From assembly GCA_947464275.1 (NCBI GenBank), contig CANHVU010000005.1, forward strand, positions 1-64,000: DNA of 64,000 nt. Direction: 5' to 3'. Both the position numbers and the translations under genes were made by a program. The first letter of the stretch is position 1; each line of letters begins with the position of its first letter. Positions 1-64,000 of this stretch are shown one piece after another. This DNA comes from Bacteroidota bacterium. GTDB lineage: Bacteria > Bacteroidota > Bacteroidia > UKL13-3. The notes beneath the pieces were generated by a model. It was not told the origin of the DNA, ran no database searches, and saw only the letters and a program-made list of their open reading frames with translations.

Positions 1-1391
1 GAAATGTAAACTTGGTAAATGGTTTAAATATTACTGGTGCAACAACCGATACTTTGAGATTTAATGCAACTACCATTTTAGATACTGCCACCAATTATAA
101 TGTAATCATATCGAGCACTTGTTCTTTAAGAGATACATCTGCTATTGTTTCATTGAACATCAATTTGCCTTTGTCAATCAACATCAACCCTAGTAACCAA
201 ACAGTTTGTTTAGGAAGCCCAGCAAGATTTATAACCAAAGCAACTGGTTCGGGATTGACTTACCAATGGCGTAGAGGAAATGTAAACTTAGTAAATGGCT
301 TGAATATATCAGGTGTAACAACCGATACCTTAAGATTTAACAGCACAACTATTTTAGATACTGCTACTAATTATAATGTAATCATTTCAAGTACTTGTTC
401 TTTAAGAGATACATCCGCTAATGTTTCATTAAACATCAATTTGCCTTTGGCAATAACAATCAATCCAAGTAACCAAACAGCTTGTTTAGGAAACTCAGCA
501 AGATTTATAACCAAAGCAACAGGTTCAGGATTAACCTACCAATGGCGCAGAGGAAATGTAAACTTGGTAAATGGTTTAAATATTACTGGTGCAACAACCG
601 ATACTTTGAGATTTAATGCAACTACCATTTTAGATACTGCCACCAATTATAATGTAATCATATCGAGCACTTGTTCTTTAAAAGATACATCTGCAAATGT
701 TTCATTGAACATCAATTTGCCTCTGGCAATCAGCATCAATCCAAGTAACCAAACAGTTTGTTTAGGAAGCTCAGCTCGTTTTGTAACCAAAGCAAGCGGT
801 TCAGGATTATCCTATCAATGGCGCAAAGGAAATGTAAACTTAGTAAATGGCTTGAATATATCAGGTGTAACAACCGATACTTTGAGATTTAACAGCACCA
901 GCATTTTAGATACTGCTACCAATTACAATGTAATCATTTCAAGCACTTGTTCTTTAAGAGATACTTCAGCAAATGTTTCATTAAATATCAATTTGCCTTT
1001 GGCAATCAATATCAATCCAAGTAACCAAACAGTTTGTTTAGGAAGCTCAGCAAGATTTATAACTAGAGCTACTGGTTCAGGATTAACTTACCAATGGCGC
1101 AGAGGAAATGTAAACTTAGTAAATGGTGTAAATATAACTGGTGTTACAACCGATACTTTAAGATTTAATAACACAACCATTTTAGATACTGCTGACAATT
1201 ACAATGTAATCATTTCAAGTACTTGTTCTATAAGAGATACTTCTGCTAATGTTTCATTGAATATAAGTACTCCTCCAATCATTATTACAGAACCAACTAA
1301 TCAAACAGCATGCGCAGGAAGTTCTGTTAGTTTTACTGCAGTAGTATCAGGAAATGGCATCACTTACCAATGGCGTAAAGGCAATGTTAAC
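1..1391 (+). repeat. Tandem 276-bp coding repeats with 552-bp higher-order period
   Basis: The same codons recur at 12, 288, 564, 840, 1116 and 1392, a strict 276-bp (92-codon) period with no indels. Units 1 and 3 (starting at 1 and 553) are identical over about 130 bases. Units 2 and 4 (277 and 829) share other variants, such as GGCTTGAATATATCAGG against GGTTTAAATATTACTGG. This A-B-A-B pattern points to duplication of a two-unit block. The units after 1392 are more diverged. Confidence 0.92.
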
Positions 1392-2081
1392 CTAGTAAAT
1401 GGGGGAAATATTTTGGGTGTAAATTCAGCTACTTTAATAATAAATTCAGTAAGTATAACAGATATTGGTTCAAATTATAATTTAGTAGTTACCAATGCTT
1501 GTAATTTTACCGATAGTAGTACAAATGCCTCCCTAACTATATTTGCGTTACCAATAGCAAATGCATCAAGTAACTCGCCTATTTGTGTTGGTAATACTAT
1601 CAATTTATTGGCTCAAACTGTTACAGGCGGCACTTACTCTTGGAGCGGTCCTAATGGCTTTTCATCAACAGTTCAAAATCCAAACATTACCAGTGCACTT
1701 TTAGCTGATTCAGGAAATTACACATTAATGGTAACAAAAAATGGTTGTAATTCAACATTGGTTAACTTAAATGTAATCGTAAAATCTTGCGTAGATATAG
1801 TATTTTCAATACCTGAAGGTTTTTCACCAAATGGTGATGGTATAAACGATTTGTTTGTTATCAAAGGAATTGAAAACTATCCAACACTTTCAGTTAATAT
1901 TTATAACCGTTGGGGAAGTCTAGTATTTGAGGCAAGTCCATATTTAAATAATTGGAACGGAAAATCAAATTCGGGTGTAACTATTGGCGGTGATGATTTA
2001 CCAATTGGAACTTATTTCTACATCATTGATTTGGGTAATGGTGCACCGATTTTAAAAGGAACCATCTATTTAAACAAATAA
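1..2081 (+). CDS. Ig-like repeat surface protein with T9SS type B (CHU_C) C-terminal domain, 5' truncated
   Basis: The reading frame is open at base 1, so the protein begins outside the window. What is seen is five complete 92-residue Ig-like repeats, each with a QWR(R/K)GNVNLVNG strand, a TDTLRF strand and two cysteines (TCS and V/ACLG), then two more divergent Ig-like units. The last ~93 residues (coded from about base 1800) begin with GFSPNGDGINDLF and contain YNRWG and PIGTYFY. This is the gliding-motility-associated CHU_C domain, a type B T9SS secretion signal. By family knowledge the protein should be exported through the outer membrane and act as a surface adhesin. PorP/SprF starts 33 bp downstream. 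No ATG start is visible; the first possible in-frame start (TTG at 12) lies inside a repeat and is not a real start. Confidence 0.93.
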   Translation, partial: NVNLVNGLNITGATTDTLRFNATTILDTATNYNVIISSTCSLRDTSAIVSLNINLPLSININPSNQTVCLGSPARFITKATGSGLTYQWRRGNVNLVNGLNISGVTTDTLRFNSTTILDTATNYNVIISSTCSLRDTSANVSLNINLPLAITINPSNQTACLGNSARFITKATGSGLTYQWRRGNVNLVNGLNITGATTDTLRFNATTILDTATNYNVIISSTCSLKDTSANVSLNINLPLAISINPSNQTVCLGSSARFVTKASGSGLSYQWRKGNVNLVNGLNISGVTTDTLRFNSTSILDTATNYNVIISSTCSLRDTSANVSLNINLPLAININPSNQTVCLGSSARFITRATGSGLTYQWRRGNVNLVNGVNITGVTTDTLRFNNTTILDTADNYNVIISSTCSIRDTSANVSLNISTPPIIITEPTNQTACAGSSVSFTAVVSGNGITYQWRKGNVNLVNGGNILGVNSATLIINSVSITDIGSNYNLVVTNACNFTDSSTNASLTIFALPIANASSNSPICVGNTINLLAQTVTGGTYSWSGPNGFSSTVQNPNITSALLADSGNYTLMVTKNGCNSTLVNLNVIVKSCVDIVFSIPEGFSPNGDGINDLFVIKGIENYPTLSVNIYNRWGSLVFEASPYLNNWNGKSNSGVTIGGDDLPIGTYFYIIDLGNGAPILKGTIYLNK

Positions 2082-2114
2082 ACAAATTCATTCATTTAAT
2101 CAATTCATTATATT

Positions 2115-3050
2115 ATGAAAATTAGTAATAAAATAGCAGTTGCAATCATTTTTGCGGTAGCAACATTGCATATTAAAGCACAACAAGCGCCTATGTACAC
2201 GCATTATATGTACAATACCATGGTGGTTAATCCGGCTTATGCCGGTAGCCGCGATGCTTTAACAGTTTCAGCCTTGCATCGTTCGCAGTGGGTAGGTTTT
2301 GATGGAGCACCATCAACTCAAACTTTAACGTTACATGCGCCTTTAAGCAATGAGCATATAGGTTTAGGACTAGCAGTTATGAACGACAAAATTGGTCCTG
2401 TTAACTTTTCATCGGTTACCGCTAATTTTGCTTATATCATGCGTGTTTCTCGCAATGCTAAGTTATCATTAGGTTTAAGTGCCGGAGCCAATATGCTTCA
2501 AGCCAATTTAAATAAACTAACTTTAGATCAACAAAACGATCCTGCATTTGCTAATAATATCAATAATAAAATAGCACCCGATTTTGGTTTTGGTGTTTAT
2601 TATTCACGCGAGCGTTTTTATGCTGGTGTATCAATACCTAATTTAATGGAAACCAACTATTCCAATAATAATGATGGCGTAAAATTGGCAGGTAAGGACC
2701 AACGACATTATTTTTTTATAGCAGGAACCATGCTTAAAATAAGCAATAGTTTATCTTTTAAACCCACTACTTTAATTAAAGTTACTGCAGGTGCACCTAT
2801 TCAGGCAGATATTACTGGTTCTTTTATCATTTTTGATAAATTGTTATTAGGTGCCATGTATCGTACAGGTGATGCAACAGGTGCTTTAATTGGATTTGAT
2901 TTAACCAATCAACTACATATTGGCTATTCTTTCGATTGGTCGGTTGGAGTTAACACTGCCAAATACAATCAAGGAAGTCATGAAATATTATTGAGGTATG
3001 ACTTTATGCTAAAAAATAAAAAACAAATTCATACACCAAGGTATTTCTAA
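2115..3050 (+). CDS. PorP/SprF family T9SS outer-membrane protein
   Basis: A 311-residue protein with a signal peptide (about residues 1-22, ending HIKA before QQ) and the family hallmark YNTMVVNPAYAGSRD near the N-terminus, followed by alternating amphipathic strands that fit an outer-membrane beta-barrel. Members of this family (P. gingivalis PorP, F. johnsoniae SprF) support type IX secretion, and SprF-like proteins are usually dedicated to a neighbouring type B cargo. Here it follows the CHU_C protein by 33 bp and precedes a PorE-like gene by 36 bp, so the three probably form one operon. Length is typical. Start ATG 2115 gives an intact signal peptide. Confidence 0.93.
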   Translation: MKISNKIAVAIIFAVATLHIKAQQAPMYTHYMYNTMVVNPAYAGSRDALTVSALHRSQWVGFDGAPSTQTLTLHAPLSNEHIGLGLAVMNDKIGPVNFSSVTANFAYIMRVSRNAKLSLGLSAGANMLQANLNKLTLDQQNDPAFANNINNKIAPDFGFGVYYSRERFYAGVSIPNLMETNYSNNNDGVKLAGKDQRHYFFIAGTMLKISNSLSFKPTTLIKVTAGAPIQADITGSFIIFDKLLLGAMYRTGDATGALIGFDLTNQLHIGYSFDWSVGVNTAKYNQGSHEILLRYDFMLKNKKQIHTPRYF

Positions 3051-3086
3051 CATTTTTAAATCAAACAAAATTTAATTCCACATATC

Positions 3087-5006
3087 ATGAAAAATAAAAT
3101 TATACCCATTATCTGTTTCCTTTTATTCAGTTTTCAATTATTGGCGCAGCAAAAGTCGAGCAAGGAAATACAAGGCGATAAATACTCTTTTAGCTATTCG
3201 TATTCTGATGCCATCACTGCTTACAGCAAAGCAAAAGATTTAACCTTAGATGGAAAACGTAAACTAGCAATGGCTTACCATAAAATGGATAATAACCAAG
3301 CAGCTGATTCGGTTTATAGCACTTATATTATCAATGGTTCAAGTTTAATTCCTGAAGATTATATCAACTACGCTATGGCTTTAAAAATGAATAACAAATA
3401 TGCTGAAAATCTTTATTGGATGGACAAATTTGCTCAAGTAAAACCAACTGATTTAAGGTCAATTGATTATTTAGCTAATAAAAATGAATACAATAATTGG
3501 AGTCAAGATAGCAAGGTTTTTAAAATAGAAATGCTTAACCTTAATACCAATGAAGTAGATTTTGGTCCAGCATATTATAAAGATAAAATTGTGTTTACCT
3601 CAAGCCGAAATAAAAAGGTTTTTAGCAAAGAAGATAATTGGCACAACGAACCTTATCTTGATTTATACATGGCTGATATTGATAAAACACAATTAACCAA
3701 TATTGTAAATTTTGATAAAAATATCAATGGCAAAATGCACGATGGCCCAGCTACTTTCTCCAAAACAGGAACAACCATGGCTTTTACAAGAAATAACTAC
3801 CACGACAAAAGCAAAGATAGAATTGTAGAACTTCAAATATTTTTTAGCGATTATAGCGATGGTAAATGGTCAACTCCTACCCCATTTGCATACAATAGCA
3901 TTGGTTATTCAGTTGGGCATCCATGTTTTAATGCTGCGGGTAATACCATGTATTTTATCAGTGATATGCCTGGAGGTTTTGGTGGATCGGATATTTATAA
4001 AACTACCAAAGATGGGATTGGTGTTTGGTCAAAACCTGTTAACTTGGGCAATCAAATTAATACCGAGGGAGATGAGTTATTTCCATTTTATGAAGAAAAT
4101 AGCATGATGTTATTTTTTACTTCTGATGGGCGTTATGGTTTAGGTGGATTAGATATTTTTATTTGCGAAATACGCGATGATAAAATAGGTAAAATAATAA
4201 ATGTGGGTGCACCTTTAAACTCTCGTTTTGATGATATTTCGGCTATTGCTAACGATAAAATGTCAACAGGTTATTTTTCATCAAACAGACCAGGAGGTAA
4301 AGGAACTGACGATTTGTATTCATTCAGCATTCAAAAAATAGATAAAAAAATACAAGGTATTGTATTGCAAAAAAATGGAAATCCAATTCCAAAATCGTTT
4401 GTTAAATTGTATAACGATAAAGACCTAGTTATTGATTCTTTAATCACTAAAGAAGATGGAGCCTTTATATTTAAAGCAGCTAATAATAGTAATTTTAAAT
4501 TAGTAGGTGTAAAAGAAACTTTTGCCGAGGGCAATGCTTTTGCCACTACGTTAGGAAGTGAATTGATTGTAAAAGCGGATATTATTTTAACTAAAATTCC
4601 AATAAAAGAGCAAATAAAAGCCAAAGCAGATTTAGCTAAAATATTAGAGTTAAACGAAATATTTTTTGATTTAAATAAATCAACTATTCGAGAAGACGCT
4701 AAAGTAGAGTTAGATAAAATTGTTGCTATTATGAACGAATATCCTAAAATGAGGGTAGAGTTAAGCAGTTTTACTGATTGCAGAGCAAGCGAAAAATACA
4801 ATCAAATATTATCAGATAGCAGAGCCAAAGCATCGGCAAAGTATATAAAAAGTAGAATTACCAAACCTTCGCGCATATTCGGAAAAGGCTATGGAGAGGT
4901 TAAAAATTCATCTAATTGCCCTTGTGAGAACAATGCCATAACTGAATGTACCGAAGCTCAATACCAAGAAGCCAGAAAAACAGTATTTACCATTTTAAGG
5001 TATTAA
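3087..5006 (+). CDS. PorE-like protein: TPR, PD40 propeller, carboxypeptidase-regulatory-like and OmpA domains
   Basis: A 639-residue secreted protein (signal peptide ending QLLAQQ). The domain order is: TPR-like helices at about 30-130; WD40/PD40 propeller blades at about 155-415, with repeats such as YFISDMPGGFGGSDIY and YFSSNRPGGKGTDDLYS; a carboxypeptidase-regulatory-like fold at about 422-480 (GNPIPKSFVKLYN); and a C-terminal OmpA domain from about 520 (EIFFDLNKSTI, SSFTDCRAS, DSRAKASAKYI). The Asp in FTDCR and the Arg in DSRAK fit the peptidoglycan-binding positions. This order matches P. gingivalis PorE, which tethers T9SS components to peptidoglycan. It is probably periplasmic and serves the PorP-like protein just upstream. 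Shadow frames at 3859-4107 and 4331-4801 are not genes. Confidence 0.9.
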   Translation: MKNKIIPIICFLLFSFQLLAQQKSSKEIQGDKYSFSYSYSDAITAYSKAKDLTLDGKRKLAMAYHKMDNNQAADSVYSTYIINGSSLIPEDYINYAMALKMNNKYAENLYWMDKFAQVKPTDLRSIDYLANKNEYNNWSQDSKVFKIEMLNLNTNEVDFGPAYYKDKIVFTSSRNKKVFSKEDNWHNEPYLDLYMADIDKTQLTNIVNFDKNINGKMHDGPATFSKTGTTMAFTRNNYHDKSKDRIVELQIFFSDYSDGKWSTPTPFAYNSIGYSVGHPCFNAAGNTMYFISDMPGGFGGSDIYKTTKDGIGVWSKPVNLGNQINTEGDELFPFYEENSMMLFFTSDGRYGLGGLDIFICEIRDDKIGKIINVGAPLNSRFDDISAIANDKMSTGYFSSNRPGGKGTDDLYSFSIQKIDKKIQGIVLQKNGNPIPKSFVKLYNDKDLVIDSLITKEDGAFIFKAANNSNFKLVGVKETFAEGNAFATTLGSELIVKADIILTKIPIKEQIKAKADLAKILELNEIFFDLNKSTIREDAKVELDKIVAIMNEYPKMRVELSSFTDCRASEKYNQILSDSRAKASAKYIKSRITKPSRIFGKGYGEVKNSSNCPCENNAITECTEAQYQEARKTVFTILRY

Positions 5007-5155
5007 AATGTAATCTCTTTAATTTGATGGAGTTACATTACGTCTAAAATTTTCGGGCTTGGCTCAATTCACGCGGTCGTTTAGCGAAGTCGATACGAAT
5101 ACCAATTAGAATAAAATGCTTACATAAATTATATTTATTCGTAATATTCCAAAAT

Positions 5156-5190
5156 TTTGCCAGAGCTCTTTACTTTGGCAAAGTTTTTTT
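5156..5190 (+). terminator. Probable intrinsic terminator after the T9SS set
   Basis: TTTGCCA (5156-5162) pairs with TGGCAAA (5176-5182) and is followed by G and seven T. It lies 150 bp past the stop codon of the PorE-like gene. The stem is short and the loop 13 nt, so confidence is moderate. Confidence 0.5.
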
Positions 5191-5211
5191 GGTTATTTGT
5201 CCAAGGTCGGT

Positions 5212-5229
5212 TGCCGATAGCTATCGGCA
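5212..5229. repeat. 18-bp perfect palindrome
   Basis: TGCCGATAGCTATCGGCA is exactly self-complementary. It sits in the gene-free region beside other palindromes. Its function is unknown; it may belong to a dispersed genomic repeat. Confidence 0.75.
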
Positions 5230-5269
5230 CTCACCGCACCTTCTTAATTGTCTGAATACGATTTTTTTG

Positions 5270-5284
5270 TCACGCCTTGCGTGA
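5270..5284. repeat. TCACGC-ctt-GCGTGA inverted repeat, copy 1
   Basis: A 6-bp-arm inverted repeat with a 3-nt spacer. The same 15 bases recur at 12215-12229, also between genes, followed by GAT-type sequence in both. Loosely related TCACG-containing bits follow at 5339-5385. Confidence 0.6.
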
Positions 5285-5390
5285 TTGATTAAGATGATTA
5301 ACTAATTCAAAAATCTAAGTACTTCAAACTAAGTACTGAATCACGCAGGTTGTGAAAAAACTGAATCACACAAAACGTGAAAATACCAAA

Positions 5391-5464
5391 AGCTCCATAG
5401 GAGCGAAAGTATGGTAACCAAAAGGAACCCACTAACACCCCAAAACTCTATAGGGGCGATACTT
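5391..5464. repeat. REP-like element, copy 1
   Basis: The element starts with the palindrome GCTCCATAGGAGC, continues with a shared core (AAAGTATGGTAACC, AAAAGGAACCCACTA) and ends with a second imperfect palindrome around CTCTATAGGGGCG plus GATACTT. The first 44 bases match copy 2 (5590-5663) with one mismatch; the second palindrome differs in sequence but keeps its symmetry, which suggests selection on structure. Confidence 0.75.
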
Positions 5465-5468
5465 ATTG

Positions 5469-5502
5469 CTTGTTGGTGTCGCTTCGCTAAAACACCAACA
5501 AG
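5469..5502. repeat. Hairpin between the two REP-like elements
   Basis: CTTGTTGGTGT (5469-5479) pairs perfectly with ACACCAACAAG (5492-5502) across a 12-nt loop containing CGCTTCGC. There is no T-tract after it, so it does not look like a terminator. Confidence 0.65.
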
Positions 5503-5589
5503 GGCGAAAATTCATTGGCTGAACTTTGATTTATTTGATAAAGATGATTGACACGATTAACACAAAAACACCTAAACCATAAAGCAGAT

Positions 5590-5663
5590 AAGCTCCATAG
5601 GAGCAAAAGTATGGTAACCAAAAGGAACCCACTACCAACCTAAAGCCCCGTGGGGGTGATACT
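5590..5663. repeat. REP-like element, copy 2
   Basis: Direct repeat of 5391-5464 at a distance of 199 bp. The first palindrome is identical; the second reads GCCCCGTGGGGGTG in place of CTCTATAGGGGCG. Both end GATACTT. Confidence 0.75.
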
Positions 5664-5832
5664 TCAACAAGCTAAGTAACCATTCTAACTAAATACTTTG
5701 AACTTCAAACTACGAACATCAAACTTAAAAATCCGTAATTTATATAACAAATTAGTGGCAATGTGTAATGGTGGTTTTTTGTTTTAACATCACTTTTGAC
5801 TAATTATTCAACTATTATAAACCCCTTCAATT

Positions 5833-6150
5833 ATGAACAAAATGAATTTAACACTTACTGTCGTTATTTTACTATTTACTTTTTTTTCAGTAAAAGCAAA
5901 AACTAAAATAGTAATTAATAAAAATGCCTTGGCATTGCAAAGCACTACTAATACTAAATCAAATGTGCTTTTAAAACGCTTAGAGGTAATAAAGGAAATG
6001 GATAAAAGCCAAATGAATAAAGAAGAACTTACTAATTTATTAACTGAAGTACGCTTAATCAAAACACAATTAATTGCAGTAGACGGTGGTATTTTTATTT
6101 CGGCTGGAGCAATAATAGTAATACTCATTGTGCTGTTATTTCTTCTTTAA
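5833..6150 (+). CDS. Small two-segment membrane protein, unknown function
   Basis: A 105-residue protein I do not recognise. A hydrophobic N-terminus (about residues 5-22, ending SVKAKTK) could be a signal peptide or first membrane segment. The middle is charged and helical (EVIKEMDKSQMNKEELTNLLTEVRLIK). The C-terminus (GGIFISAGAIIVILIVLLFLL) is a clear membrane segment that runs to the end. Its stop codon (6148-6150) directly abuts the TTG start of the DUF1003 gene, so the two are probably translated together. It opens the small stress/envelope cluster. Confidence 0.7.
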   Translation: MNKMNLTLTVVILLFTFFSVKAKTKIVINKNALALQSTTNTKSNVLLKRLEVIKEMDKSQMNKEELTNLLTEVRLIKTQLIAVDGGIFISAGAIIVILIVLLFLL

Positions 6151-6708
6151 TTGAAAAACGAGAATATAGATAAATTGCTCTTTGACGAAAACGAGCATTT
6201 ATCAAAACTGCATCAAATAGTAAAGGATACCTTGGAGTCGGAAGAGCTGATTATTCATAATTTACTAAATCCACCAATTGAGACCATTAGTCATGGGCAA
6301 CGTATTTCAGACAAGGTTGCCCAGTTTGGCGGTAGTTGGAAATTTATTATTCTTTTTGGATTAGTATTCACTATTTGGATTGTGTTTAATGTATTGGCAC
6401 TAGGGGTATTTAAGTTCGACCCTTACCCTTTTATTTTAATGAATTTAATTCTTTCCTGCATTGCGGCATTGCAAGCACCTGTTATCCTAATGAGCCAAAA
6501 CAGGCAAGAGGAAAAAGATAGAATGCGGGGTGAGAATGATTACATGATAAACCTAAAGGCGGAAATGCAAATAAGAAGCCTACATCAAAAAATGGATTTA
6601 TTGCTAGAAGAGCAAATCAAAACCTTATTTGAAACTCAACAAAAACAATTTGTGTTACTCAAAGAAATTAACTTAAAGCTTGATAAACTAAAACATGCAG
6701 GCTTTTAA
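6151..6708 (+). CDS. DUF1003 family membrane protein
   Basis: A 185-residue protein with the DUF1003 (PF06210) pattern: RISDKVAQFGGSWKFII, two membrane segments (about 66-86 and 94-115, separated by FKFDPYPF), then SQNRQEEKDRMRGENDYMINLKAEMQIRS and a helical, probably coiled-coil tail (LHQKMDLLLEEQIKTL). The function of the family is unknown. There is no in-frame ATG before the conserved core; TTG at 6151, right after the previous stop, is the only sensible start and implies coupling to the 5833 gene. It belongs to the stress/envelope run. Confidence 0.85.
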   Translation: MKNENIDKLLFDENEHLSKLHQIVKDTLESEELIIHNLLNPPIETISHGQRISDKVAQFGGSWKFIILFGLVFTIWIVFNVLALGVFKFDPYPFILMNLILSCIAALQAPVILMSQNRQEEKDRMRGENDYMINLKAEMQIRSLHQKMDLLLEEQIKTLFETQQKQFVLLKEINLKLDKLKHAGF

Positions 6709-6736
6709 TATTCACAGTTTTTAAACCAACAAAACC

Positions 6737-6961
6737 ATGCAAACCGAAGAAGATTTAAACAAAGAGATATTAACCATAACTATGGATATTGTAAAAAATC
6801 ATCCTGAACTTTCAAAGTACTTAGATGAAATGCCAGTAACAATTCCTAATAAAGAAAATCCAGAAATTACTTTGAAGGCCTTAAAATCATACAGGCATTC
6901 GCTAACCACCCTTTTAAGCAAATACGAGCAGGGGCACGAAACTATTATACCACAACCTTAA
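6737..6961 (+). CDS. Small soluble protein, unknown function
   Basis: A 74-residue acidic, helical protein without membrane segment or signal. The sequence has the look of a short helical bundle (NKEILTITMDIVKNHPELSKYLDEMP, then LKALKSYRHSLTTLLSKYE). I do not recognise the family. It sits 28 bp after the DUF1003 gene and before CsbD, in the same orientation, so a role in the same stress response is inferred from position only. Confidence 0.65.
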   Translation: MQTEEDLNKEILTITMDIVKNHPELSKYLDEMPVTIPNKENPEITLKALKSYRHSLTTLLSKYEQGHETIIPQP

Positions 6962-7075
6962 ATGTTATTTACAAGTGTGATTAATGTAACTTAATTCCAT
7001 ACATGTGTAATAGCATTAGTTAGTCAATACCTCACCTTTGAAAAGTGTTACAATACACATTTAAAAAAAAAGGAA

Positions 7076-7264
7076 ATGACAAACTTAACCGAATTAAAAG
7101 GCAACTGGAACGAAACCAAAGGTAAACTTAAACAAAAATTTGCTATACTAACTGACGATGACTTGCTACTGGTAGAAGGCAAGCATGATGAAATGATTGG
7201 TAAAATACAAACTCGTTTAGGAAAAACCAAAGAAGAGATTCAAAAATTAATAGCTGATTTATAG
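7076..7264 (+). CDS. CsbD family stress-response protein
   Basis: A 62-residue protein showing the CsbD (PF05532) pattern: [52 protein letters not shown]. In Bacillus csbD belongs to the sigma-B general stress regulon; the molecular function is not known. Small, very hydrophilic and cytoplasmic. ATG 7076 is the only start that keeps the whole motif. The opposite-strand frame 7048-7230 is a shadow. The 114-bp gap upstream may contain its own promoter. Confidence 0.9.
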
Positions 7265-7318
7265 TAATTATAATCAATCAATATTTAACTCATACCCAAT
7301 AACAAAAACATTACCATT

Positions 7319-7759
7319 ATGAAAAAAACAATCATTAAAGCCATTGCAATAGGCTTTGTATCAATAAGTATTTTAGGTGCTTGTAACTCTCCTTCAAAAA
7401 AAATAGAAAACGCGCAAACGAATGTAAACGAAGCCAACAAAGAATTAGACGAAGCCAATGTAGCCTACTTGGTAGAAGTTGATACTTACCGCAAAGAAGC
7501 TACAGAAAAAATTAATGCTAATAATAAAAGCATAGCCGAATTTAACGAACGCATAGCTAAAGAAAAAAGCGCTGCTAAGGCCGATTATCAAAAGAAAATA
7601 GCTGAATTAGAAACTAAAAATTCTGACCTAGAAAAAAAATTGACCGATTACAAAGATGATGGGAAAGAAAATTGGGAAAAATTTAAGACAGAGTTTAACC
7701 AACAAATGACTGATTTAGGCGAAGCAATAAAAGGATTAACGATTAAAGATAAAAAGTAA
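7319..7759 (+). CDS. Coiled-coil lipoprotein
   Basis: A 146-residue protein with a lipoprotein signal peptide; the lipobox is ILGAC with Cys at about residue 22. The mature part is almost entirely charged heptad-like helix (KIENAQTNVNEANKELDEAN, EKSAAKADYQKKIAELETKN), typical of an envelope coiled coil. There is no enzymatic motif. The next gene starts 1 bp after the stop, so the two are cotranscribed. Which membrane it ends up in cannot be read from the sequence. Confidence 0.8.
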   Translation: MKKTIIKAIAIGFVSISILGACNSPSKKIENAQTNVNEANKELDEANVAYLVEVDTYRKEATEKINANNKSIAEFNERIAKEKSAAKADYQKKIAELETKNSDLEKKLTDYKDDGKENWEKFKTEFNQQMTDLGEAIKGLTIKDKK

Positions 7760-7760
7760 T

Positions 7761-8330
7761 ATGAAGAAATTAGCAAGTATTTTAGTAATTGTATTTAGCC
7801 TGTTTCAGTTAAATATTACTGCGCAAGATAAATTTGGTAAAGCACTTAATTTAGGTTTAGGTATTGGTGGCAGAACAGGTTATTATGGCTATGCAGCACG
7901 CTCATTGCCAGTGTTTCATTTAAACTATGAGTTTGATGTGGCTAAAGATTTTACACTAGCACCTTTTATCAGTGTTTCATCTTTTACCAATGATTACTAT
8001 TGGGGAAATAATAATAATCCTTACAAGTATTATACTTACCGCGAAACTATTATTCCTATTGGTGTTAAAGGTTCTTATTATTTTGATAATTTACTTAAAG
8101 CCAATAAAAAATGGGATTTTTATTTAGCAGGCTCTCTAGGTTTTGCCATCATTAATCAAAGCTGGGATAATGGCTATAATGGTGATAAAAATTATTACCA
8201 AGGAGGTAGTAATTTATTTTTAGACTTACATATTGGAACTGAATATCACTTTAACAATAGTGTGGGAGCTTTCTTAGATTTATCTAGCGGTGTATCAACC
8301 ATCGGTTTGGCTTTTCACGGTGGTAAATAA
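7761..8330 (+). CDS. Small outer-membrane beta-barrel-like protein
   Basis: A 189-residue secreted protein (signal peptide ending LNITAQ) rich in Gly, Tyr, Asn and aromatic alternation (LGLGIGGRTGYYGYAARSLPVFHLNYEFDV, DFYLAGSLGFAI, FLDLSSGVSTIGLAFHGGK), as in small 8-strand outer-membrane barrels of Bacteroidota. I cannot assign a specific family. It starts 1 bp after the coiled-coil lipoprotein and the lmo0937-type gene follows 8 bp later. Confidence 0.7.
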   Translation: MKKLASILVIVFSLFQLNITAQDKFGKALNLGLGIGGRTGYYGYAARSLPVFHLNYEFDVAKDFTLAPFISVSSFTNDYYWGNNNNPYKYYTYRETIIPIGVKGSYYFDNLLKANKKWDFYLAGSLGFAIINQSWDNGYNGDKNYYQGGSNLFLDLHIGTEYHFNNSVGAFLDLSSGVSTIGLAFHGGK

Positions 8331-8338
8331 ATCAAATT

Positions 8339-8491
8339 ATGGGAAATATATTATATGCATTTGCGGTAGTATTAATCATATTATGGGCAATCGGATTTTT
8401 AAGTTATAACGCAGGCGGCTTAATTCACGTCTTACTAGTAATAGCCTTAGTGGCCATTATTTTAAGAGTAATTCAAGGGCGCAAATTATAA
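8339..8491 (+). CDS. lmo0937-family 50-residue membrane protein
   Basis: A short gene of 51 codons including the stop, translated by hand. It starts MGNILYAFAVVLIILWAIGF, continues LSYNAGGLIHVLLVIALVA and ends RVIQGRKL. This is the two-helix pattern of the lmo0937 family: a W-[AL]-[IL]-G turn, a GGLIH loop, and a basic end. Such proteins are common next to CsbD and YtxH genes in stress clusters. It starts 8 bp after the preceding barrel gene and ends 36 bp before YtxH. Function unknown. Confidence 0.85.
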   Translation: MGNILYAFAVVLIILWAIGFLSYNAGGLIHVLLVIALVAIILRVIQGRKL

Positions 8492-8527
8492 ACAACAATT
8501 TTTTCAAAAATTTAATAAATAAACAAA

Positions 8528-8782
8528 ATGAACAACGGTAAAGTAGTATTAGGAATGTTAGCAGGAGTAGCTGCTGGTGCAGTATTAGGAATTTTATTTG
8601 CTCCTGAAAAAGGATCGGTAACACGTAGAAGAATTGCACAAAAAGGTTCTGACACCATGGACGATTTAAAGGACAAATTGGATGAATTAATGGAAACATT
8701 AACCGACAAATTTGAAGAAGTAAAAGAAGATGCAATGGATCTTTTTGAAAAAGGAAAAGAAAAAGTAGAAGCATCGAAATAA
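8528..8782 (+). CDS. YtxH domain-containing protein
   Basis: An 84-residue protein with the YtxH pattern: a short glycine/alanine-rich membrane anchor (VLGMLAGVAAGAVLGILFAPEKGSVTRRRI) followed by an amphipathic, acidic helix (DLKDKLDELMETLTDKFEEVKEDAMD). The family is linked to general stress in Firmicutes and is frequent in Bacteroidota. It is probably anchored in the inner membrane with the helix in the cytoplasm. The minus-strand frames 8457-8774 and 8512-8709 are shadows. Confidence 0.9.
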   Translation: MNNGKVVLGMLAGVAAGAVLGILFAPEKGSVTRRRIAQKGSDTMDDLKDKLDELMETLTDKFEEVKEDAMDLFEKGKEKVEASK

Positions 8783-8841
8783 GCTATTAATTCATAAAAG
8801 AATTAACACTTAAATACACATAATTTATTTTGACTATAACA

Positions 8842-9192
8842 ATGGAAATGGAAGAGAAATCAACATTTATGGAGCCTCTATTTGAAAGAGCAGAGGCTTA
8901 TGGTAAAAGCAGTTTTGAGTTATTAAAACTAAATGCTTTACAAAAATCAGCATCAATAATTTCAGTATTAACAGTACGTATTATTTTAGTATTATTCGTG
9001 GGTTTGGTTATCCTTAATTTGAATATTGGAGTAGCACTATGGCTTGGTAATGTATTAAACAATATATACTTTGGATTTTTTTGTATAGCTGCTTTTTACT
9101 TGGTTATAGTGGGTATTTTATGTGTATTTTTAAATAAATTTATTCAAAAAAAAGTAAATAGGTCTATTATTAACCAAATACTTACTAAGTAA
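8842..9192 (+). CDS. Holin-X-like / phage-holin-family small membrane protein
   Basis: A protein of 116 residues from ATG 8842 (TTG 8830 or ATG 8848 are also possible; the N-terminal MEMEEKS is not decisive). A charged N-terminal helix (LFERAEAYGKSSFELLKLNALQKSASIIS) is followed by two membrane segments (about VRIILVLFVGLVILNLNIGVALWLG and YFGFFCIAAFYLVIVGILCVF) and a basic tail. This is the layout of the 'putative holin superfamily' proteins found beside YtxH. There is no phage context, so the holin name should not be read as lysis function. It overlaps nothing and is followed 2 bp later by the next gene. Confidence 0.75.
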   Translation: MEMEEKSTFMEPLFERAEAYGKSSFELLKLNALQKSASIISVLTVRIILVLFVGLVILNLNIGVALWLGNVLNNIYFGFFCIAAFYLVIVGILCVFLNKFIQKKVNRSIINQILTK

Positions 9193-9194
9193 TT

Positions 9195-9584
9195 ATGGCA
9201 AAAATGGACTCAATAGAAAAACTAAATTTAGCAATTGCAGAAATGGAATTGAAACAAGCTGCCGATAAAGTTTTATTGCAAGAGCAATTTAAAATTACTT
9301 ATGCTAACTTATCTCCAGCTAATTTAATAAAAAATACATTTAAAGATTTAACTCACAACGATGAGTTTAAAGACGATATTTTAGATACAGCCATTGGCTT
9401 AGCTACTGGTTATTTATCAAAAAAAGTAATTATTGGCAATAGCCATAATCCTTTAAAACAGTTATTGGGCGTGGTATTGCAAATGACAGTTACCAATTTA
9501 GTTACCAATAATACCGATGCTATCAAAACTACTTTGATGGGTTTAATCAATAAATTTTCAAGCAAAAAAGAAACTCCTGAATAA
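9195..9584 (+). CDS. Hypothetical protein of the YtxH/holin-X module
   Basis: A 129-residue protein I do not recognise by function. It has a helical N-terminus (EKLNLAIAEMELKQAADKVLLQEQFKITYANLSPANLIKNT), a moderately hydrophobic middle (LDTAIGLATGYLSKKVIIG) and a hydrophobic helix (LLGVVLQMTVTNLVTNN). It is 2 bp after the holin-X-like gene and 1 bp before the POTRA-barrel gene, so it is clearly part of one transcript. A peripheral or weakly membrane-associated protein is likely. Confidence 0.7.
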   Translation: MAKMDSIEKLNLAIAEMELKQAADKVLLQEQFKITYANLSPANLIKNTFKDLTHNDEFKDDILDTAIGLATGYLSKKVIIGNSHNPLKQLLGVVLQMTVTNLVTNNTDAIKTTLMGLINKFSSKKETPE

Positions 9585-9585
9585 T

Positions 9586-11418
9586 TTGGGTGTTAAATAT
9601 ATTTTTGTTGTTATTATTATTTTACTGAGCTTTTATGCTGAAGCACAAATAGTAAAAGATACCAGCAATTTTTATTACAAATTAGAAAAACGTGCAGACA
9701 AACATGTGTTTACCAGTATGGTTTACGATGTAATTTTTGAAAGTATTGATACCATAGAAACCATTCAACCTAATAAATTTTTAAAGAAAAACGCGGTTAA
9801 TCCTTTTTTGAAATACAAAGGAAAAATCATTCGCGATATAAATGTAATTGTTCTTGATCCTTTTGGATATTCAGTTAATAATTTTTTTGGCGAAAAACCA
9901 GATTATTTAGAAAAACTAGGAAATAAATTCCATATAACTACTAAGGAACACATCATCAAAAATTTACTGCTTTTTAAAAGTAATCAACCTGTTGATGTAT
10001 TAGCAATTTCAGAAACGGAGCGTATTTTAAGACTTTCGCCTTATACTTTTGACGCACGTATTTATGTACAAAAAAACACTGATATAAAATCTGATAGCAT
10101 TGATATTTTAGTGGTCACACAAGATAGATGGACTGCCACTGCCAGCAGTAATTTTGATTTAACAGCTCCTAATGTGATAGTTTATGATAAAAACATTTTA
10201 GGGTTTGGACATCAGTACGAACAAGGTTTTGCTTGGAATAACGGACGTCAACATCTATCTACTTCAGGTAGATATTCTGTATTTAATATCAAAAAAACAT
10301 ATATAAGCGCAGCTGCATTTTATAGCACTGTGAAAGACGATAATCAGTTTGGTTTAAGCATTGAAAGATTGTTTTTTTCGCCATTAGCTAAATGGGCTGG
10401 AGGCATTAGTTCTAATAAATATTTAAGGATTTACAATCAAACTTATTTCGAAACAGGGATTACTAAAAGTTACCCAATTAATTATAATACTTTTGATATT
10501 TGGGCTGCAAAAAGTTTTAGTCAGGCTAAAGATAAAACCGAATCTATTAATAAACGAATTAGTAATTACATAATAGGTACAAGGTACTTTAAAAGTGAAT
10601 ATTTTGACAGACCTACATTTGCCATTGATACCGATAGGGTTAATAGAGACGAATCGTTATTTTTAATAAACTTAGGTTACTCTCAACGCAAGTATTACCG
10701 AGATAGGTATTTATTTCGCTACGGTGCTAACGAAGATATTCCGGAAGGAAATGTTTTTGAAATAGTAGCAGGAACGCTAAAAAAAGAACTGAATACCCTT
10801 GTTTATTACACTGGTGTTAAATATGGTACTGGAAAACATTTTAACAATTTTGGTTACCTCTCTTTAAGCGCAGGTTATGGTACTTTTTATAATTCAAACT
10901 ACTTAAAAAATGGTGTGGTAAATTTTGATGTAAACTATTTTACCGATTTGCAGCAACTCCGTAAGTGGTATTACCGGCAATTTGTAAGGTTTAAATTTGT
11001 AGAAGGAATTGATAGAGAAAGTTATGAAAGTTTAAATTTAAATGGCTCTCAAATGTATGGGTTTAGCAGCAATAGCTTAAATGGAAAAAGCAAAGCCATT
11101 TTAAACTTAGAGTTTGTATTATACATGCCATATAAGTTTATTGGTTTTCAGTTTGCACCAGTTTTGTTTTACAGTGTAGCAGGATTGGCAAATAATTTTG
11201 GAAGTATGTTTAGCAATACATTTTATCAAGCTTTTGCCGTTGGAGTGCTTATACGAAACGAGTATTTGGTAAGCAGCACTTTTGAACTTTCTATTGGTTT
11301 TTACCCATTCATGCCAGGCACTGATAATAACAGTTTTGCTGCTAATCCAATAAGTAATTATAACATAAAAGCACGTGATTATTTTATAACCAAACCCGAA
11401 TTGGTTTTGTATAAATAA
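9586..11418 (+). CDS. POTRA/BamA-TamA-like outer-membrane beta-barrel protein
   Basis: A 610-residue protein with a signal peptide (FVVIIILLSFYAEAQ). Residues about 75-190 read as two POTRA-like modules (GKIIRDINVIVLDPFG..., then TDIKSDSIDILVVTQDRWTATAS). Most of the rest alternates polar and aromatic residues, as in a 16-strand barrel (GFGHQYEQGFAWNNGRQ, YRQFVRFKFVEGID, FQFAPVLFYSV). This resembles BamA/TamA-type or surface-antigen-like proteins, but it lacks the full five POTRA domains of BamA. The start is TTG 9586, 1 bp after the previous stop; no ATG allows a signal peptide. It probably serves envelope homeostasis, given its place at the end of the stress/envelope run. Confidence 0.75.
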   Translation: MGVKYIFVVIIILLSFYAEAQIVKDTSNFYYKLEKRADKHVFTSMVYDVIFESIDTIETIQPNKFLKKNAVNPFLKYKGKIIRDINVIVLDPFGYSVNNFFGEKPDYLEKLGNKFHITTKEHIIKNLLLFKSNQPVDVLAISETERILRLSPYTFDARIYVQKNTDIKSDSIDILVVTQDRWTATASSNFDLTAPNVIVYDKNILGFGHQYEQGFAWNNGRQHLSTSGRYSVFNIKKTYISAAAFYSTVKDDNQFGLSIERLFFSPLAKWAGGISSNKYLRIYNQTYFETGITKSYPINYNTFDIWAAKSFSQAKDKTESINKRISNYIIGTRYFKSEYFDRPTFAIDTDRVNRDESLFLINLGYSQRKYYRDRYLFRYGANEDIPEGNVFEIVAGTLKKELNTLVYYTGVKYGTGKHFNNFGYLSLSAGYGTFYNSNYLKNGVVNFDVNYFTDLQQLRKWYYRQFVRFKFVEGIDRESYESLNLNGSQMYGFSSNSLNGKSKAILNLEFVLYMPYKFIGFQFAPVLFYSVAGLANNFGSMFSNTFYQAFAVGVLIRNEYLVSSTFELSIGFYPFMPGTDNNSFAANPISNYNIKARDYFITKPELVLYK

Positions 11419-11435
11419 ATAATAAACATAACTAA

Positions 11436-12173
11436 ATGAAACACCCAATACTTTCTCATATACACACCTATCCAACCGAAAAAATAAGTAAGTTAAAAGC
11501 TAAACAGAAAATGATAGCATTAACAGAAACATTGATTCAAATTCAAGATAAGTTATTTGCACAACAAAAATATAAAGTACTAATAATACTGCAAGGAATG
11601 GACACTGCCGGAAAAGACAGTGCGGTAAAGCATGTTTTTTATGGAGTAAATCCAGCAGGATGTAATGTTAAATCGTTTAAAGCACCAACACATGAAGAAC
11701 TTGCACATCATTTTTTATGGCGTATAAGTAATCATTGTCCTGCTAAAGGAATGATTCAAATATTTAACCGCTCACAGTATGAAGATGTATTGATTCCGTT
11801 AATGAATCAAACATTAACTAAAAACCAGCTAGCCGAAAGATGCAATGAAATCAATAACTTTGAAACTGGTTTAATTAATAACGATACCATTTTGATAAAG
11901 TTTTTTCTGCATATTTCGCAAAACGAACAGTTAAAAAGATTGGAAGAACGTAAAACTAATATCACAAAAAAATGGAAGTATCAAAAAGGCGATGTGAAAG
12001 ATATTGCCAATCATAAAACCTTTTTAGAGGCCTATCAAACGGTTATTAACCATTGCTTCAAGCCTGCCAATTGGCATGTAGTTCCAGCAGATAAAAAGTG
12101 GTATAAAAACTATTTCATTTTAGATAAAATTGTTAAAACCCTTCAAGATTACAAAATTGAATATCCGAGTTAG
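11436..12173 (+). CDS. ppk2: Polyphosphate kinase 2 family protein
   Basis: A 245-residue PPK2-type phosphotransferase. It shows the Walker A-like GMDTAGKDSAVKHVF (about residues 55-69), the family Walker B/lid FNRSQYEDVLIPL (about 112-124), and LKRLEERKTNITKKWKY with the basic lid residues. PPK2 enzymes transfer phosphate between polyphosphate and nucleotides; the FNRS-x-YED form is the one seen in class I/III enzymes, which can use ADP or AMP. Length fits a single-domain PPK2. It follows the POTRA-barrel gene by 17 bp. A link to stress energy metabolism is inferred from context. Minus-strand 11119-11475 is a shadow. Confidence 0.92.
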   Translation: MKHPILSHIHTYPTEKISKLKAKQKMIALTETLIQIQDKLFAQQKYKVLIILQGMDTAGKDSAVKHVFYGVNPAGCNVKSFKAPTHEELAHHFLWRISNHCPAKGMIQIFNRSQYEDVLIPLMNQTLTKNQLAERCNEINNFETGLINNDTILIKFFLHISQNEQLKRLEERKTNITKKWKYQKGDVKDIANHKTFLEAYQTVINHCFKPANWHVVPADKKWYKNYFILDKIVKTLQDYKIEYPS

Positions 12174-12179
12174 TTATTT

Positions 12180-12392
12180 GGAGATTGGTTGATTTAGAGA
12201 TTGGGAGATTGGTTTCACGCCTTGCGTGATTTAATTGTTGGATTGTTAAATTGTTTAATTTTTAAATTGCTTAATTGTTTGATTATTTTTGCTTATTGCT
12301 TATTGCTAATTGCTAATTGCATATTGCATATTGCTTATTGTCTATTGCCCATTGCTAAAAGCCAGATGCCAATTGCTAGAAGTCAGTTGCCA
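12180..12392. repeat. Low-complexity ATTGCnn/GAGATTGG repeat tract
   Basis: After the PPK2 gene comes a tract of degenerate short repeats. GAGATTGG-like units lie at 12181-12213, then ATTGTT/ATTGCT units, then a dense array of about 7-bp ATTGCTA/ATTGCAT/ATTGCTT units between 12289 and 12379. It runs to within 14 bp of the nnrD start. Frames through it (12201-12422 and the 5' extension of nnrD from 12310) encode only LLIAYCILLIAYC-like repeats and are not genes. Confidence 0.8.
12215..12229. repeat. TCACGC-ctt-GCGTGA inverted repeat, copy 2
   Basis: Identical to 5270-5284 over all 15 bases; embedded in the low-complexity tract between PPK2 and nnrD. Confidence 0.6.
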
Positions 12393-12405
12393 AATAATTC
12401 ATCAC

Positions 12406-13227
12406 ATGAAAAAACTAACTAAAAGTACCATCAAAAATATATTCAAGCCGCGTAAGGCCGATTCACATAAAGGAGATCATGGTCATGCGTTAATAATTGC
12501 GGGAAATTTAGGTAAAATGGGTGCAGCTGTTATCGCTTCAAAAGCTTGTTTACGCTCTGGAGCAGGACTGGTTACAGTTAATATTCCTAAAGAAGAAAGG
12601 TTTATTATTCAAACAGCTTTACCAGAAGCAATGCTTAGTTTTAGAACCGATTTGGGCAATGAACTAGAAAATTATTCAGCCATTGCCATTGGTCCAGGAT
12701 TAGGGTTAAATGAAGTTAAACTTATTTCAGCAGTATTCAATAATTCGCAGTGCCCATTAGTGCTTGATGCTGATGCTTTGAATATGTTAGCTGCTGATAA
12801 AAAGTTGTTTACTAAAATTCCACCACAAACCATTATCACTCCTCATCCCAAAGAGTTTGATAGGTTGTTTGGTGTGCATGTAAATCATCAAGAAAGGATT
12901 CACACCGCTGTGAATCAAGCTAAAATACTTGATATAATTATAGTACTTAAAGGAGCTAAAACCATTATTACTTATAATGGAATTGTTTATTTTAATACAA
13001 CAGGAAACTCAGGCTTGGCAAAAGGAGGTTCAGGCGATGCTTTAACTGGAATCATTACCTCTTTTTTAGCTCAAGGTTATGAACCTTTTAAGGCTGCTCA
13101 ATTAGGAGTTTTTATGCATGGTTTGGCTGCTGATTTATCTTTAAAAAAACAAAGTGTAGAAAGTTTATTGATAAGCGATGTAATTGAAAATATGGGTAGA
13201 GCTTTTAAAAATATTTATCCAAGTTAA
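12406..13227 (+). CDS. nnrD: ADP-dependent NAD(P)H-hydrate dehydratase
   Basis: A 273-residue protein from ATG 12406. The longer frame from 12310 translates the upstream repeat tract and is rejected. Motifs of the NnrD/YjeF C-terminal (ribokinase-like) fold are clear: GHALIIAGNLGKMGAAV, GPGLGLN, LVLDADALNML, TIITPHPKEFDRLFG and GNSGLAKGGSGDALTGII with the catalytic Asp in GSGDAL. It repairs damaged NAD(P)H by dehydrating the S-hydrate with ADP. The usual N-terminal NnrE epimerase domain is absent here, so the epimerase must be encoded elsewhere or be lacking. Confidence 0.93.
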   Translation: MKKLTKSTIKNIFKPRKADSHKGDHGHALIIAGNLGKMGAAVIASKACLRSGAGLVTVNIPKEERFIIQTALPEAMLSFRTDLGNELENYSAIAIGPGLGLNEVKLISAVFNNSQCPLVLDADALNMLAADKKLFTKIPPQTIITPHPKEFDRLFGVHVNHQERIHTAVNQAKILDIIIVLKGAKTIITYNGIVYFNTTGNSGLAKGGSGDALTGIITSFLAQGYEPFKAAQLGVFMHGLAADLSLKKQSVESLLISDVIENMGRAFKNIYPS

Positions 13228-13329
13228 ACATGTGATTTATATAATAACTTCTGTTTTTAGTGTAATATAAAAACCTCCTCTACTTATCATATTTGTAAGG
13301 CATTTTTAAATAATTAAAAAGCAATCCTT

Positions 13330-13998
13330 ATGAATATAATTGAAGCTTTAAATTGGCGCTATGCTACGAAGCGCATGAATGGAAAAACAATTCCAAAAGA
13401 CAAATTACAAATTATTTTAGATGCCATTTATTTAGCTCCTTCTTCATACGGTTTACAACCATACTCTGTAATAGTTATTGAAAATTTGGAGTTGATGAAA
13501 AAAATTCAACCCATTGCTTACATGCAACCTCAAATTACTGAGGCTTCTGTACTGTTGGTTTTTGCAGCTTGGGATTGTTTAACACAACAAAAAATTGATG
13601 AATACATAACTCATGTGGCTAAAGTTAGAAATATGAGTGAAGATAGCTTAAAACGTATCAAATTAGAAATAGGTAATTTACTTAAAAATACGGCCGAAGA
13701 AAACTTTTGCTGGCACGCCAAACAGGCTAGTATAGCGTTAGGTGTAGCCTTATGTGCAGCAGCTTTAGAACAAATCGACTCAACTCCAATGGAAGGCTTT
13801 AACAGTGTTGATTTAGATGAAGTATTGCAATTAAAAGAACGCGGTTTACGCAGTGTATCTATCATGGCTTTAGGTTACCGCGATATAGAAAACGATCCAT
13901 TAGTGAACTTACCTAAAGTTCGCAGAAATAAAGAAGAGTTATTCATTTCCATTCAATCAGAAATTGGCTTTACTGCCAGTAATATCAATAATATTTAA
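13330..13998 (+). CDS. Nitroreductase family NAD(P)H-dependent oxidoreductase
   Basis: A 222-residue protein with the FMN-binding nitroreductase pattern: NWRYATKRMNGKTIPKDKLQIILDAIYLAPSSYGLQPYSVIVI at the N-terminus, WHAKQASIALGVALCAAAL in the middle and LGYRDIENDP-LVNLPKVRR near the C-terminus, with Arg and Lys for FMN phosphate contact. NfsB-like enzymes reduce nitro compounds or quinones with NAD(P)H. The substrate cannot be told from sequence. It sits 23 bp before dps, so a shared oxidative-stress role is plausible. Confidence 0.9.
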   Translation: MNIIEALNWRYATKRMNGKTIPKDKLQIILDAIYLAPSSYGLQPYSVIVIENLELMKKIQPIAYMQPQITEASVLLVFAAWDCLTQQKIDEYITHVAKVRNMSEDSLKRIKLEIGNLLKNTAEENFCWHAKQASIALGVALCAAALEQIDSTPMEGFNSVDLDEVLQLKERGLRSVSIMALGYRDIENDPLVNLPKVRRNKEELFISIQSEIGFTASNINNI

Positions 13999-14021
13999 TC
14001 ATTTAAAAAATCAAAAAAATT

Positions 14022-14495
14022 ATGAAACCACAAATAGGAATTTCAGAAAAACATTTATCAGTAAGCATTGAAATGCTTTCAATTATTTTAGCCGATGAAA
14101 TGGTGCTTTACGTAAAAACACGCAAGTTTCATTGGAACGTATCGGGCGAAAGTTTTATGGAATTACATAAACTTTTTCAAAATCAATACACAGAGTTGGA
14201 AGAAACCATTGATTTAGTTGCTGAACGAATTGGTAAACTAGGTGGTAAAACCATCGGTACCATGCACGAATTTGCTAATTTAACAAGGCTTAAAGAATCA
14301 CCAAATAAATATCCAAATCAAAAAGATATGATGAAGGAATTATTGGAAGATTATGAAACATTGATAGTTGAAATTAGAAAAGATATTGAAGCCTGTAACG
14401 AAAAAAATAAAGATGCAGGAACCGTTGATTTTTTAACTGCTATCATGGAACAACATGAAAGTACAGCTTGGATTTTACGCAGGTATTTAAACTAA
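14022..14495 (+). CDS. dps: Dps-family ferritin-like DNA-protection protein
   Basis: A 157-residue protein with the Dps signature: KFHWNVSGESFMELHKLFQNQYTELEETIDLVAERIGKLGG. The two His (FHWN, ELHK) and the Asp/Glu (IDLVAER) match the intersubunit ferroxidase site. Dps proteins form 12-mers that store iron, consume peroxide and often bind DNA. The N-terminus is short and only mildly basic, so DNA binding is not evident. Neighbours are a nitroreductase upstream and the Mla operon 9 bp downstream. Confidence 0.94.
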   Translation: MKPQIGISEKHLSVSIEMLSIILADEMVLYVKTRKFHWNVSGESFMELHKLFQNQYTELEETIDLVAERIGKLGGKTIGTMHEFANLTRLKESPNKYPNQKDMMKELLEDYETLIVEIRKDIEACNEKNKDAGTVDFLTAIMEQHESTAWILRRYLN

Positions 14496-14504
14496 TTATT
14501 AGCC

Positions 14505-15350
14505 ATGAATAATCCATTGGCTGAATTAACTGCAAAAATTGACAGTGCGCCTGAAGCGCCCGGTAAAAGTAGGCCAAAGCCTATTGAAAAAAGTAACTAT
14601 ATCGAAAATTTATTGGTCGATATAGCTACTTTTTGGCTGTTTGTTATGCGCTTTTTTAAGGAAATGTTTCAACCGCCTTTTGAGGTAAATGAAACACTTA
14701 AACAATCCTATTTAATTGGCTATAAATCGTTAACCTTGGTTGGGATTACGGGCTTTATAATGGGATTGGTATTAACTATTCAAACTAGGCCAACTCTTGC
14801 TGAGTTTGGCGCTGAATCGTGGTTGCCAGCCATGATTTCAGTTTCTATTGTTCGCGAAATTGGTCCAGTAATAACTGCATTAATTTGTGCTGGAAAAGTG
14901 GGTTCAGGCATTGGTGCCGAGTTAGCTTCTATGCGTGTTACCGAACAAATTGATGCCATGGAAGTATCAGGAACCAATCCATTTAAATACATTATAGTTA
15001 CTAGGGTTTTGGCTACCACTTTTATGTTGCCAATTCTTACTATTTTTAACGATGTTATTTCTATGCTTGGCTCATTTGCAGGAGTTAATATTAAAGGCGA
15101 TGTAAGTTTTTACTTATACTTTTCTCAGGCTTTTGCTCAACTAAGTTTTACCGATGTATTTCCTTCATTGATCAAAACTGTTTTCTTTGGTTTATCCATA
15201 GGATTAATAGCTTGTTTTAAAGGTTATAACTCCAATAAAGGTACTGAAGGCGTTGGACAAGCAGCCAATTCATCAGTAGTGGTAACTTCACTTATGGTGT
15301 TTGTAATTGATATGCTTGCTGTTCAAATAACCAGTTTATTTATTAACTAA
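14505..15350 (+). CDS. mlaE: MlaE family lipid ABC transporter permease
   Basis: A 281-residue inner-membrane permease. The core carries GITGFIMGLVLTIQTRPTLAEFGAESWLPAMISVSIVREIGPVITALICAGKVGSGIGAELASMRVTEQIDAM, diagnostic of MlaE/YrbE, followed by further membrane segments (IGLIACFKGYNSNKGTEGVGQA). It works with MlaF and MlaD to move phospholipid between outer and inner membrane. The soluble N-terminal ~45 residues precede the first helix. The stop codon overlaps the MlaF ATG by one base (TAATG), a mark of coupling. Confidence 0.93.
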   Translation: MNNPLAELTAKIDSAPEAPGKSRPKPIEKSNYIENLLVDIATFWLFVMRFFKEMFQPPFEVNETLKQSYLIGYKSLTLVGITGFIMGLVLTIQTRPTLAEFGAESWLPAMISVSIVREIGPVITALICAGKVGSGIGAELASMRVTEQIDAMEVSGTNPFKYIIVTRVLATTFMLPILTIFNDVISMLGSFAGVNIKGDVSFYLYFSQAFAQLSFTDVFPSLIKTVFFGLSIGLIACFKGYNSNKGTEGVGQAANSSVVVTSLMVFVIDMLAVQITSLFIN

Positions 15351-16090
15351 TGGAAAAACCTAAAGACGAATCTGTTATTCAAATTGAACATTTAAAAAAA
15401 TCATTTGGCTCAAACCAAGTGTTGGTCGATATCAATTTAAATATTCAAAAAGGCGAAAATGTAGTGGTTTTGGGTAAATCAGGAAGTGGTAAATCTGTTT
15501 TAATAAAATGTATTGTAGGCCTAATAAATGCTGATGATGGCATTTTAAAAGTATTTGATAAAGACATTAACAGCTTGAATAATGATGCGCTGAACGCATT
15601 GCGCAAAAAAGTTGGTTTCTTATTTCAAAGTGGTGCCCTTTACGATTCTATGTCGGTTAAAGAAAATTTGGCTTTTCCCTTACGTGATTTAAAAGATTTA
15701 ACCAGTGCCGATAAACAAAGTAGAATAGAGGAAGCACTTACCAATGTGGGACTTTTAGATGTAATTGATAAAACGCCATCAGAACTTTCGGGCGGTATGC
15801 GCAAACGTTTAGGCTTAGCCCGAACCTTAATTTTAAAGCCCGAAATAATGCTTTACGATGAACCAACCACTGGTTTAGATCCTATTACTTCAAAAGAAAT
15901 TAGTGAACTTATTTTAACTGTACAAAAACAATACAATACTTCATCTATCATCATTACCCACGATTTGGCTTGTGCTAAAATAACTGCCAATCGAATTGTG
16001 ATTTTTAAAGATGGAAAAATATTAACCGAAGGTACTTATCAAGAACTCGAAAAATCGGAAGATGCTTGGGTAAAATCCTTTTTTATATAA
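15350..16090 (+). CDS. mlaF: MlaF family ABC ATPase
   Basis: A 246-residue ATPase with all ABC motifs: Walker A GKSGSGKSVLIKC, Q-loop LFQSGALYDSMSV, signature LSGGMRKRLGLARTL, Walker B IMLYDEPTTGLDP and the H-loop IITHDLACAK. The FQSGALYDSMSV Q-loop is characteristic of MlaF. It energises the MlaE permease for phospholipid transport. ATG overlaps the mlaE stop by one base. A MlaD-type MCE gene follows 51 bp later. Confidence 0.94.
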   Translation: MEKPKDESVIQIEHLKKSFGSNQVLVDINLNIQKGENVVVLGKSGSGKSVLIKCIVGLINADDGILKVFDKDINSLNNDALNALRKKVGFLFQSGALYDSMSVKENLAFPLRDLKDLTSADKQSRIEEALTNVGLLDVIDKTPSELSGGMRKRLGLARTLILKPEIMLYDEPTTGLDPITSKEISELILTVQKQYNTSSIIITHDLACAKITANRIVIFKDGKILTEGTYQELEKSEDAWVKSFFI

Positions 16091-16141
16091 TTAATAGTCA
16101 CTTCAAACTTTACTATTTCAAAAGCAATCAATCATATCATT

Positions 16142-16831
16142 ATGCAAAAACAATCTATCAATAAAGTAAAATTAGGAATATTTGTAGCCATAGGTGTGGC
16201 ATTATTTTTTGCAGGTATTTATTATATTGGCGAAACTAAAAAATTATTTAGTACCACCTTTAGAATAAGTGCTATGTTTAAAGATGTAAATGGTTTACAA
16301 GTGGGAAATAACGTGCGTTTTGCTGGTATCAATGTGGGTACTATTGAAGCCATTGAAATCATAACAGATTCTACCGTAAAGGTTGATATGATTTTAGATG
16401 TTACCACTCAAAAATTTATAAAAAAAGATGCCAAAGCAATTATTGGTTCCGATGGATTAATGGGTAATAAAATTATGAATGTTTCGCCCGGAACAACCGC
16501 ATTTGCTATGGTTGAAAACAATGATATGATTGGCACTACCATTCCTATTAGTTTAGATGATATGTTGCTAAAACTAAAAAACACTACTGATAATGCAGCT
16601 TTAATAACCGATGATTTGGCTGCCATTATGGGCAATATTCGCTCAGGTAAAGGAACCATAGGTAAATTATTTATGGATACTGTTTTTGCTGATAATTTAG
16701 ACAAAACCATTATCAACGTAAAACAAGGTACTAAAGGCTTTAAACAGAATATGGATGCTGCTAAAAGCAGTTTTTTATTAAGAGGATTTTTTAAAAAGAA
16801 AGATAAAAAAACTAAAAAAGACAACAAATAG
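16142..16831 (+). CDS. mlaD: MlaD-like MCE domain protein
   Basis: A 229-residue protein with one N-terminal membrane anchor (VKLGIFVAIGVALFFAGIYYIG) and an MCE/MlaD domain (about 40-125: FRISAMFKDVNGLQVGNNVRFAGINVGTIEAIEI, KKDAKAIIGSDGLMGNKIMNVSPG). The C-terminal ~70 residues are helical and end in a very basic Lys-rich tail (FKKKDKKTKKDNK). In MlaFEDB the MCE ring binds lipid between the membranes. No mlaB or mlaC is found next to it, as is usual for Bacteroidota-type sets. The minus-strand frames 16222-16407 and 16408-16857 are shadows. Confidence 0.92.
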   Translation: MQKQSINKVKLGIFVAIGVALFFAGIYYIGETKKLFSTTFRISAMFKDVNGLQVGNNVRFAGINVGTIEAIEIITDSTVKVDMILDVTTQKFIKKDAKAIIGSDGLMGNKIMNVSPGTTAFAMVENNDMIGTTIPISLDDMLLKLKNTTDNAALITDDLAAIMGNIRSGKGTIGKLFMDTVFADNLDKTIINVKQGTKGFKQNMDAAKSSFLLRGFFKKKDKKTKKDNK

Positions 16832-16833
16832 CC

Positions 16834-17193
16834 ATGAGAAGAGACAACAAAAAACACACAGAAAATAAACCCATAAATGATACCAAAGATTTACAACTGA
16901 CAACTTTTGATGAAAAGGATAATAAGTTGGTTGATGTATTATTATACCCGCCAAGTGACGATATTTACAATAATTTGGTAGAGGAAACCAATATTGACCC
17001 AGAAGACATTACCAAAAGCAAACGCATGGTAGAAGATGCAGGTAAATGGAATGAAAAGGATTTTGATGAAGATATGGTTGGTGATGATTTAGACGTACCT
17101 GGTGGTGATTTAGATGATGAACAAGAAGATATTGGTAACGAAGATGAAGAGAATAATTACTACAGCTTAGGGGGAGATAATCATGATGATTGA
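16834..17193 (+). CDS. Small highly acidic protein, unknown function
   Basis: A 119-residue soluble protein beginning 2 bp after mlaD, so cotranscribed with it. The middle is mixed-charge (DVLLYPPSDDIYNNLVEETNIDPEDITKSKRMVEDAGKWNEKDFDEDM). The C-terminus is very acidic and Gly/Asp-rich (VGDDLDVPGGDLDDEQEDIGNEDEENN). I do not recognise a family. The low-complexity acidic tail suggests a disordered region. Probably a cytoplasmic accessory of no known role. Confidence 0.7.
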   Translation: MRRDNKKHTENKPINDTKDLQLTTFDEKDNKLVDVLLYPPSDDIYNNLVEETNIDPEDITKSKRMVEDAGKWNEKDFDEDMVGDDLDVPGGDLDDEQEDIGNEDEENNYYSLGGDNHDD

Positions 17194-17292
17194 GCTTTGG
17201 GCTGCTGGTTTATAACCGTTGGCCTTCGGCTATTTCCTCATTGCCCAGCTGGTGCGAGCATAAACTCGTTCCAAGCAAAGAAAATAAAACCC

Positions 17293-17325
17293 AACCGCTT
17301 TAGCTAAAAACTAAAGCGGTTTTTT
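17293..17325 (+). terminator. Hairpin-T terminator (repeated element, copy 1)
   Basis: AACCGCTTTAG pairs with CTAAAGCGGTT across a 7-nt loop and is followed by TTTT. It is 100 bp after the mla-linked acidic gene and 31 bp before the Rhs-cassette ATG. An almost identical hairpin lies at 19231-19264, so it serves both as a terminator and as part of a repeated cassette boundary. Confidence 0.8.
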
Positions 17326-17355
17326 ATGTAAAAACTGTTTACTTTGAAGTATAAA

Positions 17356-18306
17356 ATGCAGTTAACCAATTTTCACTTTTACAACTCTAAAAACTACCTT
17401 TATAGCAAGCCTATAAAGGGTTTAAAAGGTTTTGGGGGGTGTTACTGCTTCGGTTTTAACGGTAAAGAAAAGGATAACGAAACTTATGGCGAAGGTAATA
17501 CCTATGACTTTGGGGCTAGGATACATGACCCTAGGTTAGGCAGATTTACGAGTTTAGATCCTCTTTGTAAACAGTTTGTAGGTGAGAGTAATTACTCTTA
17601 CGCTGGAAATAATCCAATTGCATTTGCTGACCATAAAGGAAAGAAAAAAATATATTATATTCACGTAATTGAGTTGGATGGAAAACAAACAACTTTCAAA
17701 ATTGTAGATAACAATGCTGTCAAAACAGTAATTACTTATACAAGAGAAAGTATTGGAGTAGGTAATCAAACATTATATTCAACTCAAGTTGCTAATAAGG
17801 AAACTTTTGATACCTATCAATATATCTTTATTAATAAACAAACAGGTAAACAAAATTTTGGCGAAGAGAAACAAGGTGAGAAAAGATCAAATAATCCAAT
17901 TGAAAGATGGGTTGAAGATAATTTAATAGATAAGGAAAAAAAAGGTAATTATGGAGGAATTGGTTGGATAAGTGAAACAGGAAGAGGTGAGGAAACAAAA
18001 AAGGGAGATGGGAAAAATATAGAGAATATTGATGATTTAACCAAAATACTAAACTTGACAAAATCGGCAGCTGATGAGGGTGGAGCATCAGCTTTATTAA
18101 ATTCTTTCAAGACACTTAAGGAGAAGGTTCAAAAGTTCTCTTCAAGTCAAACTGTAACTGATTTATTGCCAAAAAAAGAGGATAATAAATCACCATCTGT
18201 AGATAGCGTTATTTGTAATGGTGATGCTTGTAAAGGACAAACTGTTTCAGTAAAAGATACTTTAAAATCGCACAGTGGTCCTTATAAACCTGTAGAAAAT
18301 AAATAG
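17356..18306 (+). CDS. Orphan Rhs core/C-terminal cassette protein (Rhs 3' fragment)
   Basis: About 316 residues from ATG 17356 (a TTG at 17344 is also in frame). The first ~90 residues are the end of an Rhs/YD-repeat core: FGFNGKEKDNETYGEGNTYDFGARIHDPRLGRFTSLDP followed by YSYAGNNPIAFADHKGK. All upstream YD repeats and secretion parts of a full Rhs protein are missing. The C-terminal ~220 residues (from KKKIYYIHVIELDGKQTTF) are unlike the core and match no toxin fold I know; they are charged and Asn/Lys-rich. In Rhs systems such a variable tail is usually the effector, with its immunity gene just downstream. Here a MORN lipoprotein begins 4 bp later. This piece may be a displaced (silent) cassette, or a remnant. 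Confidence 0.8.
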   Translation: MQLTNFHFYNSKNYLYSKPIKGLKGFGGCYCFGFNGKEKDNETYGEGNTYDFGARIHDPRLGRFTSLDPLCKQFVGESNYSYAGNNPIAFADHKGKKKIYYIHVIELDGKQTTFKIVDNNAVKTVITYTRESIGVGNQTLYSTQVANKETFDTYQYIFINKQTGKQNFGEEKQGEKRSNNPIERWVEDNLIDKEKKGNYGGIGWISETGRGEETKKGDGKNIENIDDLTKILNLTKSAADEGGASALLNSFKTLKEKVQKFSSSQTVTDLLPKKEDNKSPSVDSVICNGDACKGQTVSVKDTLKSHSGPYKPVENK

Positions 18307-18310
18307 TTTT

Positions 18311-19138
18311 ATGATAAAGTTAATTTTTTATATCCAGATGCTTTTATTTTCATTTACCTATTCATCATGTAAAAACAAAAGAATTGATAATAAAAGTTTT
18401 GTTGTTGTGAGAGATAAAGACAACAATATAATTTCTGAAGTTAATTATGTTAATGATTCTATTCTGCACGGATTAGCAAAGTATTACTATATCTCACCTA
18501 TCAATACCCTAAAAGAAGAAATTGAATACAGTTTTGGCATGATGGATGGAATATATAAGTTCTACAGGAAGGATGGAACTTTAGAAAGTAAAACAACATT
18601 TAAAAGAAATTTAGCTAATGGAGAAAGTTGTTGGTTTTATGAAAACCGCAAATTGAAAAGTAAGTCTTTTTGGATAAATGGAAAGCAATATGGAGGAACA
18701 GAATTATATGATATTAATGGAAAAGTTAAACTGTATTATACTGTTGATTATTTTGGTGAAAAGTTCTTTTCAATAGATTATGACTCAATAGGCAATAAAT
18801 TAGGAGAAAAAGGGAAAACTTTTAGTGAAAACTTTGTTGTTTTTTATGAAAGTGATACAAATCAAACCCCAGTTAGTGAAAATTTTGTTTTAAAAAACAA
18901 AAAGACATTGACAAAAATAACTGTTGCCCAACCACCGAATACACGAACTGTTATTAAAATGGGAGAATTAAATAAAAATAAATTAATTCAACTCGAAATA
19001 AACAACAATACAGTTTATTATCCTAGTTTATATAATTATTCAGGAAAGGTTGCAATTGTCACTGTTGGAGAGTTAAGAGATTTAAAAGGAAATTTGTTAA
19101 AATATGATTCAGTAGTAAATAATATAATAGTCAGATAG
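18311..19138 (+). CDS. MORN-repeat (YwqK-like) lipoprotein, candidate immunity partner
   Basis: A 275-residue protein with a lipoprotein signal peptide (SFTYSSC, Cys about 20). The middle (about 50-150) shows MORN/YwqK-type repeats: GLAKYYYI, GMMDGIYKFYRKDGTLESKTTFKRNLANGESCWFYENRKLKSKSFWINGKQYG. The rest is beta-rich and unassigned. YwqK-family proteins in Bacillus are antitoxins of YwqJ-type toxins, so a role as immunity protein for the Rhs tail is a reasonable inference. The lipid anchor and the 4-bp gap from the Rhs cassette support a functional pair. It could instead be a general MORN lipoprotein. Confidence 0.78.
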   Translation: MIKLIFYIQMLLFSFTYSSCKNKRIDNKSFVVVRDKDNNIISEVNYVNDSILHGLAKYYYISPINTLKEEIEYSFGMMDGIYKFYRKDGTLESKTTFKRNLANGESCWFYENRKLKSKSFWINGKQYGGTELYDINGKVKLYYTVDYFGEKFFSIDYDSIGNKLGEKGKTFSENFVVFYESDTNQTPVSENFVLKNKKTLTKITVAQPPNTRTVIKMGELNKNKLIQLEINNNTVYYPSLYNYSGKVAIVTVGELRDLKGNLLKYDSVVNNIIVR

Positions 19139-19230
19139 TATGGGTGTACCCCTTGCTAGCGCACGAGCAAAACCAGCAACGCTAGTGCACGCCATTGGCG
19201 TGTTCCAAGCATCAAAAGAAAAACTACCCA

Positions 19231-19264
19231 AACCGCTTTAGTCAAAAACTAAAGCGGTTTTTTA
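19231..19264 (+). terminator. Hairpin-T terminator (repeated element, copy 2)
   Basis: AACCGCTTTAG pairs with CTAAAGCGGTT across TCAAAAA and is followed by TTTT. It repeats 17293-17325 at a distance of 1938 bp and lies 93 bp after the YwqK-like gene, which it may terminate. Confidence 0.78.
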
Positions 19265-19293
19265 TTTGAAAACCGCTTTATTTGAATTATTAA

Positions 19294-19428
19294 ATGCACT
19301 TAACCAATTTTCATTTTTGCAACAATAAAAACTACCTTTTTAGCAAGCCTGTAAAGGGTTTACAAGGTTATGAGGTGGGTTACCGCTTCTCCTTTAATGG
19401 GCAAGAGGAAGATGATAAGGTTTATTAG
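19294..19428 (+). pseudogene. Broken second copy of the Rhs core start
   Basis: Translated by hand, this 44-codon frame reads MHLTNFHFCNNKNYLFSKP, then VKGLQGYEVGYRFSFNGQEEDDKVY and a stop. It aligns end to end with the start of the 17356 gene (MQLTNFHFYNSKNYLYSKP, then IKGLKGFGGCYCFGFNGKEKDNETY). It ends exactly where the Rhs core would go on with GEGN. The 115 bases that follow show no further Rhs sequence, only a terminator. It is therefore a remnant left by recombination or decay. The preceding hairpin and spacer also match the first copy. Confidence 0.85.
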
Positions 19429-19493
19429 TCAAAAAATACAATGACTAACATCGAACTGATACTAATTATTGGTTTGGTGAATTTCCAAAAAAA

Positions 19494-19520
19494 AAGTCGG
19501 AAGATTTTCTTCCGACTTTT
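19494..19520. terminator. Terminator hairpin, probably bidirectional
   Basis: AAGTCGGAAGA pairs with TCTTCCGACTT across a TTT loop; A-run on one side and T-run on the other. It lies 23 bp downstream of the stop of the minus-strand peptidase gene and can also stop transcripts coming from the Rhs side. Confidence 0.85.
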
Positions 19521-19542
19521 ATATTTTTAAAGCATTGTTTTT

Positions 19543-21753
19543 TTATTTCAAATAATCATTAAAGTACTGATTTATTTTTTTAAATAAATGCACCCTATCT
19601 TTTCCCATTACATTATGTTCATGGGTTGGATAAACAGCATAATCAATTAAAATACCATCATCTACACATTTTTTAGCGTAGTTTAAAGTATGGTTCCAAA
19701 GTACAGTATTATCGTTAGTTCCGTGAATTAATAATAATTTTCCTTTTAAATTTTGAGTATAATTTAAAAGGTTATTTTCCTTATATCCTTCTGGATTTTC
19801 TTGTGGTGTATCCATATATCTTTCGGTATACATTACTTCGTACATACTCCAATCAATAACTGGTCCACCGGCCACACCTACTTTAAATACACCTGGAGTT
19901 CTTGTCATTAAACTTGTGGCCATAAAGCCTCCAAAACTCCAACCATAAACACCTATTTTAGTACTATCTACAAAAGCTTGTTGTTTTAAATAATTAATAC
20001 CTGCTAGTTGATCTTCCATTTCTATTTTACCCAATTGGCGATGAGTTATGTTTTCAAAATTTAAACCTCTATTAAGCGAGCCTCTGTTATCTATTGTAAA
20101 TACAACATAACCTTGTTGGGCAAATGCAAGCATCCAAAGTTCTGCTTGTCCTAACCAATTATTTGTAACCATTTGTGCATGCGGTCCACCATATAAATAA
20201 ACAATGGTTGGATATTTTTTAGTAGCATCAAAATTTGCTGGCTTAATAATTCTATAATTTAAGCTGGTAGTACCATCAGTAGAATTTAGCTTACCTAAAT
20301 TTATTTCTGTTAGTTTGTAAGAGGTTATTGGATTAGCAGCATTTAAAATAGAACCATATAAAACTCCTTTACTATCGTTTAAGAGAATTTGTCGTGGAGT
20401 ATTTATATTACTAAAATTATCTGCAATAAAAAAACCATCTTCACTTACAACAGCATTATGAATTCCTTCTTGTTTGGTATGTTGAATAATTTTACCATTT
20501 TTTATTTCTACTGAATACAAGTATTTATTCATTCCATCTGTAGAATAGGCATTAAAAAACAACTTTAAACCACTGGCATCAAAACCTACTACTTCACTGA
20601 TGTGTTGCTTGAAATTAGTTAATTGTTTTAATAGCTTCCCTCCTCTTTCATATAAATAAAAATTATTGAATCCATTGCGTTCGCTTAACCATAAAAACTG
20701 TTTTTCATTATTTTTAACAAATAATACTGGTTTTTCAGGTTCTACATATTTAGGATGAGTTTCGGTGAATAGTGTTTTAATAAATTTTCCGGTTATTCCA
20801 TCATAAAGGTTTAACTTCATTTCATTTTGTGCACGGTTAACTACTGCTATGTATAAATAATCTTCATTAGGACTCCATGATACATTAGTTAAATATTGTT
20901 CAGCAGGTTCACCTGTTTCTACTTCAATATTTCTTTTTTTCGAAAAATTATAAATTACAACTTTTACTTCATGGCTTTTTGCACCAGCCATTGGGTATTT
21001 AATGGTTTCGGTTCCCGATGGTTTGGTATCAAACTTCATTAAACTATAATCAGTAACCATAGTTTCATTCATTCTATAATAAGCTAATTTATTTCCTTTA
21101 GGGCTCCAAAAAGTTCCTTTGGTAATACCAAACTCGTTTCTATGAACAGCTTTTCCATTCACCAAGTATTCGCTGCCACTTTCCGAAATTAAATCAGATT
21201 GAAGCGTTCCTTCCTTTTTGCCACGCTTAGCCATTTCGGTTAATGCATCAATTGAAGTTGCATCGCTTACATATAATTGATTACCTACTGTATAGGCTAT
21301 TCTATTGGTTGTTTTCTCAAAATCTAAATTTTCCGCACTACCTGATGCTTTGGCTTTAATAGTAGTTTTTTTAGTTTCAAAATTGTAAAGGAATACCCCA
21401 TTATTATAGTTATAAATAATACTCGCATTATCATACCAAGTAAAAAAAGGGAATCTCTCAAACTTTGGTTCTTCTGGCAATATCCCATAAAATGAAGCAT
21501 ACAAATCTTCTACTTTTAAAATGGTATCTCTATTTATATTAGGTGTATTTATATAAATCAAAACCTCTTTACCATTTAATTTACCTACATAACTCATGGT
21601 TTTGTTATCGGGTTTCCACATTAATTGGCTGAGTCGTTCTGGGGCTAAAGTAGTTCTGCCTTTAAGTATGGCATCATCAATAGATAAAGTTTGATTTTGT
21701 GCATTTACAAAACCAACACATATAAATGACAATAATAATAGTATTTTTTTCAT
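19543..21753 (-). CDS. Dipeptidyl peptidase IV-like S9 family serine peptidase
   Basis: A 736-residue protein with a signal peptide (LLLSFICVGFVNAQ). The N-terminal ~480 residues form the DPP4-type beta-propeller (KGTFWSPKGNKLAYYRMNE, the region carrying the S9B double-Glu type motifs). The C-terminal ~250 residues are an alpha/beta hydrolase with the nucleophile in GWSFGG (Ser about 606), Asp in GTNDNTV (about 681) and His in THEHNV (about 713). S9B enzymes cleave Xaa-Pro dipeptides from peptide N-termini. It is secreted to the periplasm or beyond; no T9SS tail is seen. Transcribed alone. Confidence 0.94.
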   Translation of the reverse strand: MKKILLLLSFICVGFVNAQNQTLSIDDAILKGRTTLAPERLSQLMWKPDNKTMSYVGKLNGKEVLIYINTPNINRDTILKVEDLYASFYGILPEEPKFERFPFFTWYDNASIIYNYNNGVFLYNFETKKTTIKAKASGSAENLDFEKTTNRIAYTVGNQLYVSDATSIDALTEMAKRGKKEGTLQSDLISESGSEYLVNGKAVHRNEFGITKGTFWSPKGNKLAYYRMNETMVTDYSLMKFDTKPSGTETIKYPMAGAKSHEVKVVIYNFSKKRNIEVETGEPAEQYLTNVSWSPNEDYLYIAVVNRAQNEMKLNLYDGITGKFIKTLFTETHPKYVEPEKPVLFVKNNEKQFLWLSERNGFNNFYLYERGGKLLKQLTNFKQHISEVVGFDASGLKLFFNAYSTDGMNKYLYSVEIKNGKIIQHTKQEGIHNAVVSEDGFFIADNFSNINTPRQILLNDSKGVLYGSILNAANPITSYKLTEINLGKLNSTDGTTSLNYRIIKPANFDATKKYPTIVYLYGGPHAQMVTNNWLGQAELWMLAFAQQGYVVFTIDNRGSLNRGLNFENITHRQLGKIEMEDQLAGINYLKQQAFVDSTKIGVYGWSFGGFMATSLMTRTPGVFKVGVAGGPVIDWSMYEVMYTERYMDTPQENPEGYKENNLLNYTQNLKGKLLLIHGTNDNTVLWNHTLNYAKKCVDDGILIDYAVYPTHEHNVMGKDRVHLFKKINQYFNDYLK

Positions 21754-22007
21754 AATAAATTATTTAAATTTTGGGAGTGCGATAATACCAATCTAAATTA
21801 CAATTAGCAATAATTTAATCACAATTTACTGTTTGGTTAGGCTGTTACGCAAAATTAATATCAAACATTACATAAAGGGTAAAAAAATAAAGGAGGATAT
21901 AAATATAATCTGAATAACTACTGCAAGGCATTAACACAAAAAAGGATTAAACGCATTTTGTTCTAAATAAAATGTATAAAAATCGAAAGAAATTAATTCA
22001 ATAAATG

Positions 22008-22035
22008 TACTTTGCGCCCTCAATTTTAAAATTGA
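22008..22035 (+). promoter_or_regulatory. Possible surE promoter -7 box with palindrome
   Basis: TA-C-TTTG (22008-22014) is close to the Bacteroidota -7 box TAnnTTTG but one base short. It is followed by the perfect 16-bp palindrome TCAATTTTAAAATTGA (22020-22035) that ends 4 bp before the surE ATG. No clear -33 TTTG is seen. If real, the leader would be extremely short and contain the palindrome. Confidence 0.35.
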
Positions 22036-22039
22036 ACTC

Positions 22040-22807
22040 ATGTTAAACAAACCATTAATATTAATAACCAACGATGATGGCATAACTGCCCCAGGTATTA
22101 AAGCATTGGTTAATGCAGTTAAACACCTAGGCGAAATTATAGTAGTTGCTCCTGATGCACCTCAAAGTGCCATGGGCCATGCAGTTACAATAAGTAAACC
22201 ATTAAGACTAGCACAAACTGACTTGTATGGCGAAATTTTATCCTATCAATGTAGTGGTACACCAGCAGATTGTGTGAAGTTGGCAGTTGATAAAGTATTG
22301 CACAGAAAGCCTGATTTGGTACTTTCTGGTATTAATCATGGTAGCAATTCGTCAATCAATGTATTGTATAGCGGAACCATGAGTGCTGCAATGGAAGGAT
22401 GTATTGAAGGCATTCCCTCGGCTGGTTTTAGCCTTTGCGATTTTGCCTACGAGGCTGATTTTACTTTAGCAGCCAAGGTGGCTGCTAAAGTTGCTGAAAA
22501 TATTTTAAAAGAAAATTTACCAAAAGGCGTTCTATTAAATGTAAATATTCCAAAAATACCAGAGGAATTATTGCAAGGAATAAAAATTTGTAGGCAGGCC
22601 AATGCCAAATGGGAAGAAGATTTTGATGAAAGATTAGACCCAAATGGACGTAAATATTATTGGCTTACAGGTAAATTTGTAAACTATGACTTGGGACAAG
22701 ATACTGACGAATGGGCTTTGGCCAATAATTACGTTTCTATAGTGCCTGTGCATTTTGATTTAACTGCCCATCAAGTTATTAGTGATTTAAATAAATGGAA
22801 ATTTTAA
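22040..22807 (+). CDS. surE: 5'/3'-nucleotidase SurE
   Basis: A 255-residue protein with all SurE hallmarks: LILITNDDGITAPGIKALV (metal-binding DD at the N-terminus), VVAPDAPQSAMGHAVTISKPL, CSGTPADCVKLAVD and LVLSGINHGSNSSINVLYSGTMSAAMEG, with the metal ligand Ser and Asn. SurE hydrolyses nucleoside 5'- and 3'-monophosphates and is linked to stationary-phase survival. Length is normal. A small membrane protein follows 3 bp downstream, so they are probably one transcript. Confidence 0.96.
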   Translation: MLNKPLILITNDDGITAPGIKALVNAVKHLGEIIVVAPDAPQSAMGHAVTISKPLRLAQTDLYGEILSYQCSGTPADCVKLAVDKVLHRKPDLVLSGINHGSNSSINVLYSGTMSAAMEGCIEGIPSAGFSLCDFAYEADFTLAAKVAAKVAENILKENLPKGVLLNVNIPKIPEELLQGIKICRQANAKWEEDFDERLDPNGRKYYWLTGKFVNYDLGQDTDEWALANNYVSIVPVHFDLTAHQVISDLNKWKF

Positions 22808-22810
22808 CAT

Positions 22811-23116
22811 ATGCAACAACAAAAACTTAACCACCTATTAATTGGCTTATTTTTAGGCCTACTTGCTCCAACTATTGGAATAGCACTATTTTATTTTTCA
22901 AAATTTTCCGAAAGTAATTTGAGTTTATTTCTAACAGTTTCTATTCAAGAAAAGATGTTATCTCCTTTGCTAAGTTTATGTGCAGTAATTAATTTAGCGG
23001 TATTTTATTTATTTATTCATTTTGAAAAATTACAAACAGGAAAAGGCATAATTTTAGCTACCTTTATTTATGGACTTGCAATTGTGCTATTAAAATTTGG
23101 AATTGTAAATTTGTAA
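22811..23116 (+). CDS. Small membrane protein, unknown function
   Basis: A 101-residue hydrophobic protein with three likely membrane helices: LLIGLFLGLLAPTIGIALFYF, MLSPLLSLCAVINLAVFYLFIHF and GIILATFIYGLAIVLLKFG. It has no motif I can name. It starts 3 bp after surE, and a small protein of this layout next to surE suggests cotranscription. The tRNA-Ala promoter's -33 element overlaps its 3' end. Confidence 0.75.
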   Translation: MQQQKLNHLLIGLFLGLLAPTIGIALFYFSKFSESNLSLFLTVSIQEKMLSPLLSLCAVINLAVFYLFIHFEKLQTGKGIILATFIYGLAIVLLKFGIVNL

Positions 23117-23126
23117 AATATATTTG
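23096..23126 (+). promoter_or_regulatory. Promoter of tRNA-Ala
   Basis: TTTG (23096-23099) and TATATTTG (23119-23126) are separated by 19 bases and match the Bacteroidota -33 TTTG / -7 TAnnTTTG consensus. The tRNA begins 12 bases after the -7 box. Confidence 0.7.
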
Positions 23127-23137
23127 CAGCCCAATAA

Positions 23138-23211
<74 letters not shown>

Positions 23212-23212
23212 C

Positions 23213-23237
23213 AAAGCGGCTTTTACCGCTTTTTTTT
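23213..23237 (+). terminator. Terminator after tRNA-Ala
   Basis: AAAGCGG (23213-23219) pairs with CCGCTTT (23226-23232) and an eight-base T-run continues to 23237. It begins two bases after the tRNA end. Confidence 0.85.
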
Positions 23238-23329
23238 ATGGTTTGTTTTATGAAAAAGAAATGAATAGTGAATCCGCCAAAATCAAAACTTCTGAGTCTT
23301 CTAAAAATAAAAATTTTTAGAATTCAAAA

Positions 23330-24202
23330 CTATCTCCAAACCCTCAAAACACCTTTTCTCAAATAAGGTGGTTTTAAATCTTTTGCAAAATAATACAACA
23401 TATATCCATTTGAAAATTCAGTTTGAAAACCCAATTGTTTAAAATAGTTTTCAAATTCAATTGCATCATTGTAACCATGGTAAGTACAAATGACTAATCT
23501 TATATGTTTATTTGAAGATAACAGTTTTTCCATTCCTTTAAAAATGGCTCTTTCGCTACCTTCTACATCCATTTTAATAAACAATTTTTTGGTATAAAGT
23601 TCCTCTAAATCATCAAGTGCTAATGAGGAGGTATTGCTTGAAACATGTTCCACTTTTTTATTAAAAAGCTTTACCTTATTTTTAAGTGGTTCAAAGGTTT
23701 TTTGTAATACAGAAAACCATTCAGTATTGTATTCAAATAAGTAAATTTCATTGGCTGTATCAACAGAAAGTAATGAAAAATTACCTTCAGCCGCGCCAAT
23801 ATCTAACAAGGTTTCGTCTGAATTAACCTTAAAAACGTTATTACAGTAACTATGTGGTGACCTATAATCTTGTTCTATTAATAATGTTTTTAAATAACTT
23901 TTACAGCTTAAAATTGACCAATCTTTCTTGAAAAACAATTTGTGACCATTCAATAAATAATAATTTAAACCATTATCATTTTCAATGTTTAAAGTAAGGT
24001 TATTGTATTCGTTTTTAAAATTATATGGAAATACAGTTATATCATTTTGCAAATAATATTGTAAGCCATTTAACAATTCATTGTCAGTTATGAGATTTTT
24101 ATTTTTTTTGTAATAATTTACAATTTTCGTTTTAAGTAAAGTATTATATTTCCACTTACGCCAATTGTAGTTGATAGCTTTTAAATCATTTATTAATCCC
24201 AT
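23330..24202 (-). CDS. FkbM family methyltransferase
   Basis: About 290 residues from ATG 24202 (a GTG at 24211 adds three residues). The SAM-binding fold is seen in DETLLDIGAAEGNFSLLSVD (motif I) and IYLFEYNTEWFSVLQKTF, and the FkbM pattern in FIKMDVEGSERAIFKGMEKLL followed by LVICTYHGYND. FkbM proteins methylate oxygen atoms, often on sugars. The N-terminal ~110 residues are not recognised. It is the last gene of a short minus-strand operon behind the lipoprotein and barrel genes. The target is unknown; it is separate from the polysaccharide locus. Confidence 0.9.
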   Translation of the reverse strand: MGLINDLKAINYNWRKWKYNTLLKTKIVNYYKKNKNLITDNELLNGLQYYLQNDITVFPYNFKNEYNNLTLNIENDNGLNYYLLNGHKLFFKKDWSILSCKSYLKTLLIEQDYRSPHSYCNNVFKVNSDETLLDIGAAEGNFSLLSVDTANEIYLFEYNTEWFSVLQKTFEPLKNKVKLFNKKVEHVSSNTSSLALDDLEELYTKKLFIKMDVEGSERAIFKGMEKLLSSNKHIRLVICTYHGYNDAIEFENYFKQLGFQTEFSNGYMLYYFAKDLKPPYLRKGVLRVWR

Positions 24203-24219
24203 ATCAAGCACTAAAATTA

Positions 24220-26169
24220 TTAGTTACAATTAGGAATACTATAGCGTAATTTTTTATTATCTAAAATAATATCAATTGTAAATCCATTAGTAGTATTATA
24301 CTTTAAACTTCCTGTCCAATAACCACTTTTCTCATCTTTAATGGTTGTTTCGGGAACAGTTGAATCAAAATACAATGTATCATAAATTTTTGTCGGATTG
24401 CCACTTGTTGCTGGTTTTTCGTATTTAATTACATACGACTTTTTATCTTCAATAAATGAGGGACTAAAAAAGCTTCCATTTTCAAATTTTATTAAACTTT
24501 CGCTATTACAACCTAATTGCCAAATTGAAAAAGTAGTTGGTGGAGGAATTACAAAATTACCGCTTGGGCAAACAATTGATACCTTAGCTGTAATGGCTAA
24601 GTTTGTATTTATGGTATTTAAAAAAGCAGTGGCGTTGTAATTAACATTAATATTTAAAGGTGTGCTTGTATAATTACAAAGTTGAGTTGTTGTCAAATCC
24701 TCATTAAACAATGGAGAGTTACCTCTGCAAACATTTGTTGGGTGATTAATAAATGCCTTAATTTTTGTATCTACTAACGGAAAAGTTGGAACCGTAATTG
24801 AAGTTGAACTATTCGTAAAATCAATATCATAAGTAAAATTACAAATTTCATTATTTACATTGGCTTTTCCAATAAAACCAACATTTGTAGGAATATTTGA
24901 TGTATTTAAATTGATAGTAGAAAAACCGCAACTTTTGATTTCATTTTTAAATAAGAAACATCTACTATTTAACAAATCATCTCTGAATGTAAGTTTGTAT
25001 TCCCCTCCTATTGGTTCAAAAAATTTTGTACTAACACTAACAACTCTTTTTTGTTCAAAAAACGTATTTAATTTGGTGCTATAATCAATTCCTTCAACAA
25101 AAATTTTGTAATTATTAGCGGGCAAATTTACTTCAACTATTACTCCTGTTGAGCCATCAGCATAGTATGGAACAATCTGATTACCGGTGGATTGGTCGTA
25201 AAAAAATACTTCAGGAATACCAATTGCATTGGTAAATGAAACATAGTTATTTTCAAAAACACCATATTCGTTGTAATAACCAGTTTCTTGAAAACTAGAT
25301 TGCGATATAATATTGGCCCTAACATTCGTTAAGGCAATGGTATCAGGAATTACCCTTGATTTAAACTCAGCTACTAAGTTAGGCTTTTTATATCCAACCA
25401 AAGTGTTAATATTTTTTTTATTTGATACAATAGATAGTAAATTATATTTAATTAAATCATCATTTTCTAAAAAATTAAATTGATGTATTTTATCAAAAAG
25501 TGATCTCACTGCATAAATAGAAGTATCTTTCTTGTATTGTATTGTATCTTCAACTAATTGATTGTAACTTTTTAAAATATTATCATTTTTAAATTTGGTT
25601 AATGTTTTTCTGATAAACAATAAACCATTAGTAGGGTATTTAATTGTAAAAGAAATACCATCATTTCTTGTTAAATAAAAATAGGCGGTATCAACTGGTT
25701 TTTTACCTAAAAAAGTTTGTGAAACCGATTGGTATTTTACATTTGTTCTAGCGGCATTTGGCCTTTCTAAAATCAAGTTAATTGCAAACTTTTGAGTTTT
25801 GTTAAATACAAAAACATCTTGTTTTAATGGCAAGTAACCCTCCATTTGAACCTGAATTGTAAACGAAATTGGATTATTTATGGAAGGGTTTGCATTTGGA
25901 CCCAAAATTAAATTTAAATTGCCTCCTTCTGCATTAAAATTGGTTTTTCCTTCAGAGTCGAAAATATAAACTGCATCTTTCCCACTTATGGTAAAAGATA
26001 CTTTTTTAATTGGCATGGAATCTTCAGTAACAATTTTTGCATTCATCAATACATTCACAAAACCTGCATCAATATTGACATCAAAATTTTCAACTTCTTC
26101 TTTCGGAAATTTACAAGATGGAATAATTATTATTAATAAAAGTAGGCTACAAATCAGATTAAATCTCAT
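24220..26169 (-). CDS. Large lipoprotein with carboxypeptidase-regulatory-like domain, unknown function
   Basis: A 649-residue protein with a lipobox (IIPSC, Cys about 19). Residues about 40-140 look like a prealbumin/carboxypeptidase-regulatory-like beta-sandwich (MPIKKVSFTISGKDAVYIFDSEGKTNF, then MEGYLPLKQDVFVFNKTQKFAINLIL). A similar beta-rich stretch lies around 350-390. The remainder is Asn/Thr/Ser-rich beta structure with several cysteines and no named family. It is probably outer-membrane or surface-attached. The beta-barrel gene lies 4 bp upstream and the FkbM gene follows. Shadow frames on the plus strand (24398-24640, 24860-25084, 25988-26185) are not genes. Confidence 0.75.
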   Translation of the reverse strand: MRFNLICSLLLLIIIIPSCKFPKEEVENFDVNIDAGFVNVLMNAKIVTEDSMPIKKVSFTISGKDAVYIFDSEGKTNFNAEGGNLNLILGPNANPSINNPISFTIQVQMEGYLPLKQDVFVFNKTQKFAINLILERPNAARTNVKYQSVSQTFLGKKPVDTAYFYLTRNDGISFTIKYPTNGLLFIRKTLTKFKNDNILKSYNQLVEDTIQYKKDTSIYAVRSLFDKIHQFNFLENDDLIKYNLLSIVSNKKNINTLVGYKKPNLVAEFKSRVIPDTIALTNVRANIISQSSFQETGYYNEYGVFENNYVSFTNAIGIPEVFFYDQSTGNQIVPYYADGSTGVIVEVNLPANNYKIFVEGIDYSTKLNTFFEQKRVVSVSTKFFEPIGGEYKLTFRDDLLNSRCFLFKNEIKSCGFSTINLNTSNIPTNVGFIGKANVNNEICNFTYDIDFTNSSTSITVPTFPLVDTKIKAFINHPTNVCRGNSPLFNEDLTTTQLCNYTSTPLNINVNYNATAFLNTINTNLAITAKVSIVCPSGNFVIPPPTTFSIWQLGCNSESLIKFENGSFFSPSFIEDKKSYVIKYEKPATSGNPTKIYDTLYFDSTVPETTIKDEKSGYWTGSLKYNTTNGFTIDIILDNKKLRYSIPNCN

Positions 26170-26173
26170 AAGT

Positions 26174-26872
26174 TTATTTAGGTAATATTTTATACTTAAC
26201 TTGAAAATTAATGGAAGGTATTAAAACCCAATTGCTAAAAGTATTATTAAACAGTTCGGTATTTTTTTCATTATCACTAGGCTTAAAAGAACCTTCTGAC
26301 TGAAAATTAAATTTAGGAGCTCCTTGATAATAGAAACCAATATCCAAACCTAAACCTAATCTGTTAGTAGGAACGGCCTTTCCTAATCCGATTCCTAAAT
26401 AAGGCATTATATTATTTACCTGAATTTCAGTTTTTATTTTTCCAATATCGTCTGGGGTATAGGTAATATAACCGTAAGTTTGATTGGTTAAAGGGGTAAC
26501 AGTTACGGCATATTCATTATAACTGTTAGCTAAACCTATAGTAACTCTAAAAGTACTTTTGGTATTTGGGAAATAGTCTAAAAATAAATTTATCATGTTT
26601 ACTCGAAAACTTCCTTTAACTTCAGTGTAGTTCCCCTTAAATGATGTATAATAGTAAGGATCGTAAAATCCATTCAAATAGCCTATTCTAGCGCTAATTT
26701 TTTTATTTAATTGATAGTTTATTGATAAACTATAACCAGGAAAGCCTGCACCTACTGAAACAGCTAAATTTTTTCTTTCAAATTTTATTGAATCATTCTG
26801 TGAAACTAAATTAGAAGCATTTGAAAAAGTTACAAAAAAGTAAAATGTAAAAAAAATAAATAAACTCTTCAT
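26174..26872 (-). CDS. Outer-membrane beta-barrel protein
   Basis: A 232-residue protein with a signal peptide (FYFFVTFSNAS). The mature part alternates polar and hydrophobic residues in barrel strands (LAVSVGAGFPGYSLSINYQLNKKISARIGYLNGFY, MPYLGIGLGKAVPTNRLGLGLDIGFYY) and ends with INFQVKYKILPK. This fits the small barrels (OmpA/PorT-like) of Bacteroidota. It is the first gene of an operon with the large lipoprotein, only 4 bp apart, which suggests a barrel-lipoprotein complex. Confidence 0.8.
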   Translation of the reverse strand: MKSLFIFFTFYFFVTFSNASNLVSQNDSIKFERKNLAVSVGAGFPGYSLSINYQLNKKISARIGYLNGFYDPYYYTSFKGNYTEVKGSFRVNMINLFLDYFPNTKSTFRVTIGLANSYNEYAVTVTPLTNQTYGYITYTPDDIGKIKTEIQVNNIMPYLGIGLGKAVPTNRLGLGLDIGFYYQGAPKFNFQSEGSFKPSDNEKNTELFNNTFSNWVLIPSINFQVKYKILPK

Positions 26873-26950
26873 TAAAGTTATAATGTAAAAGGCAATTTTA
26901 GGAACACAAAGTTATCAAAGCGTTAAGCTAATTATAAATTAACAAAAACA

Positions 26951-27688
26951 TTATTTTATATAAATCAATTTTGTGGTTTTTGTATTGACCTCGTCTAGTT
27001 CATTGGTAACTGAAGTAACCCAATTTCCGTCATCGTCAATTGTATAGGAAAATGACTTAAAAGTATCATCACTAGTGGTTTCCTTTTTGATTAAATTTTT
27101 ACTTTGTGGTATAAAAGTGTTAGCCTCCATGGTTCCAGCCATAACATTTATAGAATCCGTATAATATTCGTATTGAATGGTATATTTGTCATTATCTACC
27201 ATTTGTTCAGATTTAATTAAATTACCATTTTGATAAATATAGTCGGTATATTCACTGTAAGGAACATTATTTATTAAGGCATTAATATTTTTTCTAATTA
27301 CCATACCAAAATTATTATATAAATATTTTTCAGTAATTGATAATAGACCAGGTTCATTAATTTTTAAGCTATCGGCATATCCATTTTTATTTAAATAATA
27401 TTTATAAAAAGTATTTCTTATATTACTCGTTACTGTTACTGTATTTCCAGAATAGTTATATGTATTTTTTTCAATCAATACCTCATTTTTTATTTTTTGT
27501 ATTGTAGTTAATCTCCAAATAGCAGAATAAGTATAAATGGTTAAAACAGAATCTTCATAAGTTTCTAAATTATAGATATTATTATTGGGTTTAAATGGGA
27601 TTGATTGAGTAATAATGGTATTACTTTCTTTTGAACACGAGTATGTAATTATACAAATAATAAAAATAGTAAAGTATTTTAATTTCAT
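26951..27688 (-). CDS. Lipoprotein with YD-like beta repeats, unknown function
   Basis: 245 residues from ATG 27688. The longer frame from 27742 starts inside the terminator of the gene upstream and is rejected. The new start gives a clean lipoprotein signal (KYFTIFIICIITYSC). The mature part contains tandem beta-hairpin-like segments such as IEKNTYNYSGNTVTVTSNIRN, ITEKYLYNNFGMVIRKN and KSEQMVDNDKYTIQYEYYTD, reminiscent of DUF4595/YD-like repeats seen in Bacteroidota lipoproteins. No enzymatic motif. Standing alone, 35 bp after a terminator. Confidence 0.75.
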   Translation of the reverse strand: MKLKYFTIFIICIITYSCSKESNTIITQSIPFKPNNNIYNLETYEDSVLTIYTYSAIWRLTTIQKIKNEVLIEKNTYNYSGNTVTVTSNIRNTFYKYYLNKNGYADSLKINEPGLLSITEKYLYNNFGMVIRKNINALINNVPYSEYTDYIYQNGNLIKSEQMVDNDKYTIQYEYYTDSINVMAGTMEANTFIPQSKNLIKKETTSDDTFKSFSYTIDDDGNWVTSVTNELDEVNTKTTKLIYIK

Positions 27689-27725
27689 GGTAAAATATAA
27701 TTCTAATAGGTTAAAAATATTAAAC

Positions 27726-27756
27726 AAAAAAACCCTCAACAAAAGTTGAGGGTTTT
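27726..27756 (-). terminator. Terminator of the T9SS beta-helix gene
   Basis: AACCCTCAAC (27731-27740) pairs with GTTGAGGGTT (27745-27754) around a 4-nt loop. On the minus strand the stem is followed by a T-run. It sits 20 bp after the stop of the 27777-30992 gene. Confidence 0.9.
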
Positions 27757-27776
27757 AAATCTTAAAAAACAAATTA

Positions 27777-30700
27777 TTAATTTACAGAAATCTTAGCTAC
27801 GCTAGCTTCAGAACCTACTTGTAATTTTACAAAGTAAATACCTGTTGAAAGATTAGCATTTATTTCAGAATTAATAATACCATTATCATTATTTAGTGAG
27901 AATTCTCTTACAACTTGACCTAATATGTTTGTAATAACTAAAGTAGCGTTTGTATTTATATTTTCTGTAGTCATTAACACATTAAAGTTACCATTATTAG
28001 GGTTAGGGAATACACTTAAAGTATTAGGTAATGCAGTTGCATTTTCAATTACTTCATTTAATTCCATTTCAGAACTATTTTTACTTAGAGTAGTTGTACC
28101 ATTTAAAGCAAATGTTTTACCAGTTCCAGTACCACAATTATTTACAATTTCTACTTTTAAAGAACCTGTTTTGAAAACAGCTTTTGCACCAGTACTATCA
28201 AAACGTAATGATAAAGTATCAGTAGTAGTTGTAACAACATTACCAACTCTAACACCTGATAATGGAGTAACAAAAGTAGCAGGGATAGTCCATTTGTATT
28301 CTGAAACAGCACTACCAGCTGTAACACTTGCAGTATATCTTACAGTTGTATTAGCTACAGCAGGACCATTACTTGTTACTTTGTAAACACCAGCTTTAAC
28401 TTTTGCTACTGTTACACTAAATTTAGTACCTAAACCAGCATTGTTGTATGGTGTAACACCAATTGCTCCTGAAGCATGAGCTGAATCAAATACTACACCA
28501 ATTGAATTAGCAGTAGTCATAATAGTTTTAATTGGATTCGTTAAGTAATCAGTTAATGCATTAGTACCTACACGGCAGATACGAGCATTTTTAGGAACGT
28601 CAAATTTATAACCAATATTGTTAGATGCAGATGTTGAAACTACTGTATAGTCAAACTCTGAGGTGAAACCATTAGCAACAGCTACTGGGCAAATATTTGT
28701 CATTAAAGGGTAACCAGCTATAACAGCATTGTTACTTAAAGCAACAGTTGGAGCTAAAGATAATTCAAATCTAGTAGCATCAATTATTTTTGAAACGATT
28801 GTTCCAGCTTTTAATGTACCAGTTCCTGAAACTACTCTTAACCACATACCTTCAACTAAACCAGTTGTAGAGGCAACAGTAACTAAAGTTAAAGTGCTAG
28901 TTGCACCTGAAGCTGAAGTGTAGCTTGCTGCGCTCGAAACGCTAGCAGTAGTGCCAAAAGTATTTTGAGGTACAAAATATGCTCTTAATACACCACCAAC
29001 TGTTAAAGCTGTAGTTACATTATTTTTTACGGTGAATGTAGTACCACTTGTAATAGCAGTAATTACATTACTAGTTCCAACGTTACCTGCTGTAGTACCA
29101 GCTACAACTCTAACGTGCATACCAACTTGTAAACCTGCTGTGCTTGAAACAGTAATAACATTTGAAGTTGTAGCTGTAGCACCTGTTAAAGTTACTTGAG
29201 TAGCTGCACCAATTAAATTATTATTTGGATTTGAAGTTAAAGCAGCAATTTTAAATGTTGGTTTTGATTTTGAAATTCTTATAGAATCTTTAGTTGAATA
29301 AGTATTTGAAGCTATATTGTACCCTTGAACGTAAATGTATAATGGTTTTGCTGTTGTAGAAGCTAAATTAGTTACAAAAGAAACTACAACTGAAGTAGTA
29401 CCTTGACCAGAAACAAAAGTTACACCACTTTTTGCACTAGTTGACCAAACATAAGAATCTGCATTAGCTAAACTACCTACAGTAATAGTTGCGGTTTGAA
29501 CATCAGTTAAACTAGCAATTTCTACTGAATCACCATTGTTTGGAGCTGAAATAGCAGCATCACCTAAACCTAATTTAGTACGTGAAGCAATAAATACATC
29601 ACTAAAGTTAGCGCCTGACTCTAATGCTGAACCAGTAGCAGGACGGTAATCCATATTATAATTTGAAGTTGTAATATTATCAACGAATAAACCATTTGAA
29701 GCAGCTTGGTAAGCATTGTTCATACCAGTAAACATTGCATCAGCGGTTAAAGCAGGATTAGCTGCATAAGAACCATTAGCTGCAGAATAAGTACCAACCA
29801 TGTAAGCATTGTTTTTAATACTAGCAAACACATTGTATTTCACTGCTGTTGCATTTAATGAGTCAGCAGCATTATATAAACCATTTTTTGCATTTAAAAT
29901 ACAATCGTTACCATCAAACTGTAATCCTTTGTTATAATCAGTAAATACTGAATTGAAAACACGTAAACTAGAATTTCTTCTGATACGTAAACCTCTTTCA
30001 TATTTAGAACTAACAGTTTGAGTTAAATCATTACGGTAAGGCCCAACACAAGTAAAGTTAGAAAATACTGCATTAGTTCTTGGTGCTAATGTACGAACAG
30101 TTCCAACTGGATCATTATCTGATTCAAAACCTTCAGAAGTAGAACCTGTACTAGCATCAAAAATATTTTTATCACGGATTACTAAACCAAACTGAACAGT
30201 TCCGCTGTAACCAAAATCTGAATCCATATCATCATCTAAGTTTCTGTATGAAACTAAATGTGTACAATTTACTGTACCACCAAACCACTCAAAAGCATCG
30301 TCATTAATGAATGAAGTTTGTATATGATCAATTTTTGTTTTACGACCAACTGCACCCATTGTTAAACCGTTAATTTCTTTGTCTGGTGAGAAAATAAATC
30401 CACCAAACTCGATACGTGCATATGATAATACACCTGAGTTATCATCATCGTCATTTCCACCAAATTCATTATCTGTAGAAGCAGCTAAACCTTCAACGTT
30501 TGAAACTCCACCGGTAGCATTAATTCTAGCTTTACCTAAAATTATGATACCACCCCAGTCACCAACATTTCTTTGGCCAGCAACTTTAGATGAAGTAAAA
30601 ACAATTGGATTAACAGCAGTACCTTGAGCATTAATTTTTGCTCCTCTTGATACAATTAAACAAGAGTTAGAAACCGAAGCATCACCTTTAATAATAGCAC

Positions 30701-30992
30701 CAGCAGCAATAGTTAAAGTTACACCTGGTTTTACATAAATTGGTCCTTTAACTAAATAAACTTGATTTGCATTCCAAGTTCTAGAAGAAGTAATAGGAGC
30801 CGAAACGGTAATAGTAGCTCCAGCTTTAGTGTAAGCTTCGTTTTGAGGATCGAAATTAGTCCATCCTGAAGTCCAAGGTGTAACGCCTGGTTCAAAAGCT
30901 CCTCTGTAAGATACAGATTGTAATGTTCTTGTTTGGCCAATAACCATAACAGTCATCATCAAAGCAAAAATTGTTGTTGTAATTTTTTTCAT
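27777..30992 (-). CDS. Large secreted protein with beta-helix-like N-terminus and T9SS type A sorting domain
   Basis: A 1071-residue protein with a signal peptide (LMMTVMVIGQ). Residues about 70-470 resemble a right-handed beta-helix (VYLVKGPIYVKPGVTLTIAAGAIIKGD, NPIVFTSSKVAGQRNVGDWGGIIILGKA). Further on come two related segments of about 50 residues around LQVGMHVRVVAGTT and LVEGMWLRVVSGTG. The last ~80 residues are the type A sorting signal (VFPNPNNGNF, ITNILGQVV, LSTGIYFVKL, KISVN). It is exported by T9SS and anchored to or released from the surface. The TonB receptor gene lies directly upstream. Composition (Ala/Thr/Val-rich) differs from its Asn/Lys-rich neighbours. Confidence 0.92.
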   Translation of the reverse strand: MKKITTTIFALMMTVMVIGQTRTLQSVSYRGAFEPGVTPWTSGWTNFDPQNEAYTKAGATITVSAPITSSRTWNANQVYLVKGPIYVKPGVTLTIAAGAIIKGDASVSNSCLIVSRGAKINAQGTAVNPIVFTSSKVAGQRNVGDWGGIIILGKARINATGGVSNVEGLAASTDNEFGGNDDDDNSGVLSYARIEFGGFIFSPDKEINGLTMGAVGRKTKIDHIQTSFINDDAFEWFGGTVNCTHLVSYRNLDDDMDSDFGYSGTVQFGLVIRDKNIFDASTGSTSEGFESDNDPVGTVRTLAPRTNAVFSNFTCVGPYRNDLTQTVSSKYERGLRIRRNSSLRVFNSVFTDYNKGLQFDGNDCILNAKNGLYNAADSLNATAVKYNVFASIKNNAYMVGTYSAANGSYAANPALTADAMFTGMNNAYQAASNGLFVDNITTSNYNMDYRPATGSALESGANFSDVFIASRTKLGLGDAAISAPNNGDSVEIASLTDVQTATITVGSLANADSYVWSTSAKSGVTFVSGQGTTSVVVSFVTNLASTTAKPLYIYVQGYNIASNTYSTKDSIRISKSKPTFKIAALTSNPNNNLIGAATQVTLTGATATTSNVITVSSTAGLQVGMHVRVVAGTTAGNVGTSNVITAITSGTTFTVKNNVTTALTVGGVLRAYFVPQNTFGTTASVSSAASYTSASGATSTLTLVTVASTTGLVEGMWLRVVSGTGTLKAGTIVSKIIDATRFELSLAPTVALSNNAVIAGYPLMTNICPVAVANGFTSEFDYTVVSTSASNNIGYKFDVPKNARICRVGTNALTDYLTNPIKTIMTTANSIGVVFDSAHASGAIGVTPYNNAGLGTKFSVTVAKVKAGVYKVTSNGPAVANTTVRYTASVTAGSAVSEYKWTIPATFVTPLSGVRVGNVVTTTTDTLSLRFDSTGAKAVFKTGSLKVEIVNNCGTGTGKTFALNGTTTLSKNSSEMELNEVIENATALPNTLSVFPNPNNGNFNVLMTTENINTNATLVITNILGQVVREFSLNNDNGIINSEINANLSTGIYFVKLQVGSEASVAKISVN

Positions 30993-31116
30993 TTTTTTTT
31001 GTTTTAAGTTTTTAAAATGTATTGCAAAACTAAAACTCCAATGTAAACAGATAATGTTTTTAGTATTATTCTAAATTTATGTTTATGTTAACTGAACACT
31101 GTTTTTCCAAAATAAT

Positions 31117-33960
31117 TTAAAACTTATATGATGCAGAAAAAGAAAATTCATTACCAAAATTTCTAGAAATAATTTTCAAATCTGAATCTTTATCAAATTG
31201 GTAATTATTATTCAAATCATTGTAAAAAACTAAATCTTGAACAAAAATATCTTTGGCATTTAGTCTAACCTCTAGTTTGTTTTTTAAGAAAGTTTTTGAA
31301 ACCTGAAAATCAATAACCGTTCTACCCTTTTCCCATAAGCTTGGTTCATTGATATTTCCAACAATTGAAATCCTATCTCCCACGCTATTGCAAGATAGAT
31401 TCATTGAATATCCTTTTTTAGAATTTTGATATTGAATACCAGCATTTAATACATAAGGTGATTGACCTTGAAGTCTTCTATCTTGATCTATCGATTTATT
31501 TTCACTATTTACAATTACTTTAGATTCGATGTATGCAAAGTTTGAATAAATAGATAAATTCTCTAAAACATCATTCGAATCAATATTTAATAATGATGCT
31601 AGTAATACCCTAAACTCTATTTCAAATCCATAATTTGCTGCCGAGCTCGCATTAATGTATGTTACCTCTCTTGCTGCATTTGGATTAGAACGCTGTTCAA
31701 TAGGATTTATAAATGATTTGTAAAATAAACTACCAGATAATAGCTGATTTCTTCCTGGAAAAAATTCATACCTAAGATCATAGTTAAATATTTTGCATCT
31801 AGTAATGGTATCATTACCTGAATAAGTATACCTGTTAGTAAAATCGTAAAAAACAAATGGAGCCAATTCTCTAAATTCAGGCCTATTTAATGTTTCTGAA
31901 TATGAAATTCTTAAATTCTGTTTGTCAGTTAATGAATAAACGACATTTAAAGAAGGTAAGAAATCATATTTAGTGGTATTAACTTTAATTGGAGTTCTAT
32001 CATCTCTTGTAGAATTTAACTTAAGGTAAAAAGTTTCTAATCTACTTCCCCATATAGCTCTAAATCTACTACCAATTTTAGTATCTATCATTATAAACCT
32101 TGCAAAAATATCGGAACCAGCATCATAGGCATCATAAGGGTTAATAATTTGCTCTAACATAAAACCGCCTTTACCATTTGCTAATATTCCCATGTTTTGT
32201 TTTGAAAATAAATCCTTATCGTTTAAATAAAGAAGTGAATCTTCAAATTCAATACCTCCCCCACCAGTTTGTTGAAGTCTTGCATAGTTCAATTTCCTAG
32301 CAAAAAAATTCCTCTTTCTTGTTTGGAAATTAAAACCAAATTTTAAACTATTTTTAAAATTTTTATTAAAATCAAAATTTTCACTAAAATCTATTTGCCC
32401 ACTTTTAATATTTTCATCAATGGTGGTATATAAATAAGTGCCTCCGGTTGAAGCAGCAAAATCAGCATTTGAAACTATATTGGCTTTAAATCTTTCATTT
32501 GTTCCTGCATCGTACAATAATCTTCTCATACCGGGAGTTAATCGAGTAACATTACCATTAGAAATCAATAAATTAATTTTAGTTTTGGTTTTTGGAATAA
32601 AATGCTCTGAACTTAGTTGATTGGTAATAATTTCGTTTGAAGTAAACCAAAATAAATTAGATTCTGTTCTCAATGGATCCACTTGGTTTAAGTTAAATGC
32701 CCCAACCCTTCTCACCACTCTATCTTCCGAATTGATACTATATATATTTTTAAAACTTACAGAATTATTAGTATTGATTTTCCATGATAAATTAAAAAGT
32801 ATTCCAGCTAAAACTCTTGAAGTGTGGTTTTCATCTTTTAAATTTGTTTGAATTTTATTGTTATCACCTTGATCAAATGAATAAGAATATTGGTCGAATT
32901 TATTTGGTGTATTATTGTAAGTTAAAGAAAATAATAAACCAACAGCATCTTTTGATTTGATTTTAAAAGATCTTCCTAAGGTGTATTGCATGGAAACGGA
33001 AGTTCCAAAAGTACTTTTAATTGAACCCCAATCATTAGGCATTAATTTAGCTGCTTCAGCTTTTTCTGCCCTTGTTTCTGGCCAACTATTTAGTGCAGGC
33101 AATCCACTTGGTAAGGCTCTTGTTCCATCATCAAGCCCAATAAAATCTAGATTACCTCCTTTATAAGTTATTTTTTCCTTAAAAGTAGTTAAAGTATTTA
33201 AGCCTAATCCAAAACTAAATGATTGAAAGTTTTCATCAGGAACATTTTTGGTATTAATCAATATTATTCCACCTGCAAATTCACCAGTTTGATCCGGTGT
33301 TGCAGTTTTGGTAATAATCAAATTGTCTAACATATTAGATGGAAAAATATCAAATGCGAATGCTTTTCTATCGGACTCAGAACTTGGTAATGCTGATCCA
33401 TTTAAATAAGCAGCATTATACCTTTCGTTCAAACCCCTAATAATAGCAAATTTATTGTCTTGAATACTTGCTCCGCTAACACGTTTTAAAACATCACTTG
33501 TGCTTTTATCAGGACTTCTTTTAATGGTTTCAGCTGAAATTGCATCTCCAACTGATGCTGCATTCTTTTGCATAATTAGCAATGCACTAACATTGTCACG
33601 TTTAACCTTTGCCTTGATATTTACATCTTTTAACTGTCTTTGTTTTTCAAATAATACAATGTTTAAAGTGGTGGTTTGATTTGCCTTTACCACTACATTT
33701 TCAGTTACGGTGGTTTCAAATCCAGTGTATTTCGCAGTTACCTTGTATGTACCAGGTTTTAAATTGTTAATATTAAAATCCCCATTATAATCTGTAGCAA
33801 CAGACTTTGTAAAAACATCAAAGCTAATAGTAACGATGGAACTAATTAAACCTTCATTTTTAGATGAAATTACCTTTCCGGTAACTTTACCAACTTGACT
33901 AAAAGCTGTAGAAGAGAATATAAGAATAATGATTAAGGTAAACTGTAAATTTTTAAACAT
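31117..33960 (-). CDS. TonB-dependent receptor with carboxypeptidase-regulatory-like domain
   Basis: A 947-residue outer-membrane receptor. Signal peptide (IILIFSSTAFSQ), then a CarboxypepD_reg-like domain (about 24-105: GKVISSKNEGLISSIVTISF, GDFNINNLKPGTYKVTAKYTGFE), then the plug (about 135-245: SPDKSTSDVLKRVSGASIQDNKFAIIRGLNERYN, IFPSNMLDNLIITKTATPDQTGEFAGGII) and a 22-strand barrel ending FSASYKF. No SusD partner follows; instead the downstream gene is a T9SS beta-helix protein. The substrate cannot be told. The plus-strand frames inside (32438, 32621, 32957) are shadows. Confidence 0.93.
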   Translation of the reverse strand: MFKNLQFTLIIILIFSSTAFSQVGKVTGKVISSKNEGLISSIVTISFDVFTKSVATDYNGDFNINNLKPGTYKVTAKYTGFETTVTENVVVKANQTTTLNIVLFEKQRQLKDVNIKAKVKRDNVSALLIMQKNAASVGDAISAETIKRSPDKSTSDVLKRVSGASIQDNKFAIIRGLNERYNAAYLNGSALPSSESDRKAFAFDIFPSNMLDNLIITKTATPDQTGEFAGGIILINTKNVPDENFQSFSFGLGLNTLTTFKEKITYKGGNLDFIGLDDGTRALPSGLPALNSWPETRAEKAEAAKLMPNDWGSIKSTFGTSVSMQYTLGRSFKIKSKDAVGLLFSLTYNNTPNKFDQYSYSFDQGDNNKIQTNLKDENHTSRVLAGILFNLSWKINTNNSVSFKNIYSINSEDRVVRRVGAFNLNQVDPLRTESNLFWFTSNEIITNQLSSEHFIPKTKTKINLLISNGNVTRLTPGMRRLLYDAGTNERFKANIVSNADFAASTGGTYLYTTIDENIKSGQIDFSENFDFNKNFKNSLKFGFNFQTRKRNFFARKLNYARLQQTGGGGIEFEDSLLYLNDKDLFSKQNMGILANGKGGFMLEQIINPYDAYDAGSDIFARFIMIDTKIGSRFRAIWGSRLETFYLKLNSTRDDRTPIKVNTTKYDFLPSLNVVYSLTDKQNLRISYSETLNRPEFRELAPFVFYDFTNRYTYSGNDTITRCKIFNYDLRYEFFPGRNQLLSGSLFYKSFINPIEQRSNPNAAREVTYINASSAANYGFEIEFRVLLASLLNIDSNDVLENLSIYSNFAYIESKVIVNSENKSIDQDRRLQGQSPYVLNAGIQYQNSKKGYSMNLSCNSVGDRISIVGNINEPSLWEKGRTVIDFQVSKTFLKNKLEVRLNAKDIFVQDLVFYNDLNNNYQFDKDSDLKIISRNFGNEFSFSASYKF

Positions 33961-34017
33961 AAGCTTTGAAAAAAAAATGTTACTAGGTAATTGCTGAATT
34001 ATTTATTTATGAACAAA

Positions 34018-35412
34018 TCAATATGCATTATCATCGCCAACTAGGGTAAGCATAAACGTTTTGAACATAATATCAATATCGTGCCAAATAGACCAATTTT
34101 TAATGTATTGAAGATCGTATTTCACCCTAATTTCCATCATTTTATGGTCTAAATTTCCTCTTAATCCATTTATTTGAGCCCAACCGCTGATACCTGGTTT
34201 TATAAAATGCCTTTGCATATAAAATTCAACAATATCTCCATATTGTTTTGTATGATTTAACATATGAGGGCGTGGTCCTATTACACTCATTTGACCGAAA
34301 AACACATTAAAAAATTGTGGTAATTCATCTAGGTTAGATTTCCGCAAAAACTTACCAATTTTGGTAAACCTGTAATCATGCTTTTCTGCTTGTTTGGTAT
34401 CTTGAATATCGTTTGGAATCATGGTTCTAAACTTCAAACAAGTAAATGAAACATTTTTTCTTCCACTTCTCAGTTGTTTAAATAAAACTGGTCCTTTAGA
34501 ATCAAGTTTAATTAAAAGTGCTATTATTGGATAAAGCCAACTTAATACAAAAACAATAACTATTGAACTTATTATTAAATCAAATATTCGTTTTCTAATT
34601 CTATTATCTAATTCCTCTAATGGCTCTTTGGTGTAATCAACAACTAAGGTTTCAGATTTTACAATAATTTTAAATTGATTGGTTAATACCATGTCAAATT
34701 CAGGTGTAAATTTAAACCTTATAAATTCTTTTTCGGCCATATTCACTATCTTCAAATGCATAGCATCATCTAATGGCATTGCGATTGAAAAAATTTCTGA
34801 AATATTGTTTCTTTTTGCAGTAAGTATAGCTTCTTCAAAAATTTCTAGGGTGATATTTTTATTATTTACTTTTGGAAGAACTGGAATTAATTTATAACCA
34901 GAATCTTCCGATTTTAAATATTCAAAAAGTTTTGGATAAATTTCACCATCACCCAAAATAGCAACCCTTTTTCTTAAGTGAATAATATTATCAAGTTTGT
35001 TTAAATAATAACTTGTTAAATACCTTGAAATTGGCAAGTAGATAAAGGAACAAAAAAAATATAAATATATAAAAAAGCTGTTTATATGTATGGAATTAAG
35101 AAATAAAAGCGAGAATGATAAAAGGATTAATAAATGAAAAAAGAAGAGTTTAAATGATGATTTCAAATTATAAATTATTTGAAAATTTTTTTCATATGTT
35201 TTAAAAAAATAAGAAAGTACAATCCAAGTAATATTATGACTTATAATTAGGTATTTTAAATGAATATCACTGACAATATTGAGTTCAAATGGTTCATTTA
35301 AAACATATGTTAGTAATAAAATTATACTATTTAATCCAATTAAATCAAACAATAAAATAAAAACACGCAATAAGAAGATATAAAGTGAATTCTTATGAAA
35401 TCTTTTTCCCAT
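34018..35412 (-). CDS. WcaJ-like undecaprenyl-phosphate sugar phosphotransferase
   Basis: A 464-residue membrane enzyme. The N-terminus has about four membrane segments (FILLFDLIGLNSIILLLTYVL and following), the middle a nucleotide-binding-like domain (VAILGDGEIYPKLFEYLK), and a fifth segment precedes the catalytic bacterial-sugar-transferase domain (KGPVLFKQLRSGRKNVSFTCLKFRTM, RKSNLDELPQFFNVFFGQMSVIGPRPHM, GISGWAQINGLRG). It transfers a sugar phosphate to the lipid carrier, the first step of polysaccharide assembly. It is the last gene of the locus in transcription order and thus far from wza. The sugar is probably glucose or galactose by family precedent, not by sequence proof. Confidence 0.93.
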   Translation of the reverse strand: MGKRFHKNSLYIFLLRVFILLFDLIGLNSIILLLTYVLNEPFELNIVSDIHLKYLIISHNITWIVLSYFFKTYEKNFQIIYNLKSSFKLFFFHLLILLSFSLLFLNSIHINSFFIYLYFFCSFIYLPISRYLTSYYLNKLDNIIHLRKRVAILGDGEIYPKLFEYLKSEDSGYKLIPVLPKVNNKNITLEIFEEAILTAKRNNISEIFSIAMPLDDAMHLKIVNMAEKEFIRFKFTPEFDMVLTNQFKIIVKSETLVVDYTKEPLEELDNRIRKRIFDLIISSIVIVFVLSWLYPIIALLIKLDSKGPVLFKQLRSGRKNVSFTCLKFRTMIPNDIQDTKQAEKHDYRFTKIGKFLRKSNLDELPQFFNVFFGQMSVIGPRPHMLNHTKQYGDIVEFYMQRHFIKPGISGWAQINGLRGNLDHKMMEIRVKYDLQYIKNWSIWHDIDIMFKTFMLTLVGDDNAY

Positions 35413-35515
35413 TAATACTAATTGTTATTATTGGGCAACATTAGCAGTTAAGTGTTACTTAAATATTTACTTGAATATACCAAAATGTTATCTGATTGTT
35501 ATTTGTATTGTTTAA

Positions 35516-36103
35516 TTAATCAATAATTTGAACTAGCATAATTGAAAACTGCATAAGATCTCCTTGTTTATTTTCTACAGATATAGCTTCGTTTATTCGA
35601 TAAGTTGCATTAAAATTTAATCCGAATTTTGAATTAAACCAATAATTTGTACCTAATCCAAAATTCAGGTTTAGTTCACCAGCCACCCCCCTATTTATAT
35701 AGCCAGTTGTGGCTGTTACATATGGATCAATATTGGTTTTATATTTTAACAAAGGTATGAAGTTGAGTTTAGCACCTATCTCTATAAAATAAACATCTTT
35801 CGAATTTTTTAAGGTTATCCCATTAATTTTTTGTTTTTCTTGATAAACGTTTGTTCCTGCAATTCCAATTATGGCAAAATCATTTCGAATCCTTTTTTCT
35901 AAACCAAAAGTAATAGGACTTATATTCCATAACACAGGTTCATTTTTTACATAATTTTCAAATTGGTTCCTATCTTCAAAAATTATATTTACACCATAAG
36001 AAATTAAATACGGTTTTTTTTTATAAATATCTTGTGCACTACTAACATTCATAAATGTGTTAAATAGTAAAAAAATACAGCAATATTTTAGATTGTTTTT
36101 CAA
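35516..36103 (-). CDS. Small outer-membrane beta-barrel protein in the polysaccharide locus
   Basis: A 195-residue protein (TTG start 36103) with a signal peptide (CIFLLFNTFMNVSSAQ). Strand patterns (YLISYGVNIIFED, WNISPITFGLEKRI, YVTATTGYINRG, LNLNFGLGTNYWFNSKFGLNFNATYRI) suggest an 8-strand barrel. No family is named. It lies between wcaI-like and wcaJ-like genes, with gaps of 51 and 103 bp, so it may be part of the same transcript or an insertion. No catalytic residues can be pointed to. Confidence 0.65.
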   Translation of the reverse strand: MKNNLKYCCIFLLFNTFMNVSSAQDIYKKKPYLISYGVNIIFEDRNQFENYVKNEPVLWNISPITFGLEKRIRNDFAIIGIAGTNVYQEKQKINGITLKNSKDVYFIEIGAKLNFIPLLKYKTNIDPYVTATTGYINRGVAGELNLNFGLGTNYWFNSKFGLNFNATYRINEAISVENKQGDLMQFSIMLVQIID

Positions 36104-36154
36104 AGCTTATTTTATTTAAATTGTTAGTGATATGGTTAATTAATTAGAAGCATA

Positions 36155-37390
36155 CTAAGTAATTTTGATAAATTTATTAAGTATGATTTCCTTGTCTAAA
36201 GAATTAAGCGCGAAATTTCTGGCGTTTAGCCTTGTTTCATTATAATTATTATTCAAAGTTTTTTCAATTGTATATTTCAATTCATCTGTATTTTCGGGTT
36301 CAACCAAAATACCAAGCTTATTATCATTTACTAATTCATAGAGTTCAGTACCTTTTTCACAACTAACAATGGCTAATCCGCCAATTGCCATTATGGTTGT
36401 TAGTTTACTCGGCATAACTAAATCGGCAGCATTCTTTTTTTGAAGAATTAAATGTACATCGGCAATATTCAAAAACTCATTAAAAACTTCATTTGGTTGC
36501 AACGGCAAAAAATAAATATTCGTAATATTTAATTCATTAACTTCACGCTGAAGTTTTATAGAATATGAACCCGAACTTGCTACTAAAAATTTTATTTGTG
36601 TATTGAATTTATGAAATTGTGCCAATTCAATTAATTGATTTAAGCCTTGTTTTTCGCCAATACTGCCCGAGTAAAGCACAATTTTATCCTTTTCAGAAAA
36701 TCCCCATTTTTCTCTATTTAAATTTGAATTTTCAATAGGATAAAATGATTTGTTATCAACCCAATTGGGAAAAAACGTTACATTTTTATTTGATTGATGG
36801 ATAAGTTTTGAAATCATATTTTTACTAATAGAACTTATTTCATCTACATTTTTAAAAATATACAATTCAATTTTAGAAAAAATAGCTAATAGCATTTTAC
36901 CCTTTACCATGTTCAATTTTTTAGCTGCTTCAATTTGTAAATCTTGTACATGGTAAGTAATAGTGCCTCCTTTAAAAAACTTATAAAATATCGCAACTAA
37001 TCCTAAGTGAAATGGAGGTGCTACACAAAAAATATTGGAAATTTTAGGTTTAAAAATCAACAAAAAAAATACAAAAAAGGAGCTAAGTAAAAAACTAGCT
37101 TCATGTAATATTCTTTTAAAACCACTGGCTTTCTTTGGCACATACATTGGACACCTGTAAATAGTTAGTAAACCGTTATTATTTACTTCTTTTTTGTAAA
37201 AAAATCCTCTATATGGCTTTTGAATTTGCCAATAAGGATAATAAGGAAATGAGGTAACTACTGTACATTTTACCTTGTTTTCAACTAGCCAATCAACCAT
37301 ATCGCTGGTATATTTGCCTATTCCTGTTAGTTCAGGGGCAAAGTTAATTCCATATACAATCAGTTCTTTTTTCCTAGTATCTAAAATCAT
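36155..37390 (-). CDS. WcaI family glycosyltransferase (GT4)
   Basis: A 411-residue GT-B glycosyltransferase. The N-terminal domain starts VYGINFAPELTGIGKYTSDMVDWLVEN and contains TSFPYYPYWQIQKPYRG, hallmarks of WcaI. The C-terminal domain carries VLYSGSIGEKQGLNQLIELAQ and the acceptor/donor motif PSKLTTIMAIGGLAIVSCEKGTELYELV. It transfers a sugar from a nucleotide donor to a growing repeat unit; WcaI acts in colanic acid synthesis. Its ATG overlaps the stop of the GT2 gene upstream by 4 bp (ATGA). Confidence 0.9.
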   Translation of the reverse strand: MILDTRKKELIVYGINFAPELTGIGKYTSDMVDWLVENKVKCTVVTSFPYYPYWQIQKPYRGFFYKKEVNNNGLLTIYRCPMYVPKKASGFKRILHEASFLLSSFFVFFLLIFKPKISNIFCVAPPFHLGLVAIFYKFFKGGTITYHVQDLQIEAAKKLNMVKGKMLLAIFSKIELYIFKNVDEISSISKNMISKLIHQSNKNVTFFPNWVDNKSFYPIENSNLNREKWGFSEKDKIVLYSGSIGEKQGLNQLIELAQFHKFNTQIKFLVASSGSYSIKLQREVNELNITNIYFLPLQPNEVFNEFLNIADVHLILQKKNAADLVMPSKLTTIMAIGGLAIVSCEKGTELYELVNDNKLGILVEPENTDELKYTIEKTLNNNYNETRLNARNFALNSLDKEIILNKFIKIT

Positions 37391-38208
37391 TGAAAGTTAA
37401 GTTGCTTTATTTCGGTAGAAACCCTGTGAAAGTAAAACGCCTTGAGCCAATTGTATTTCAAGCCGTTTAAGCCATCAATGAATCCAAGCATAAAAACAAA
37501 TGAACCGATAAAAAATATGACACCTGCAAAAGGTGTTTTAAGAATGGTATATTTAATTTTTTGGAATAAAGTTAAGTGGTTGTTTCCACTTGTTGACTTT
37601 AATTTAGAAAATCGCTTAGCTTCCCATTTTGCATATTCAATGTGTTTTTGTTTCCAATTGACATGATCAAAATTTACGTTGTGTTCAATCTTTTCTGAAA
37701 TTAATCCCAAACTACCATTTACAATTGGATGTTCATGAATTTCCATATCTAATTTACTCCAATTTTCTTCTTCAATTTTTTCATAAAAACCAAAATTGGT
37801 TTGAAAAAGCGCTAATTTTTTTAGTGGGTAGCCAGCTTTAAGCTTATAATCATTCATATAAATTGAATAATTGAGCCAAAAACCTTTATGTTGAGTTAAG
37901 GGTAAAATTTCTTTTATTTTTCTTTTAAAATTTTCTGTTAATAATTCATCAGCATCTAAAAAAAGTACCCATTTGGATTTTGGTGTGTAGTTAAATAAAT
38001 ACCAATTGCGTTTTTTAGGATATTTCCCATCCCAATTGAACTGAATTACATTTGCTCCTAATTCTTTGGCAATTTCTGCTGTATCGTCAGTACTGTTTGA
38101 ATCTATAACATCAATGTATTTAGCAAAATCCTTACCAATATGATTGATACACTCAACTATTTGATGAGCCTCATTCTTAACTGGAATTGCAATTGTTAAA
38201 TCTAACAT
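37387..38208 (-). CDS. GT2 family glycosyltransferase
   Basis: A 273-residue GT-A enzyme: LTIAIPVKNEAHQIVECINHI, then DSNSTDDTAEIAKELGANVIQFNWDGKYPKKRNW and the LFLDADE metal-binding motif, then a membrane stretch near the C-terminus (GVIFFIGSFVFMLGFIDGLNGL). It resembles WaaE/KdtX-type glucosyltransferases. It sits between the WcaF-like acetyltransferase (9 bp) and WcaI (4 bp overlap). Donor and acceptor are unknown. Confidence 0.9.
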   Translation of the reverse strand: MLDLTIAIPVKNEAHQIVECINHIGKDFAKYIDVIDSNSTDDTAEIAKELGANVIQFNWDGKYPKKRNWYLFNYTPKSKWVLFLDADELLTENFKRKIKEILPLTQHKGFWLNYSIYMNDYKLKAGYPLKKLALFQTNFGFYEKIEEENWSKLDMEIHEHPIVNGSLGLISEKIEHNVNFDHVNWKQKHIEYAKWEAKRFSKLKSTSGNNHLTLFQKIKYTILKTPFAGVIFFIGSFVFMLGFIDGLNGLKYNWLKAFYFHRVSTEIKQLNFQ

Positions 38209-38217
38209 TTGTTTGTT

Positions 38218-38766
38218 TTAGTTCTTAATTATTCTTTTTTTAAGTGGTTTACATGGAAATCCAGCACAAATGAACCCTTTTGGCATATTATGCATGACTA
38301 CCGACCTAGCACCTATGATGCAATCATCTTCAATGGTTACACCAGGATGTATAAATGCTTCTGCCGCTATCCAAACATTAGCTCCAATTGTAATTGGCTT
38401 TGTAATAAGTTCAAAGCCTTTACTTTCATAGTTATGTGTTCCAGTACAAATATGACTTCCTTGAGATATTACTGTGTTTTTGCCAATCGAAATTTTATCT
38501 TGCGAATAAAGAATGGTGTTATCTCCAATACCGCAAAAATCAGCTAACTCCAAGTTCCAAGGTGCCCAAATTTTTACCTTTCCATAAACATGCACACCTT
38601 TACCAACTTTGGCTTTAAATAATTTTAAAATAAATCTTCTCCATCCATGAAATGGCTTGGGTGAATATTTAAAAACTAATACATAAACTATGTTCCAAAA
38701 AAGTCGTTTAAATCTATTTGATAAACTAAAAGATGGGCCTATTCTTGTATCTGTATTAACCATCAT
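38218..38766 (-). CDS. WcaF-like colanic acid-type acetyltransferase
   Basis: About 182 residues from ATG 38766, which overlaps the previous stop by one base (TAATG); a TTG at 38775 is also in frame. The left-handed hexapeptide fold is shown by KVGKGVHVYGKVKIWAPWNLELADFCGIGDNTILYS, ISIGKNTVISQGSHICTGTHNYES and ITIGANVWIAAEAFIHPGVTIEDDCIIGARSVV, with the catalytic His in TGTHNY. WcaF transfers acetyl to a sugar in colanic acid. It ends 9 bp before the GT2 gene. Confidence 0.92.
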   Translation of the reverse strand: MMVNTDTRIGPSFSLSNRFKRLFWNIVYVLVFKYSPKPFHGWRRFILKLFKAKVGKGVHVYGKVKIWAPWNLELADFCGIGDNTILYSQDKISIGKNTVISQGSHICTGTHNYESKGFELITKPITIGANVWIAAEAFIHPGVTIEDDCIIGARSVVMHNMPKGFICAGFPCKPLKKRIIKN

Positions 38767-39536
38767 TATATCCAAATATTGGGTAATATTTTTCTAGCAA
38801 TAGCTCTTAACACGTAACACAGTCTTTTATTCAAAGATTGATAGTTAACGTTCCAATGAGCCCCATGCCCTACAGGATTAACATTTATAGGAAATCTTAA
38901 TAATACATCTTTATCCACTTTATTTACTAGTAATAGTTTATGTAAAAGTGTTTCAAAATGAGTTACGCCAAATTCTAACATCAATCTTTTTTTATCAAAT
39001 AAATTTTCTTTATACCAAAGTATTTTGAATATAAAAAGGTTGCTTAGCACATAATTTTGTTTCCATTTCCCCAAATTGAAATTTCTTGAGTCGGCAATAA
39101 AATTGTAACTAGGAACCGTTTTAACAAGCAACGAAGATATTTTTGGAAAGTAAACTCTCCCTGTTGTTTTTATTATAAAATCGTTATCATTAAATAAAGT
39201 AATTTTATCCAAAACGTTATCAATAAGTTCTAACTCACTGAATCCATAATGTAAACCTTCTGGTACTAAAGATGCTTTAACTTGTATAATTTGATATTGC
39301 CTTTTAAAAATATTTTCATTTAAAAATACACCTTCTATTTCAGTTAAATCGTAGCCTGAATTTTCTGCAAAAATTATTGAAGTTATGGAGTCATCTTTAT
39401 GATGAAGCCAACGTTTCAAGGCCGTTTTATAATCTTCTAATCTAATTAAAGTATCATTTCTGTGTACCTTGTCTTTAAACTGAGTTGGTTCAATGCAAGC
39501 AGTTAACAATAAACCTACTTTAAACTTATTATTCAT
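38766..39536 (-). CDS. Hypothetical GT-A-like protein of the polysaccharide locus
   Basis: A 256-residue cytoplasmic protein I cannot place firmly. It contains VGLLLTACIEPTQF, VHRNDTLIRLEDYKTALKRWL, IIFAENSGYDL, and DFIIKTTGRVYFPK. A K-[LT]-TGR-Y-like stretch of this kind occurs in WavE-type and other sugar-transferase families, so a glycosyltransferase is a fair guess. No DxD motif is seen. Flanked by GT4 and WcaF-like genes with 1-4 bp gaps or overlap, so it is surely part of the pathway. Confidence 0.6.
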   Translation of the reverse strand: MNNKFKVGLLLTACIEPTQFKDKVHRNDTLIRLEDYKTALKRWLHHKDDSITSIIFAENSGYDLTEIEGVFLNENIFKRQYQIIQVKASLVPEGLHYGFSELELIDNVLDKITLFNDNDFIIKTTGRVYFPKISSLLVKTVPSYNFIADSRNFNLGKWKQNYVLSNLFIFKILWYKENLFDKKRLMLEFGVTHFETLLHKLLLVNKVDKDVLLRFPINVNPVGHGAHWNVNYQSLNKRLCYVLRAIARKILPNIWI

Positions 39537-39539
39537 TTG

Positions 39540-40703
39540 TTAATGGCGCAATAAAATGGTATGTAGCCTTTTAGCATATAAATGGGGCTTGTAATTATTT
39601 TCGTATGTTTTTATAGCATTAATACACATTTGTTCATATTCATATTGCGGTAATTTACAAATCGACTTAATTACTTTTATTAAATTCTCTTCTGTGTCAT
39701 CTTCAGCTAATCCAGCTTTATTCGATACTATTTCAGTCCAAATATTAACCTGTTTTGATAAAAGTACTGGAACTCCCAAACCAAGTGACTCTGCAACTGA
39801 AATACCAAAATTTTCTTGATGACTCCATAAAATCATAGCTTTTGCATTGGCTAATAACTTCCATTTTTCTTCGCCAGATACCATTTCTTTTAGCTCAACA
39901 TAATTTGCTAAAACATTATTATCTTTAACTAACCTTTGAATATATTGTCCATATGGAGCATCTAATCCAGGTCCTGCAATTACTAATTTTGGAATCGTAC
40001 TGTTTTCTTGAACTAATTTTTTATAAGCGTTTATGATGGTATCAATTCCTTTTTTTTCATCATATCTTCCTAAAAAAATAAAATAGTCCTTATAACCTTC
40101 TTGCTTGAATGTATTTATGGGTACATCAATTCCATAACCTAAATTTAAGGTTTGCTTAGGTTTATAATTTTTAAAAGTTTTAGCAGCAATATTTTTTTCT
40201 TCTTCCGATGTAAAGATTAAACCATCAGCAATTGCTATGTTTTTATGTTCAATTAATTGCCAATAAAAGTAATTTCTTAAAGCTTTAAGCTTTCTGGTTT
40301 TATTACTTTGAAAATAACCATCTAGCATTCCATGCGGATAAATAAAATATTTTGTTTTAAACAGTTTGTTTGTTTTTCTTAATATGTTTACAGCTTTTGA
40401 AACTGCAAAAGTGTGGTAAAGCCAAATCCCATGAACCACTACTGCATCGTAATTTATCAAGTTATTTAACAACCAATTGTAGAGCCTTGAATTGTATTGC
40501 CAAGGCGTTTTATTTTCGTTTAAGGCAATAATATTTAAAGATGTTTTTTTTATAAATTCATCATCTACATTATCCAAACAAACTATAGTTGTTTCAATAT
40601 TCAATTCATCCAAAAAAGGTGTTATGTATTTTATTCCATTTGGAGGTCCACCTGTTTTAGGATCCATGCTTGAAATAATACGTAAGAGTTTTATTTTTTT
40701 CAT
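39540..40703 (-). CDS. GT4 family glycosyltransferase
   Basis: A 387-residue GT-B enzyme. It shows ISSMDPKTGGPPNGIKYI at the start, VVVHGIWLYHTFAV, IYPHGMLDGYFQ, the domain-2 strand YFIFLGRYDEKKGIDTIINAY, VIAGPGLDAPYGQYIQRL and the E-x7-E stretch WSHQENFGISVAESLGLGVPVLLS. Retaining sugar transferase of unknown donor. Gaps of 3 bp (downstream) and 0 bp (upstream) place it in one transcript. Confidence 0.9.
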   Translation of the reverse strand: MKKIKLLRIISSMDPKTGGPPNGIKYITPFLDELNIETTIVCLDNVDDEFIKKTSLNIIALNENKTPWQYNSRLYNWLLNNLINYDAVVVHGIWLYHTFAVSKAVNILRKTNKLFKTKYFIYPHGMLDGYFQSNKTRKLKALRNYFYWQLIEHKNIAIADGLIFTSEEEKNIAAKTFKNYKPKQTLNLGYGIDVPINTFKQEGYKDYFIFLGRYDEKKGIDTIINAYKKLVQENSTIPKLVIAGPGLDAPYGQYIQRLVKDNNVLANYVELKEMVSGEEKWKLLANAKAMILWSHQENFGISVAESLGLGVPVLLSKQVNIWTEIVSNKAGLAEDDTEENLIKVIKSICKLPQYEYEQMCINAIKTYENNYKPHLYAKRLHTILLRH

Positions 40704-41372
40704 TTAATAAACAAAACCTTCTGTTCTTGTAAAGTATTTTGAGTTGGCATTAAGAGCTGTGATTGATTTAGCAGGCACGCCACCATACAAAAAATGTGTA
40801 TCACTAAATTCTTTATTTAGTAATGATTTTGCTCCTAACACAGAAAAGGATGGCAAACAAGCACCGCCAATTATTACCACATTGGTACTTACAAAACAAT
40901 AATCTCCAATCAATATTGGTTTACTATCTTGTCTGTTTTCTTCAATATTTATTGAATGAGTAAGCAGTTGCGATTGATATCCAGCAATGGTGGTAAACTT
41001 TCCAATTTTTATTTGATGAGTACAATCAAAATGATGATTTTTAGTTATTGCGGAATGTTCACCAACAATAAGTTCTGGAGTTCTATTGGGTTGATGAATA
41101 AAGTGCTTACTTTTTTTGTTAATGCTAAATCCTGTTATCCAATTTCCACGGCCAATTTTAGAATGGTTTTGTAAGTGTATTTTATTTAAATGTATGGCTA
41201 TGTTAAAATGCCCAATTACACTGTAGTTTTCCATGATTAATTGATCAGGAAATATCCAAGAAAAACCTATGCGCGCTGTTGGATGTATTTTATAACCCAA
41301 TAATTTTTGAAGCAAAAATCGTTTTATAAACCATGGTTGAATAACAATAAATGCTTGAATTATTTTTTTCAT
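40704..41372 (-). CDS. Hexapeptide-repeat acyltransferase
   Basis: A 222-residue left-handed beta-helix protein with several [LIV]-G-x4 hexad runs (MENYSVIGHFNIAIHLNKIHLQNHSKIGRGNW, LIVGEHSAITKNHHFDCTHQIKIGKFTTIAGYQSQ, CFVSTNVVIIGGACLPSFSVLGAKSLLNKE) and the usual GGVPAKSI end. The catalytic His is probably in CTHQI or LTHSI. It transfers an acyl group, most likely acetyl, to a sugar. The downstream GT4 gene follows directly after the stop, and the upstream GT4 overlaps its start by 4 bp. Confidence 0.88.
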   Translation of the reverse strand: MKKIIQAFIVIQPWFIKRFLLQKLLGYKIHPTARIGFSWIFPDQLIMENYSVIGHFNIAIHLNKIHLQNHSKIGRGNWITGFSINKKSKHFIHQPNRTPELIVGEHSAITKNHHFDCTHQIKIGKFTTIAGYQSQLLTHSINIEENRQDSKPILIGDYCFVSTNVVIIGGACLPSFSVLGAKSLLNKEFSDTHFLYGGVPAKSITALNANSKYFTRTEGFVY

Positions 41373-42517
41373 TGATTGATGGTTTTATAAAAATTTATAT
41401 AGTTATTAACCATTTTTTGTGTGGTATATTTTTGAGCATTTTCAATACCTTTTTGTATTAAATTATCTCTAAACAATGTATCGTTTAATAATAGAAATGA
41501 TTTTGCAAAATCAACCTCATTAAATGGATTTGCGGTTATAACACCATTTTCACCAATTTCAGGCAATGGCTCTATGTTTGAACAAATTACTGGTGTGCCG
41601 CAAGTTTGAGCTTCAATAATTGGCCATCCAAAACCTTCAGATAAAGATGGAAATATAAAAGCATCACATTGGTTATAAAGTAAATTTAACAATTCATGAT
41701 TCGGGTTTTGAATAAAACAAATTCTATCATTTACTTTTAAATCAGAGGCTAATTGTAATAAATGGTTATCAGGTTTTTGTCCTGCAAAACATAAAAGCCC
41801 ATCATAATTATCTTTTAATTCATAAATCATTTTCACCAACAAAACTCTATTCTTTCTTGTTAGGTTTGAACCTACATGTAAAATATATTTTTGAGTGGGG
41901 AAACTGGAATATTTCTGAATTAATTTATTGACCTCCTCTATCTCTAATTTTTTAAAATCAGCATTTAAACCATTATAGATAACTTGGTATTTATTTTGAA
42001 AATGATTAGTTCCTAATGCTATAAATTGATTTTTTGTATTTTTAGAAACAAAGGCAATGCTGATATTTTTTCTTAAGTTTTTGAGTATAAATTGTTGCAA
42101 TATTTTACCAAATCCACTGGCTTCGCAATATGCATCTTTGAAACCTAATGCTCCTCTAATTGCCAATACATCATGACAAGTAACTAGTATTTTATTTAAG
42201 GGAAATAATGAAATATAAATTGAATTGGAATGATCACAGATATGGTAAACACAATTTACTTGAGTCAGTTTATGAATAAGTACTTTAATAAAAAAATAAA
42301 TAGTTGTTATAACATATTTATCAAGATAGCCAAACCATTTACCTATACCTTTATTGGTATTTTTTACAAAATATCCAAAGCAAACAATTGGTTTCCAAAT
42401 CTCAAATTCAAAACCTTCCTTTTTTAAACCTAAAGCTAAAATATTTAAAAAACTATTCATGCTAACTTGTTTGTCGCATGCATAATTTCCAATCAGAATG
42501 ACTTTAAAGTTGTTCAT
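41369..42517 (-). CDS. GT4 family glycosyltransferase
   Basis: About 382 residues from ATG 42517 (the preceding TTG 42520 is in frame). GT-B fold: VILIGNYACDKQVSMNSFL, TCHDVLAIRGALGFKD, ILHVGSNLTRKNRVLLVKMIYEL, CFAGQKPDNH, and FIFPSLSEGFGWPIIEAQTCGTPVICSNIEPLPEI with the E-x7-E motif of GT4. Overlaps the next gene by 4 bp and follows the polymerase-like gene by 7 bp. Donor unknown. Confidence 0.9.
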   Translation of the reverse strand: MNNFKVILIGNYACDKQVSMNSFLNILALGLKKEGFEFEIWKPIVCFGYFVKNTNKGIGKWFGYLDKYVITTIYFFIKVLIHKLTQVNCVYHICDHSNSIYISLFPLNKILVTCHDVLAIRGALGFKDAYCEASGFGKILQQFILKNLRKNISIAFVSKNTKNQFIALGTNHFQNKYQVIYNGLNADFKKLEIEEVNKLIQKYSSFPTQKYILHVGSNLTRKNRVLLVKMIYELKDNYDGLLCFAGQKPDNHLLQLASDLKVNDRICFIQNPNHELLNLLYNQCDAFIFPSLSEGFGWPIIEAQTCGTPVICSNIEPLPEIGENGVITANPFNEVDFAKSFLLLNDTLFRDNLIQKGIENAQKYTTQKMVNNYINFYKTINQ

Positions 42518-42524
42518 CAATTAC

Positions 42525-43817
42525 TTATTCAGTTTGTTCGTACTTAAATGATGCTATTAAAAGTCCACAAACCAAAACACAAAATCCTAATGAAGTTGGT
42601 TGAGACCAACCTCCTTGCGGTAAAATAAAAAGGGTAAATGATAATAATATCCAAGGTAGGATATCATTTATTTTCAAATATTGCCAAGCCCAAGAAGTAA
42701 GTTTTACTGTCATTAACAACCTGATTAAAATGATGGCTATGCCAAGTATAGGGCCTAATTCCCCAATTAGTCTTCCCCATTCTCCTTCTGAAATAAGGAA
42801 GGCTCTTTTATTGGTTAAAATACTACTCCCAACATTAGTTCCGTAGCCCAAACCATAACCTAAAAATGGTTGGTTGGTTGATGAACTCAAAGCATTTATC
42901 AAACCTCCTAAATACCTATCAAGAAAAACTGATTCAATACCACCTTCAGCAGTATTGGCTCTTTCTAAGCGAGTAGTAAAAGCCTCAAATCCTATTGAAA
43001 AGATATCGAATAAACTCAATAATAGCGCTAATGCAGAAAAACCTAAAACCATGGTGATTCCCTTATTACTATTTTGTTTAATAATATTTGCTCCAATTAT
43101 GGTAAATCCAAAACTTATCATTATTTGAAACAGTAAACTTCTACTAATTGAAAACGGAATGGAGGCGAGCAATGCAGCTGTGGCCAATGATAAAATAACT
43201 CTGTTTATTTTTTTTGATTCAATCCAAAAGTAAAAAACAAATACTGCAACCAAACTAAAAAAAGAGGTGGTTCCACTCGTAAACGAAAATGTTCCTGGTG
43301 GTCTTAAGTAGCCCATCGCTCCGCTAAATCCACCACCAATCGCATCACCTATACCTTTGTTTACCCAAGCAGTTTGAGGACTGAAAAACTGAACAGCAAT
43401 TAACAAAGCCATTGGAATAGAAATATATAAAAATACTTTTCCCATTTTTATAACATCTTCTTTGTTAAAAACTGTACCAATTAAAAAGATCATTGGAAAA
43501 TGAATTATAAAAATTCGAGCACCATACAATGCCACAATAATATTACCGTGGCCGGTTACCATGGTTGCAATAAAACTAACCGAAACAATACTTAACATAT
43601 AGAAGATATAACTATTAAAGTATACAACTCTGTTAAAGCTTGCCGAAAAGAACAAATAAAGAACCAATGGATCTCTTATTAATAACAACGGATTTGCTAA
43701 TTGGGGCAATATCCATTTTCGTAATGCTCCTTCAAATATTAATAAAATAAAGTATAACCAAATTCCATTTCTTAAATTGGTCAAACTGTCATTTTTATTT
43801 AAATTGTGCTGATTCAA
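42525..43817 (-). CDS. O-antigen polymerase/ligase-like polytopic membrane protein (Wzy-like)
   Basis: A 430-residue membrane protein with about ten helices and a large periplasmic loop. It shows FEGALRKWILP near the N-terminus, RPPGTFSFTSGTTSFFSL, RLERANTAEGGIESVFLDRYLGGLINAL and FLGYGLGYGTNVG. Such proteins belong to the O-antigen ligase/polymerase superfamily and may polymerise repeats or ligate chains. The start is TTG 43817; no ATG or GTG is available. It sits between an acyltransferase-3 gene and a GT4 gene. Confidence 0.8.
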   Translation of the reverse strand: MNQHNLNKNDSLTNLRNGIWLYFILLIFEGALRKWILPQLANPLLLIRDPLVLYLFFSASFNRVVYFNSYIFYMLSIVSVSFIATMVTGHGNIIVALYGARIFIIHFPMIFLIGTVFNKEDVIKMGKVFLYISIPMALLIAVQFFSPQTAWVNKGIGDAIGGGFSGAMGYLRPPGTFSFTSGTTSFFSLVAVFVFYFWIESKKINRVILSLATAALLASIPFSISRSLLFQIMISFGFTIIGANIIKQNSNKGITMVLGFSALALLLSLFDIFSIGFEAFTTRLERANTAEGGIESVFLDRYLGGLINALSSSTNQPFLGYGLGYGTNVGSSILTNKRAFLISEGEWGRLIGELGPILGIAIILIRLLMTVKLTSWAWQYLKINDILPWILLSFTLFILPQGGWSQPTSLGFCVLVCGLLIASFKYEQTE

Positions 43818-43870
43818 ATGGTTGAAATTTTTATTGATTTTAAAAAACTAGCGAGTAAATCAATCGTTGA

Positions 43871-44932
43871 TTAATTTATAATTTCTTTTGGTCGTTTATT
43901 GGTTAATGGTTTTTCAAAGTATTTATAAATGACGGCAGAAACCATAATTGTTATAAATAAGCCAATTAATTTAGATGCCAAGTTGCCCATTCCATTTATC
44001 CTGATGGCAGATGTTAAATAATAGGTGGTAAACATTACCGGAATATGGCTTAAATAAATAGAGTAAGACCATAAGCTAATATTTTGAATACTAACTTTCA
44101 ACCAATTTATATGTTTTAAAGTAAAATTCATTTTTTCTACTTTTGGCATTATTAACGCAAAAGCCAAAGGTGTTAACATCAAAAACGATTGTCCACTTCT
44201 TATTTCCTCATATTTTATGTTTGAAAAATGAACTTGTTTTGTGCAATAAAATAATAAGATACAACCAACCACTAACATGAAGTTTGAAAGGTTTTTGATA
44301 TTATTTTTTGTGTTCATAATAAACGATGCTGCCACCCCGTAAACTATTGCATCTATTCTTGCTAAAGTAATGCCTCTTAATGAGTGACCAACGTTTTGTT
44401 CAATTAAATAATACCTTATAAATATTGATATGATGATAAAGAAAAATAATGTAATAGTAAATGTAATTTTCTTAGGAAATCTTAAAAATGATAGGAGTAA
44501 AAGTACTAAAGGAAATAACAAATAAAACCATTCTTCAATACACAAACTCCACGAAACACTGTAAAATTCTTCTTCTCTTCCTATAAAATTTTGTATGAAA
44601 AAAATTGATTTTAAAATGGTTTCAAAACTTGTAAATTGTTTACTCCAAATCCATTGAAAAACTATCATTACCAATAAAAATAAATAGTAATTTGGAATAG
44701 TTCGCCACCATCTTCTTTTCCAAAAATTGGCAACTAAATTCATATTATATGAATTACTTGAATTGTAATTTATCCAAATTATTTTCCCAATTAAAAAACC
44801 ACTTAATGCAAAAAATAATTCTACACCCCAAAATCCAATCGAATCGAATACTTTAGCAAAATGGGCAAGCAATACAAATCCAATTGCTAAAGTCCTAAGT
44901 AAATCTAATCCAAAACTTCTGGTGCTACTCAT
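43871..44932 (-). CDS. Acyltransferase 3 family membrane protein
   Basis: A 353-residue integral membrane enzyme of the OafA/NodX type: RSFGLDLLRTLAIGFVLLAHF, IGFWGVELFFALSGFLIGKI, KRRWWRTIPNYYLFL, SVSWSLCIEEWFYLLFPLVLL, and the end YSIYLSHIPVMF and FEKPLTNKR. The conserved His in LLAHF and the R-x10-H-type geometry are present. It acetylates (or otherwise acylates) a sugar in the polysaccharide from inside the membrane. Its start overlaps the previous gene by 8 bp. Confidence 0.92.
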   Translation of the reverse strand: MSSTRSFGLDLLRTLAIGFVLLAHFAKVFDSIGFWGVELFFALSGFLIGKIIWINYNSSNSYNMNLVANFWKRRWWRTIPNYYLFLLVMIVFQWIWSKQFTSFETILKSIFFIQNFIGREEEFYSVSWSLCIEEWFYLLFPLVLLLLSFLRFPKKITFTITLFFFIIISIFIRYYLIEQNVGHSLRGITLARIDAIVYGVAASFIMNTKNNIKNLSNFMLVVGCILLFYCTKQVHFSNIKYEEIRSGQSFLMLTPLAFALIMPKVEKMNFTLKHINWLKVSIQNISLWSYSIYLSHIPVMFTTYYLTSAIRINGMGNLASKLIGLFITIMVSAVIYKYFEKPLTNKRPKEIIN

Positions 44933-46169
44933 TACTTAAATTTTGTTTTACAAAAGAGGCTAACTCAGTTGCATATTTGTGCCATGGTCTTTCTTTGGCC
45001 GTTTTTTGAGCATTTATTTTTATTTGCTCTAACTGTTCTCTGTTATCAATTATGTTATGAATTACCTGAATCATTGCGTTCGAATCTCCTGGTTCTACAA
45101 TCCATCCATTTTTCCCATGAGTTATAAAATCTTTGCCTGCTGTATGGTTTGTGGTAATTACTGGCATTCCTTGCGACATAGCTTCACTTATTACCATTCC
45201 AAATCCTTCAAATAAAGAAGGAAATAATAGTATATCGTGTTGCTGCATTTGTTCCAATATTTCGTGATGAGGTAAACTTGGAATCCAATTATAATTTTTT
45301 AAATTATTATCTAGTTCCTTACATACATTCGAAGTTTTACGTCCAATGATAGTAAGTTCTATATGTTTACCAAAATAATTAGCAGTTTCAAACACTTCTG
45401 CAATACCTTTTCGTTGCGTTAAACCTCCTACAAATAATAACTTTAATGGTTTATTGGTTTTTTCTTTAAGTTGGTTTCTTACCGCAACTTCTGGGAAACC
45501 ATAAGGAATGACTGTTATTTTATTTAATGGATTTGGATATAAATTTAACGTGTCTTTTGTAAAACTGCTTGCCACAATTATATTGTCAGCAAATGCCAAT
45601 TCTTCATCCTTTCTTGCCAGTTTATTTTCTGAATTTAACAGCCCAGTAAGTGTGCTTGCATAAAGTGGTTGACGTTCTTTTTCAATTGCTAATATTTGAC
45701 TTCCCATCCGCCAATATCCAATTGATAAATCATAAAAGTTAGTCAAGCCGATTTGTTTTGATTTAATAAAAGATTGCAATGCAGCGTCTTCATAAGCATA
45801 TATGGCTTTAGCTCCTTTACCATGCTGTTGAAATAATTTTTTGCTTACCCAATAATCATGATTTGAATAAACTCCATCTACACTAAATTTACCAAACTCA
45901 TGTTTAATTAAACTTTCCCAATTCATTTTCATGCTTAATTGGCGCATGAGTTCATGGTATGGATTGGTATTTGTGTATGGTTTCAAATCGTTATCAAACA
46001 CTCGTTTTCTAAGTTCAGCTAGTTTTGAAAATCTTCCAATTTGAAATAAAAAATCATTTTCAAAGCAAGCAATACTTGTATAAAAAGATTGCAGTATTTG
46101 AGCTTGAATTAATCCAGAAGCAGCATATCTTACAAATTGATTTCCTGTTGGATGAGATAAAATGACCAT
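44925..46169 (-). CDS. GT4 family glycosyltransferase
   Basis: A 414-residue GT-B enzyme: LSHPTGNQFVRYAASGLIQAQIL at the N-terminus, IYAYEDAALQSFIKSKQIG, NIIVASSFTKDTL, LLFVGGLTQRKGIAEVFETANYFG, LTIIGRKTS and LFPSLFEGFGMVISEAMSQGMPVITTNHTAGKDFI. The E-x7-E motif is intact. Overlaps the acyltransferase 3 gene by 8 bp and starts 3 bp after the next upstream gene ends. Donor unknown. Confidence 0.9.
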   Translation of the reverse strand: MVILSHPTGNQFVRYAASGLIQAQILQSFYTSIACFENDFLFQIGRFSKLAELRKRVFDNDLKPYTNTNPYHELMRQLSMKMNWESLIKHEFGKFSVDGVYSNHDYWVSKKLFQQHGKGAKAIYAYEDAALQSFIKSKQIGLTNFYDLSIGYWRMGSQILAIEKERQPLYASTLTGLLNSENKLARKDEELAFADNIIVASSFTKDTLNLYPNPLNKITVIPYGFPEVAVRNQLKEKTNKPLKLLFVGGLTQRKGIAEVFETANYFGKHIELTIIGRKTSNVCKELDNNLKNYNWIPSLPHHEILEQMQQHDILLFPSLFEGFGMVISEAMSQGMPVITTNHTAGKDFITHGKNGWIVEPGDSNAMIQVIHNIIDNREQLEQIKINAQKTAKERPWHKYATELASFVKQNLSNE

Positions 46170-46172
46170 GAC

Positions 46173-47246
46173 TTAATTTCCTTGTAAAACTAACTTCCAG
46201 TTATCTTTTAAAACTTCAGGTGCATATTTTTTATGGTATGCGTCAATTTGTTTTTGATAAGTAAACTCTTTATTGATTAAGTTATCAGTAAAATTTTTCA
46301 AGTGAGTTATCAATTCAGTATTATTGGTTTCTTTTGGTAACAAATAATTAAAATGTTCATCAATCAGTAGTTCTTTAATGCCACCTCTATCCGTTGCAAT
46401 CCAAGGTAAACCAGCACTCATAACTTCTAACAAACTAATTGGTAAACCTTCTGGATGTGTTGAATACAATATAAAAGCATCAATGGTATTTAATGCAATG
46501 GCGAGTTCTTCTTTACTTTTAAAAGAACCCATATAGTTTAAATTTGGATAGTTTTTAAAATAATTTTCATCGTACGTTTTACCTTCACCCCAAATATAAA
46601 ATGCTATATTTTTGAGTTCTAAATTGTTTGAAAGTTCACAAATGCTTTCAATACCTTTCTCTTTAATTAAACGTCCTATATATCCAATTTTTATTTTGTT
46701 AAAATCAATTGGTTTTCTTTCAATATTAATTGTTCTAGAAAAACAAGGAATTGAAATGACCTTTCTTCTTAAAACATCATTCATTGGTTTAGCATTGTAT
46801 TGCGCGCAAGCTATAACCACAGTTGCATTTTGTAACGTTTTTATATATTGCTTAGTCCAAGTTTTTTGGTCATTTTCATCGCCTGAGGTATGATGATGAT
46901 GAACCCAATTTTTGATATTAAACAAGAATTTTTTAATTAAATAAATACTGTTACCCTGGCCATTACTATAAAATGTAAAAAAACCTCTTAAGTTAATTAA
47001 TGGAATAAGCAATAATAATTTTAAGTACCTAACTAATATATTTGGATGATTAATTATCCAAACGTTTTCACAAATTTCATGATAAAAAGAGTGTGTTTGG
47101 CTACTTGCTTTTGAATGAAGAATTAATATAGATATTGATAAATTATTATCTTGTTTAAGTTGAATACAAAATTCTTTTAAATGACTTTCAATACCACCAT
47201 TTTCGAGTAATTGAGTTACAAATATCAATACCTTTTTTTTAGTCAA
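46173..47246 (-). CDS. GT4 family glycosyltransferase
   Basis: A 357-residue GT-B enzyme starting at TTG 47246, inside an 8-bp overlap with the upstream gene. Motifs: IFVTQLLENGGIESHLKEFCIQL, HHHHTSGDE (in WVHHHHTSGDENDQK), IGYIGRLIKEKGIESICELS, FYIWGEGK and ILYSTHPEGLPISLLEVMSAGLPWIATDRGGIKELL. The E-x7-E motif of GT4 is intact. It follows the pyruvyltransferase-like gene. The small plus-strand frame 46612-46893 is a shadow. Confidence 0.88.
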   Translation of the reverse strand: MTKKKVLIFVTQLLENGGIESHLKEFCIQLKQDNNLSISILILHSKASSQTHSFYHEICENVWIINHPNILVRYLKLLLLIPLINLRGFFTFYSNGQGNSIYLIKKFLFNIKNWVHHHHTSGDENDQKTWTKQYIKTLQNATVVIACAQYNAKPMNDVLRRKVISIPCFSRTINIERKPIDFNKIKIGYIGRLIKEKGIESICELSNNLELKNIAFYIWGEGKTYDENYFKNYPNLNYMGSFKSKEELAIALNTIDAFILYSTHPEGLPISLLEVMSAGLPWIATDRGGIKELLIDEHFNYLLPKETNNTELITHLKNFTDNLINKEFTYQKQIDAYHKKYAPEVLKDNWKLVLQGN

Positions 47247-48252
47247 TTAAATACTCCTTTCCAAACACACGTTCAAATGATTTTTTTAAGAACCCGAATT
47301 TATAAACTGACTTTAAGCCAAAAGAAGTAATAGTTGAAATCAACTTATATTTTTGATATTGAGAATATAGTTTAAAATTAGTTTTATCTCTAAAGGGATT
47401 CTTATTAGTTTTTACTGCAAGATTTAATAAATAAGTTAAGTTATTTTTAATTTTATTAGCCTTACTTTTTTCAATTGTTACTTCAGGCAAAGTTTCACAA
47501 GCCATTAAATCATCATAAGAAATAATGGTAATTAATTTACTGAGTACGCTTAATCTAGGATCCTTAGGATTAGGATGAATTAAAATAACCGGAATTCCCA
47601 TTCCTATGCAAGGCAATGCACAATGAATTTTGGTGGTTAATACTAATTTCGCTTGCTCGTATCTTTTGAATAAAGAAAAAGCAAGTTCTGCATTATCCTC
47701 AACATAAGTATCAAATTTCAAAAATCTACTCAATGGATCATGTGAAATTTTGGTAAATCCATCAGGTATTAATTCGTTTAGCTTTTGCTCAATTTTTAAA
47801 GGAATGGGATGGTCAATATTATCTACCCAAATAACCTCTGATTTATTTCCTTTAAATGAATTACTATTATTAAATGTAAGGGTTAAACAACTTGAATAAT
47901 AGGCAGGAATACCAAATCCACGCATTAGCCAGAGCGTTTTAGAATCTCTGCAACCAATTGGTGCATTTTTTTTAAAATGCTCTCTAATGGTCTTAATTTT
48001 AATAAAGTCAGATTTAGCAATATGAACTGAAATATAAAAAGGAATAACTTCGGTAGGTGGGGGAAATTTATCAAACTCATGTTGATACCAACCATTGGCA
48101 ATAAGCAAGCTTGGCTCATTGGTTAATGAGCTAAGTTTTTCCCTATTAACTGGTTTGGCATCATTAGGTAAAAATTGTTTAGCAGCTAATCCTTGAATTA
48201 CATCTCCTAAATTATTCCTTTTTAAACCTTCTATTTGATAATAATATCTCAC
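47239..48252 (-). CDS. Polysaccharide pyruvyl transferase family protein, copy 1
   Basis: A 337-residue protein starting at GTG 48252. It resembles the PF04230 family: NLGDVIQGLAAKQFLP at the start, PIGCRDSKTLWLMRGFGIPAYYSSCLTL, EVIWVDNIDHPI, and VLTTKIHCALPCIGMGIPVILIHPNPKDPRLS near the end, where the H-x-AL-x-C-x-GIPV core is typical. The family adds pyruvate from phosphoenolpyruvate to sugars, although many members are untested. A second family member lies at 50737-51816. It overlaps the GT4 gene by 8 bp. Confidence 0.82.
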   Translation of the reverse strand: MRYYYQIEGLKRNNLGDVIQGLAAKQFLPNDAKPVNREKLSSLTNEPSLLIANGWYQHEFDKFPPPTEVIPFYISVHIAKSDFIKIKTIREHFKKNAPIGCRDSKTLWLMRGFGIPAYYSSCLTLTFNNSNSFKGNKSEVIWVDNIDHPIPLKIEQKLNELIPDGFTKISHDPLSRFLKFDTYVEDNAELAFSLFKRYEQAKLVLTTKIHCALPCIGMGIPVILIHPNPKDPRLSVLSKLITIISYDDLMACETLPEVTIEKSKANKIKNNLTYLLNLAVKTNKNPFRDKTNFKLYSQYQKYKLISTITSFGLKSVYKFGFLKKSFERVFGKEYLID

Positions 48253-48257
48253 TTTAA

Positions 48258-49361
48258 TTAACTTAATGAATTGTTATTAAACATATTAATTAATCTTGTT
48301 GTAACCCACAATTGATTATTTTTTATTTCACCTTTTTCTAATTTAATATTAGTAGGACTTGATGTAAATATCATTTGTTTTGCAAAATTGTTTTGAGGTG
48401 CTTCAAGTATTGTCATTGATGGTTGCTCACCTCTTAGTAAAACTGGTAAACCATGTTCTAACATAGCCACAGTAGATCCACTTTTACCAAAATATTCATA
48501 ATTGGCTCTCGAAATTCCAATATCTGCATTTAAAAATATTTCAGAAACTTCATTTTCATCTTTTTCACCTATACAATTTAAGGCATATTGACCAAGCACA
48601 TTTTTAATGGCGCTAAATGCAGCCTCTTTATGGATACCGTTATTTCCTATAACATTAAATTTAACGGGTAGCATTTTTGATTTAGAATATTCTTTTATCC
48701 AATTTAATTGCATCAAAAATTCATGTTGATTGGGCGAAAAACTACCAAAAAAAACGACATTTATTTCGTTCTTTAAAGTAGATAAATGTTCACTTTTAAA
48801 TGACTTAATGTTTCCAAATAATGGCAGTAGATGAGCATTATTTTTCTCAAGTTTTGAAAGGTAAGTATTAATACTTGTGGTTATTAGTTGTGGTTTTAGT
48901 TTATAAATTAACATTTTTATACAAACCTTTTGAAGTTTACCAAGTATTTTATTTTTAAAACTAGTTGAATTTTTATAATCAATCCATAATTCATGAAACA
49001 TTACATGAAGCTTGTATTTTTTTATTCCGTTTAGCAAATAAATTAAGCTAAATGGTAATCCTTTTTTGTGATATGCAAACGATACAAATTGTAAGCTTAT
49101 CCAATCTGGATTAAATTGCTCAGCAGTTTGATTGATTAATTTTATTTTATGCTTTATGGGTAAATTATTTGATAACCGCACTTTAGGGTTACTTTCTTGT
49201 GAAATGATTTTGTTGTTGTTTGTTATATGTTTGGAGTCGTTTATAGAAATTATAGCTACTTGGTGTCCAAGTTTTTCCAAAGTTTTACTTAAGTTCAACA
49301 CATAATCGGCCACACCATTTTTTTTTTCAACTAGTGAACCAACAATAAACATAATTTTCAT
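48258..49361 (-). CDS. GT4-like glycosyltransferase
   Basis: A 367-residue GT-B-like protein: MFIVGSLVEKKNGVADYVLNLSKTLEKLGHQVAII, ISLQFVSFAYHKKGLPFSLIYLLNG, EINVVFFGSFSPNQHEFLMQLNWI, VKFNVIGNNG, and ADIGISRANYEYFGKSGSTVAMLEHGLPVLL. The second-domain motif is weaker than in its neighbours, with KSGSTVAMLEHG in the E-x7-E region. The start overlaps the stop of the acyltransferase gene by one base (TAATG). Donor unknown. Confidence 0.82.
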   Translation of the reverse strand: MKIMFIVGSLVEKKNGVADYVLNLSKTLEKLGHQVAIISINDSKHITNNNKIISQESNPKVRLSNNLPIKHKIKLINQTAEQFNPDWISLQFVSFAYHKKGLPFSLIYLLNGIKKYKLHVMFHELWIDYKNSTSFKNKILGKLQKVCIKMLIYKLKPQLITTSINTYLSKLEKNNAHLLPLFGNIKSFKSEHLSTLKNEINVVFFGSFSPNQHEFLMQLNWIKEYSKSKMLPVKFNVIGNNGIHKEAAFSAIKNVLGQYALNCIGEKDENEVSEIFLNADIGISRANYEYFGKSGSTVAMLEHGLPVLLRGEQPSMTILEAPQNNFAKQMIFTSSPTNIKLEKGEIKNNQLWVTTRLINMFNNNSLS

Positions 49362-49921
49362 TATTTACGTTCGGATATTTTTTTTGCAGGTACACCGCCC
49401 CATATTTCAAAGCAAGGAACATTTTTTGTAACAACTGAACCTGCAGCAATAATAGCTCCTTTGTTAATTTCAACTCCTTTCAAAATAATTGCATTTGCGC
49501 CTATCCAAACATCTTCATTTATTGTTATGCCAAGTTCAACTCCTTGTTGTTTATTTATTAAATTTTCTTTTGAAAATCCATGGTCATGGTCAATAAATTT
49601 TACCCCAGATGCAATTAAACAATTGCTTTTTATTGAAATAGATTTTCGGATATTAAATTCAGAATAAGCTCCTATAAATACATCATCTTGTATGATTATG
49701 TTAGGTCCTGGTTTGTATATGCCATCAAATTTAAAAGAAATGTTTTGTTCCAATTTACAGTTATTTCCAATTTTTACTTGATGAGGCCAAGTAATATTCA
49801 CTTTTGGCAAATTGGTTCCTTTTCCAATTTTTAGCCCTTGTAATTCAAAGAATATTTTTCTTAAATAACTAAAGAATCTATTACTCAGTTTTACCCTAAT
49901 TAAAAAAAATAATTTTAGCAT
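49361..49921 (-). CDS. Hexapeptide-repeat acyltransferase (WbbJ-like)
   Basis: About 186 residues from ATG 49921 (GTG 49927 is also possible). Left-handed beta-helix hexads (VKIGNNCKLEQNISFKFDG, IIIQDDVFIGAYSEFNIRKSISIKSNCLIASGVKFIDHDHGF, ITINEDVWIGANAIILKGVEINKGAIIAAGSVVTK) and the end WGGVPAKKI. The His pair in DHDHGF is the catalytic site in this family. It probably acetylates a sugar hydroxyl or amino group. It lies 11 bp after the GT2 gene. Confidence 0.9.
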   Translation of the reverse strand: MLKLFFLIRVKLSNRFFSYLRKIFFELQGLKIGKGTNLPKVNITWPHQVKIGNNCKLEQNISFKFDGIYKPGPNIIIQDDVFIGAYSEFNIRKSISIKSNCLIASGVKFIDHDHGFSKENLINKQQGVELGITINEDVWIGANAIILKGVEINKGAIIAAGSVVTKNVPCFEIWGGVPAKKISERK

Positions 49922-49932
49922 ACTCACTTTAA

Positions 49933-50736
49933 CTAGATGAATATCATGATGAAGTTAAATACCATTTTATCTAAATAACACAACCAACCTTTAAACCTAT
50001 ATTGAGCTAGTTCCTTTAAGTTTGAAAATATACTGCCAACAAATATTTTTATTCGTTTTATCCTAAATTGAAAAATATTTTTCTGATTGAATTTTTTAGC
50101 AAAATACCTTTGTGATTGTATCCTCAATTTGAAATTTTTAAAGGCAACTCTCCTTCTCCATGGGTGAATTACTAAGCTGTTTTCAATAAATTGAAACTGA
50201 GTAATAAGTTTCAAACGTTCTTTAAAATCAATATCTTCCATTGTTGAAAATGGATAATTTTCATCAAATCCATTCAAACTAAAGAATAGTTTTTTCTGAA
50301 TTGCAAAATTACAAGACCAAAGTTTACCACCATTTATATTAATTGGAGCTACTTCATCATACCTAGTTTTCGATTTATTTGCAATGGTTTTTCCTTCTAA
50401 TACTAAACCAGTATTATTTTTTATAGCAAGTTCATAGCTTAATAACCAATTTTGTTGAGGTAAACAATCATCATCTAAAAATATTAACCAATCTCCTTTA
50501 GCCTGTTTAGCAGCATAGTTTCTATTGGCTGCGGGTCCTTTCCTTGGGCCATTTATTACGCTAACTTTTGGATATTTATTATTAATAAATTTATTAATAG
50601 TTTGTTCCAAAGAATCATTTGATACTATTATTTCAATTTCATCACTCAATTCTAAATGATAATAGATATTAGCAATACATTTGATTAACTCTGCTTCACG
50701 TTTAAAAGTTGGGATAATTATGGAAATATTCACCAT
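49933..50736 (-). CDS. GT2 family glycosyltransferase
   Basis: A 267-residue GT-A enzyme: ISIIIPTFKREAELIKCIANI, IIVSNDSLEQTI, GPRKGPAANRNYAAKQAKGDWLIFLDDDCLPQQNWL with a DDD metal site, and GFDENYPFSTMEDIDFKERLKL as the ED acceptor motif. It adds a sugar to a growing repeat. The C-terminal ~60 residues are basic and may touch the membrane. Between pyruvyltransferase-like copy 2 and the WbbJ-like gene, with 0 and 11 bp gaps. Confidence 0.92.
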   Translation of the reverse strand: MVNISIIIPTFKREAELIKCIANIYYHLELSDEIEIIVSNDSLEQTINKFINNKYPKVSVINGPRKGPAANRNYAAKQAKGDWLIFLDDDCLPQQNWLLSYELAIKNNTGLVLEGKTIANKSKTRYDEVAPININGGKLWSCNFAIQKKLFFSLNGFDENYPFSTMEDIDFKERLKLITQFQFIENSLVIHPWRRRVAFKNFKLRIQSQRYFAKKFNQKNIFQFRIKRIKIFVGSIFSNLKELAQYRFKGWLCYLDKMVFNFIMIFI

Positions 50737-51816
50737 TTAATTATTAAATAAAATATTGATTCCTTTTGAAATCATACCATAACTTTTTTCTTCCATTTCT
50801 TTTAAAATTTGTTCGCTTGCTTTTAAAGCAGTTTTAGGAAGCTTATCAAATTGAATTAAATCCTCGGCATTTAAATAATCTGATTTATTAAATCCCATTT
50901 CCTTTAATAGTTCCTCATTTTTACGTGCGTATGCAATAGGCTTTATTTTTGCACCAGAACGAAATCCAAAAATAGTAGCATGTAAACGGGTTGTTATAAC
51001 CTCATCTGAGGGTGTAATTGTTGCTATAATTTTGGCTGGGTCAGGATTATAACTTAAATGATTAACTGCTAAACCTTTTAATAAAAACTTTGCATAAGCT
51101 TCATCCATAGGAGTAAACGACCAAGAATAAACTTCCTTACCTTCATTTAAAGCATTATTTACCTCATTTATAATTAAGGTTTTGTAATTTTGATGAATTG
51201 ATAAAAAGTTTTCAAAAATTTCTGGTCTTTCATTTTTATATGCATTTATTGGTTTTACTATTCCATTATTAAACAGGGCATATAAAGGCAAAATATTTAC
51301 AAATAATTTTTTTTCTAAATTATTTGTAACAGTTCTTATTTGTTCAAAATGTTTTCTTTGGAAAGAAAAAGCTAAATCTGGCTGCGAATAAATATCGTTT
51401 CTACCAGTTAATTCTTTTAATTTATCGGCTTGCGATTTACTTCTTGTACTAACAAACGCAGCCTTATTAATTAGTTCAATTGATTCATCACTGTAAAAAT
51501 TACTATTAAAATCAACACCCAAAAAAGCTACTTTTTTGTAATTATTGCTATGCCTTTTAATTATCTGTAATAATGAGTTTTCATAACCAATTGCACCTCC
51601 TCCTACAATTGCATAATCTCTTTCAAGCCAATATTTTAAACTATATATTGTTTGCAGTTCCGATTTAATATTTTTTTCTTTTAAAATTTCTTTAACACTG
51701 TTGCCTAGTGCTATATCCCCTAAATTTCCGTAATGATAACCACCAGTTATAGCAACTTCTTTTTTGTTAAAAAAATGAGTAAGCCATTTTATTTTATGTA
51801 ATAAACTAGGATTCAT
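50737..51816 (-). CDS. Polysaccharide pyruvyl transferase family protein, copy 2
   Basis: A 359-residue protein of the PF04230 family, closer to the family core than copy 1: VAITGGYHYGNLGDIALGNSVKEIL, DYAIVGGGAIGYENSLL, VAFLGVDFNSNFYSDESIELINKAAFVSTRSKSQADKL, IYSQPDLAFSFQ, and ITTRLHATIFGFRSGAKIKPIAYARKNEELL. The RLHA-x-IFG core is typical. It should modify a sugar with pyruvate, giving a charged polymer. Its start overlaps the GT2 gene upstream by 4 bp. Confidence 0.88.
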   Translation of the reverse strand: MNPSLLHKIKWLTHFFNKKEVAITGGYHYGNLGDIALGNSVKEILKEKNIKSELQTIYSLKYWLERDYAIVGGGAIGYENSLLQIIKRHSNNYKKVAFLGVDFNSNFYSDESIELINKAAFVSTRSKSQADKLKELTGRNDIYSQPDLAFSFQRKHFEQIRTVTNNLEKKLFVNILPLYALFNNGIVKPINAYKNERPEIFENFLSIHQNYKTLIINEVNNALNEGKEVYSWSFTPMDEAYAKFLLKGLAVNHLSYNPDPAKIIATITPSDEVITTRLHATIFGFRSGAKIKPIAYARKNEELLKEMGFNKSDYLNAEDLIQFDKLPKTALKASEQILKEMEEKSYGMISKGINILFNN

Positions 51817-52709
51817 TTAAATAAAATTTGTTTTTTTAATAAGCCCAAAAATTTGTAATTTTTTAAAGCTATAAAATTTGATTTTGTTATGATTAATACA
51901 AGAGATGAAAGGTCATTCTTTATTTTTTTTTGATATACTTTATTTAAAAAAATATGAATAAATCTATCGACAAAAAATTCATTTCGTTCAGTTTTGTTTA
52001 AATATTTTAAATAATAAAAGGCTATTTCTAGTGCTTCATGTTTCATTTTTAAACTTTGACTAACTGTTTTGGTTTGTGAGTTTATCCTGAAAAAAGATTG
52101 TATTTTTTTATATTTAAAAACTGTTGGATTCTGTAATGAAATGCGGCAATACCAATCTAAATCCATGCAATAATGTAAATTAGTGTTTAAAAAATTCAGA
52201 TTGTTTTTATTTAAAAAATCTCGTTTAATGAATACACTTTGCGATGGAATGATATATTCAGCATTGCTATAAAAATTAATGAGGGAAGCTAGGTTTAACT
52301 TGTTTTTTTTTGATTTATTTGGTTTTGCATTTTCAAGAGTATTTCCAATTAAAACATCTCCATATATAAAATCTTTCTCAACACTGTTTTTATCTGTAAA
52401 AATTAGTCCAAATGCCTCATCTAAATAAACATCATCAGAGTTTATAAAAGCAACATATTCCCCAGTGGCAACTTTAAGTCCTTTGTTAATGGCATCTGCC
52501 TGACCATTATCTTTTTCGCTAACCCAATAATCAATATGTTTATCATACTTTTTAATTATTTCAACTGAATTATCTGTACTTCCTCCATCAATAATGATTA
52601 GCTGTAATTGAGGATAGTTTTGATTAATAACTGAACAAATTGTTTCTTCAATATAATGTCCATAATTAAAATTAGGAATTATGATTGAAATGGAGGGCAT
52701 TCCATTCAT
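51813..52709 (-). CDS. GT2 family glycosyltransferase
   Basis: A 298-residue GT-A enzyme: ISIIIPNFNYGHYIEETICSVINQNYPQLQLIIIDGGSTDNSVEIIKKY, then YWVSEKDNGQADAINKGLKVATGEYVAFINSDDVYLDEAF with the SDD metal site. The pattern is close to WbbD/WcaA-type transferases. It overlaps the next gene by 4 bp (ATGA) and starts 6 bp after the gene upstream ends. Confidence 0.92.
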   Translation of the reverse strand: MNGMPSISIIIPNFNYGHYIEETICSVINQNYPQLQLIIIDGGSTDNSVEIIKKYDKHIDYWVSEKDNGQADAINKGLKVATGEYVAFINSDDVYLDEAFGLIFTDKNSVEKDFIYGDVLIGNTLENAKPNKSKKNKLNLASLINFYSNAEYIIPSQSVFIKRDFLNKNNLNFLNTNLHYCMDLDWYCRISLQNPTVFKYKKIQSFFRINSQTKTVSQSLKMKHEALEIAFYYLKYLNKTERNEFFVDRFIHIFLNKVYQKKIKNDLSSLVLIITKSNFIALKNYKFLGLLKKQILFK

Positions 52710-52715
52710 AAATGG

Positions 52716-53648
52716 TTAACTAATATTAGCTATTGAATCTGTAATGCTATTTAAATAAAAATTGCGTGTATAGTTGGAACAATCCATCATAACTTTCTTC
52801 AGTTTGAATGTTATTAAATTATTGTACGACAAAAGCTTTTCTAATTTTGGCCCTCTAAAATCAATTGGTTCGCCTCCCCAAATAGTAGTTTCATTCAATA
52901 ATTCTAATAATTCGTTTGATACATGTGAAATGTTCACACTGTTTTTATATTTTTTTTCTTCAACCGATTTACACGCTATTAATGGCTTTCCAACTTTATG
53001 AATTTTGGTAGATATTGGACAGTCTAAAAAATATTTTTTTGTCCATTCAGGATCTTTAGTAAATATTTCAATGATTGATTTTTGATCCAAACCATACAAA
53101 TTACTTTTATATTGTAAATAAAACTCATTAAAGTTGGTATTACTTAAAAAGCTTATTTTATTTGGTCTGTAAGCACTTAAACCCGCTAGTATGGTTGTAA
53201 TTGGGAAAATATGGTTTTTATGAGTTCTGAGTGTTTGTAAATAATAGTTTGGTTGATTAATAAAATAATAGGTAGCTTTTATCTCCGACATATTAGGAAT
53301 AGAATCTAAATCTCTGCATAAAACCAATCCTGATAACTTGTCAAAAACAGGTTTATAACGCCATAATGTTGGTTCTGTATGATTATACGATAATGATAAA
53401 AACTTGAGTTTTAACATATCAAATTTTTCAGATAGTTTTTCAAGTATTTCAAAAAGAGGGTGCTTGATAAGATCTTCGGGCATATAAATCCAAATTTCAG
53501 AATTAGGGTAAACCATTAAGTTTATAGCTATTAATGCTGGAATATTATACCAATATCTTAATTCTGAATTATGTGGATCCCAAACCCTAATTTCTTTGTT
53601 CAAATTTTTAGGGGTGAATAAACAATAACTTATTATAATTTTTTCCAT
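52716..53648 (-). CDS. Hypothetical GT-A-like protein with RDLDS motif
   Basis: A 310-residue protein I cannot name with confidence. It contains YWYNIPALIAINLMVYPNSEIWIYMP, PTLWRYKPVFDKLSGLVLCRDLDSIPN and YGLDQKSIIEIF, a layout seen in GT-A folds where RD-x-D binds metal and a nucleotide sugar. There is no signal or membrane segment. It overlaps the GT gene upstream by 16 bp and precedes a GT2 gene by 6 bp, so a role in assembling the repeat is likely. The plus-strand frame 52774-53001 is a shadow. Confidence 0.62.
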   Translation of the reverse strand: MEKIIISYCLFTPKNLNKEIRVWDPHNSELRYWYNIPALIAINLMVYPNSEIWIYMPEDLIKHPLFEILEKLSEKFDMLKLKFLSLSYNHTEPTLWRYKPVFDKLSGLVLCRDLDSIPNMSEIKATYYFINQPNYYLQTLRTHKNHIFPITTILAGLSAYRPNKISFLSNTNFNEFYLQYKSNLYGLDQKSIIEIFTKDPEWTKKYFLDCPISTKIHKVGKPLIACKSVEEKKYKNSVNISHVSNELLELLNETTIWGGEPIDFRGPKLEKLLSYNNLITFKLKKVMMDCSNYTRNFYLNSITDSIANIS

Positions 53649-54583
53649 TGAAGCTTATCTATCTTTAATATATTTATCTTAAATTTTGTAATGAAATTAC
53701 TTAACTTTAATTTTCGAAGTTGTTTTTTTCTAAAATTAATTACTTTTTTTACTTCCCTGTCGCACAATTCTGCTTCATTCAAATCAATATGGGCATTATC
53801 GCATATTGGAAAATGAGAGGTGTCTTGTTTACTTTTATGGTAACCACTTCCATCGTTACCAATGTTTAAGGTAAGAGATATTGCTGGATATAAATTCAAT
53901 TTATCCTTGACGAATAAGGAGGCGTACCACCTAATTGCCCAAGAATTTTTTTTGCCTTCAATTTGTTCTTCCAATAATTCTTTAAAATTATAACTATTGT
54001 TTATGTTAAATTTTTCCCACGAATTATTAGTATTTATTATTTCCCAAAGTTTTTTTCCATTTGGTTCAAATAAATCCCACCTATCTCTCCAAGTTGCCCA
54101 TCCCCAACATCCTACTGCTGAATCAAAGTAGGTATTTACATCGTTATCAAAATTAATTGGAAACTGAAAACCTTGGATTGTAGAAACTTTATTATTGTGT
54201 TCATATAAAAACAATCCTTTATTCATAAACTGAAGAAACCCTTTAGAAACAACAATATCATCTTCCAATACTATAATATATTTATACATAGCTAAAACAT
54301 TAGATATACCATCTATTATGTTATTAGCCAATCCAAAATTATTTGATCTTTCAATTATGGTAATTAAATTAAATCCTTTAGTATATTGAAAAATAAGGGA
54401 TTTCATTTCTTTAATTTTATTAACCTCAATAGTATTTGAACTATCTTTAGCTCCATCTGCAAAGACATATAGATTACTATTTATTGCCTCAGGGTTTTTT
54501 ATTAACGAGTCTAATACCCGTTTTGTGTGCTCAGGTCTATTATATACAAAAAGTGCAATAGGAGCTAAATTATTCTGTAGCAT
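53633..54583 (-). CDS. GT2/GNT-I-like glycosyltransferase
   Basis: A 316-residue GT-A protein: APIALFVYNRPEHTKRVLDSLIKN, LYVFADGAKDSSN, RSNNFGLANNIIDGISNVLAMYKYIIVLEDDIVVSKGFLQFMN with the LEDDI metal site, and VGCWGWATWRDRWDLFEPNG, a stretch conserved in this Bacteroidota sugar-transferase group. Its ATG overlaps the FkbM-type gene's stop by 14 bp, and its own end overlaps the next start by 16 bp, so translation is tightly coupled. Confidence 0.88.
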   Translation of the reverse strand: MLQNNLAPIALFVYNRPEHTKRVLDSLIKNPEAINSNLYVFADGAKDSSNTIEVNKIKEMKSLIFQYTKGFNLITIIERSNNFGLANNIIDGISNVLAMYKYIIVLEDDIVVSKGFLQFMNKGLFLYEHNNKVSTIQGFQFPINFDNDVNTYFDSAVGCWGWATWRDRWDLFEPNGKKLWEIINTNNSWEKFNINNSYNFKELLEEQIEGKKNSWAIRWYASLFVKDKLNLYPAISLTLNIGNDGSGYHKSKQDTSHFPICDNAHIDLNEAELCDREVKKVINFRKKQLRKLKLSNFITKFKINILKIDKLQWKKL

Positions 54584-55283
54584 TTAATTTAAAAAATAAG
54601 GTGTTTATTGTTTTTGCAACTATAGAATAATTATGTTCCTTCAAAAATGTTACAAGTTCTGAGTTTATTAAATCATGAAATTGTTTATTTTTTAATTCTT
54701 CTACAAGAATAAGTTTGGGTTTATATTTTTTCCAATCATTTGATTTCAGTACATTTAAATCATTACCTTCAGTATCTATTGAAATAAAATCAATTTCATT
54801 ATTTCCAATATATTGGTTGAAAATTGTTTTTAACTTTAATGTTTTAACTTCAATTGTTTGAATAATTTTATATCCATTTTTGCCATCTTTACTTAAAGCT
54901 TCTTCTTTATTTAAAGTGTTTAAAGCCGTTTCATTGAATATATAAAACAACTTGGTTTCTTCTTCATTTGAAATAGCTATTTCTAAATTAATATCTCGCT
55001 TTCGTAATAAATTAAATTCCGCCATACTATTTGGCATAGCATCAATATTTACTCCGTTCCAACCTCTTTTGTAGAATATGGCAGTATTCGAAAATCTTAA
55101 CGGATGGTGAGCACCGATATCAACAAAAAAACCATTTTTTTTATAACCCAATAATTTATCAATTATCAAATCTTCACCTTCTTGCGAATAAGAATTATTT
55201 CTATAAGGAAATGTTTCTATGGCAATTAAATTTTTTATTTTTGGGGGTAAAATTGCTAAAAATAACTTTGTAGTAATTTTCAA
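54570..55283 (-). CDS. FkbM family methyltransferase
   Basis: A 237-residue SAM-dependent enzyme starting at TTG 55283 (no ATG or GTG nearby). Motifs: SQEGEDLIIDKLLGYKKNGFFVDIGAHHPLRFSNTAIFYKRGWNGVNIDAMPNSM, then IDFISIDTEGNDLNVLKSNDW. The family methylates oxygen, probably on a sugar of the polysaccharide. It starts 2 bp after the other methyltransferase-like gene ends. Confidence 0.9.
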   Translation of the reverse strand: MKITTKLFLAILPPKIKNLIAIETFPYRNNSYSQEGEDLIIDKLLGYKKNGFFVDIGAHHPLRFSNTAIFYKRGWNGVNIDAMPNSMAEFNLLRKRDINLEIAISNEEETKLFYIFNETALNTLNKEEALSKDGKNGYKIIQTIEVKTLKLKTIFNQYIGNNEIDFISIDTEGNDLNVLKSNDWKKYKPKLILVEELKNKQFHDLINSELVTFLKEHNYSIVAKTINTLFFKLNATE

Positions 55284-55285
55284 AA

Positions 55286-55939
55286 TTAATAACCTCCTCC
55301 AACAGGTATAACTGGTTGAATTGATAAGGGTTTAAACTTAAATTGTTTAAAAAAAATGCTTGTAGTCCAAGTATAGTCGTTTATTGGACCAAAGCCACTA
55401 AAATCAATTTGGGTGTATCCTGACTCTCTTAAAATTAAACAGTTTTGTGGGTCTCTATCAGAATTATCGTAAATAAGTAAACCATCTTCTTTTATAAAGT
55501 TCAAGGCATTTGTTAAACATGCACCACGTAAAATCCCATCAATAATTATGATATCAAATTTTTTGTTAAATTCATCGATTGCATTTGCATATCCATTTTC
55601 TGTAGCATTTATCAATTGTTGGTTTTTTTGTAAATTCACTTTTTGTGTATTGTACCAATCTAAATTATGCTCTATTGATATTATGTGATGACATCTTTCT
55701 GCAAAATATTTTGAAGAATTGCCAGATCCCCATTCAAATATATTGGCTTCTGTAAAATCTAATTGATTCAAAAACTCAATTGATGAATAGGTAAACCAAG
55801 GTAACGGCTCATTTTTTGCATTGATTGCACTTTTTGATTGCTTCGATAAATGATGCCCAAATCCTGCGTTTAATATTATTATTTTTTTATCTAACTCCTG
55901 TGGTTTAAATAAGAAGTTATTTAATTTTTTTAGTAACAT
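55286..55939 (-). CDS. SAM-dependent methyltransferase-like protein
   Basis: About 217 residues from ATG 55939; a start at 55966 would overlap the wzt end by 20 bp. The Rossmann-type motif is ANIFEWGSGNSSKYFAERCHHIISIEHNLDWYNTQKV, followed by FDIIIIDGILRGACLTNALNFIKEDGLLIYDNSD. This fits a class I methyltransferase fold; the substrate is unknown. The N-terminal ~60 residues (KNEPLPWFTYSSIEFL) are shared with some polysaccharide-locus proteins. It directly follows wzt. Confidence 0.8.
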   Translation of the reverse strand: MLLKKLNNFLFKPQELDKKIIILNAGFGHHLSKQSKSAINAKNEPLPWFTYSSIEFLNQLDFTEANIFEWGSGNSSKYFAERCHHIISIEHNLDWYNTQKVNLQKNQQLINATENGYANAIDEFNKKFDIIIIDGILRGACLTNALNFIKEDGLLIYDNSDRDPQNCLILRESGYTQIDFSGFGPINDYTWTTSIFFKQFKFKPLSIQPVIPVGGGY

Positions 55940-55946
55940 GTTGTAT

Positions 55947-57197
55947 TTATAAATAAGTAAAATCAAGGTAAAAGCTACCTTGTCCAGTTGGTAAAGTATG
56001 CACTAACTCACCAAAATAACTGTCACTTTCAATTGAAAATGGTAATGCGTCAATAACCCAATCGTGAATTTGTCCACCTGAGGCAACAAAAACTGTAATG
56101 GTATATTTACCTATGGCTAATGGCAAATGATTAATCATTATTTTCTGGCTCCAATTACCATTTGTTAATGGATGTAAAGTTTGGCCAGAAACTTTATTAC
56201 TAATTAATGTTATACGATTCCCATATTGGTCGCTGATGCCTAGCGAAATTTCTAAGTTGCTGCTAATTTTAAATTGGTTGGAAGCTAATTCTACATCAAA
56301 AATTAATTGCATTCCTGCATATAGATTATTGGTAATTTTTTCTGTTTTTTTATCAATAAAATGAATATTCATAACCTTTACCTTTCCATCACCTTTTCTA
56401 TCTGTTCTATCCACTAATGATATCTTATTTTCTTTATTTTGCATGTAGTTATTTATCATTTCATGAACATTGCCAAATCCTTGCATGGTTCCTTTATTAA
56501 GTAATAATGCCTTAGAACATAAACTTTGAATGGATTGCATATTATGGCTCACAAAAAGTACTGTTCTCCCCTGCCCTTTGCTAATGCTTCCCATTTTACC
56601 TAAACACTTTTTTTGAAAATCAGCATCACCAACGGCAAGCACTTCATCTACTATCAGAATTTCAGATTCCAAATGTGCTGCAACTGCAAATGCTAGCCTT
56701 ACATACATGCCAGATGAATATCTTTTAACAGGTGTGTCTAAATAACTTTCAACACCACTAAAATCAACAATTTCATCAAAGTTCTTTTTTATTTCATGGC
56801 GTTTCATTCCAAGTATTGCGCCATTTAAATATATATTCTCTCTGCCAGAAAGTTCAGGATGAAAACCTGTACCAACTTCCAATAAACTTGCTATACGGCC
56901 ATTTCCTTTTATAGCTCCTTTAGTAGGTGTTGTTACCCTACTTAGTATTTTTAACAAGGTACTTTTACCAGCTCCATTTTTTCCAATAATACCAAGAGCT
57001 TCGCCTTGTTTCAGTTCAAAATTTATATCTTTCAAACTCCAAACTAAATTCGCATCTTGCTTCAGTGCTAACTGTTTTTTGGGATTAAATATGGAAACGA
57101 TTTTCTGTTCTATATCTCTTGAAAGTGTTCCAGTACTAATAGCACCTTTTATGTACGATTTTGAAACGTTTTCTACTTTAATGGCCGTGTTTGTCAT
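55947..57197 (-). CDS. wzt: Polysaccharide ABC exporter ATPase (Wzt) with C-terminal sugar-binding domain
   Basis: A 416-residue protein. The N-terminal ~245 residues form the ATPase: Walker A GKNGAGKSTLLKILS, LEVGTGFHPELSGRENIYLNGAILG, signature YSSGMYVRLAFAVAAHL, Walker B ILIVDEVLAVGD and SHNMQSIQ. From about residue 255 to the end comes a beta-sandwich (VMNIHFIDKKTEKITNNLYAGMQLIFDVE, LEISLGISDQYGNRITLIS), the Wzt_C type that recognises the chain terminus. Exports polymer with Wzm, whose gene is 3 bp upstream. Confidence 0.94.
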   Translation of the reverse strand: MTNTAIKVENVSKSYIKGAISTGTLSRDIEQKIVSIFNPKKQLALKQDANLVWSLKDINFELKQGEALGIIGKNGAGKSTLLKILSRVTTPTKGAIKGNGRIASLLEVGTGFHPELSGRENIYLNGAILGMKRHEIKKNFDEIVDFSGVESYLDTPVKRYSSGMYVRLAFAVAAHLESEILIVDEVLAVGDADFQKKCLGKMGSISKGQGRTVLFVSHNMQSIQSLCSKALLLNKGTMQGFGNVHEMINNYMQNKENKISLVDRTDRKGDGKVKVMNIHFIDKKTEKITNNLYAGMQLIFDVELASNQFKISSNLEISLGISDQYGNRITLISNKVSGQTLHPLTNGNWSQKIMINHLPLAIGKYTITVFVASGGQIHDWVIDALPFSIESDSYFGELVHTLPTGQGSFYLDFTYL

Positions 57198-57200
57198 TGT

Positions 57201-58046
57201 TTAAATAGTATCAATAAAGTTTTTTTCAACCCTATTGAACAAAATTATTCCAAGTAAAAAAATGATAATGGTGGCTATTGAAGTATATAAAATAGCTGTT
57301 ATTGAAAATGTGCCTTGACCTAAAAACGCGTATCTAAATGTTTCTAAAATAGTAGTCATAGGATTGAGTTCAATTAAAAACTTAAAATTATAGGGTGCTG
57401 CCGAAAGTGGGTATGTTACAGTTGTGCTAAACATTAATAATTGAACTCCAAAATTTACCAATAATGCTAAATCGCGGTACTTTGTGGTTAATGATGAAAT
57501 AATTAATCCTAATCCTTGTCCTAATGCAGCCATTAAAATAAGTAAGTATGGAATCAATAAAATGGCTATTGATAAATGAATTTGAAAACCTTTAAATGAA
57601 TAAATAATAAGTATAACTATGAATAGAAATAATTGAATAAAAAACCTAATCATACTTGAAAAAACAATACTCATGGGTAAAATTATTCTTGGGAAATAAA
57701 CTTTGCTAAACAAATTAGCATTATCTCTAAACACAGTTGAGTTTTTTAAAATACATTCAGCAAAATAATTCCAACATATAATTCCTGGTAAATAAAATAA
57801 GGGTTTAGGTAAATTATTGGTTGAAATATTTCCTATTTTTCCAAATACAAACGAAAATACTATCATGGTTAAAATAGGTTGAATAAAAAACCAAAGAGGT
57901 CCAAGAATAGTTTGTTTATAAAAAGCTATAAAGTCGCGTTTAATGAGTAAAAAGAACAAATCTTTATATTCCCACGTATTCACTAAATCAAGTTTAAACC
58001 AAGGGTTTTCCGATTTAATTGTCCAATCGTATTTTGGTTGTTCCAT
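57201..58046 (-). CDS. wzm: Polysaccharide ABC exporter permease (Wzm)
   Basis: A 281-residue ABC-2-type permease: LFFLLIKRDFIAFYKQTILGPLWFFIQPILTMIVFSFVFG at the N-terminus, PLFYLPGIICWNYFAECILKNSTVFRDNANLFSKVYFPRIILPMSIVFSSM and six likely helices. It forms the transmembrane channel through which Wzt drives a polysaccharide. It sits between wzc-like and wzt genes with 3-bp gaps. No TagG/TagH features of wall acid exporters beyond the common fold. Confidence 0.94.
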   Translation of the reverse strand: MEQPKYDWTIKSENPWFKLDLVNTWEYKDLFFLLIKRDFIAFYKQTILGPLWFFIQPILTMIVFSFVFGKIGNISTNNLPKPLFYLPGIICWNYFAECILKNSTVFRDNANLFSKVYFPRIILPMSIVFSSMIRFFIQLFLFIVILIIYSFKGFQIHLSIAILLIPYLLILMAALGQGLGLIISSLTTKYRDLALLVNFGVQLLMFSTTVTYPLSAAPYNFKFLIELNPMTTILETFRYAFLGQGTFSITAILYTSIATIIIFLLGIILFNRVEKNFIDTI

Positions 58047-58049
58047 TAT

Positions 58050-60446
58050 CTAATTGTGTTTTACAAATTTTGAAACAATTTTTTTAAAGAAAGATTTAGT
58101 TTCCTTTTTATCATCTGTGTAAGTATTACCGTATCCATAACTGTAACCATATCCGTAACCATATCCATAGCCGTAATTGTAGTTATAATTACCTACTCCA
58201 CGTTTTTTTATACCATTATAAATTAAGTTTATATTATTCAATTCATTGTTGGTATAGAATTTTTGAATCATTTTCAAGAAGTATTTTAAAGTGTAACTAT
58301 GGCGCAACACATACAAACAAATATTTGAATACTTATTAAGCAGCTTGGCATCGGTTACCAGCCCAATTGGAGGCGAATCAATTACAATATAATCAAATTG
58401 TTTTTTCAACTCGTTCATAAGTTCATCTAATTTTCCATTTAAAATGAGTTCAGTTGGATTTGGAGGAACTGTTCCTGCAGGAATTACGTATAATGAATCA
58501 AAGTCATCAACCTTTATTATTATATCGTCAATATTTATTTTATTTAATAAATAATTGGTTATTCCTGGCTCGCGCTGAACGTTTAATAAAATGTTGATTT
58601 TAGGCTTTCTTAAATCAAGCTCCATAATGGCAACTTTTTTTCCTGAAAGGGCTAAACTGTTTGCTAAGTTTACCGATAAAAAACTCTTTCCTTCACCTGA
58701 AATGGAGGAAGTAAATAATATTGTTTTACAACCTTCAATATGATATAATTTCTCCTGAACTGCCGTTCTTAAGGATCGTAATTGCTCTGCAATAATGGAA
58801 CGGTTATGGTGTTTTATAGCTATTGGGTCTTTATTTTCATTAAAGTTAATTTCAGCAATTACCTCAGCCGATGTTTCTTCTTCAATTTGTGACCTGAAAA
58901 TTATTTTATTATTCAAATCTTCTTTTATGAAAATATAAACTATAACAATAACAATTGATAATGAGATGGCAATTAAATAAATGGTTAATGGAATTGGTTT
59001 AATAGGCACATTACCGGCTTGTGCATTATCTAATATGATACCATCCGAAACTGTTGCAGCAAAAGAAAGCTCTGCCTCTTCTTTGGTTTGAAGTAAGAAG
59101 GTGTAAATATTGTTTTTAATAGTTTGTTGTCGGGTTAAATCAAATAACTCACGTTCAAAAAAAGGAATTTTAAACAACTCAAGTTTTACTTTTTCAAGTT
59201 CAAAATTCAATTTATTTTCTTTAATGATTAAGTTATTGTTGATGGTTTTTATATTATCATTTATGTCAAGTTTAGTTCTATTAATTTTATTCTGAACAGC
59301 TATCATCGATTGTGTATTTTGTCCACCTTTGATTTCTAATTGCGTTTTTTGTGATTCTAACTCTATTAATTTAGCCAATAAATTTAGTAAAACAGGGTCT
59401 GAAATATCGTTGGTAGCAGGCACCAAACCAGGACCATTATTTTTATTGCTTATGTAATTTTGGATGGAAAGAAGTATTTCCTTTTGGATTTGAACATTGG
59501 ATAAGTTTTTATAAATATCATTGGTCAAAGTTAAAATTGCTGAACCAGTACTTGATAAATCACTTATACCATTATTCGACTTAAATGATTCAATTTCTTT
59601 TTCAATAAGCTTTAGGTCGTTGTTCACTAACTTTATTCTGCCGTTAATAAAGTTAATAGTATTCAACGATTTTTGATTTTTGTTTTCAATAACGGCTTGG
59701 TTATAAACTTTAATAATGGTATTTAATATTTTTTCCGAACGTAAAGCTACCGGGTCGGTAAGTTTTAATAAAATAGTACTTGCCTCTTTCGAATTTGGAG
59801 TAACTCTTAATCTGCTTAGTATTTGTGAAGATACTTGCTTAATAGTTAAAATTTTAAAGTAAAAATTACTGCTTTGAGCTAAATCTTGTCCTTTATTATT
59901 GATATGAAATATTAGTTTTCCATAAGGTGTTTTAACATTGGTATCTAACAAATACTTTACATCATTTACTATTATATAATTTTCGTTTTTATGATAATAA
60001 AATCCAATTTCTTCAATGTGTTCTTTCAATAAATCAGGTTCAGGCGAAGTAATGGTTAAAGGTGAATTATTATAAGATAAAATATCTCTAAACTTCCCTT
60101 CAAAATAGATAGGTATGTATAAATTTAATTCTTTAACTACATCGTTTATTACTTTACTTGATTTAATTAATTCAATTTCGTTTTCAACAGAAGTATTTTC
60201 ATCCATATTTACCAATTCATCAAGTACTTTGGTTTCAACCTTGCTTGCTTGTTGGTTTTTTAGTAAAATTTGAGCTGTGGCTTCAAATACGGGCGTTTGA
60301 AGTTTTAAAAATAACCATGCGCATAGAATCGAAATTATAAATGATAAAATAAATAATGGCCAAAATGGAACAAATCTATAGATAATATTATTCAAAATAT
60401 TACCAGTTTTTTTACCTTCAAAAGGATTATTCAACTCTTTAATCAT
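58050..60446 (-). CDS. wzc: Wzc-like polysaccharide co-polymerase / tyrosine autokinase
   Basis: A 798-residue protein. The N-terminal membrane segment (FWPLFILSFIISILCAWLFLKL) opens a Wzz domain, a long coiled-coil periplasmic part leads to a second membrane segment (IPLTIYLIAISLSIVIVIVYIF), and a cytoplasmic BY-kinase domain follows with Walker A SSISGEGKSFLSVNLA, Walker A' AIMELDLRKPK and Walker B YIVIDSPPIGLVTD. Residues about 752-776 hold 11 tyrosines in a near-perfect Gly-Tyr alternation. Such tails are phosphorylated in Wzc to control chain length. It sits between wza and wzm with 11 and 3 bp gaps. Confidence 0.95.
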   Translation of the reverse strand: MIKELNNPFEGKKTGNILNNIIYRFVPFWPLFILSFIISILCAWLFLKLQTPVFEATAQILLKNQQASKVETKVLDELVNMDENTSVENEIELIKSSKVINDVVKELNLYIPIYFEGKFRDILSYNNSPLTITSPEPDLLKEHIEEIGFYYHKNENYIIVNDVKYLLDTNVKTPYGKLIFHINNKGQDLAQSSNFYFKILTIKQVSSQILSRLRVTPNSKEASTILLKLTDPVALRSEKILNTIIKVYNQAVIENKNQKSLNTINFINGRIKLVNNDLKLIEKEIESFKSNNGISDLSSTGSAILTLTNDIYKNLSNVQIQKEILLSIQNYISNKNNGPGLVPATNDISDPVLLNLLAKLIELESQKTQLEIKGGQNTQSMIAVQNKINRTKLDINDNIKTINNNLIIKENKLNFELEKVKLELFKIPFFERELFDLTRQQTIKNNIYTFLLQTKEEAELSFAATVSDGIILDNAQAGNVPIKPIPLTIYLIAISLSIVIVIVYIFIKEDLNNKIIFRSQIEEETSAEVIAEINFNENKDPIAIKHHNRSIIAEQLRSLRTAVQEKLYHIEGCKTILFTSSISGEGKSFLSVNLANSLALSGKKVAIMELDLRKPKINILLNVQREPGITNYLLNKINIDDIIIKVDDFDSLYVIPAGTVPPNPTELILNGKLDELMNELKKQFDYIVIDSPPIGLVTDAKLLNKYSNICLYVLRHSYTLKYFLKMIQKFYTNNELNNINLIYNGIKKRGVGNYNYNYGYGYGYGYGYSYGYGNTYTDDKKETKSFFKKIVSKFVKHN
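58119..58187 (-). repeat. Gly-Tyr codon repeat coding the Wzc tail
   Basis: On the minus strand this stretch is a run of TAT/TAC and GGT/GGA codons, with CCATATCCG-like units on the plus strand repeating every 6-12 bases. It encodes alternating Tyr with Asn or Gly (11 Tyr in 23 residues). Simple-sequence character makes length change by slippage possible. Confidence 0.8.
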
Positions 60447-60457
60447 GTTTATCTTTA

Positions 60458-61195
60458 TTACCTGTTGAAGCTTAAAATTAAAACGGTTAGTGTTAAAATT
60501 CCTGTTGCAAATCCTAAAATTGATCGGCTTTGGCTTGCATTGAATGCCCTGATGGCATTAGGTTCAACGTAAATAATATCTCTGTTTTGTAAATTAAAAT
60601 AATAAGGATCAAACATTACCGAATCATTAAGACTAAATCTTTTAAATGTTCTCACACCATTCTGTTCGCGTATTAACAAAATGTTATTCCTTTTGGCAAA
60701 TACAGTTAAATCACCTGACAGACCCAAAAGTTCAGGAAGTGTAATTTGTTCTTCTGGTATGTTAACCAATCCTGGTTTATTTACTTCTCCAAGTATGGTA
60801 ACATGAAAATTCAATACTTTTACTGTTGCTAAAGGGTTTTTAGCAATTTTCTTTTCTATCAATGATGTTTCTATCTTAGTTTTTAAAGATTCTTTGTTTA
60901 ACTCTGTAACTTTTATCTTTCCTATAAAAGGAAAATCAATCATACCTTGATTATCTATTTTATATGAACCATTTGTATTTAAAGTGTTAACTTGTATTTG
61001 TGTTTGGTCGTCTAAATTCCCTAGTAATATTTGTAAAATATCCGATTTGTCAATCAAATTTGAGTCGACCAAATAATTAATTTTTATTTGTTCTTCTTTT
61101 TTAACCTGCTGAAAACTTGAAATTTCCTTATTACTAAAACAAGATGAGAAAATGATTATTAAGAAAATGGAAATACTTAAATTACTGAATTTCAT
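60458..61195 (-). CDS. wza: Wza-like polysaccharide export lipoprotein
   Basis: A 245-residue protein with a lipobox (IIIFSSC, Cys about 19). The Poly_export domain begins YLVDSNLIDKSDILQILLGN and shows YKIDNQGMIDFPFIGKIKVTELNKESLKTKIE. An SLBB-like domain follows (VTILGEVNKPGLVNIPEEQITLPELLGLSGDLT), then a C-terminal membrane helix (SILGFATGILTLTVLILSF). It is shorter than E. coli Wza (379), as usual in Bacteroidota. It forms the outer-membrane or periplasmic exit. It is the first gene of the locus, with 520 bp of leader before it. Confidence 0.92.
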   Translation of the reverse strand: MKFSNLSISIFLIIIFSSCFSNKEISSFQQVKKEEQIKINYLVDSNLIDKSDILQILLGNLDDQTQIQVNTLNTNGSYKIDNQGMIDFPFIGKIKVTELNKESLKTKIETSLIEKKIAKNPLATVKVLNFHVTILGEVNKPGLVNIPEEQITLPELLGLSGDLTVFAKRNNILLIREQNGVRTFKRFSLNDSVMFDPYYFNLQNRDIIYVEPNAIRAFNASQSRSILGFATGILTLTVLILSFNR

Positions 61196-61715
61196 TATTT
61201 TTAATTATATAGCTTCGCCTGGTCAGTCACATGTTTGTGACTGATTATTTGTGATGTTTCTTAAAAAATTAGTAGATTATTTTGTAAATAAACCGAGTGC
61301 GAAAATGAATTTTAAAAAGGGGAGTTAAGTTAAGTAAGTATGATATAATGCTATACTTAATGTTAATTTGGTGTTAGCTAAATGCTAAGAATGTATACTT
61401 AGGTTTTTAGTTTTATCGCTAAAGTATCGAGGTGAATTCATTTATAAGAAGTAACAAGTTAGGACTGTTCCTTTTAACTCATTAATTTTAATTGAAGTAA
61501 TTTATATGTTGTGTAACTCTATAATTTATAGATGTTATTGTAATTGGTTCAATAATAGGTTCCAACAAAAAGCATTTGATGATTGCGATAATAAAAAAAG
61601 TGAATTTCTTGCAATGAAAGTAAAAAACTTATCATTTCATTTATCGAATTAAACTTGTAGAATTAATTTCGGAGAATTTAGTTTGTCAAATGAGTTGGCT
61701 AAATAGAAAAAATAA
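61196..61715. other. Gene-free region upstream of the polysaccharide locus
   Basis: These 520 bases hold no gene. They carry the 9-bp leader hairpin (61223-61244) and a 7-bp inverted repeat TAAGTAT/ATACTTA (61335-61341 and 61353-61359). The region is AT-rich and should contain the main promoter of the ~26-gene transcript, but no exact minus-strand TAnnTTTG box was found, so no promoter is called. Confidence 0.7.
61223..61244 (-). promoter_or_regulatory. Perfect 9-bp hairpin in the leader of the polysaccharide locus
   Basis: TCAGTCACA (61223-61231) pairs with TGTGACTGA (61236-61244) across a 4-nt loop. It lies 27 bases before the wza ATG. It is not followed by a T-run in the direction of transcription, so a plain terminator is unlikely. 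It may be a regulatory hairpin of the long leader or an operator. Confidence 0.6.
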
Positions 61716-62885
61716 TTATTTCACCACCGTATCCATCCAAATAAACTCACCATTTTTAAATAAAAAAATGTCGTCATCTATTGTGAATTCAAGTCCATTT
61801 ACAACCGTTTTCATATCCAAATCAGCATTTGCAGTGTGTATGCTACCTTTAGTTTGGTAGGCTATTTTTAAATATTCAGAGTTTATTCCTTTAGCAGTTC
61901 CGCAAATAATTACATGTATAGGTTTTTTAATTCGTTTTAAAAGTGCCATATCTCTAACAGGACTATCATCTGCTACAAGCACAATATCTCCATAACTCTT
62001 CAAGGTTGTAATAGCCTTATAAACTGCTTCCAAATCATTTTCAGGCTCATCGCCTCCTTGTCGTTCACCACCTTTTTTACGGGTTTCGTCAACATCTTTC
62101 TTAAACTTTTTAAAATCCTTGGCTTCAAAACTATAAACCCCTCCTGCTAATCCTACTTTCTTCAATTCATCGGCTAATTCTCCACCATCATTAAATAAAG
62201 TATAATACATTACTTTTTCACTTTCATAGTTTTGTTTATACCAAATTAATAATTGACCAATATAAGGAAACATACTTCCTGTCATGTCTACCACAAGCGA
62301 TATTTTTTTCCAATTTGGATTTCGTTTAAATGCTCTAAAAATGGTGGAGTCTTTTAATTTATATTCACCAGATAAAAATTTATCAAATTTAATAGTAGTA
62401 ACTGCCTCCTTTGTAGGAGCCTCGTATGTAACATATCCTTTTTTATCAAAATGTGCATAAGAACCAATTAATTCACCCTTACCAAAATTACCTTCGGTAA
62501 GCATAAAACCAGCCTCATCATAACAACGCTCATACCCATTTTTCAATCCATCTTTATAAACTTCTTCACATTTTGTACTACAGTTTGGAAAAAAAGAAAC
62601 GCTTGGACCATCCAAAACCCCATGCTTAAAGGTATTACTCAATTCCATACAATCTTGTGCATCAAAAAATCTAATTTCTATACCTTGCTTTTCGTTATTT
62701 TCGTAAAAAACTTCGTACTTCAAATCGTCATTAGGCCAGTAATAGCGCCAAAAACCTTGTTTTTTACCATCAATAGTAACATTGATAGTATCGCCATCAT
62801 GTAAAGTAAAACTTTGACTAAAGATGCTTAAATAACAATTACATAAAAAAATTAAAAAGCTAATTTTTAAAAATCTATTTTTCAT
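61716..62885 (-). CDS. Secreted MORN-repeat plus von Willebrand A domain protein
   Basis: A 389-residue protein with a signal peptide (FLIFLCNCYLSIFSQS). Residues about 30-150 hold MORN/YwqK-type repeats (GKKQGFWRYYWPNDDLKYEVFYENNEKQGIEIRFF, FKHGVLDGPSVSFFPN, LKNGYERCYDEAGFML, GKGELIGSYAHFDKKG). Residues about 193-370 form a VWA domain with the MIDAS sequence DMTGS (Asp200, Thr202, Ser204) and IVLVADDSPVRDM. Such a pairing of MORN and VWA is unusual. It is secreted, with no lipobox and no sorting tail. Its start lies 20 bp after the GmhB-like gene, so the two may be one transcript. Confidence 0.85.
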   Translation of the reverse strand: MKNRFLKISFLIFLCNCYLSIFSQSFTLHDGDTINVTIDGKKQGFWRYYWPNDDLKYEVFYENNEKQGIEIRFFDAQDCMELSNTFKHGVLDGPSVSFFPNCSTKCEEVYKDGLKNGYERCYDEAGFMLTEGNFGKGELIGSYAHFDKKGYVTYEAPTKEAVTTIKFDKFLSGEYKLKDSTIFRAFKRNPNWKKISLVVDMTGSMFPYIGQLLIWYKQNYESEKVMYYTLFNDGGELADELKKVGLAGGVYSFEAKDFKKFKKDVDETRKKGGERQGGDEPENDLEAVYKAITTLKSYGDIVLVADDSPVRDMALLKRIKKPIHVIICGTAKGINSEYLKIAYQTKGSIHTANADLDMKTVVNGLEFTIDDDIFLFKNGEFIWMDTVVK

Positions 62886-62905
62886 TTCTTCAAATACTTT
62901 TTATT

Positions 62906-63397
62906 TTAATTATGATCAATTTCTTGATTTATTATGAATGTAAAATCTTGGTTAGGTTCAATTAAATAACCTTTAACTCCTGCACCATTAGCACAAGTTA
63001 CATCGCGTTCTTTATCGCCTATCATAAAACTTTTACTTGGGTCAATATCATATTTTGCAATGGCTTTTTCAACCATTAAACTACCTGGTTTTCTGCAAAG
63101 ACAAGCACTAGTTTCAGGGTGGTGTGGACAGTAATACATTTCAGTAAATTCGAAACCATTTTTTTTGCTTTCTTCTTGCAAAAAATCATGCATTTCTGCT
63201 AAAGTTTTATGGTCATATTGTTGCTTTGCAATGCCTCCTTGGTTGGTAATTACGAATAGTAAATACCCATTTTTATGTAATTTTTTTAAATTTTCATAAA
63301 TATGAGGTAATAACTTAAAATCACTAAATTGTTTTATATAGTCCCCAATTTCAAGGTTTAACACACCATCACGGTCAAAAAAAGCTGCTTTGTTCAA
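62906..63397 (-). CDS. gmhB: GmhB-like D,D-heptose 1,7-bisphosphate 7-phosphatase (HAD-IIIA)
   Basis: A 163-residue HAD enzyme starting at TTG 63397 (no ATG is available before an upstream stop). FFDRDGVLN holds the nucleophile and acid/base Asp; VITNQGGIAK is motif II; CPHHPETSACLCRKPGS is the zinc-binding loop characteristic of GmhB; MIGDKERDVTCANGAGV is motif IV. It removes the 7-phosphate from heptose bisphosphate in LPS or S-layer sugar synthesis. It is divergent from the DPM-like gene, 80 bp away. Confidence 0.88.
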   Translation of the reverse strand: MNKAAFFDRDGVLNLEIGDYIKQFSDFKLLPHIYENLKKLHKNGYLLFVITNQGGIAKQQYDHKTLAEMHDFLQEESKKNGFEFTEMYYCPHHPETSACLCRKPGSLMVEKAIAKYDIDPSKSFMIGDKERDVTCANGAGVKGYLIEPNQDFTFIINQEIDHN

Positions 63398-63477
63398 AAC
63401 TATTTTGTAATAAAATTTGCTTCAATAATAATGTAAATTGTAAAATAATCCGTTTAAGATTATTATTGAAAAAATTT

Positions 63478-64000
63478 ATGAACAACAAAATAGTAATTAT
63501 ACCAACCTATAACGAGATTGATAATGCTGAAAATATCATTAGAAAAGTAATGAGTTTGCAGCCCGAGTTTGATTTACTTATTGTAGATGATAATTCGCCA
63601 GATGGAACTGGTAATGTTGTTATAAATTTGCAAAAAGAGTTTAATAGACTTCATTTGCTTTCGCGCAAAGAAAAAAATGGATTAGGAACTGCTTACATTG
63701 AAGGTTTCAAATGGTGTTTACAACAAAAATACGATTATATTTTTGAGATGGATGCTGATTTTAGCCACAATCCAGATGATTTGATTAGGCTATATAAAGC
63801 ATGTGATGAAGGAGCTGATTTAGCAATAGGTTCAAGGTATATTACGGGTGTTAATGTAGTAAATTGGCCAATGAATAGGGTTTTAATGAGCTACTATGCA
63901 AGTTCTTACGTAAGAATGATTACAGGCATGACCATCAGGGACACCACAGCAGGTTTTGTATGTTACAAACGTAACTTATTAGAAACCATAGAACTTGACC
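63478..64000 (+). CDS. Dolichyl-phosphate-mannose synthase-like GT2 transferase, 3' truncated
   Basis: Translated by hand from ATG 63478 and cut by the window end. It shows NNKIVIIPTYNEIDNAENII, LLIVDDNSPDGTG, SRKEKNGLGTAYIEGF, FEMDADFSHNPDDL and IGSRYITGVNVVNWP, then RDTTAGFVCYKR. This is the polyprenol-phosphate mannose/glucose synthase pattern, with VDDNSPDGT and MDADFSH the metal and donor sites. It makes a lipid-linked sugar for protein or glycan modification. No stop codon is reached in the window. Confidence 0.92.
   Translation, partial: MNNKIVIIPTYNEIDNAENIIRKVMSLQPEFDLLIVDDNSPDGTGNVVINLQKEFNRLHLLSRKEKNGLGTAYIEGFKWCLQQKYDYIFEMDADFSHNPDDLIRLYKACDEGADLAIGSRYITGVNVVNWPMNRVLMSYYASSYVRMITGMTIRDTTAGFVCYKRNLLETIELD

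Follow-up and report, generated by a model that had tools for sequence, protein, structure and literature searches.

The locus analyzed here lies in a 64,000-nucleotide stretch of contig CANHVU010000005.1 from a Bacteroidota bacterium (hereafter the window) and consists of an Rhs-associated core with a variable tail, a putative lipoprotein gene and a truncated second copy of the beginning of the first unit. A repeat search of the window returned a single family, a direct repeat of 199 nt (17277-17475 and 19215-19413) with 81% identity between copies and a spacing of 1938 bp, in each copy of which a terminator-like hairpin is followed, after ~34 bp, by the ATG and first part of an Rhs frame. 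The duplicated hairpin-plus-core units described in an earlier note on this DNA are thus real. The features are the following:

17293..17321, no strand: terminator-like hairpin 5′ of unit 1, a generic genome repeat
17322..17355, + strand: unit 1 pre-start block, TTTGAAGTAYAAA ahead of the ATG, putatively promoter-like and conserved across almost every unit of the genus
17356..17448, + strand: unit 1 leader, codons 1-31, MQLTNFHFYNSKNYLYSKPIKGLKGFGGCYC, lineage-specific, its DNA conserved without codon periodicity
17449..17640, + strand: unit 1 Rhs-associated core (TIGR03696)
17641..18306, + strand: unit 1 variable tail, 221 aa and stop, putative effector domain
18311..19138, + strand: partner gene for a putative 275-aa lipoprotein (Cys20) that has a MORN-like repeat and is the putative immunity protein
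19230..19260, no strand: terminator-like hairpin, 3′ of the partner gene and 5′ of unit 2
19261..19293, + strand: unit 2 pre-start block
19294..19428, + strand: unit 2, a terminal remnant made of the leader and 13 core codons up to a stop
17244..19468, no strand: segment between two synteny blocks that are non-adjacent in relatives

Unit 1 is an intact 316-aa frame that runs from the ATG at 17356 to a stop at 18306 and starts 31 codons ahead of the core. The frame also opens at a TTG (17344); ATG 17356, the conserved start, is preferred since an in-frame TAA precedes the ATG in unit 2. The core scored 49.7 bits against NCBIfam TIGR03696 (Rhs_assc_core, cut-off 32.5), the match spanning residues 36-99 of the TTG-started frame and profile positions 17-75 of 76, and the partner ORF begins 4 bp past the stop, which bears out the earlier description of the first unit as a complete core and tail followed by a lipoprotein gene. 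The RHS/YD repeat shell and the N-terminal export region are absent from the unit 1 gene, where no RHS_repeat match was obtained, and what is left is the make-up of an orphan module, a core fragment with a variable tail. Unit 2 starts at ATG 19294 and stops at codon 44 (19428), directly after GQEEDDKVY. This is the GEGN position at which the second unit had been said to end, although it marks no special boundary, since the break points of other terminal remnants range from about codon 10 to 45.

The window hairpin (AACCGCTTTAG..CTAAAGCGGTT) was scored as terminator-like on both strands at both sites, and the region holds 10 terminator-like sites vs. 1.0 ± 1.0 in shuffles. It is not Rhs-specific, because it was found at ~18 places in the genome of the window, most of them away from Rhs genes, and because a second hairpin type (ACCAAAACTAATAAAGG..CCTTTATTGTTTTGGT) replaces it ahead of some units in relatives. 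At one such site, G000:C64, no cassette is present. From these sequence features we read the hairpin as a common transcription terminator; as an Rhs swap signal it was rejected in favor of a generic terminator-like genome repeat.

The tail matched no Pfam family, no NCBIfam family and no PDB sequence, and an AlphaFold model of it, based on two sequences, was unusable (pLDDT 31). The partner ORF gave a weak match to the MORN_2 repeat (23.3 bits), below the Pfam cut-off. In a search of 395 genomes, a tail profile built from two sequences matched, beyond the window, only G364 and, over a short stretch, G245, where the tail sits on a longer Rhs fragment. G364 belongs to another genus of the same family and its cassette has a different leader; its tail is homologous to the window tail (28% identity, E 6e-11), the neighboring gene is homologous to the window lipoprotein (26% identity, E 3e-12) and Cys20 of the partner is conserved. 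Homologues of tail and partner thus adjoin in G364, as in a linked, co-inherited gene pair, and this co-occurrence is the strongest argument for a functional pairing of the tail with the lipoprotein.

Among 40 relatives searched, the window-type leader and core were found in five other genomes of the genus (G002, G003, G004, G005 and G009), a sixth (G006) has cassettes with a different head, and no cassettes were found in G001, G007 and G008. The cassette-bearing relatives are, by their public names, metagenome-assembled Bacteroidetes, with some isolate names suggesting ponds and lakes. Cassettes often form head-to-tail arrays with units of about 270-355 codons spaced ~1.4-4.3 kb apart, the array on G003:C61 comprising five intact cassettes and one terminal remnant. 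Intact units measure 273-355 codons and each has a tail of its own; in the arrays G004:C10 and G004:C25, whose ORFs were listed, a separate small gene comes after most of them. All seven of the arrays with a readable 3′ end close with a unit that is leader-only or truncated early (the window, G003:C61, G003:C28, G004:C25, G002:C45, G009:C18 and G009:C87).

Leader and core have evolved differently. Across 31 units, differences per codon position were 0.209/0.193/0.254 in the leader and 0.284/0.228/0.570 in the core, and the synonymous share of single-difference codons was 34% and 79%, respectively, which, as judged from these counts, shows the core across the cassette family to be under strong purifying selection. 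When leader changes were counted once each, they fell 36/32/37 on the three codon positions, 28 were synonymous vs. 22.8 ± 4.0 expected (P 0.12), and one stop was seen vs. 5.2 expected (P 0.03). Because of these codon-position, synonymous and stop counts, we consider the leader to be conserved as DNA, with a frame that tends to stay open and a peptide without visible selection; a conserved peptide was rejected. Leaders in two other lineages likewise lack codon periodicity, making three in all. The simplest reading of this pattern would be the recent spread and homogenization of a start cap. Conservation is among the highest in the TTTGAA..AAAATG block, and by analogy with Bacteroidota promoters we take it to be a putative promoter/start region. 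All but one of the leader-bearing cassettes of the genus carry the ATG (conservation 1.00/1.00/0.97) and the conserved pre-start block, with the TTTG box just upstream. In other Bacteroidota, cassettes are joined at the identical core position, YRFxFNGKE, behind unrelated leaders, some of which lack an ATG, as is the case for most cassettes of the B1(2017) lineage. The leader also contains a 9-bp inverted repeat (CCTTTAYAG..CTRTAAAGG) whose stem seemed compensatory between units. No covariation beyond shuffles was detected in the stem (covariation score 0.073 vs. 0.088 shuffled, 89.3% paired in both) and the leader reached no Rfam family at its threshold, so a structured element was rejected as well. 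Some leaders (L060 3081-3200 and 4985-5100; L059 3636-3750 and 8660-8760) have a four-codon in-frame insertion, a short inverted repeat CCCGATACATCGGG.

Several observations point to movement of cassettes and to exchange with rhs genes. Of 27 units, 19 have their nearest leader neighbor within their own genome and 9 their nearest core neighbor, and a Mantel test found no significant correlation between leader and core distances (r 0.11, P 0.11). The histories of leader and core are therefore uncoupled, which points to repeated recombination at the seam. Two rhs ORFs of G004 (2938 and 3192 aa) have signal-peptide-like N-termini (MKKIKLIILIIFMVFINTNVWS... and MRKLLYALILLSSLLVSIQSNA...) and end inside the core at contig ends. 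The core of the 2938-aa gene is 100% identical over 126 bp to a cassette core, and another identical 126-bp core is common to a third rhs ORF of G004, a cassette and a tail contig, with the caveat that these are contig ends of a metagenome assembly with ~127-bp overlaps, for which population variants or assembly ambiguity are possible. Owing to those overlaps, the identical stretch may also exceed 126 bp. All other core pairs are at most 79% identical. On G000:C40 (L047), a leader remnant without a core was observed at 2686-2789. Over 2.8 kb, the remnant and its flank align at 93% to the end of the G004:C25 array, covering its terminal leader and 3′ flank, and in place of the single remnant of G000:C40, G004 carries three intact cassettes plus two remnants of leaders. 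It follows from this alignment that the locus has lost or gained cassettes.

The flanks of the window locus (left to 17243, right from 19469) match G004 at 92%, where they lie apart, beside other genes and with no cassette; the left flank also runs into other sequence in G003 and G006. Because the flanks are non-adjacent in relatives, we place the cassette at a rearrangement breakpoint. The genes that border the two synteny blocks in G004 lie elsewhere in the genome of the window, on G000:C41 and G000:C22, and a search there for a reciprocal junction turned up no cassette remnant. An MlaD-like protein on the left (16142-16831) is 98% identical in G003 and a DPP-IV-like protein on the right (19543-21753) is 81% identical there, and this difference suggests that the two flanks may have different histories. 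The genome of the window has one full-length Rhs gene that we could find (G000:C12, L046, 318-6773; 2151 aa). Its domains include SpvB, FG-GAP and RHS_repeat, its core diverges from those of the cassettes, and it belongs to a different class. Due to this divergence, no same-class main rhs gene was found in the genome (draft, 96.8% complete). As to the cassette swapping suggested earlier, gain, loss and exchange in relatives, seen in the arrays, the identical cores, the G000:C40 remnant opposite an array and the uncoupled leader and core, speak for it; the idea of a shared rhs locus at this site fails on the non-adjacent flanks.

Taken together, the locus is probably an orphan Rhs tail-plus-partner cassette, stranded in this genome, that would belong to a reservoir of tails and partners. 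A start cap, made up of the terminator hairpin, the conserved pre-start block, the ATG and a leader of ~31 codons, is fused at YRFxFNGKE to the Rhs core, the variable tail and the downstream lipoprotein gene, with unit 2 as the cap remnant of a neighboring cassette. The tail may act as a toxin between bacteria, with the lipoprotein as the matching immunity protein. Cassettes would serve as a reserve that supplies new tails to full-length, exported rhs genes, which would take them up through homologous recombination across the core. The cap would permit independent transcription and translation of the cassette, at least enough to keep the partner made. Here the cassette seems stranded, at a rearrangement breakpoint in a genome where no same-class full-length rhs gene was found.

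The best-surviving alternative, which we nonetheless consider unlikely, is a stand-alone gene pair that is no reserve at all and works as an intracellular toxin-antitoxin-like module or is exported by an unknown route. The conserved ATG with its upstream TTTG box and the scarcity of leader stops fit such a pair, and Salmonella Rhs tails made from internal promoters do act as toxin-antitoxin modules (PMC7043789). However, the leader peptide is without visible purifying selection, no secretion signal was seen on inspection and most B1(2017) cassettes lack the leader ATG. It is less probable still that both units are leftovers of a decaying array, retained by chance, the graveyard of the earlier note. 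The broken unit 2, the synteny breakpoint, the further leader remnant at G000:C40 opposite an array in G004 and the absence of a detected same-class full-length rhs gene would agree with decay, but the frames of unit 1 and its partner are uninterrupted for 316 and 275 codons, the family core is under strong purifying selection (79% of single-difference codons synonymous) and tail and partner are co-conserved in another genus. Because the 17356 frame is intact and has the conserved start, decay applies to unit 2 alone. The leader as a structured DNA or RNA site dedicated to a recombinase or regulator is hardly credible, as its conservation as DNA without codon periodicity in three lineages and its inverted repeat are set against stem covariation no higher than in shuffles, no Rfam family at threshold, terminal units that break at varied positions and unrelated leaders in other lineages.

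The stranded-cassette reading can be compared with known systems. Orphan Rhs in Salmonella recombines with the main gene and is without translation initiation (PMC3967940). A core fragment, a variable C-terminal tail and a downstream partner gene are common to the orphan rhs modules of Salmonella and E. coli (PMC3967940, PMC3150448, PMC7043789) and to the cassettes described here, as would be exchange with full-length rhs genes through the core, which we propose from sequence. In contrast to the start-less Salmonella orphan (PMC3967940), the leader-bearing cassettes of the genus, all but one, have an ATG and a homogeneous leader, and unlike the Salmonella and E. coli orphans they form arrays of up to five intact cassettes that close with a leader-only remnant. 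Polymorphic toxin systems include standalone cassettes with immunity genes, and the passages of PMC3482391 that deal with them describe the same toxin-then-immunity order and recombination onto a constant 5′ gene body; a lineage-specific start cap at a fixed core point, as seen here, is not described in those passages.

While the best-studied orphan Rhs cassette, that of Salmonella, is start-less, this family from uncultured Bacteroidota has a common start cap, and because cap history is separate from core history, sequence alone suffices to follow the replacement of caps and the exchange of tails. Provided that the cassettes are made, many partner proteins would be ready without deployment of the matching full-length weapon. 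More tentatively, and with rather less than even confidence, Bacteroidota lineages may have independently evolved short start caps, homogenized per genome, to which incoming blocks of Rhs core, tail and partner are attached at a single fixed point, so that each spare warhead would be separately expressible. On G004:C10 (L063; 12078-13658 and 16113-16331), a serine-recombinase-like gene lies between cassettes, and a variant leader (MRTSNYTFLYPKNYLYSKPVKGL) heads the cassette at the end of the contig. A link of the cassettes to a mobile element is possible on account of this gene and leader. Matches in phage and plasmid collections were at the core level only, in one phage record and seven Bacteroidota plasmids.

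Follow-up and report, generated by a model that had tools for sequence, protein, structure and literature searches.

A close described relative of the kinase reported here is Wzc of E. coli K30, in which the tyrosine-rich C-terminal tails enter the active site of the neighbouring subunit; when tyrosine i is there, tyrosine i-2 lies in a pocket (PMC11986026; also PMC8285477). A ratchet along YxY steps has been proposed to run from the C to the N terminus, with the octamer lost after four phosphates (PMC11986026). The K30 ladder of such steps is broken at N711; tyrosine at this position (N711Y) orders the tail and, when the background was phosphomimetic, brought capsule back (PMC11986026). Mass spectrometry of E. 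coli K-12 Wzc found 43 combinations of phosphosites, with Y705 the commonest single site (PMC12881504), and these combinations argue against a strict C-to-N order even in E. coli. Among Bacteroidota, a recombinant fragment of P. gingivalis Ptk1 was phosphorylated at Y775, Y782, Y784, Y786, Y788 and Y790, five of which lie in +2 steps (PMC6759763).

We analysed a window of 64,000 nucleotides (positions 1 to 64,000 of contig CANHVU010000005.1, assembly GCA_947464275.1) from an uncultured Bacteroidota bacterium. An earlier note on this DNA had recognized a Wzc-like kinase, an assignment that domain and family models bear out. The kinase and its catalytic motifs are as follows.

58050-60446, minus strand: Wzc-type tyrosine autokinase (PCP-2a) of 798 amino acids, matching Pfam Wzz, GNVR and AAA_31, TIGR01007 and PDB 7nhr.
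58683-58697, minus strand: Walker A, GEGKS, residues 584-588; K587 is the equivalent of K540, which is Lys in 138 of 138 surveyed kinases.
58608-58622, minus strand: Walker A', ELDLR, residues 609-613; the D564 equivalent is Asp in 138 of 138.
58368-58391, minus strand: Walker B, YIVIDSPP, residues 686-693; the P645 equivalent is Pro in 138 of 138.

The open reading frame scores 138.9 bits against TIGR01007, above the cut-off of 108.05, and 190.8 bits against the E. coli Wzc equivalog NF008568, short of the curated 1068 bits; among solved structures its best match is E. coli Wzc (PDB 7nhr, E 5.6e-43). The Wzz/GNVR region, the kinase and two predicted transmembrane (TM) segments all lie in one chain. 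The first aspartate of Walker A' (the D562 equivalent) is Glu in the window kinase and Asp in 69 of the 138 kinases surveyed. The protein belongs to a known kinase family; its ladder is long, and the exporter with which it is paired is unusual.

The C-terminal region of the kinase comprises the ladder and a short segment that follows it.

58119-58187, minus strand: tyrosine ladder, residues 754-776 by translation and codon table, a 10-rung YxY ladder (754-772) plus Y776.
58053-58115, minus strand: segment after the ladder, residues 778-798, DDKKETKSFFKKIVSKFVKHN, a short acidic patch and then a basic-hydrophobic end.

The ladder translates to YNYNYGYGYGYGYGYSYGYGNTY. The coordinates given by the earlier note are exact, as is its count of 11 tyrosines in 23 residues. 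Ten of these tyrosines (754 to 772) are spaced by exactly two residues without a break, and the spacers are, in order, N, N, G, G, G, G, G, S and G. The strict alternation with Gly or Asn that had been described therefore extends over the ten rungs with one Ser as an exception, and it gives way to G-N-T before the last tyrosine. Shuffling the whole protein 5,000 times gave at most 8 tyrosines per 23 residues and a ladder of at most 4, against the observed 11 and 10; when the permutation was confined to the 23 tail residues, a ladder of at least 10 arose in 7 of 200,000 trials. A six-frame scan of the window found YxY ladders of at least 5 only in the kinase tail. Among 71 kinases with a ladder of at least 5, an acidic patch follows the ladder in 49 and a basic end is present in 43. 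We considered a C-terminal amphipathic helix after the ladder and set it aside, as the hydrophobic moment of the last 16 residues exceeded that of shuffles by a mean z of only 0.67 (53 tails), a weak signal. A structure predicted from 3 sequences (pTM 0.30, mean pLDDT 47) was too poor for testing the tail; it places a helix at 780-794, in a block of very low confidence (pLDDT 33-34).

Like E. coli K30 Wzc (PDB 7nhr; PMC8285477, PMC11986026), the window kinase combines a Wzz-type periplasmic part, two TM segments and a BY-kinase domain with YxY spacing, and the two tails start at the same aligned position, Y706 opposite Y754. The K30 ladder is short and interrupted, whereas that of the window kinase has 10 unbroken rungs and a further acidic-basic C terminus; another difference is that the window kinase gene adjoins Wzm/Wzt genes. 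Because its spacing matches the published Wzc ratchet, an extended autophosphorylation track is the best reading of this tail. We consider it probable that the tail serves this Wzc-type kinase as its track for trans-autophosphorylation, of the long, unbroken YxY ladder type that is common in the class Bacteroidia. In the unphosphorylated octameric ring, the tail of each subunit would sit in the active site of its neighbour, the tyrosine two positions upstream would be poised, and each phosphorylation would shift the tail by two residues. Phosphates would build up until the ring loosens, and phosphatases would then reset it. Ten rungs, compared with the E. coli ladder interrupted at N711, might offer more steps or more redundancy. 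Between species the ladder drifts in length, at least partly through in-frame insertions or deletions (indels) between its internal repeats, with frame and register intact.

The spacing on which the E. coli ratchet depends is present in all ten rungs, and the tyrosine pocket of E. coli (A534-P536, P645-L647, E675 and S679) was not found in the window kinase as such: P645 and I646 are kept, and A534 is replaced by Ser, S535 by Ile, P536 by Ser583, L647 by Gly and S679 by Ile. E675 corresponds to Phe, or to the neighbouring Tyr in the 7nhr alignment; the residue is aromatic either way, and the charge exclusion proposed for E675 therefore cannot work in the same way here. Across the surveyed kinases, the P536 equivalent is Pro in 37 of 138 and the E675 equivalent is Glu in 12 of 138. 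K701, which pairs with D28 in E. coli, aligns with Arg749, which keeps the charge, and D28 aligns with Pro27 in the 7nhr alignment. As P536 and E675 are so poorly kept, we only infer that the tail is fed stepwise. Reasoning from the described kinases likewise suggests that the tail may affect export in this organism and that the number of tyrosines may affect chain length.

Ptk1 (PMC6759763, PMC8863745) is likewise a BY-kinase of Bacteroidota. All six sites mapped in its cluster are phosphorylated (PMC6759763), which makes the tail tyrosines plausible phosphosites, as the earlier note had supposed. Compared by mapped sites rather than by tail sequence, Ptk1 has fewer than the window ladder has tyrosines. 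The P. gingivalis genome, as described, holds both low-molecular-weight (LMW) and PHP phosphatases, and so does that of the window: genome-wide searches found one LMW-PTP (C11:44442-44882) and one CpsB/CapC phosphatase (C1:25119-25721). The described php1 adjoins the Ptk1 gene, whereas here neither phosphatase is linked to a kinase; both lie away from the kinase contigs (C5 and C16).

To place the tail among its relatives we drew on 138 distinct Bacteroidota BY-kinases, from 140 open reading frames matched by a kinase-domain query, after excluding one duplicate and one unrelated protein. The sources were overlapping searches of 58, 10, 64 and 198 genomes and a scan of the collection for named relatives. 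The largest genome search contributed 90 of its listed places (30 as loci and 60 further), and the scan contributed 3 loci, of which L036, which has no tyrosine tail, was excluded from the counts. The set keeps 45 matches with short alignments, and one kinase, L035, is assigned to neither class group. Among the 74 kinases of the same class as the window kinase, 62 have a ladder of at least 5 and 27 a ladder of at least 10 (median 8, range 2 to 14 rungs). The 63 from other classes of the phylum have a median of 4, with at least 5 rungs in 9 and at least 10 in one. The same-class sample is enriched for near relatives: the 47 kinases found by similarity to the window kinase have a median of 10, and the 27 found by the family model a median of 6, with at least 10 rungs in 2 of the 27. 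Given this bias, the window tail is ordinary among its near relatives and in the upper range for the class.

A long, unbroken YxY ladder is thus common in kinases of the Bacteroidia and ordinary among the near relatives of the window kinase. We found no description of long Gly-Tyr ladders in Bacteroidota BY-kinases in the open-licence PMC literature, in a partly targeted search that is weak evidence of absence. The tail had been called hyper-expanded, which is apt beside that of E. coli K30 (YYRYGHNHYGYSY) and most comparators outside the phylum but not beside its Bacteroidota near relatives; that the tail is exceptional for its group is not supported. The genome's second BY-kinase (G000:C16, L002) shares a YG ladder of 10 rungs and is richer in tyrosine, with 16 in the compared slice against 12 for the window kinase; it differs in belonging to another subfamily (32% identity), in having YGYGYGNG before its ladder and in lacking a Wzm/Wzt match within its flank. 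For plasmids, 16 kinases were hand-picked among the 60 listed of 319 records. Thirteen of the 14 non-Bacteroidota ones have ladders of 1 to 4 and that of Cereibacter has 7; of the two from Bacteroidota, the Bacteroides kinase has 8 rungs and the Spirosoma kinase 2 rungs and 5 tyrosines. The Spirosoma kinase domain is the closest to that of the window among the plasmid records listed (45% identical). The ladder is therefore not universal, which counts against the track: the Spirosoma kinase is one such case, and in 12 of the 74 kinases of the same class the ladder stays below 5 rungs.

The same tail could also be read as a disordered reservoir of phosphosites, filled in no set order, in which the total phosphate counts and the +2 spacing is a by-product of a flexible Gly-Tyr composition. 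This would agree with a review that takes the overall level of phosphorylation, rather than specific residues, to set the switch, and the number and arrangement of tyrosines to be poorly conserved (PMC12220298), and the 43 site combinations of K-12 Wzc (PMC12881504) point the same way. In other classes of the phylum a different type of tail is frequent, YGSYYKYYYYYS being one example, and the YYKYYYYY-type tails of many kinases there, with ladders of 2 to 4, also suit a reservoir. A mere by-product is harder to square with the steps between tyrosines in same-class tails, of which +2 makes up 70% (of 851), far above any other step, against 32% (of 517, with +1 at 41%) in other classes, and with the retention of this spacing while codons change. 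In E. coli, moreover, N711Y links the +2 spacing to tail ordering (PMC11986026). We regard the unordered reservoir as possible but rather unlikely, and think that the phosphorylation track is likely to be ordered or partly ordered. Either way, the tail would be one that is autophosphorylated.

A neutral low-complexity expansion, with no function for the ladder beyond one or a few used tyrosines, would account for ladders that differ greatly in length from one related kinase to another, with 5 to 14 rungs within a single genus. It sits badly with the presence of ladders of at least 5 in so large a share of the class and with the way in which tail codons diverge. The closest relative of the window gene, L005, has a tail of equal length, and its codons differ from those of the window tail by 4 synonymous and 0 nonsynonymous changes; L006 (78% protein identity) differs by 11 synonymous changes and 1 nonsynonymous, and L007 (75% identity) has a ladder one rung longer. 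All 4 codons that differ from L005, and 11 of the 12 that differ from L006, are thus synonymous, and we consider neutral expansion improbable. Change in the ladder is biased towards the synonymous, and selection acting on the protein maintains the ladder.

The earlier note had further proposed that the tail is coded by a simple-sequence repeat whose slippage changes the number of phosphorylation sites. A simple-sequence contingency locus is made of many perfect copies of a short unit. The tail DNA is instead an imperfect repeat (Tandem Repeats Finder, TRF: 12 bp × 3.2 at 84%; 18 bp × 3.0 at 75%) of mixed codons (TAT 5, TAC 6; GGT 4, GGA 4, GGC 1), with a single perfectly doubled unit.

58143-58166, minus strand: perfect tandem part, two copies of the 12-bp unit GGATATGGTTAC, residues 761-768, from the codon table and TRF.

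Lengths do change between species. In two species of the window's genus (L037 and L039), kinases that are paralogous to that of the window and 97.2% identical to each other in DNA upstream of the tail differ in the tail by a single 60-bp indel. In the best single-gap alignment the indel is bordered by 18 bp of repeat, and 2 further mismatches in 144 bases remain. The slices hold 17 and 8 tyrosines, respectively, and frame and register are kept. A deletion in L039 is the simplest account, as the genus also includes the long L027, L030, L038 and L040. The proteins of a second pair, L041 and L043, are 94.6% identical over 350 residues; their ladders of 14 and 9 rungs sit in tails that differ by 14 residues in length, with no single clean gap (14 further mismatches). 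Words used in assembly are usually longer than 18 bp, and collapse of the L037/L039 repeat is therefore unlikely; all four are draft genomes, in which misassembly could still produce differences in length.

These length changes are what favours a contingency locus that slips so often that colonies or isolates differ in tyrosine number and so tune chain length. A high rate fits poorly with L005, in which tail length is equal despite a DNA divergence of 7.2% in the body of the gene (92.8% identity), or with so few perfect repeat copies in the window tail. One genome represents each species in our comparison, and we used the BY-kinase of pMMCAT-type plasmids as a within-species stand-in. Of 21 records, 20 carry the same tail: 19 show no difference over 560 bp, and one, at 99.8%, shares the protein accession. 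The remaining record, 90.3% identical, has the same 8-rung ladder as counted by eye; the 20 plasmids are nearly clonal and are therefore weak evidence against slippage in general. This kinase, from Bacteroides/Parabacteroides (WP_008782414.1), shares the Wza-kinase gene order of the window and an 8-rung ladder, but differs in its RYGYRYGY spacers, in its adjacent CpsB/CapC phosphatase and in the absence of Wzm/Wzt among the 6 features seen.

Synonymous-codon identity pooled over 58 tails with ladders of at least 7 exceeded that of shuffles at a lag of 3 units (18 bp; z 3.7), fell below it at lag 1 (z -2.0), which counts against a contingency locus, and lay between z -0.7 and 1.2 at lags 2, 4, 5 and 6, all uncorrected for kinship. 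In the window tail alone, codon identity at lags 1 to 5 was not in excess. As the relatedness of the pooled sequences is uncorrected, we set codon autocorrelation aside as a record of slippage and do not take it as proof. The mutational idea was thus right in kind and is unproven in rate: an in-frame, repeat-ended indel does alter tyrosine number between close species, seen here in a paralogous kinase, and rapid switching is unsupported by L005 or by the plasmid tails of other species. We hold a contingency locus to be very doubtful. It is also very doubtful that the tail is a phosphorylation-gated, prion-like segment. This reading starts from the Asn, Gly and Ser spacers of the ladder and from the amyloid-like fibrils into which the designed peptides NYNYNYN, GYGYGYG and SYSYSYS assemble by themselves (PMC10510724, PMC11093263). 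Unphosphorylated tails would pair as cross-beta ladders between rings and cluster exporters, autophosphorylation would dissolve the clusters, and ladder length would set cohesion.

The kinase gene lies between a gene for a Wza-like protein and genes for a Wzm-like and Wzt-like exporter, in a cluster that also contains glycosyl-, pyruvyl-, acyl- and methyltransferase genes and an initiating sugar transferase (34018-35412). Orthologous loci are here those of the 10 kinases that are at least 47% identical to that of the window over the match (L001, L005, L006, L007, L008, L009, L041, L042, L043 and L044).

60458-61195, minus strand: Wza-like outer-membrane export protein (Poly_export, SLBB), in 9 of 10 orthologous loci; the tenth, L043, starts at a contig edge.
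57201-58046, minus strand: Wzm-like ABC-2 permease, in 10 of 10 orthologous loci.
55947-57197, minus strand: Wzt-like ATPase with a Wzt C-terminal domain, in 10 of 10 orthologous loci.
42525-43817, minus strand: 9-TM protein with no Pfam or NCBIfam match up to E 0.1.

All 10 members found of this subfamily adjoin Wzm and Wzt homologues. Among the other loci checked (within L001-L052, L145 and L147, with flanks mostly of about 1.5 kb), Wzm/Wzt occurred only in L019, L020 and L034, the last a named copy of L005. According to one review, PCP-2 proteins that carry a kinase belong to Wzy-dependent capsule systems, and PCP-3 proteins mainly to ABC-dependent ones (PMC12220298); a Wzm/Wzt exporter beside the kinase is unusual for this class of kinase. 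No Pfam match to Wzx or Wzy was found among the 31 window proteins scanned; six Wzy_C matches lie elsewhere in the genome, one of them on the same contig outside the window (C5:125665). The 9-TM protein could be the polymerase or ligase of the cluster. The kinase presumably controls polysaccharide export, and in this ABC-exporter setting it may act on something other than a Wzy polymerase.

The ladder is real, is maintained by selection and occurs commonly in its class. The presence of Wzm and Wzt beside the kinase in 10 of 10 orthologues raises the question of what such a kinase regulates where export runs through an ABC transporter. It is unsettled whether phosphates are counted by Wzc-type kinases one after another or as total charge, and the ladder that E. 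coli K30 provides is a single one, short and broken. The 74 same-class kinases form a graded series of 2 to 14 rungs, in which the members of one close pair are set apart by just one clean indel, and these natural length variants could be used to learn how tail length sets the lifetime of the ring.

The genes for the Wzm/Wzt ABC exporter adjoin the Wzc-type tyrosine autokinase in all ten orthologues (L001, L005-L009 and L041-L044), including the window copy. Kinases of this class are assigned to Wzy-dependent systems in a review (PMC12220298).

Window features:
55947-61195, kinase and exporter gene stretch, window copy
42525-43817, 430-amino-acid protein with nine transmembrane segments

Searches of Pfam and NCBIfam up to an E value of 0.1 gave no match for the nine-segment protein. 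It has a GYGLGYGTN loop, which we take to resemble O-antigen ligase/polymerase proteins.

The kinase tails of L014 and L026 hold 23-26 tyrosines, with long GYGGYGGYGG arrays on top of YxY stretches. A second, recurrent type, YGSYYKYYYYYS, in which the tyrosines are adjacent and not alternating, is found in several of L053-L082, from other classes of the phylum.

The window also contains other tandem repeats. A 276-bp unit (4.6 copies, 86%) spans 1-1261, within an ORF open at the window start. At 12176-12393, short repeats with units of 7, 8, 16, 21 and 24 bp, among them TTGCTTA in 9.7 copies, are nested in one another in the gap between two ORFs and reach into the second; these are nearer to a slippage-prone array than is the tyrosine tail.

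Three short frames of 263-266 amino acids share 37-47% identity with the window kinase domain.

Short kinase-like frames (genome:contig:positions):
G021:C17:4687-5433
G017:C30:46-657
G046:C141:6682-7443

These frames may reflect contig-edge effects or, possibly, a kinase-only (PCP-2b-like) arrangement in Bacteroidota.
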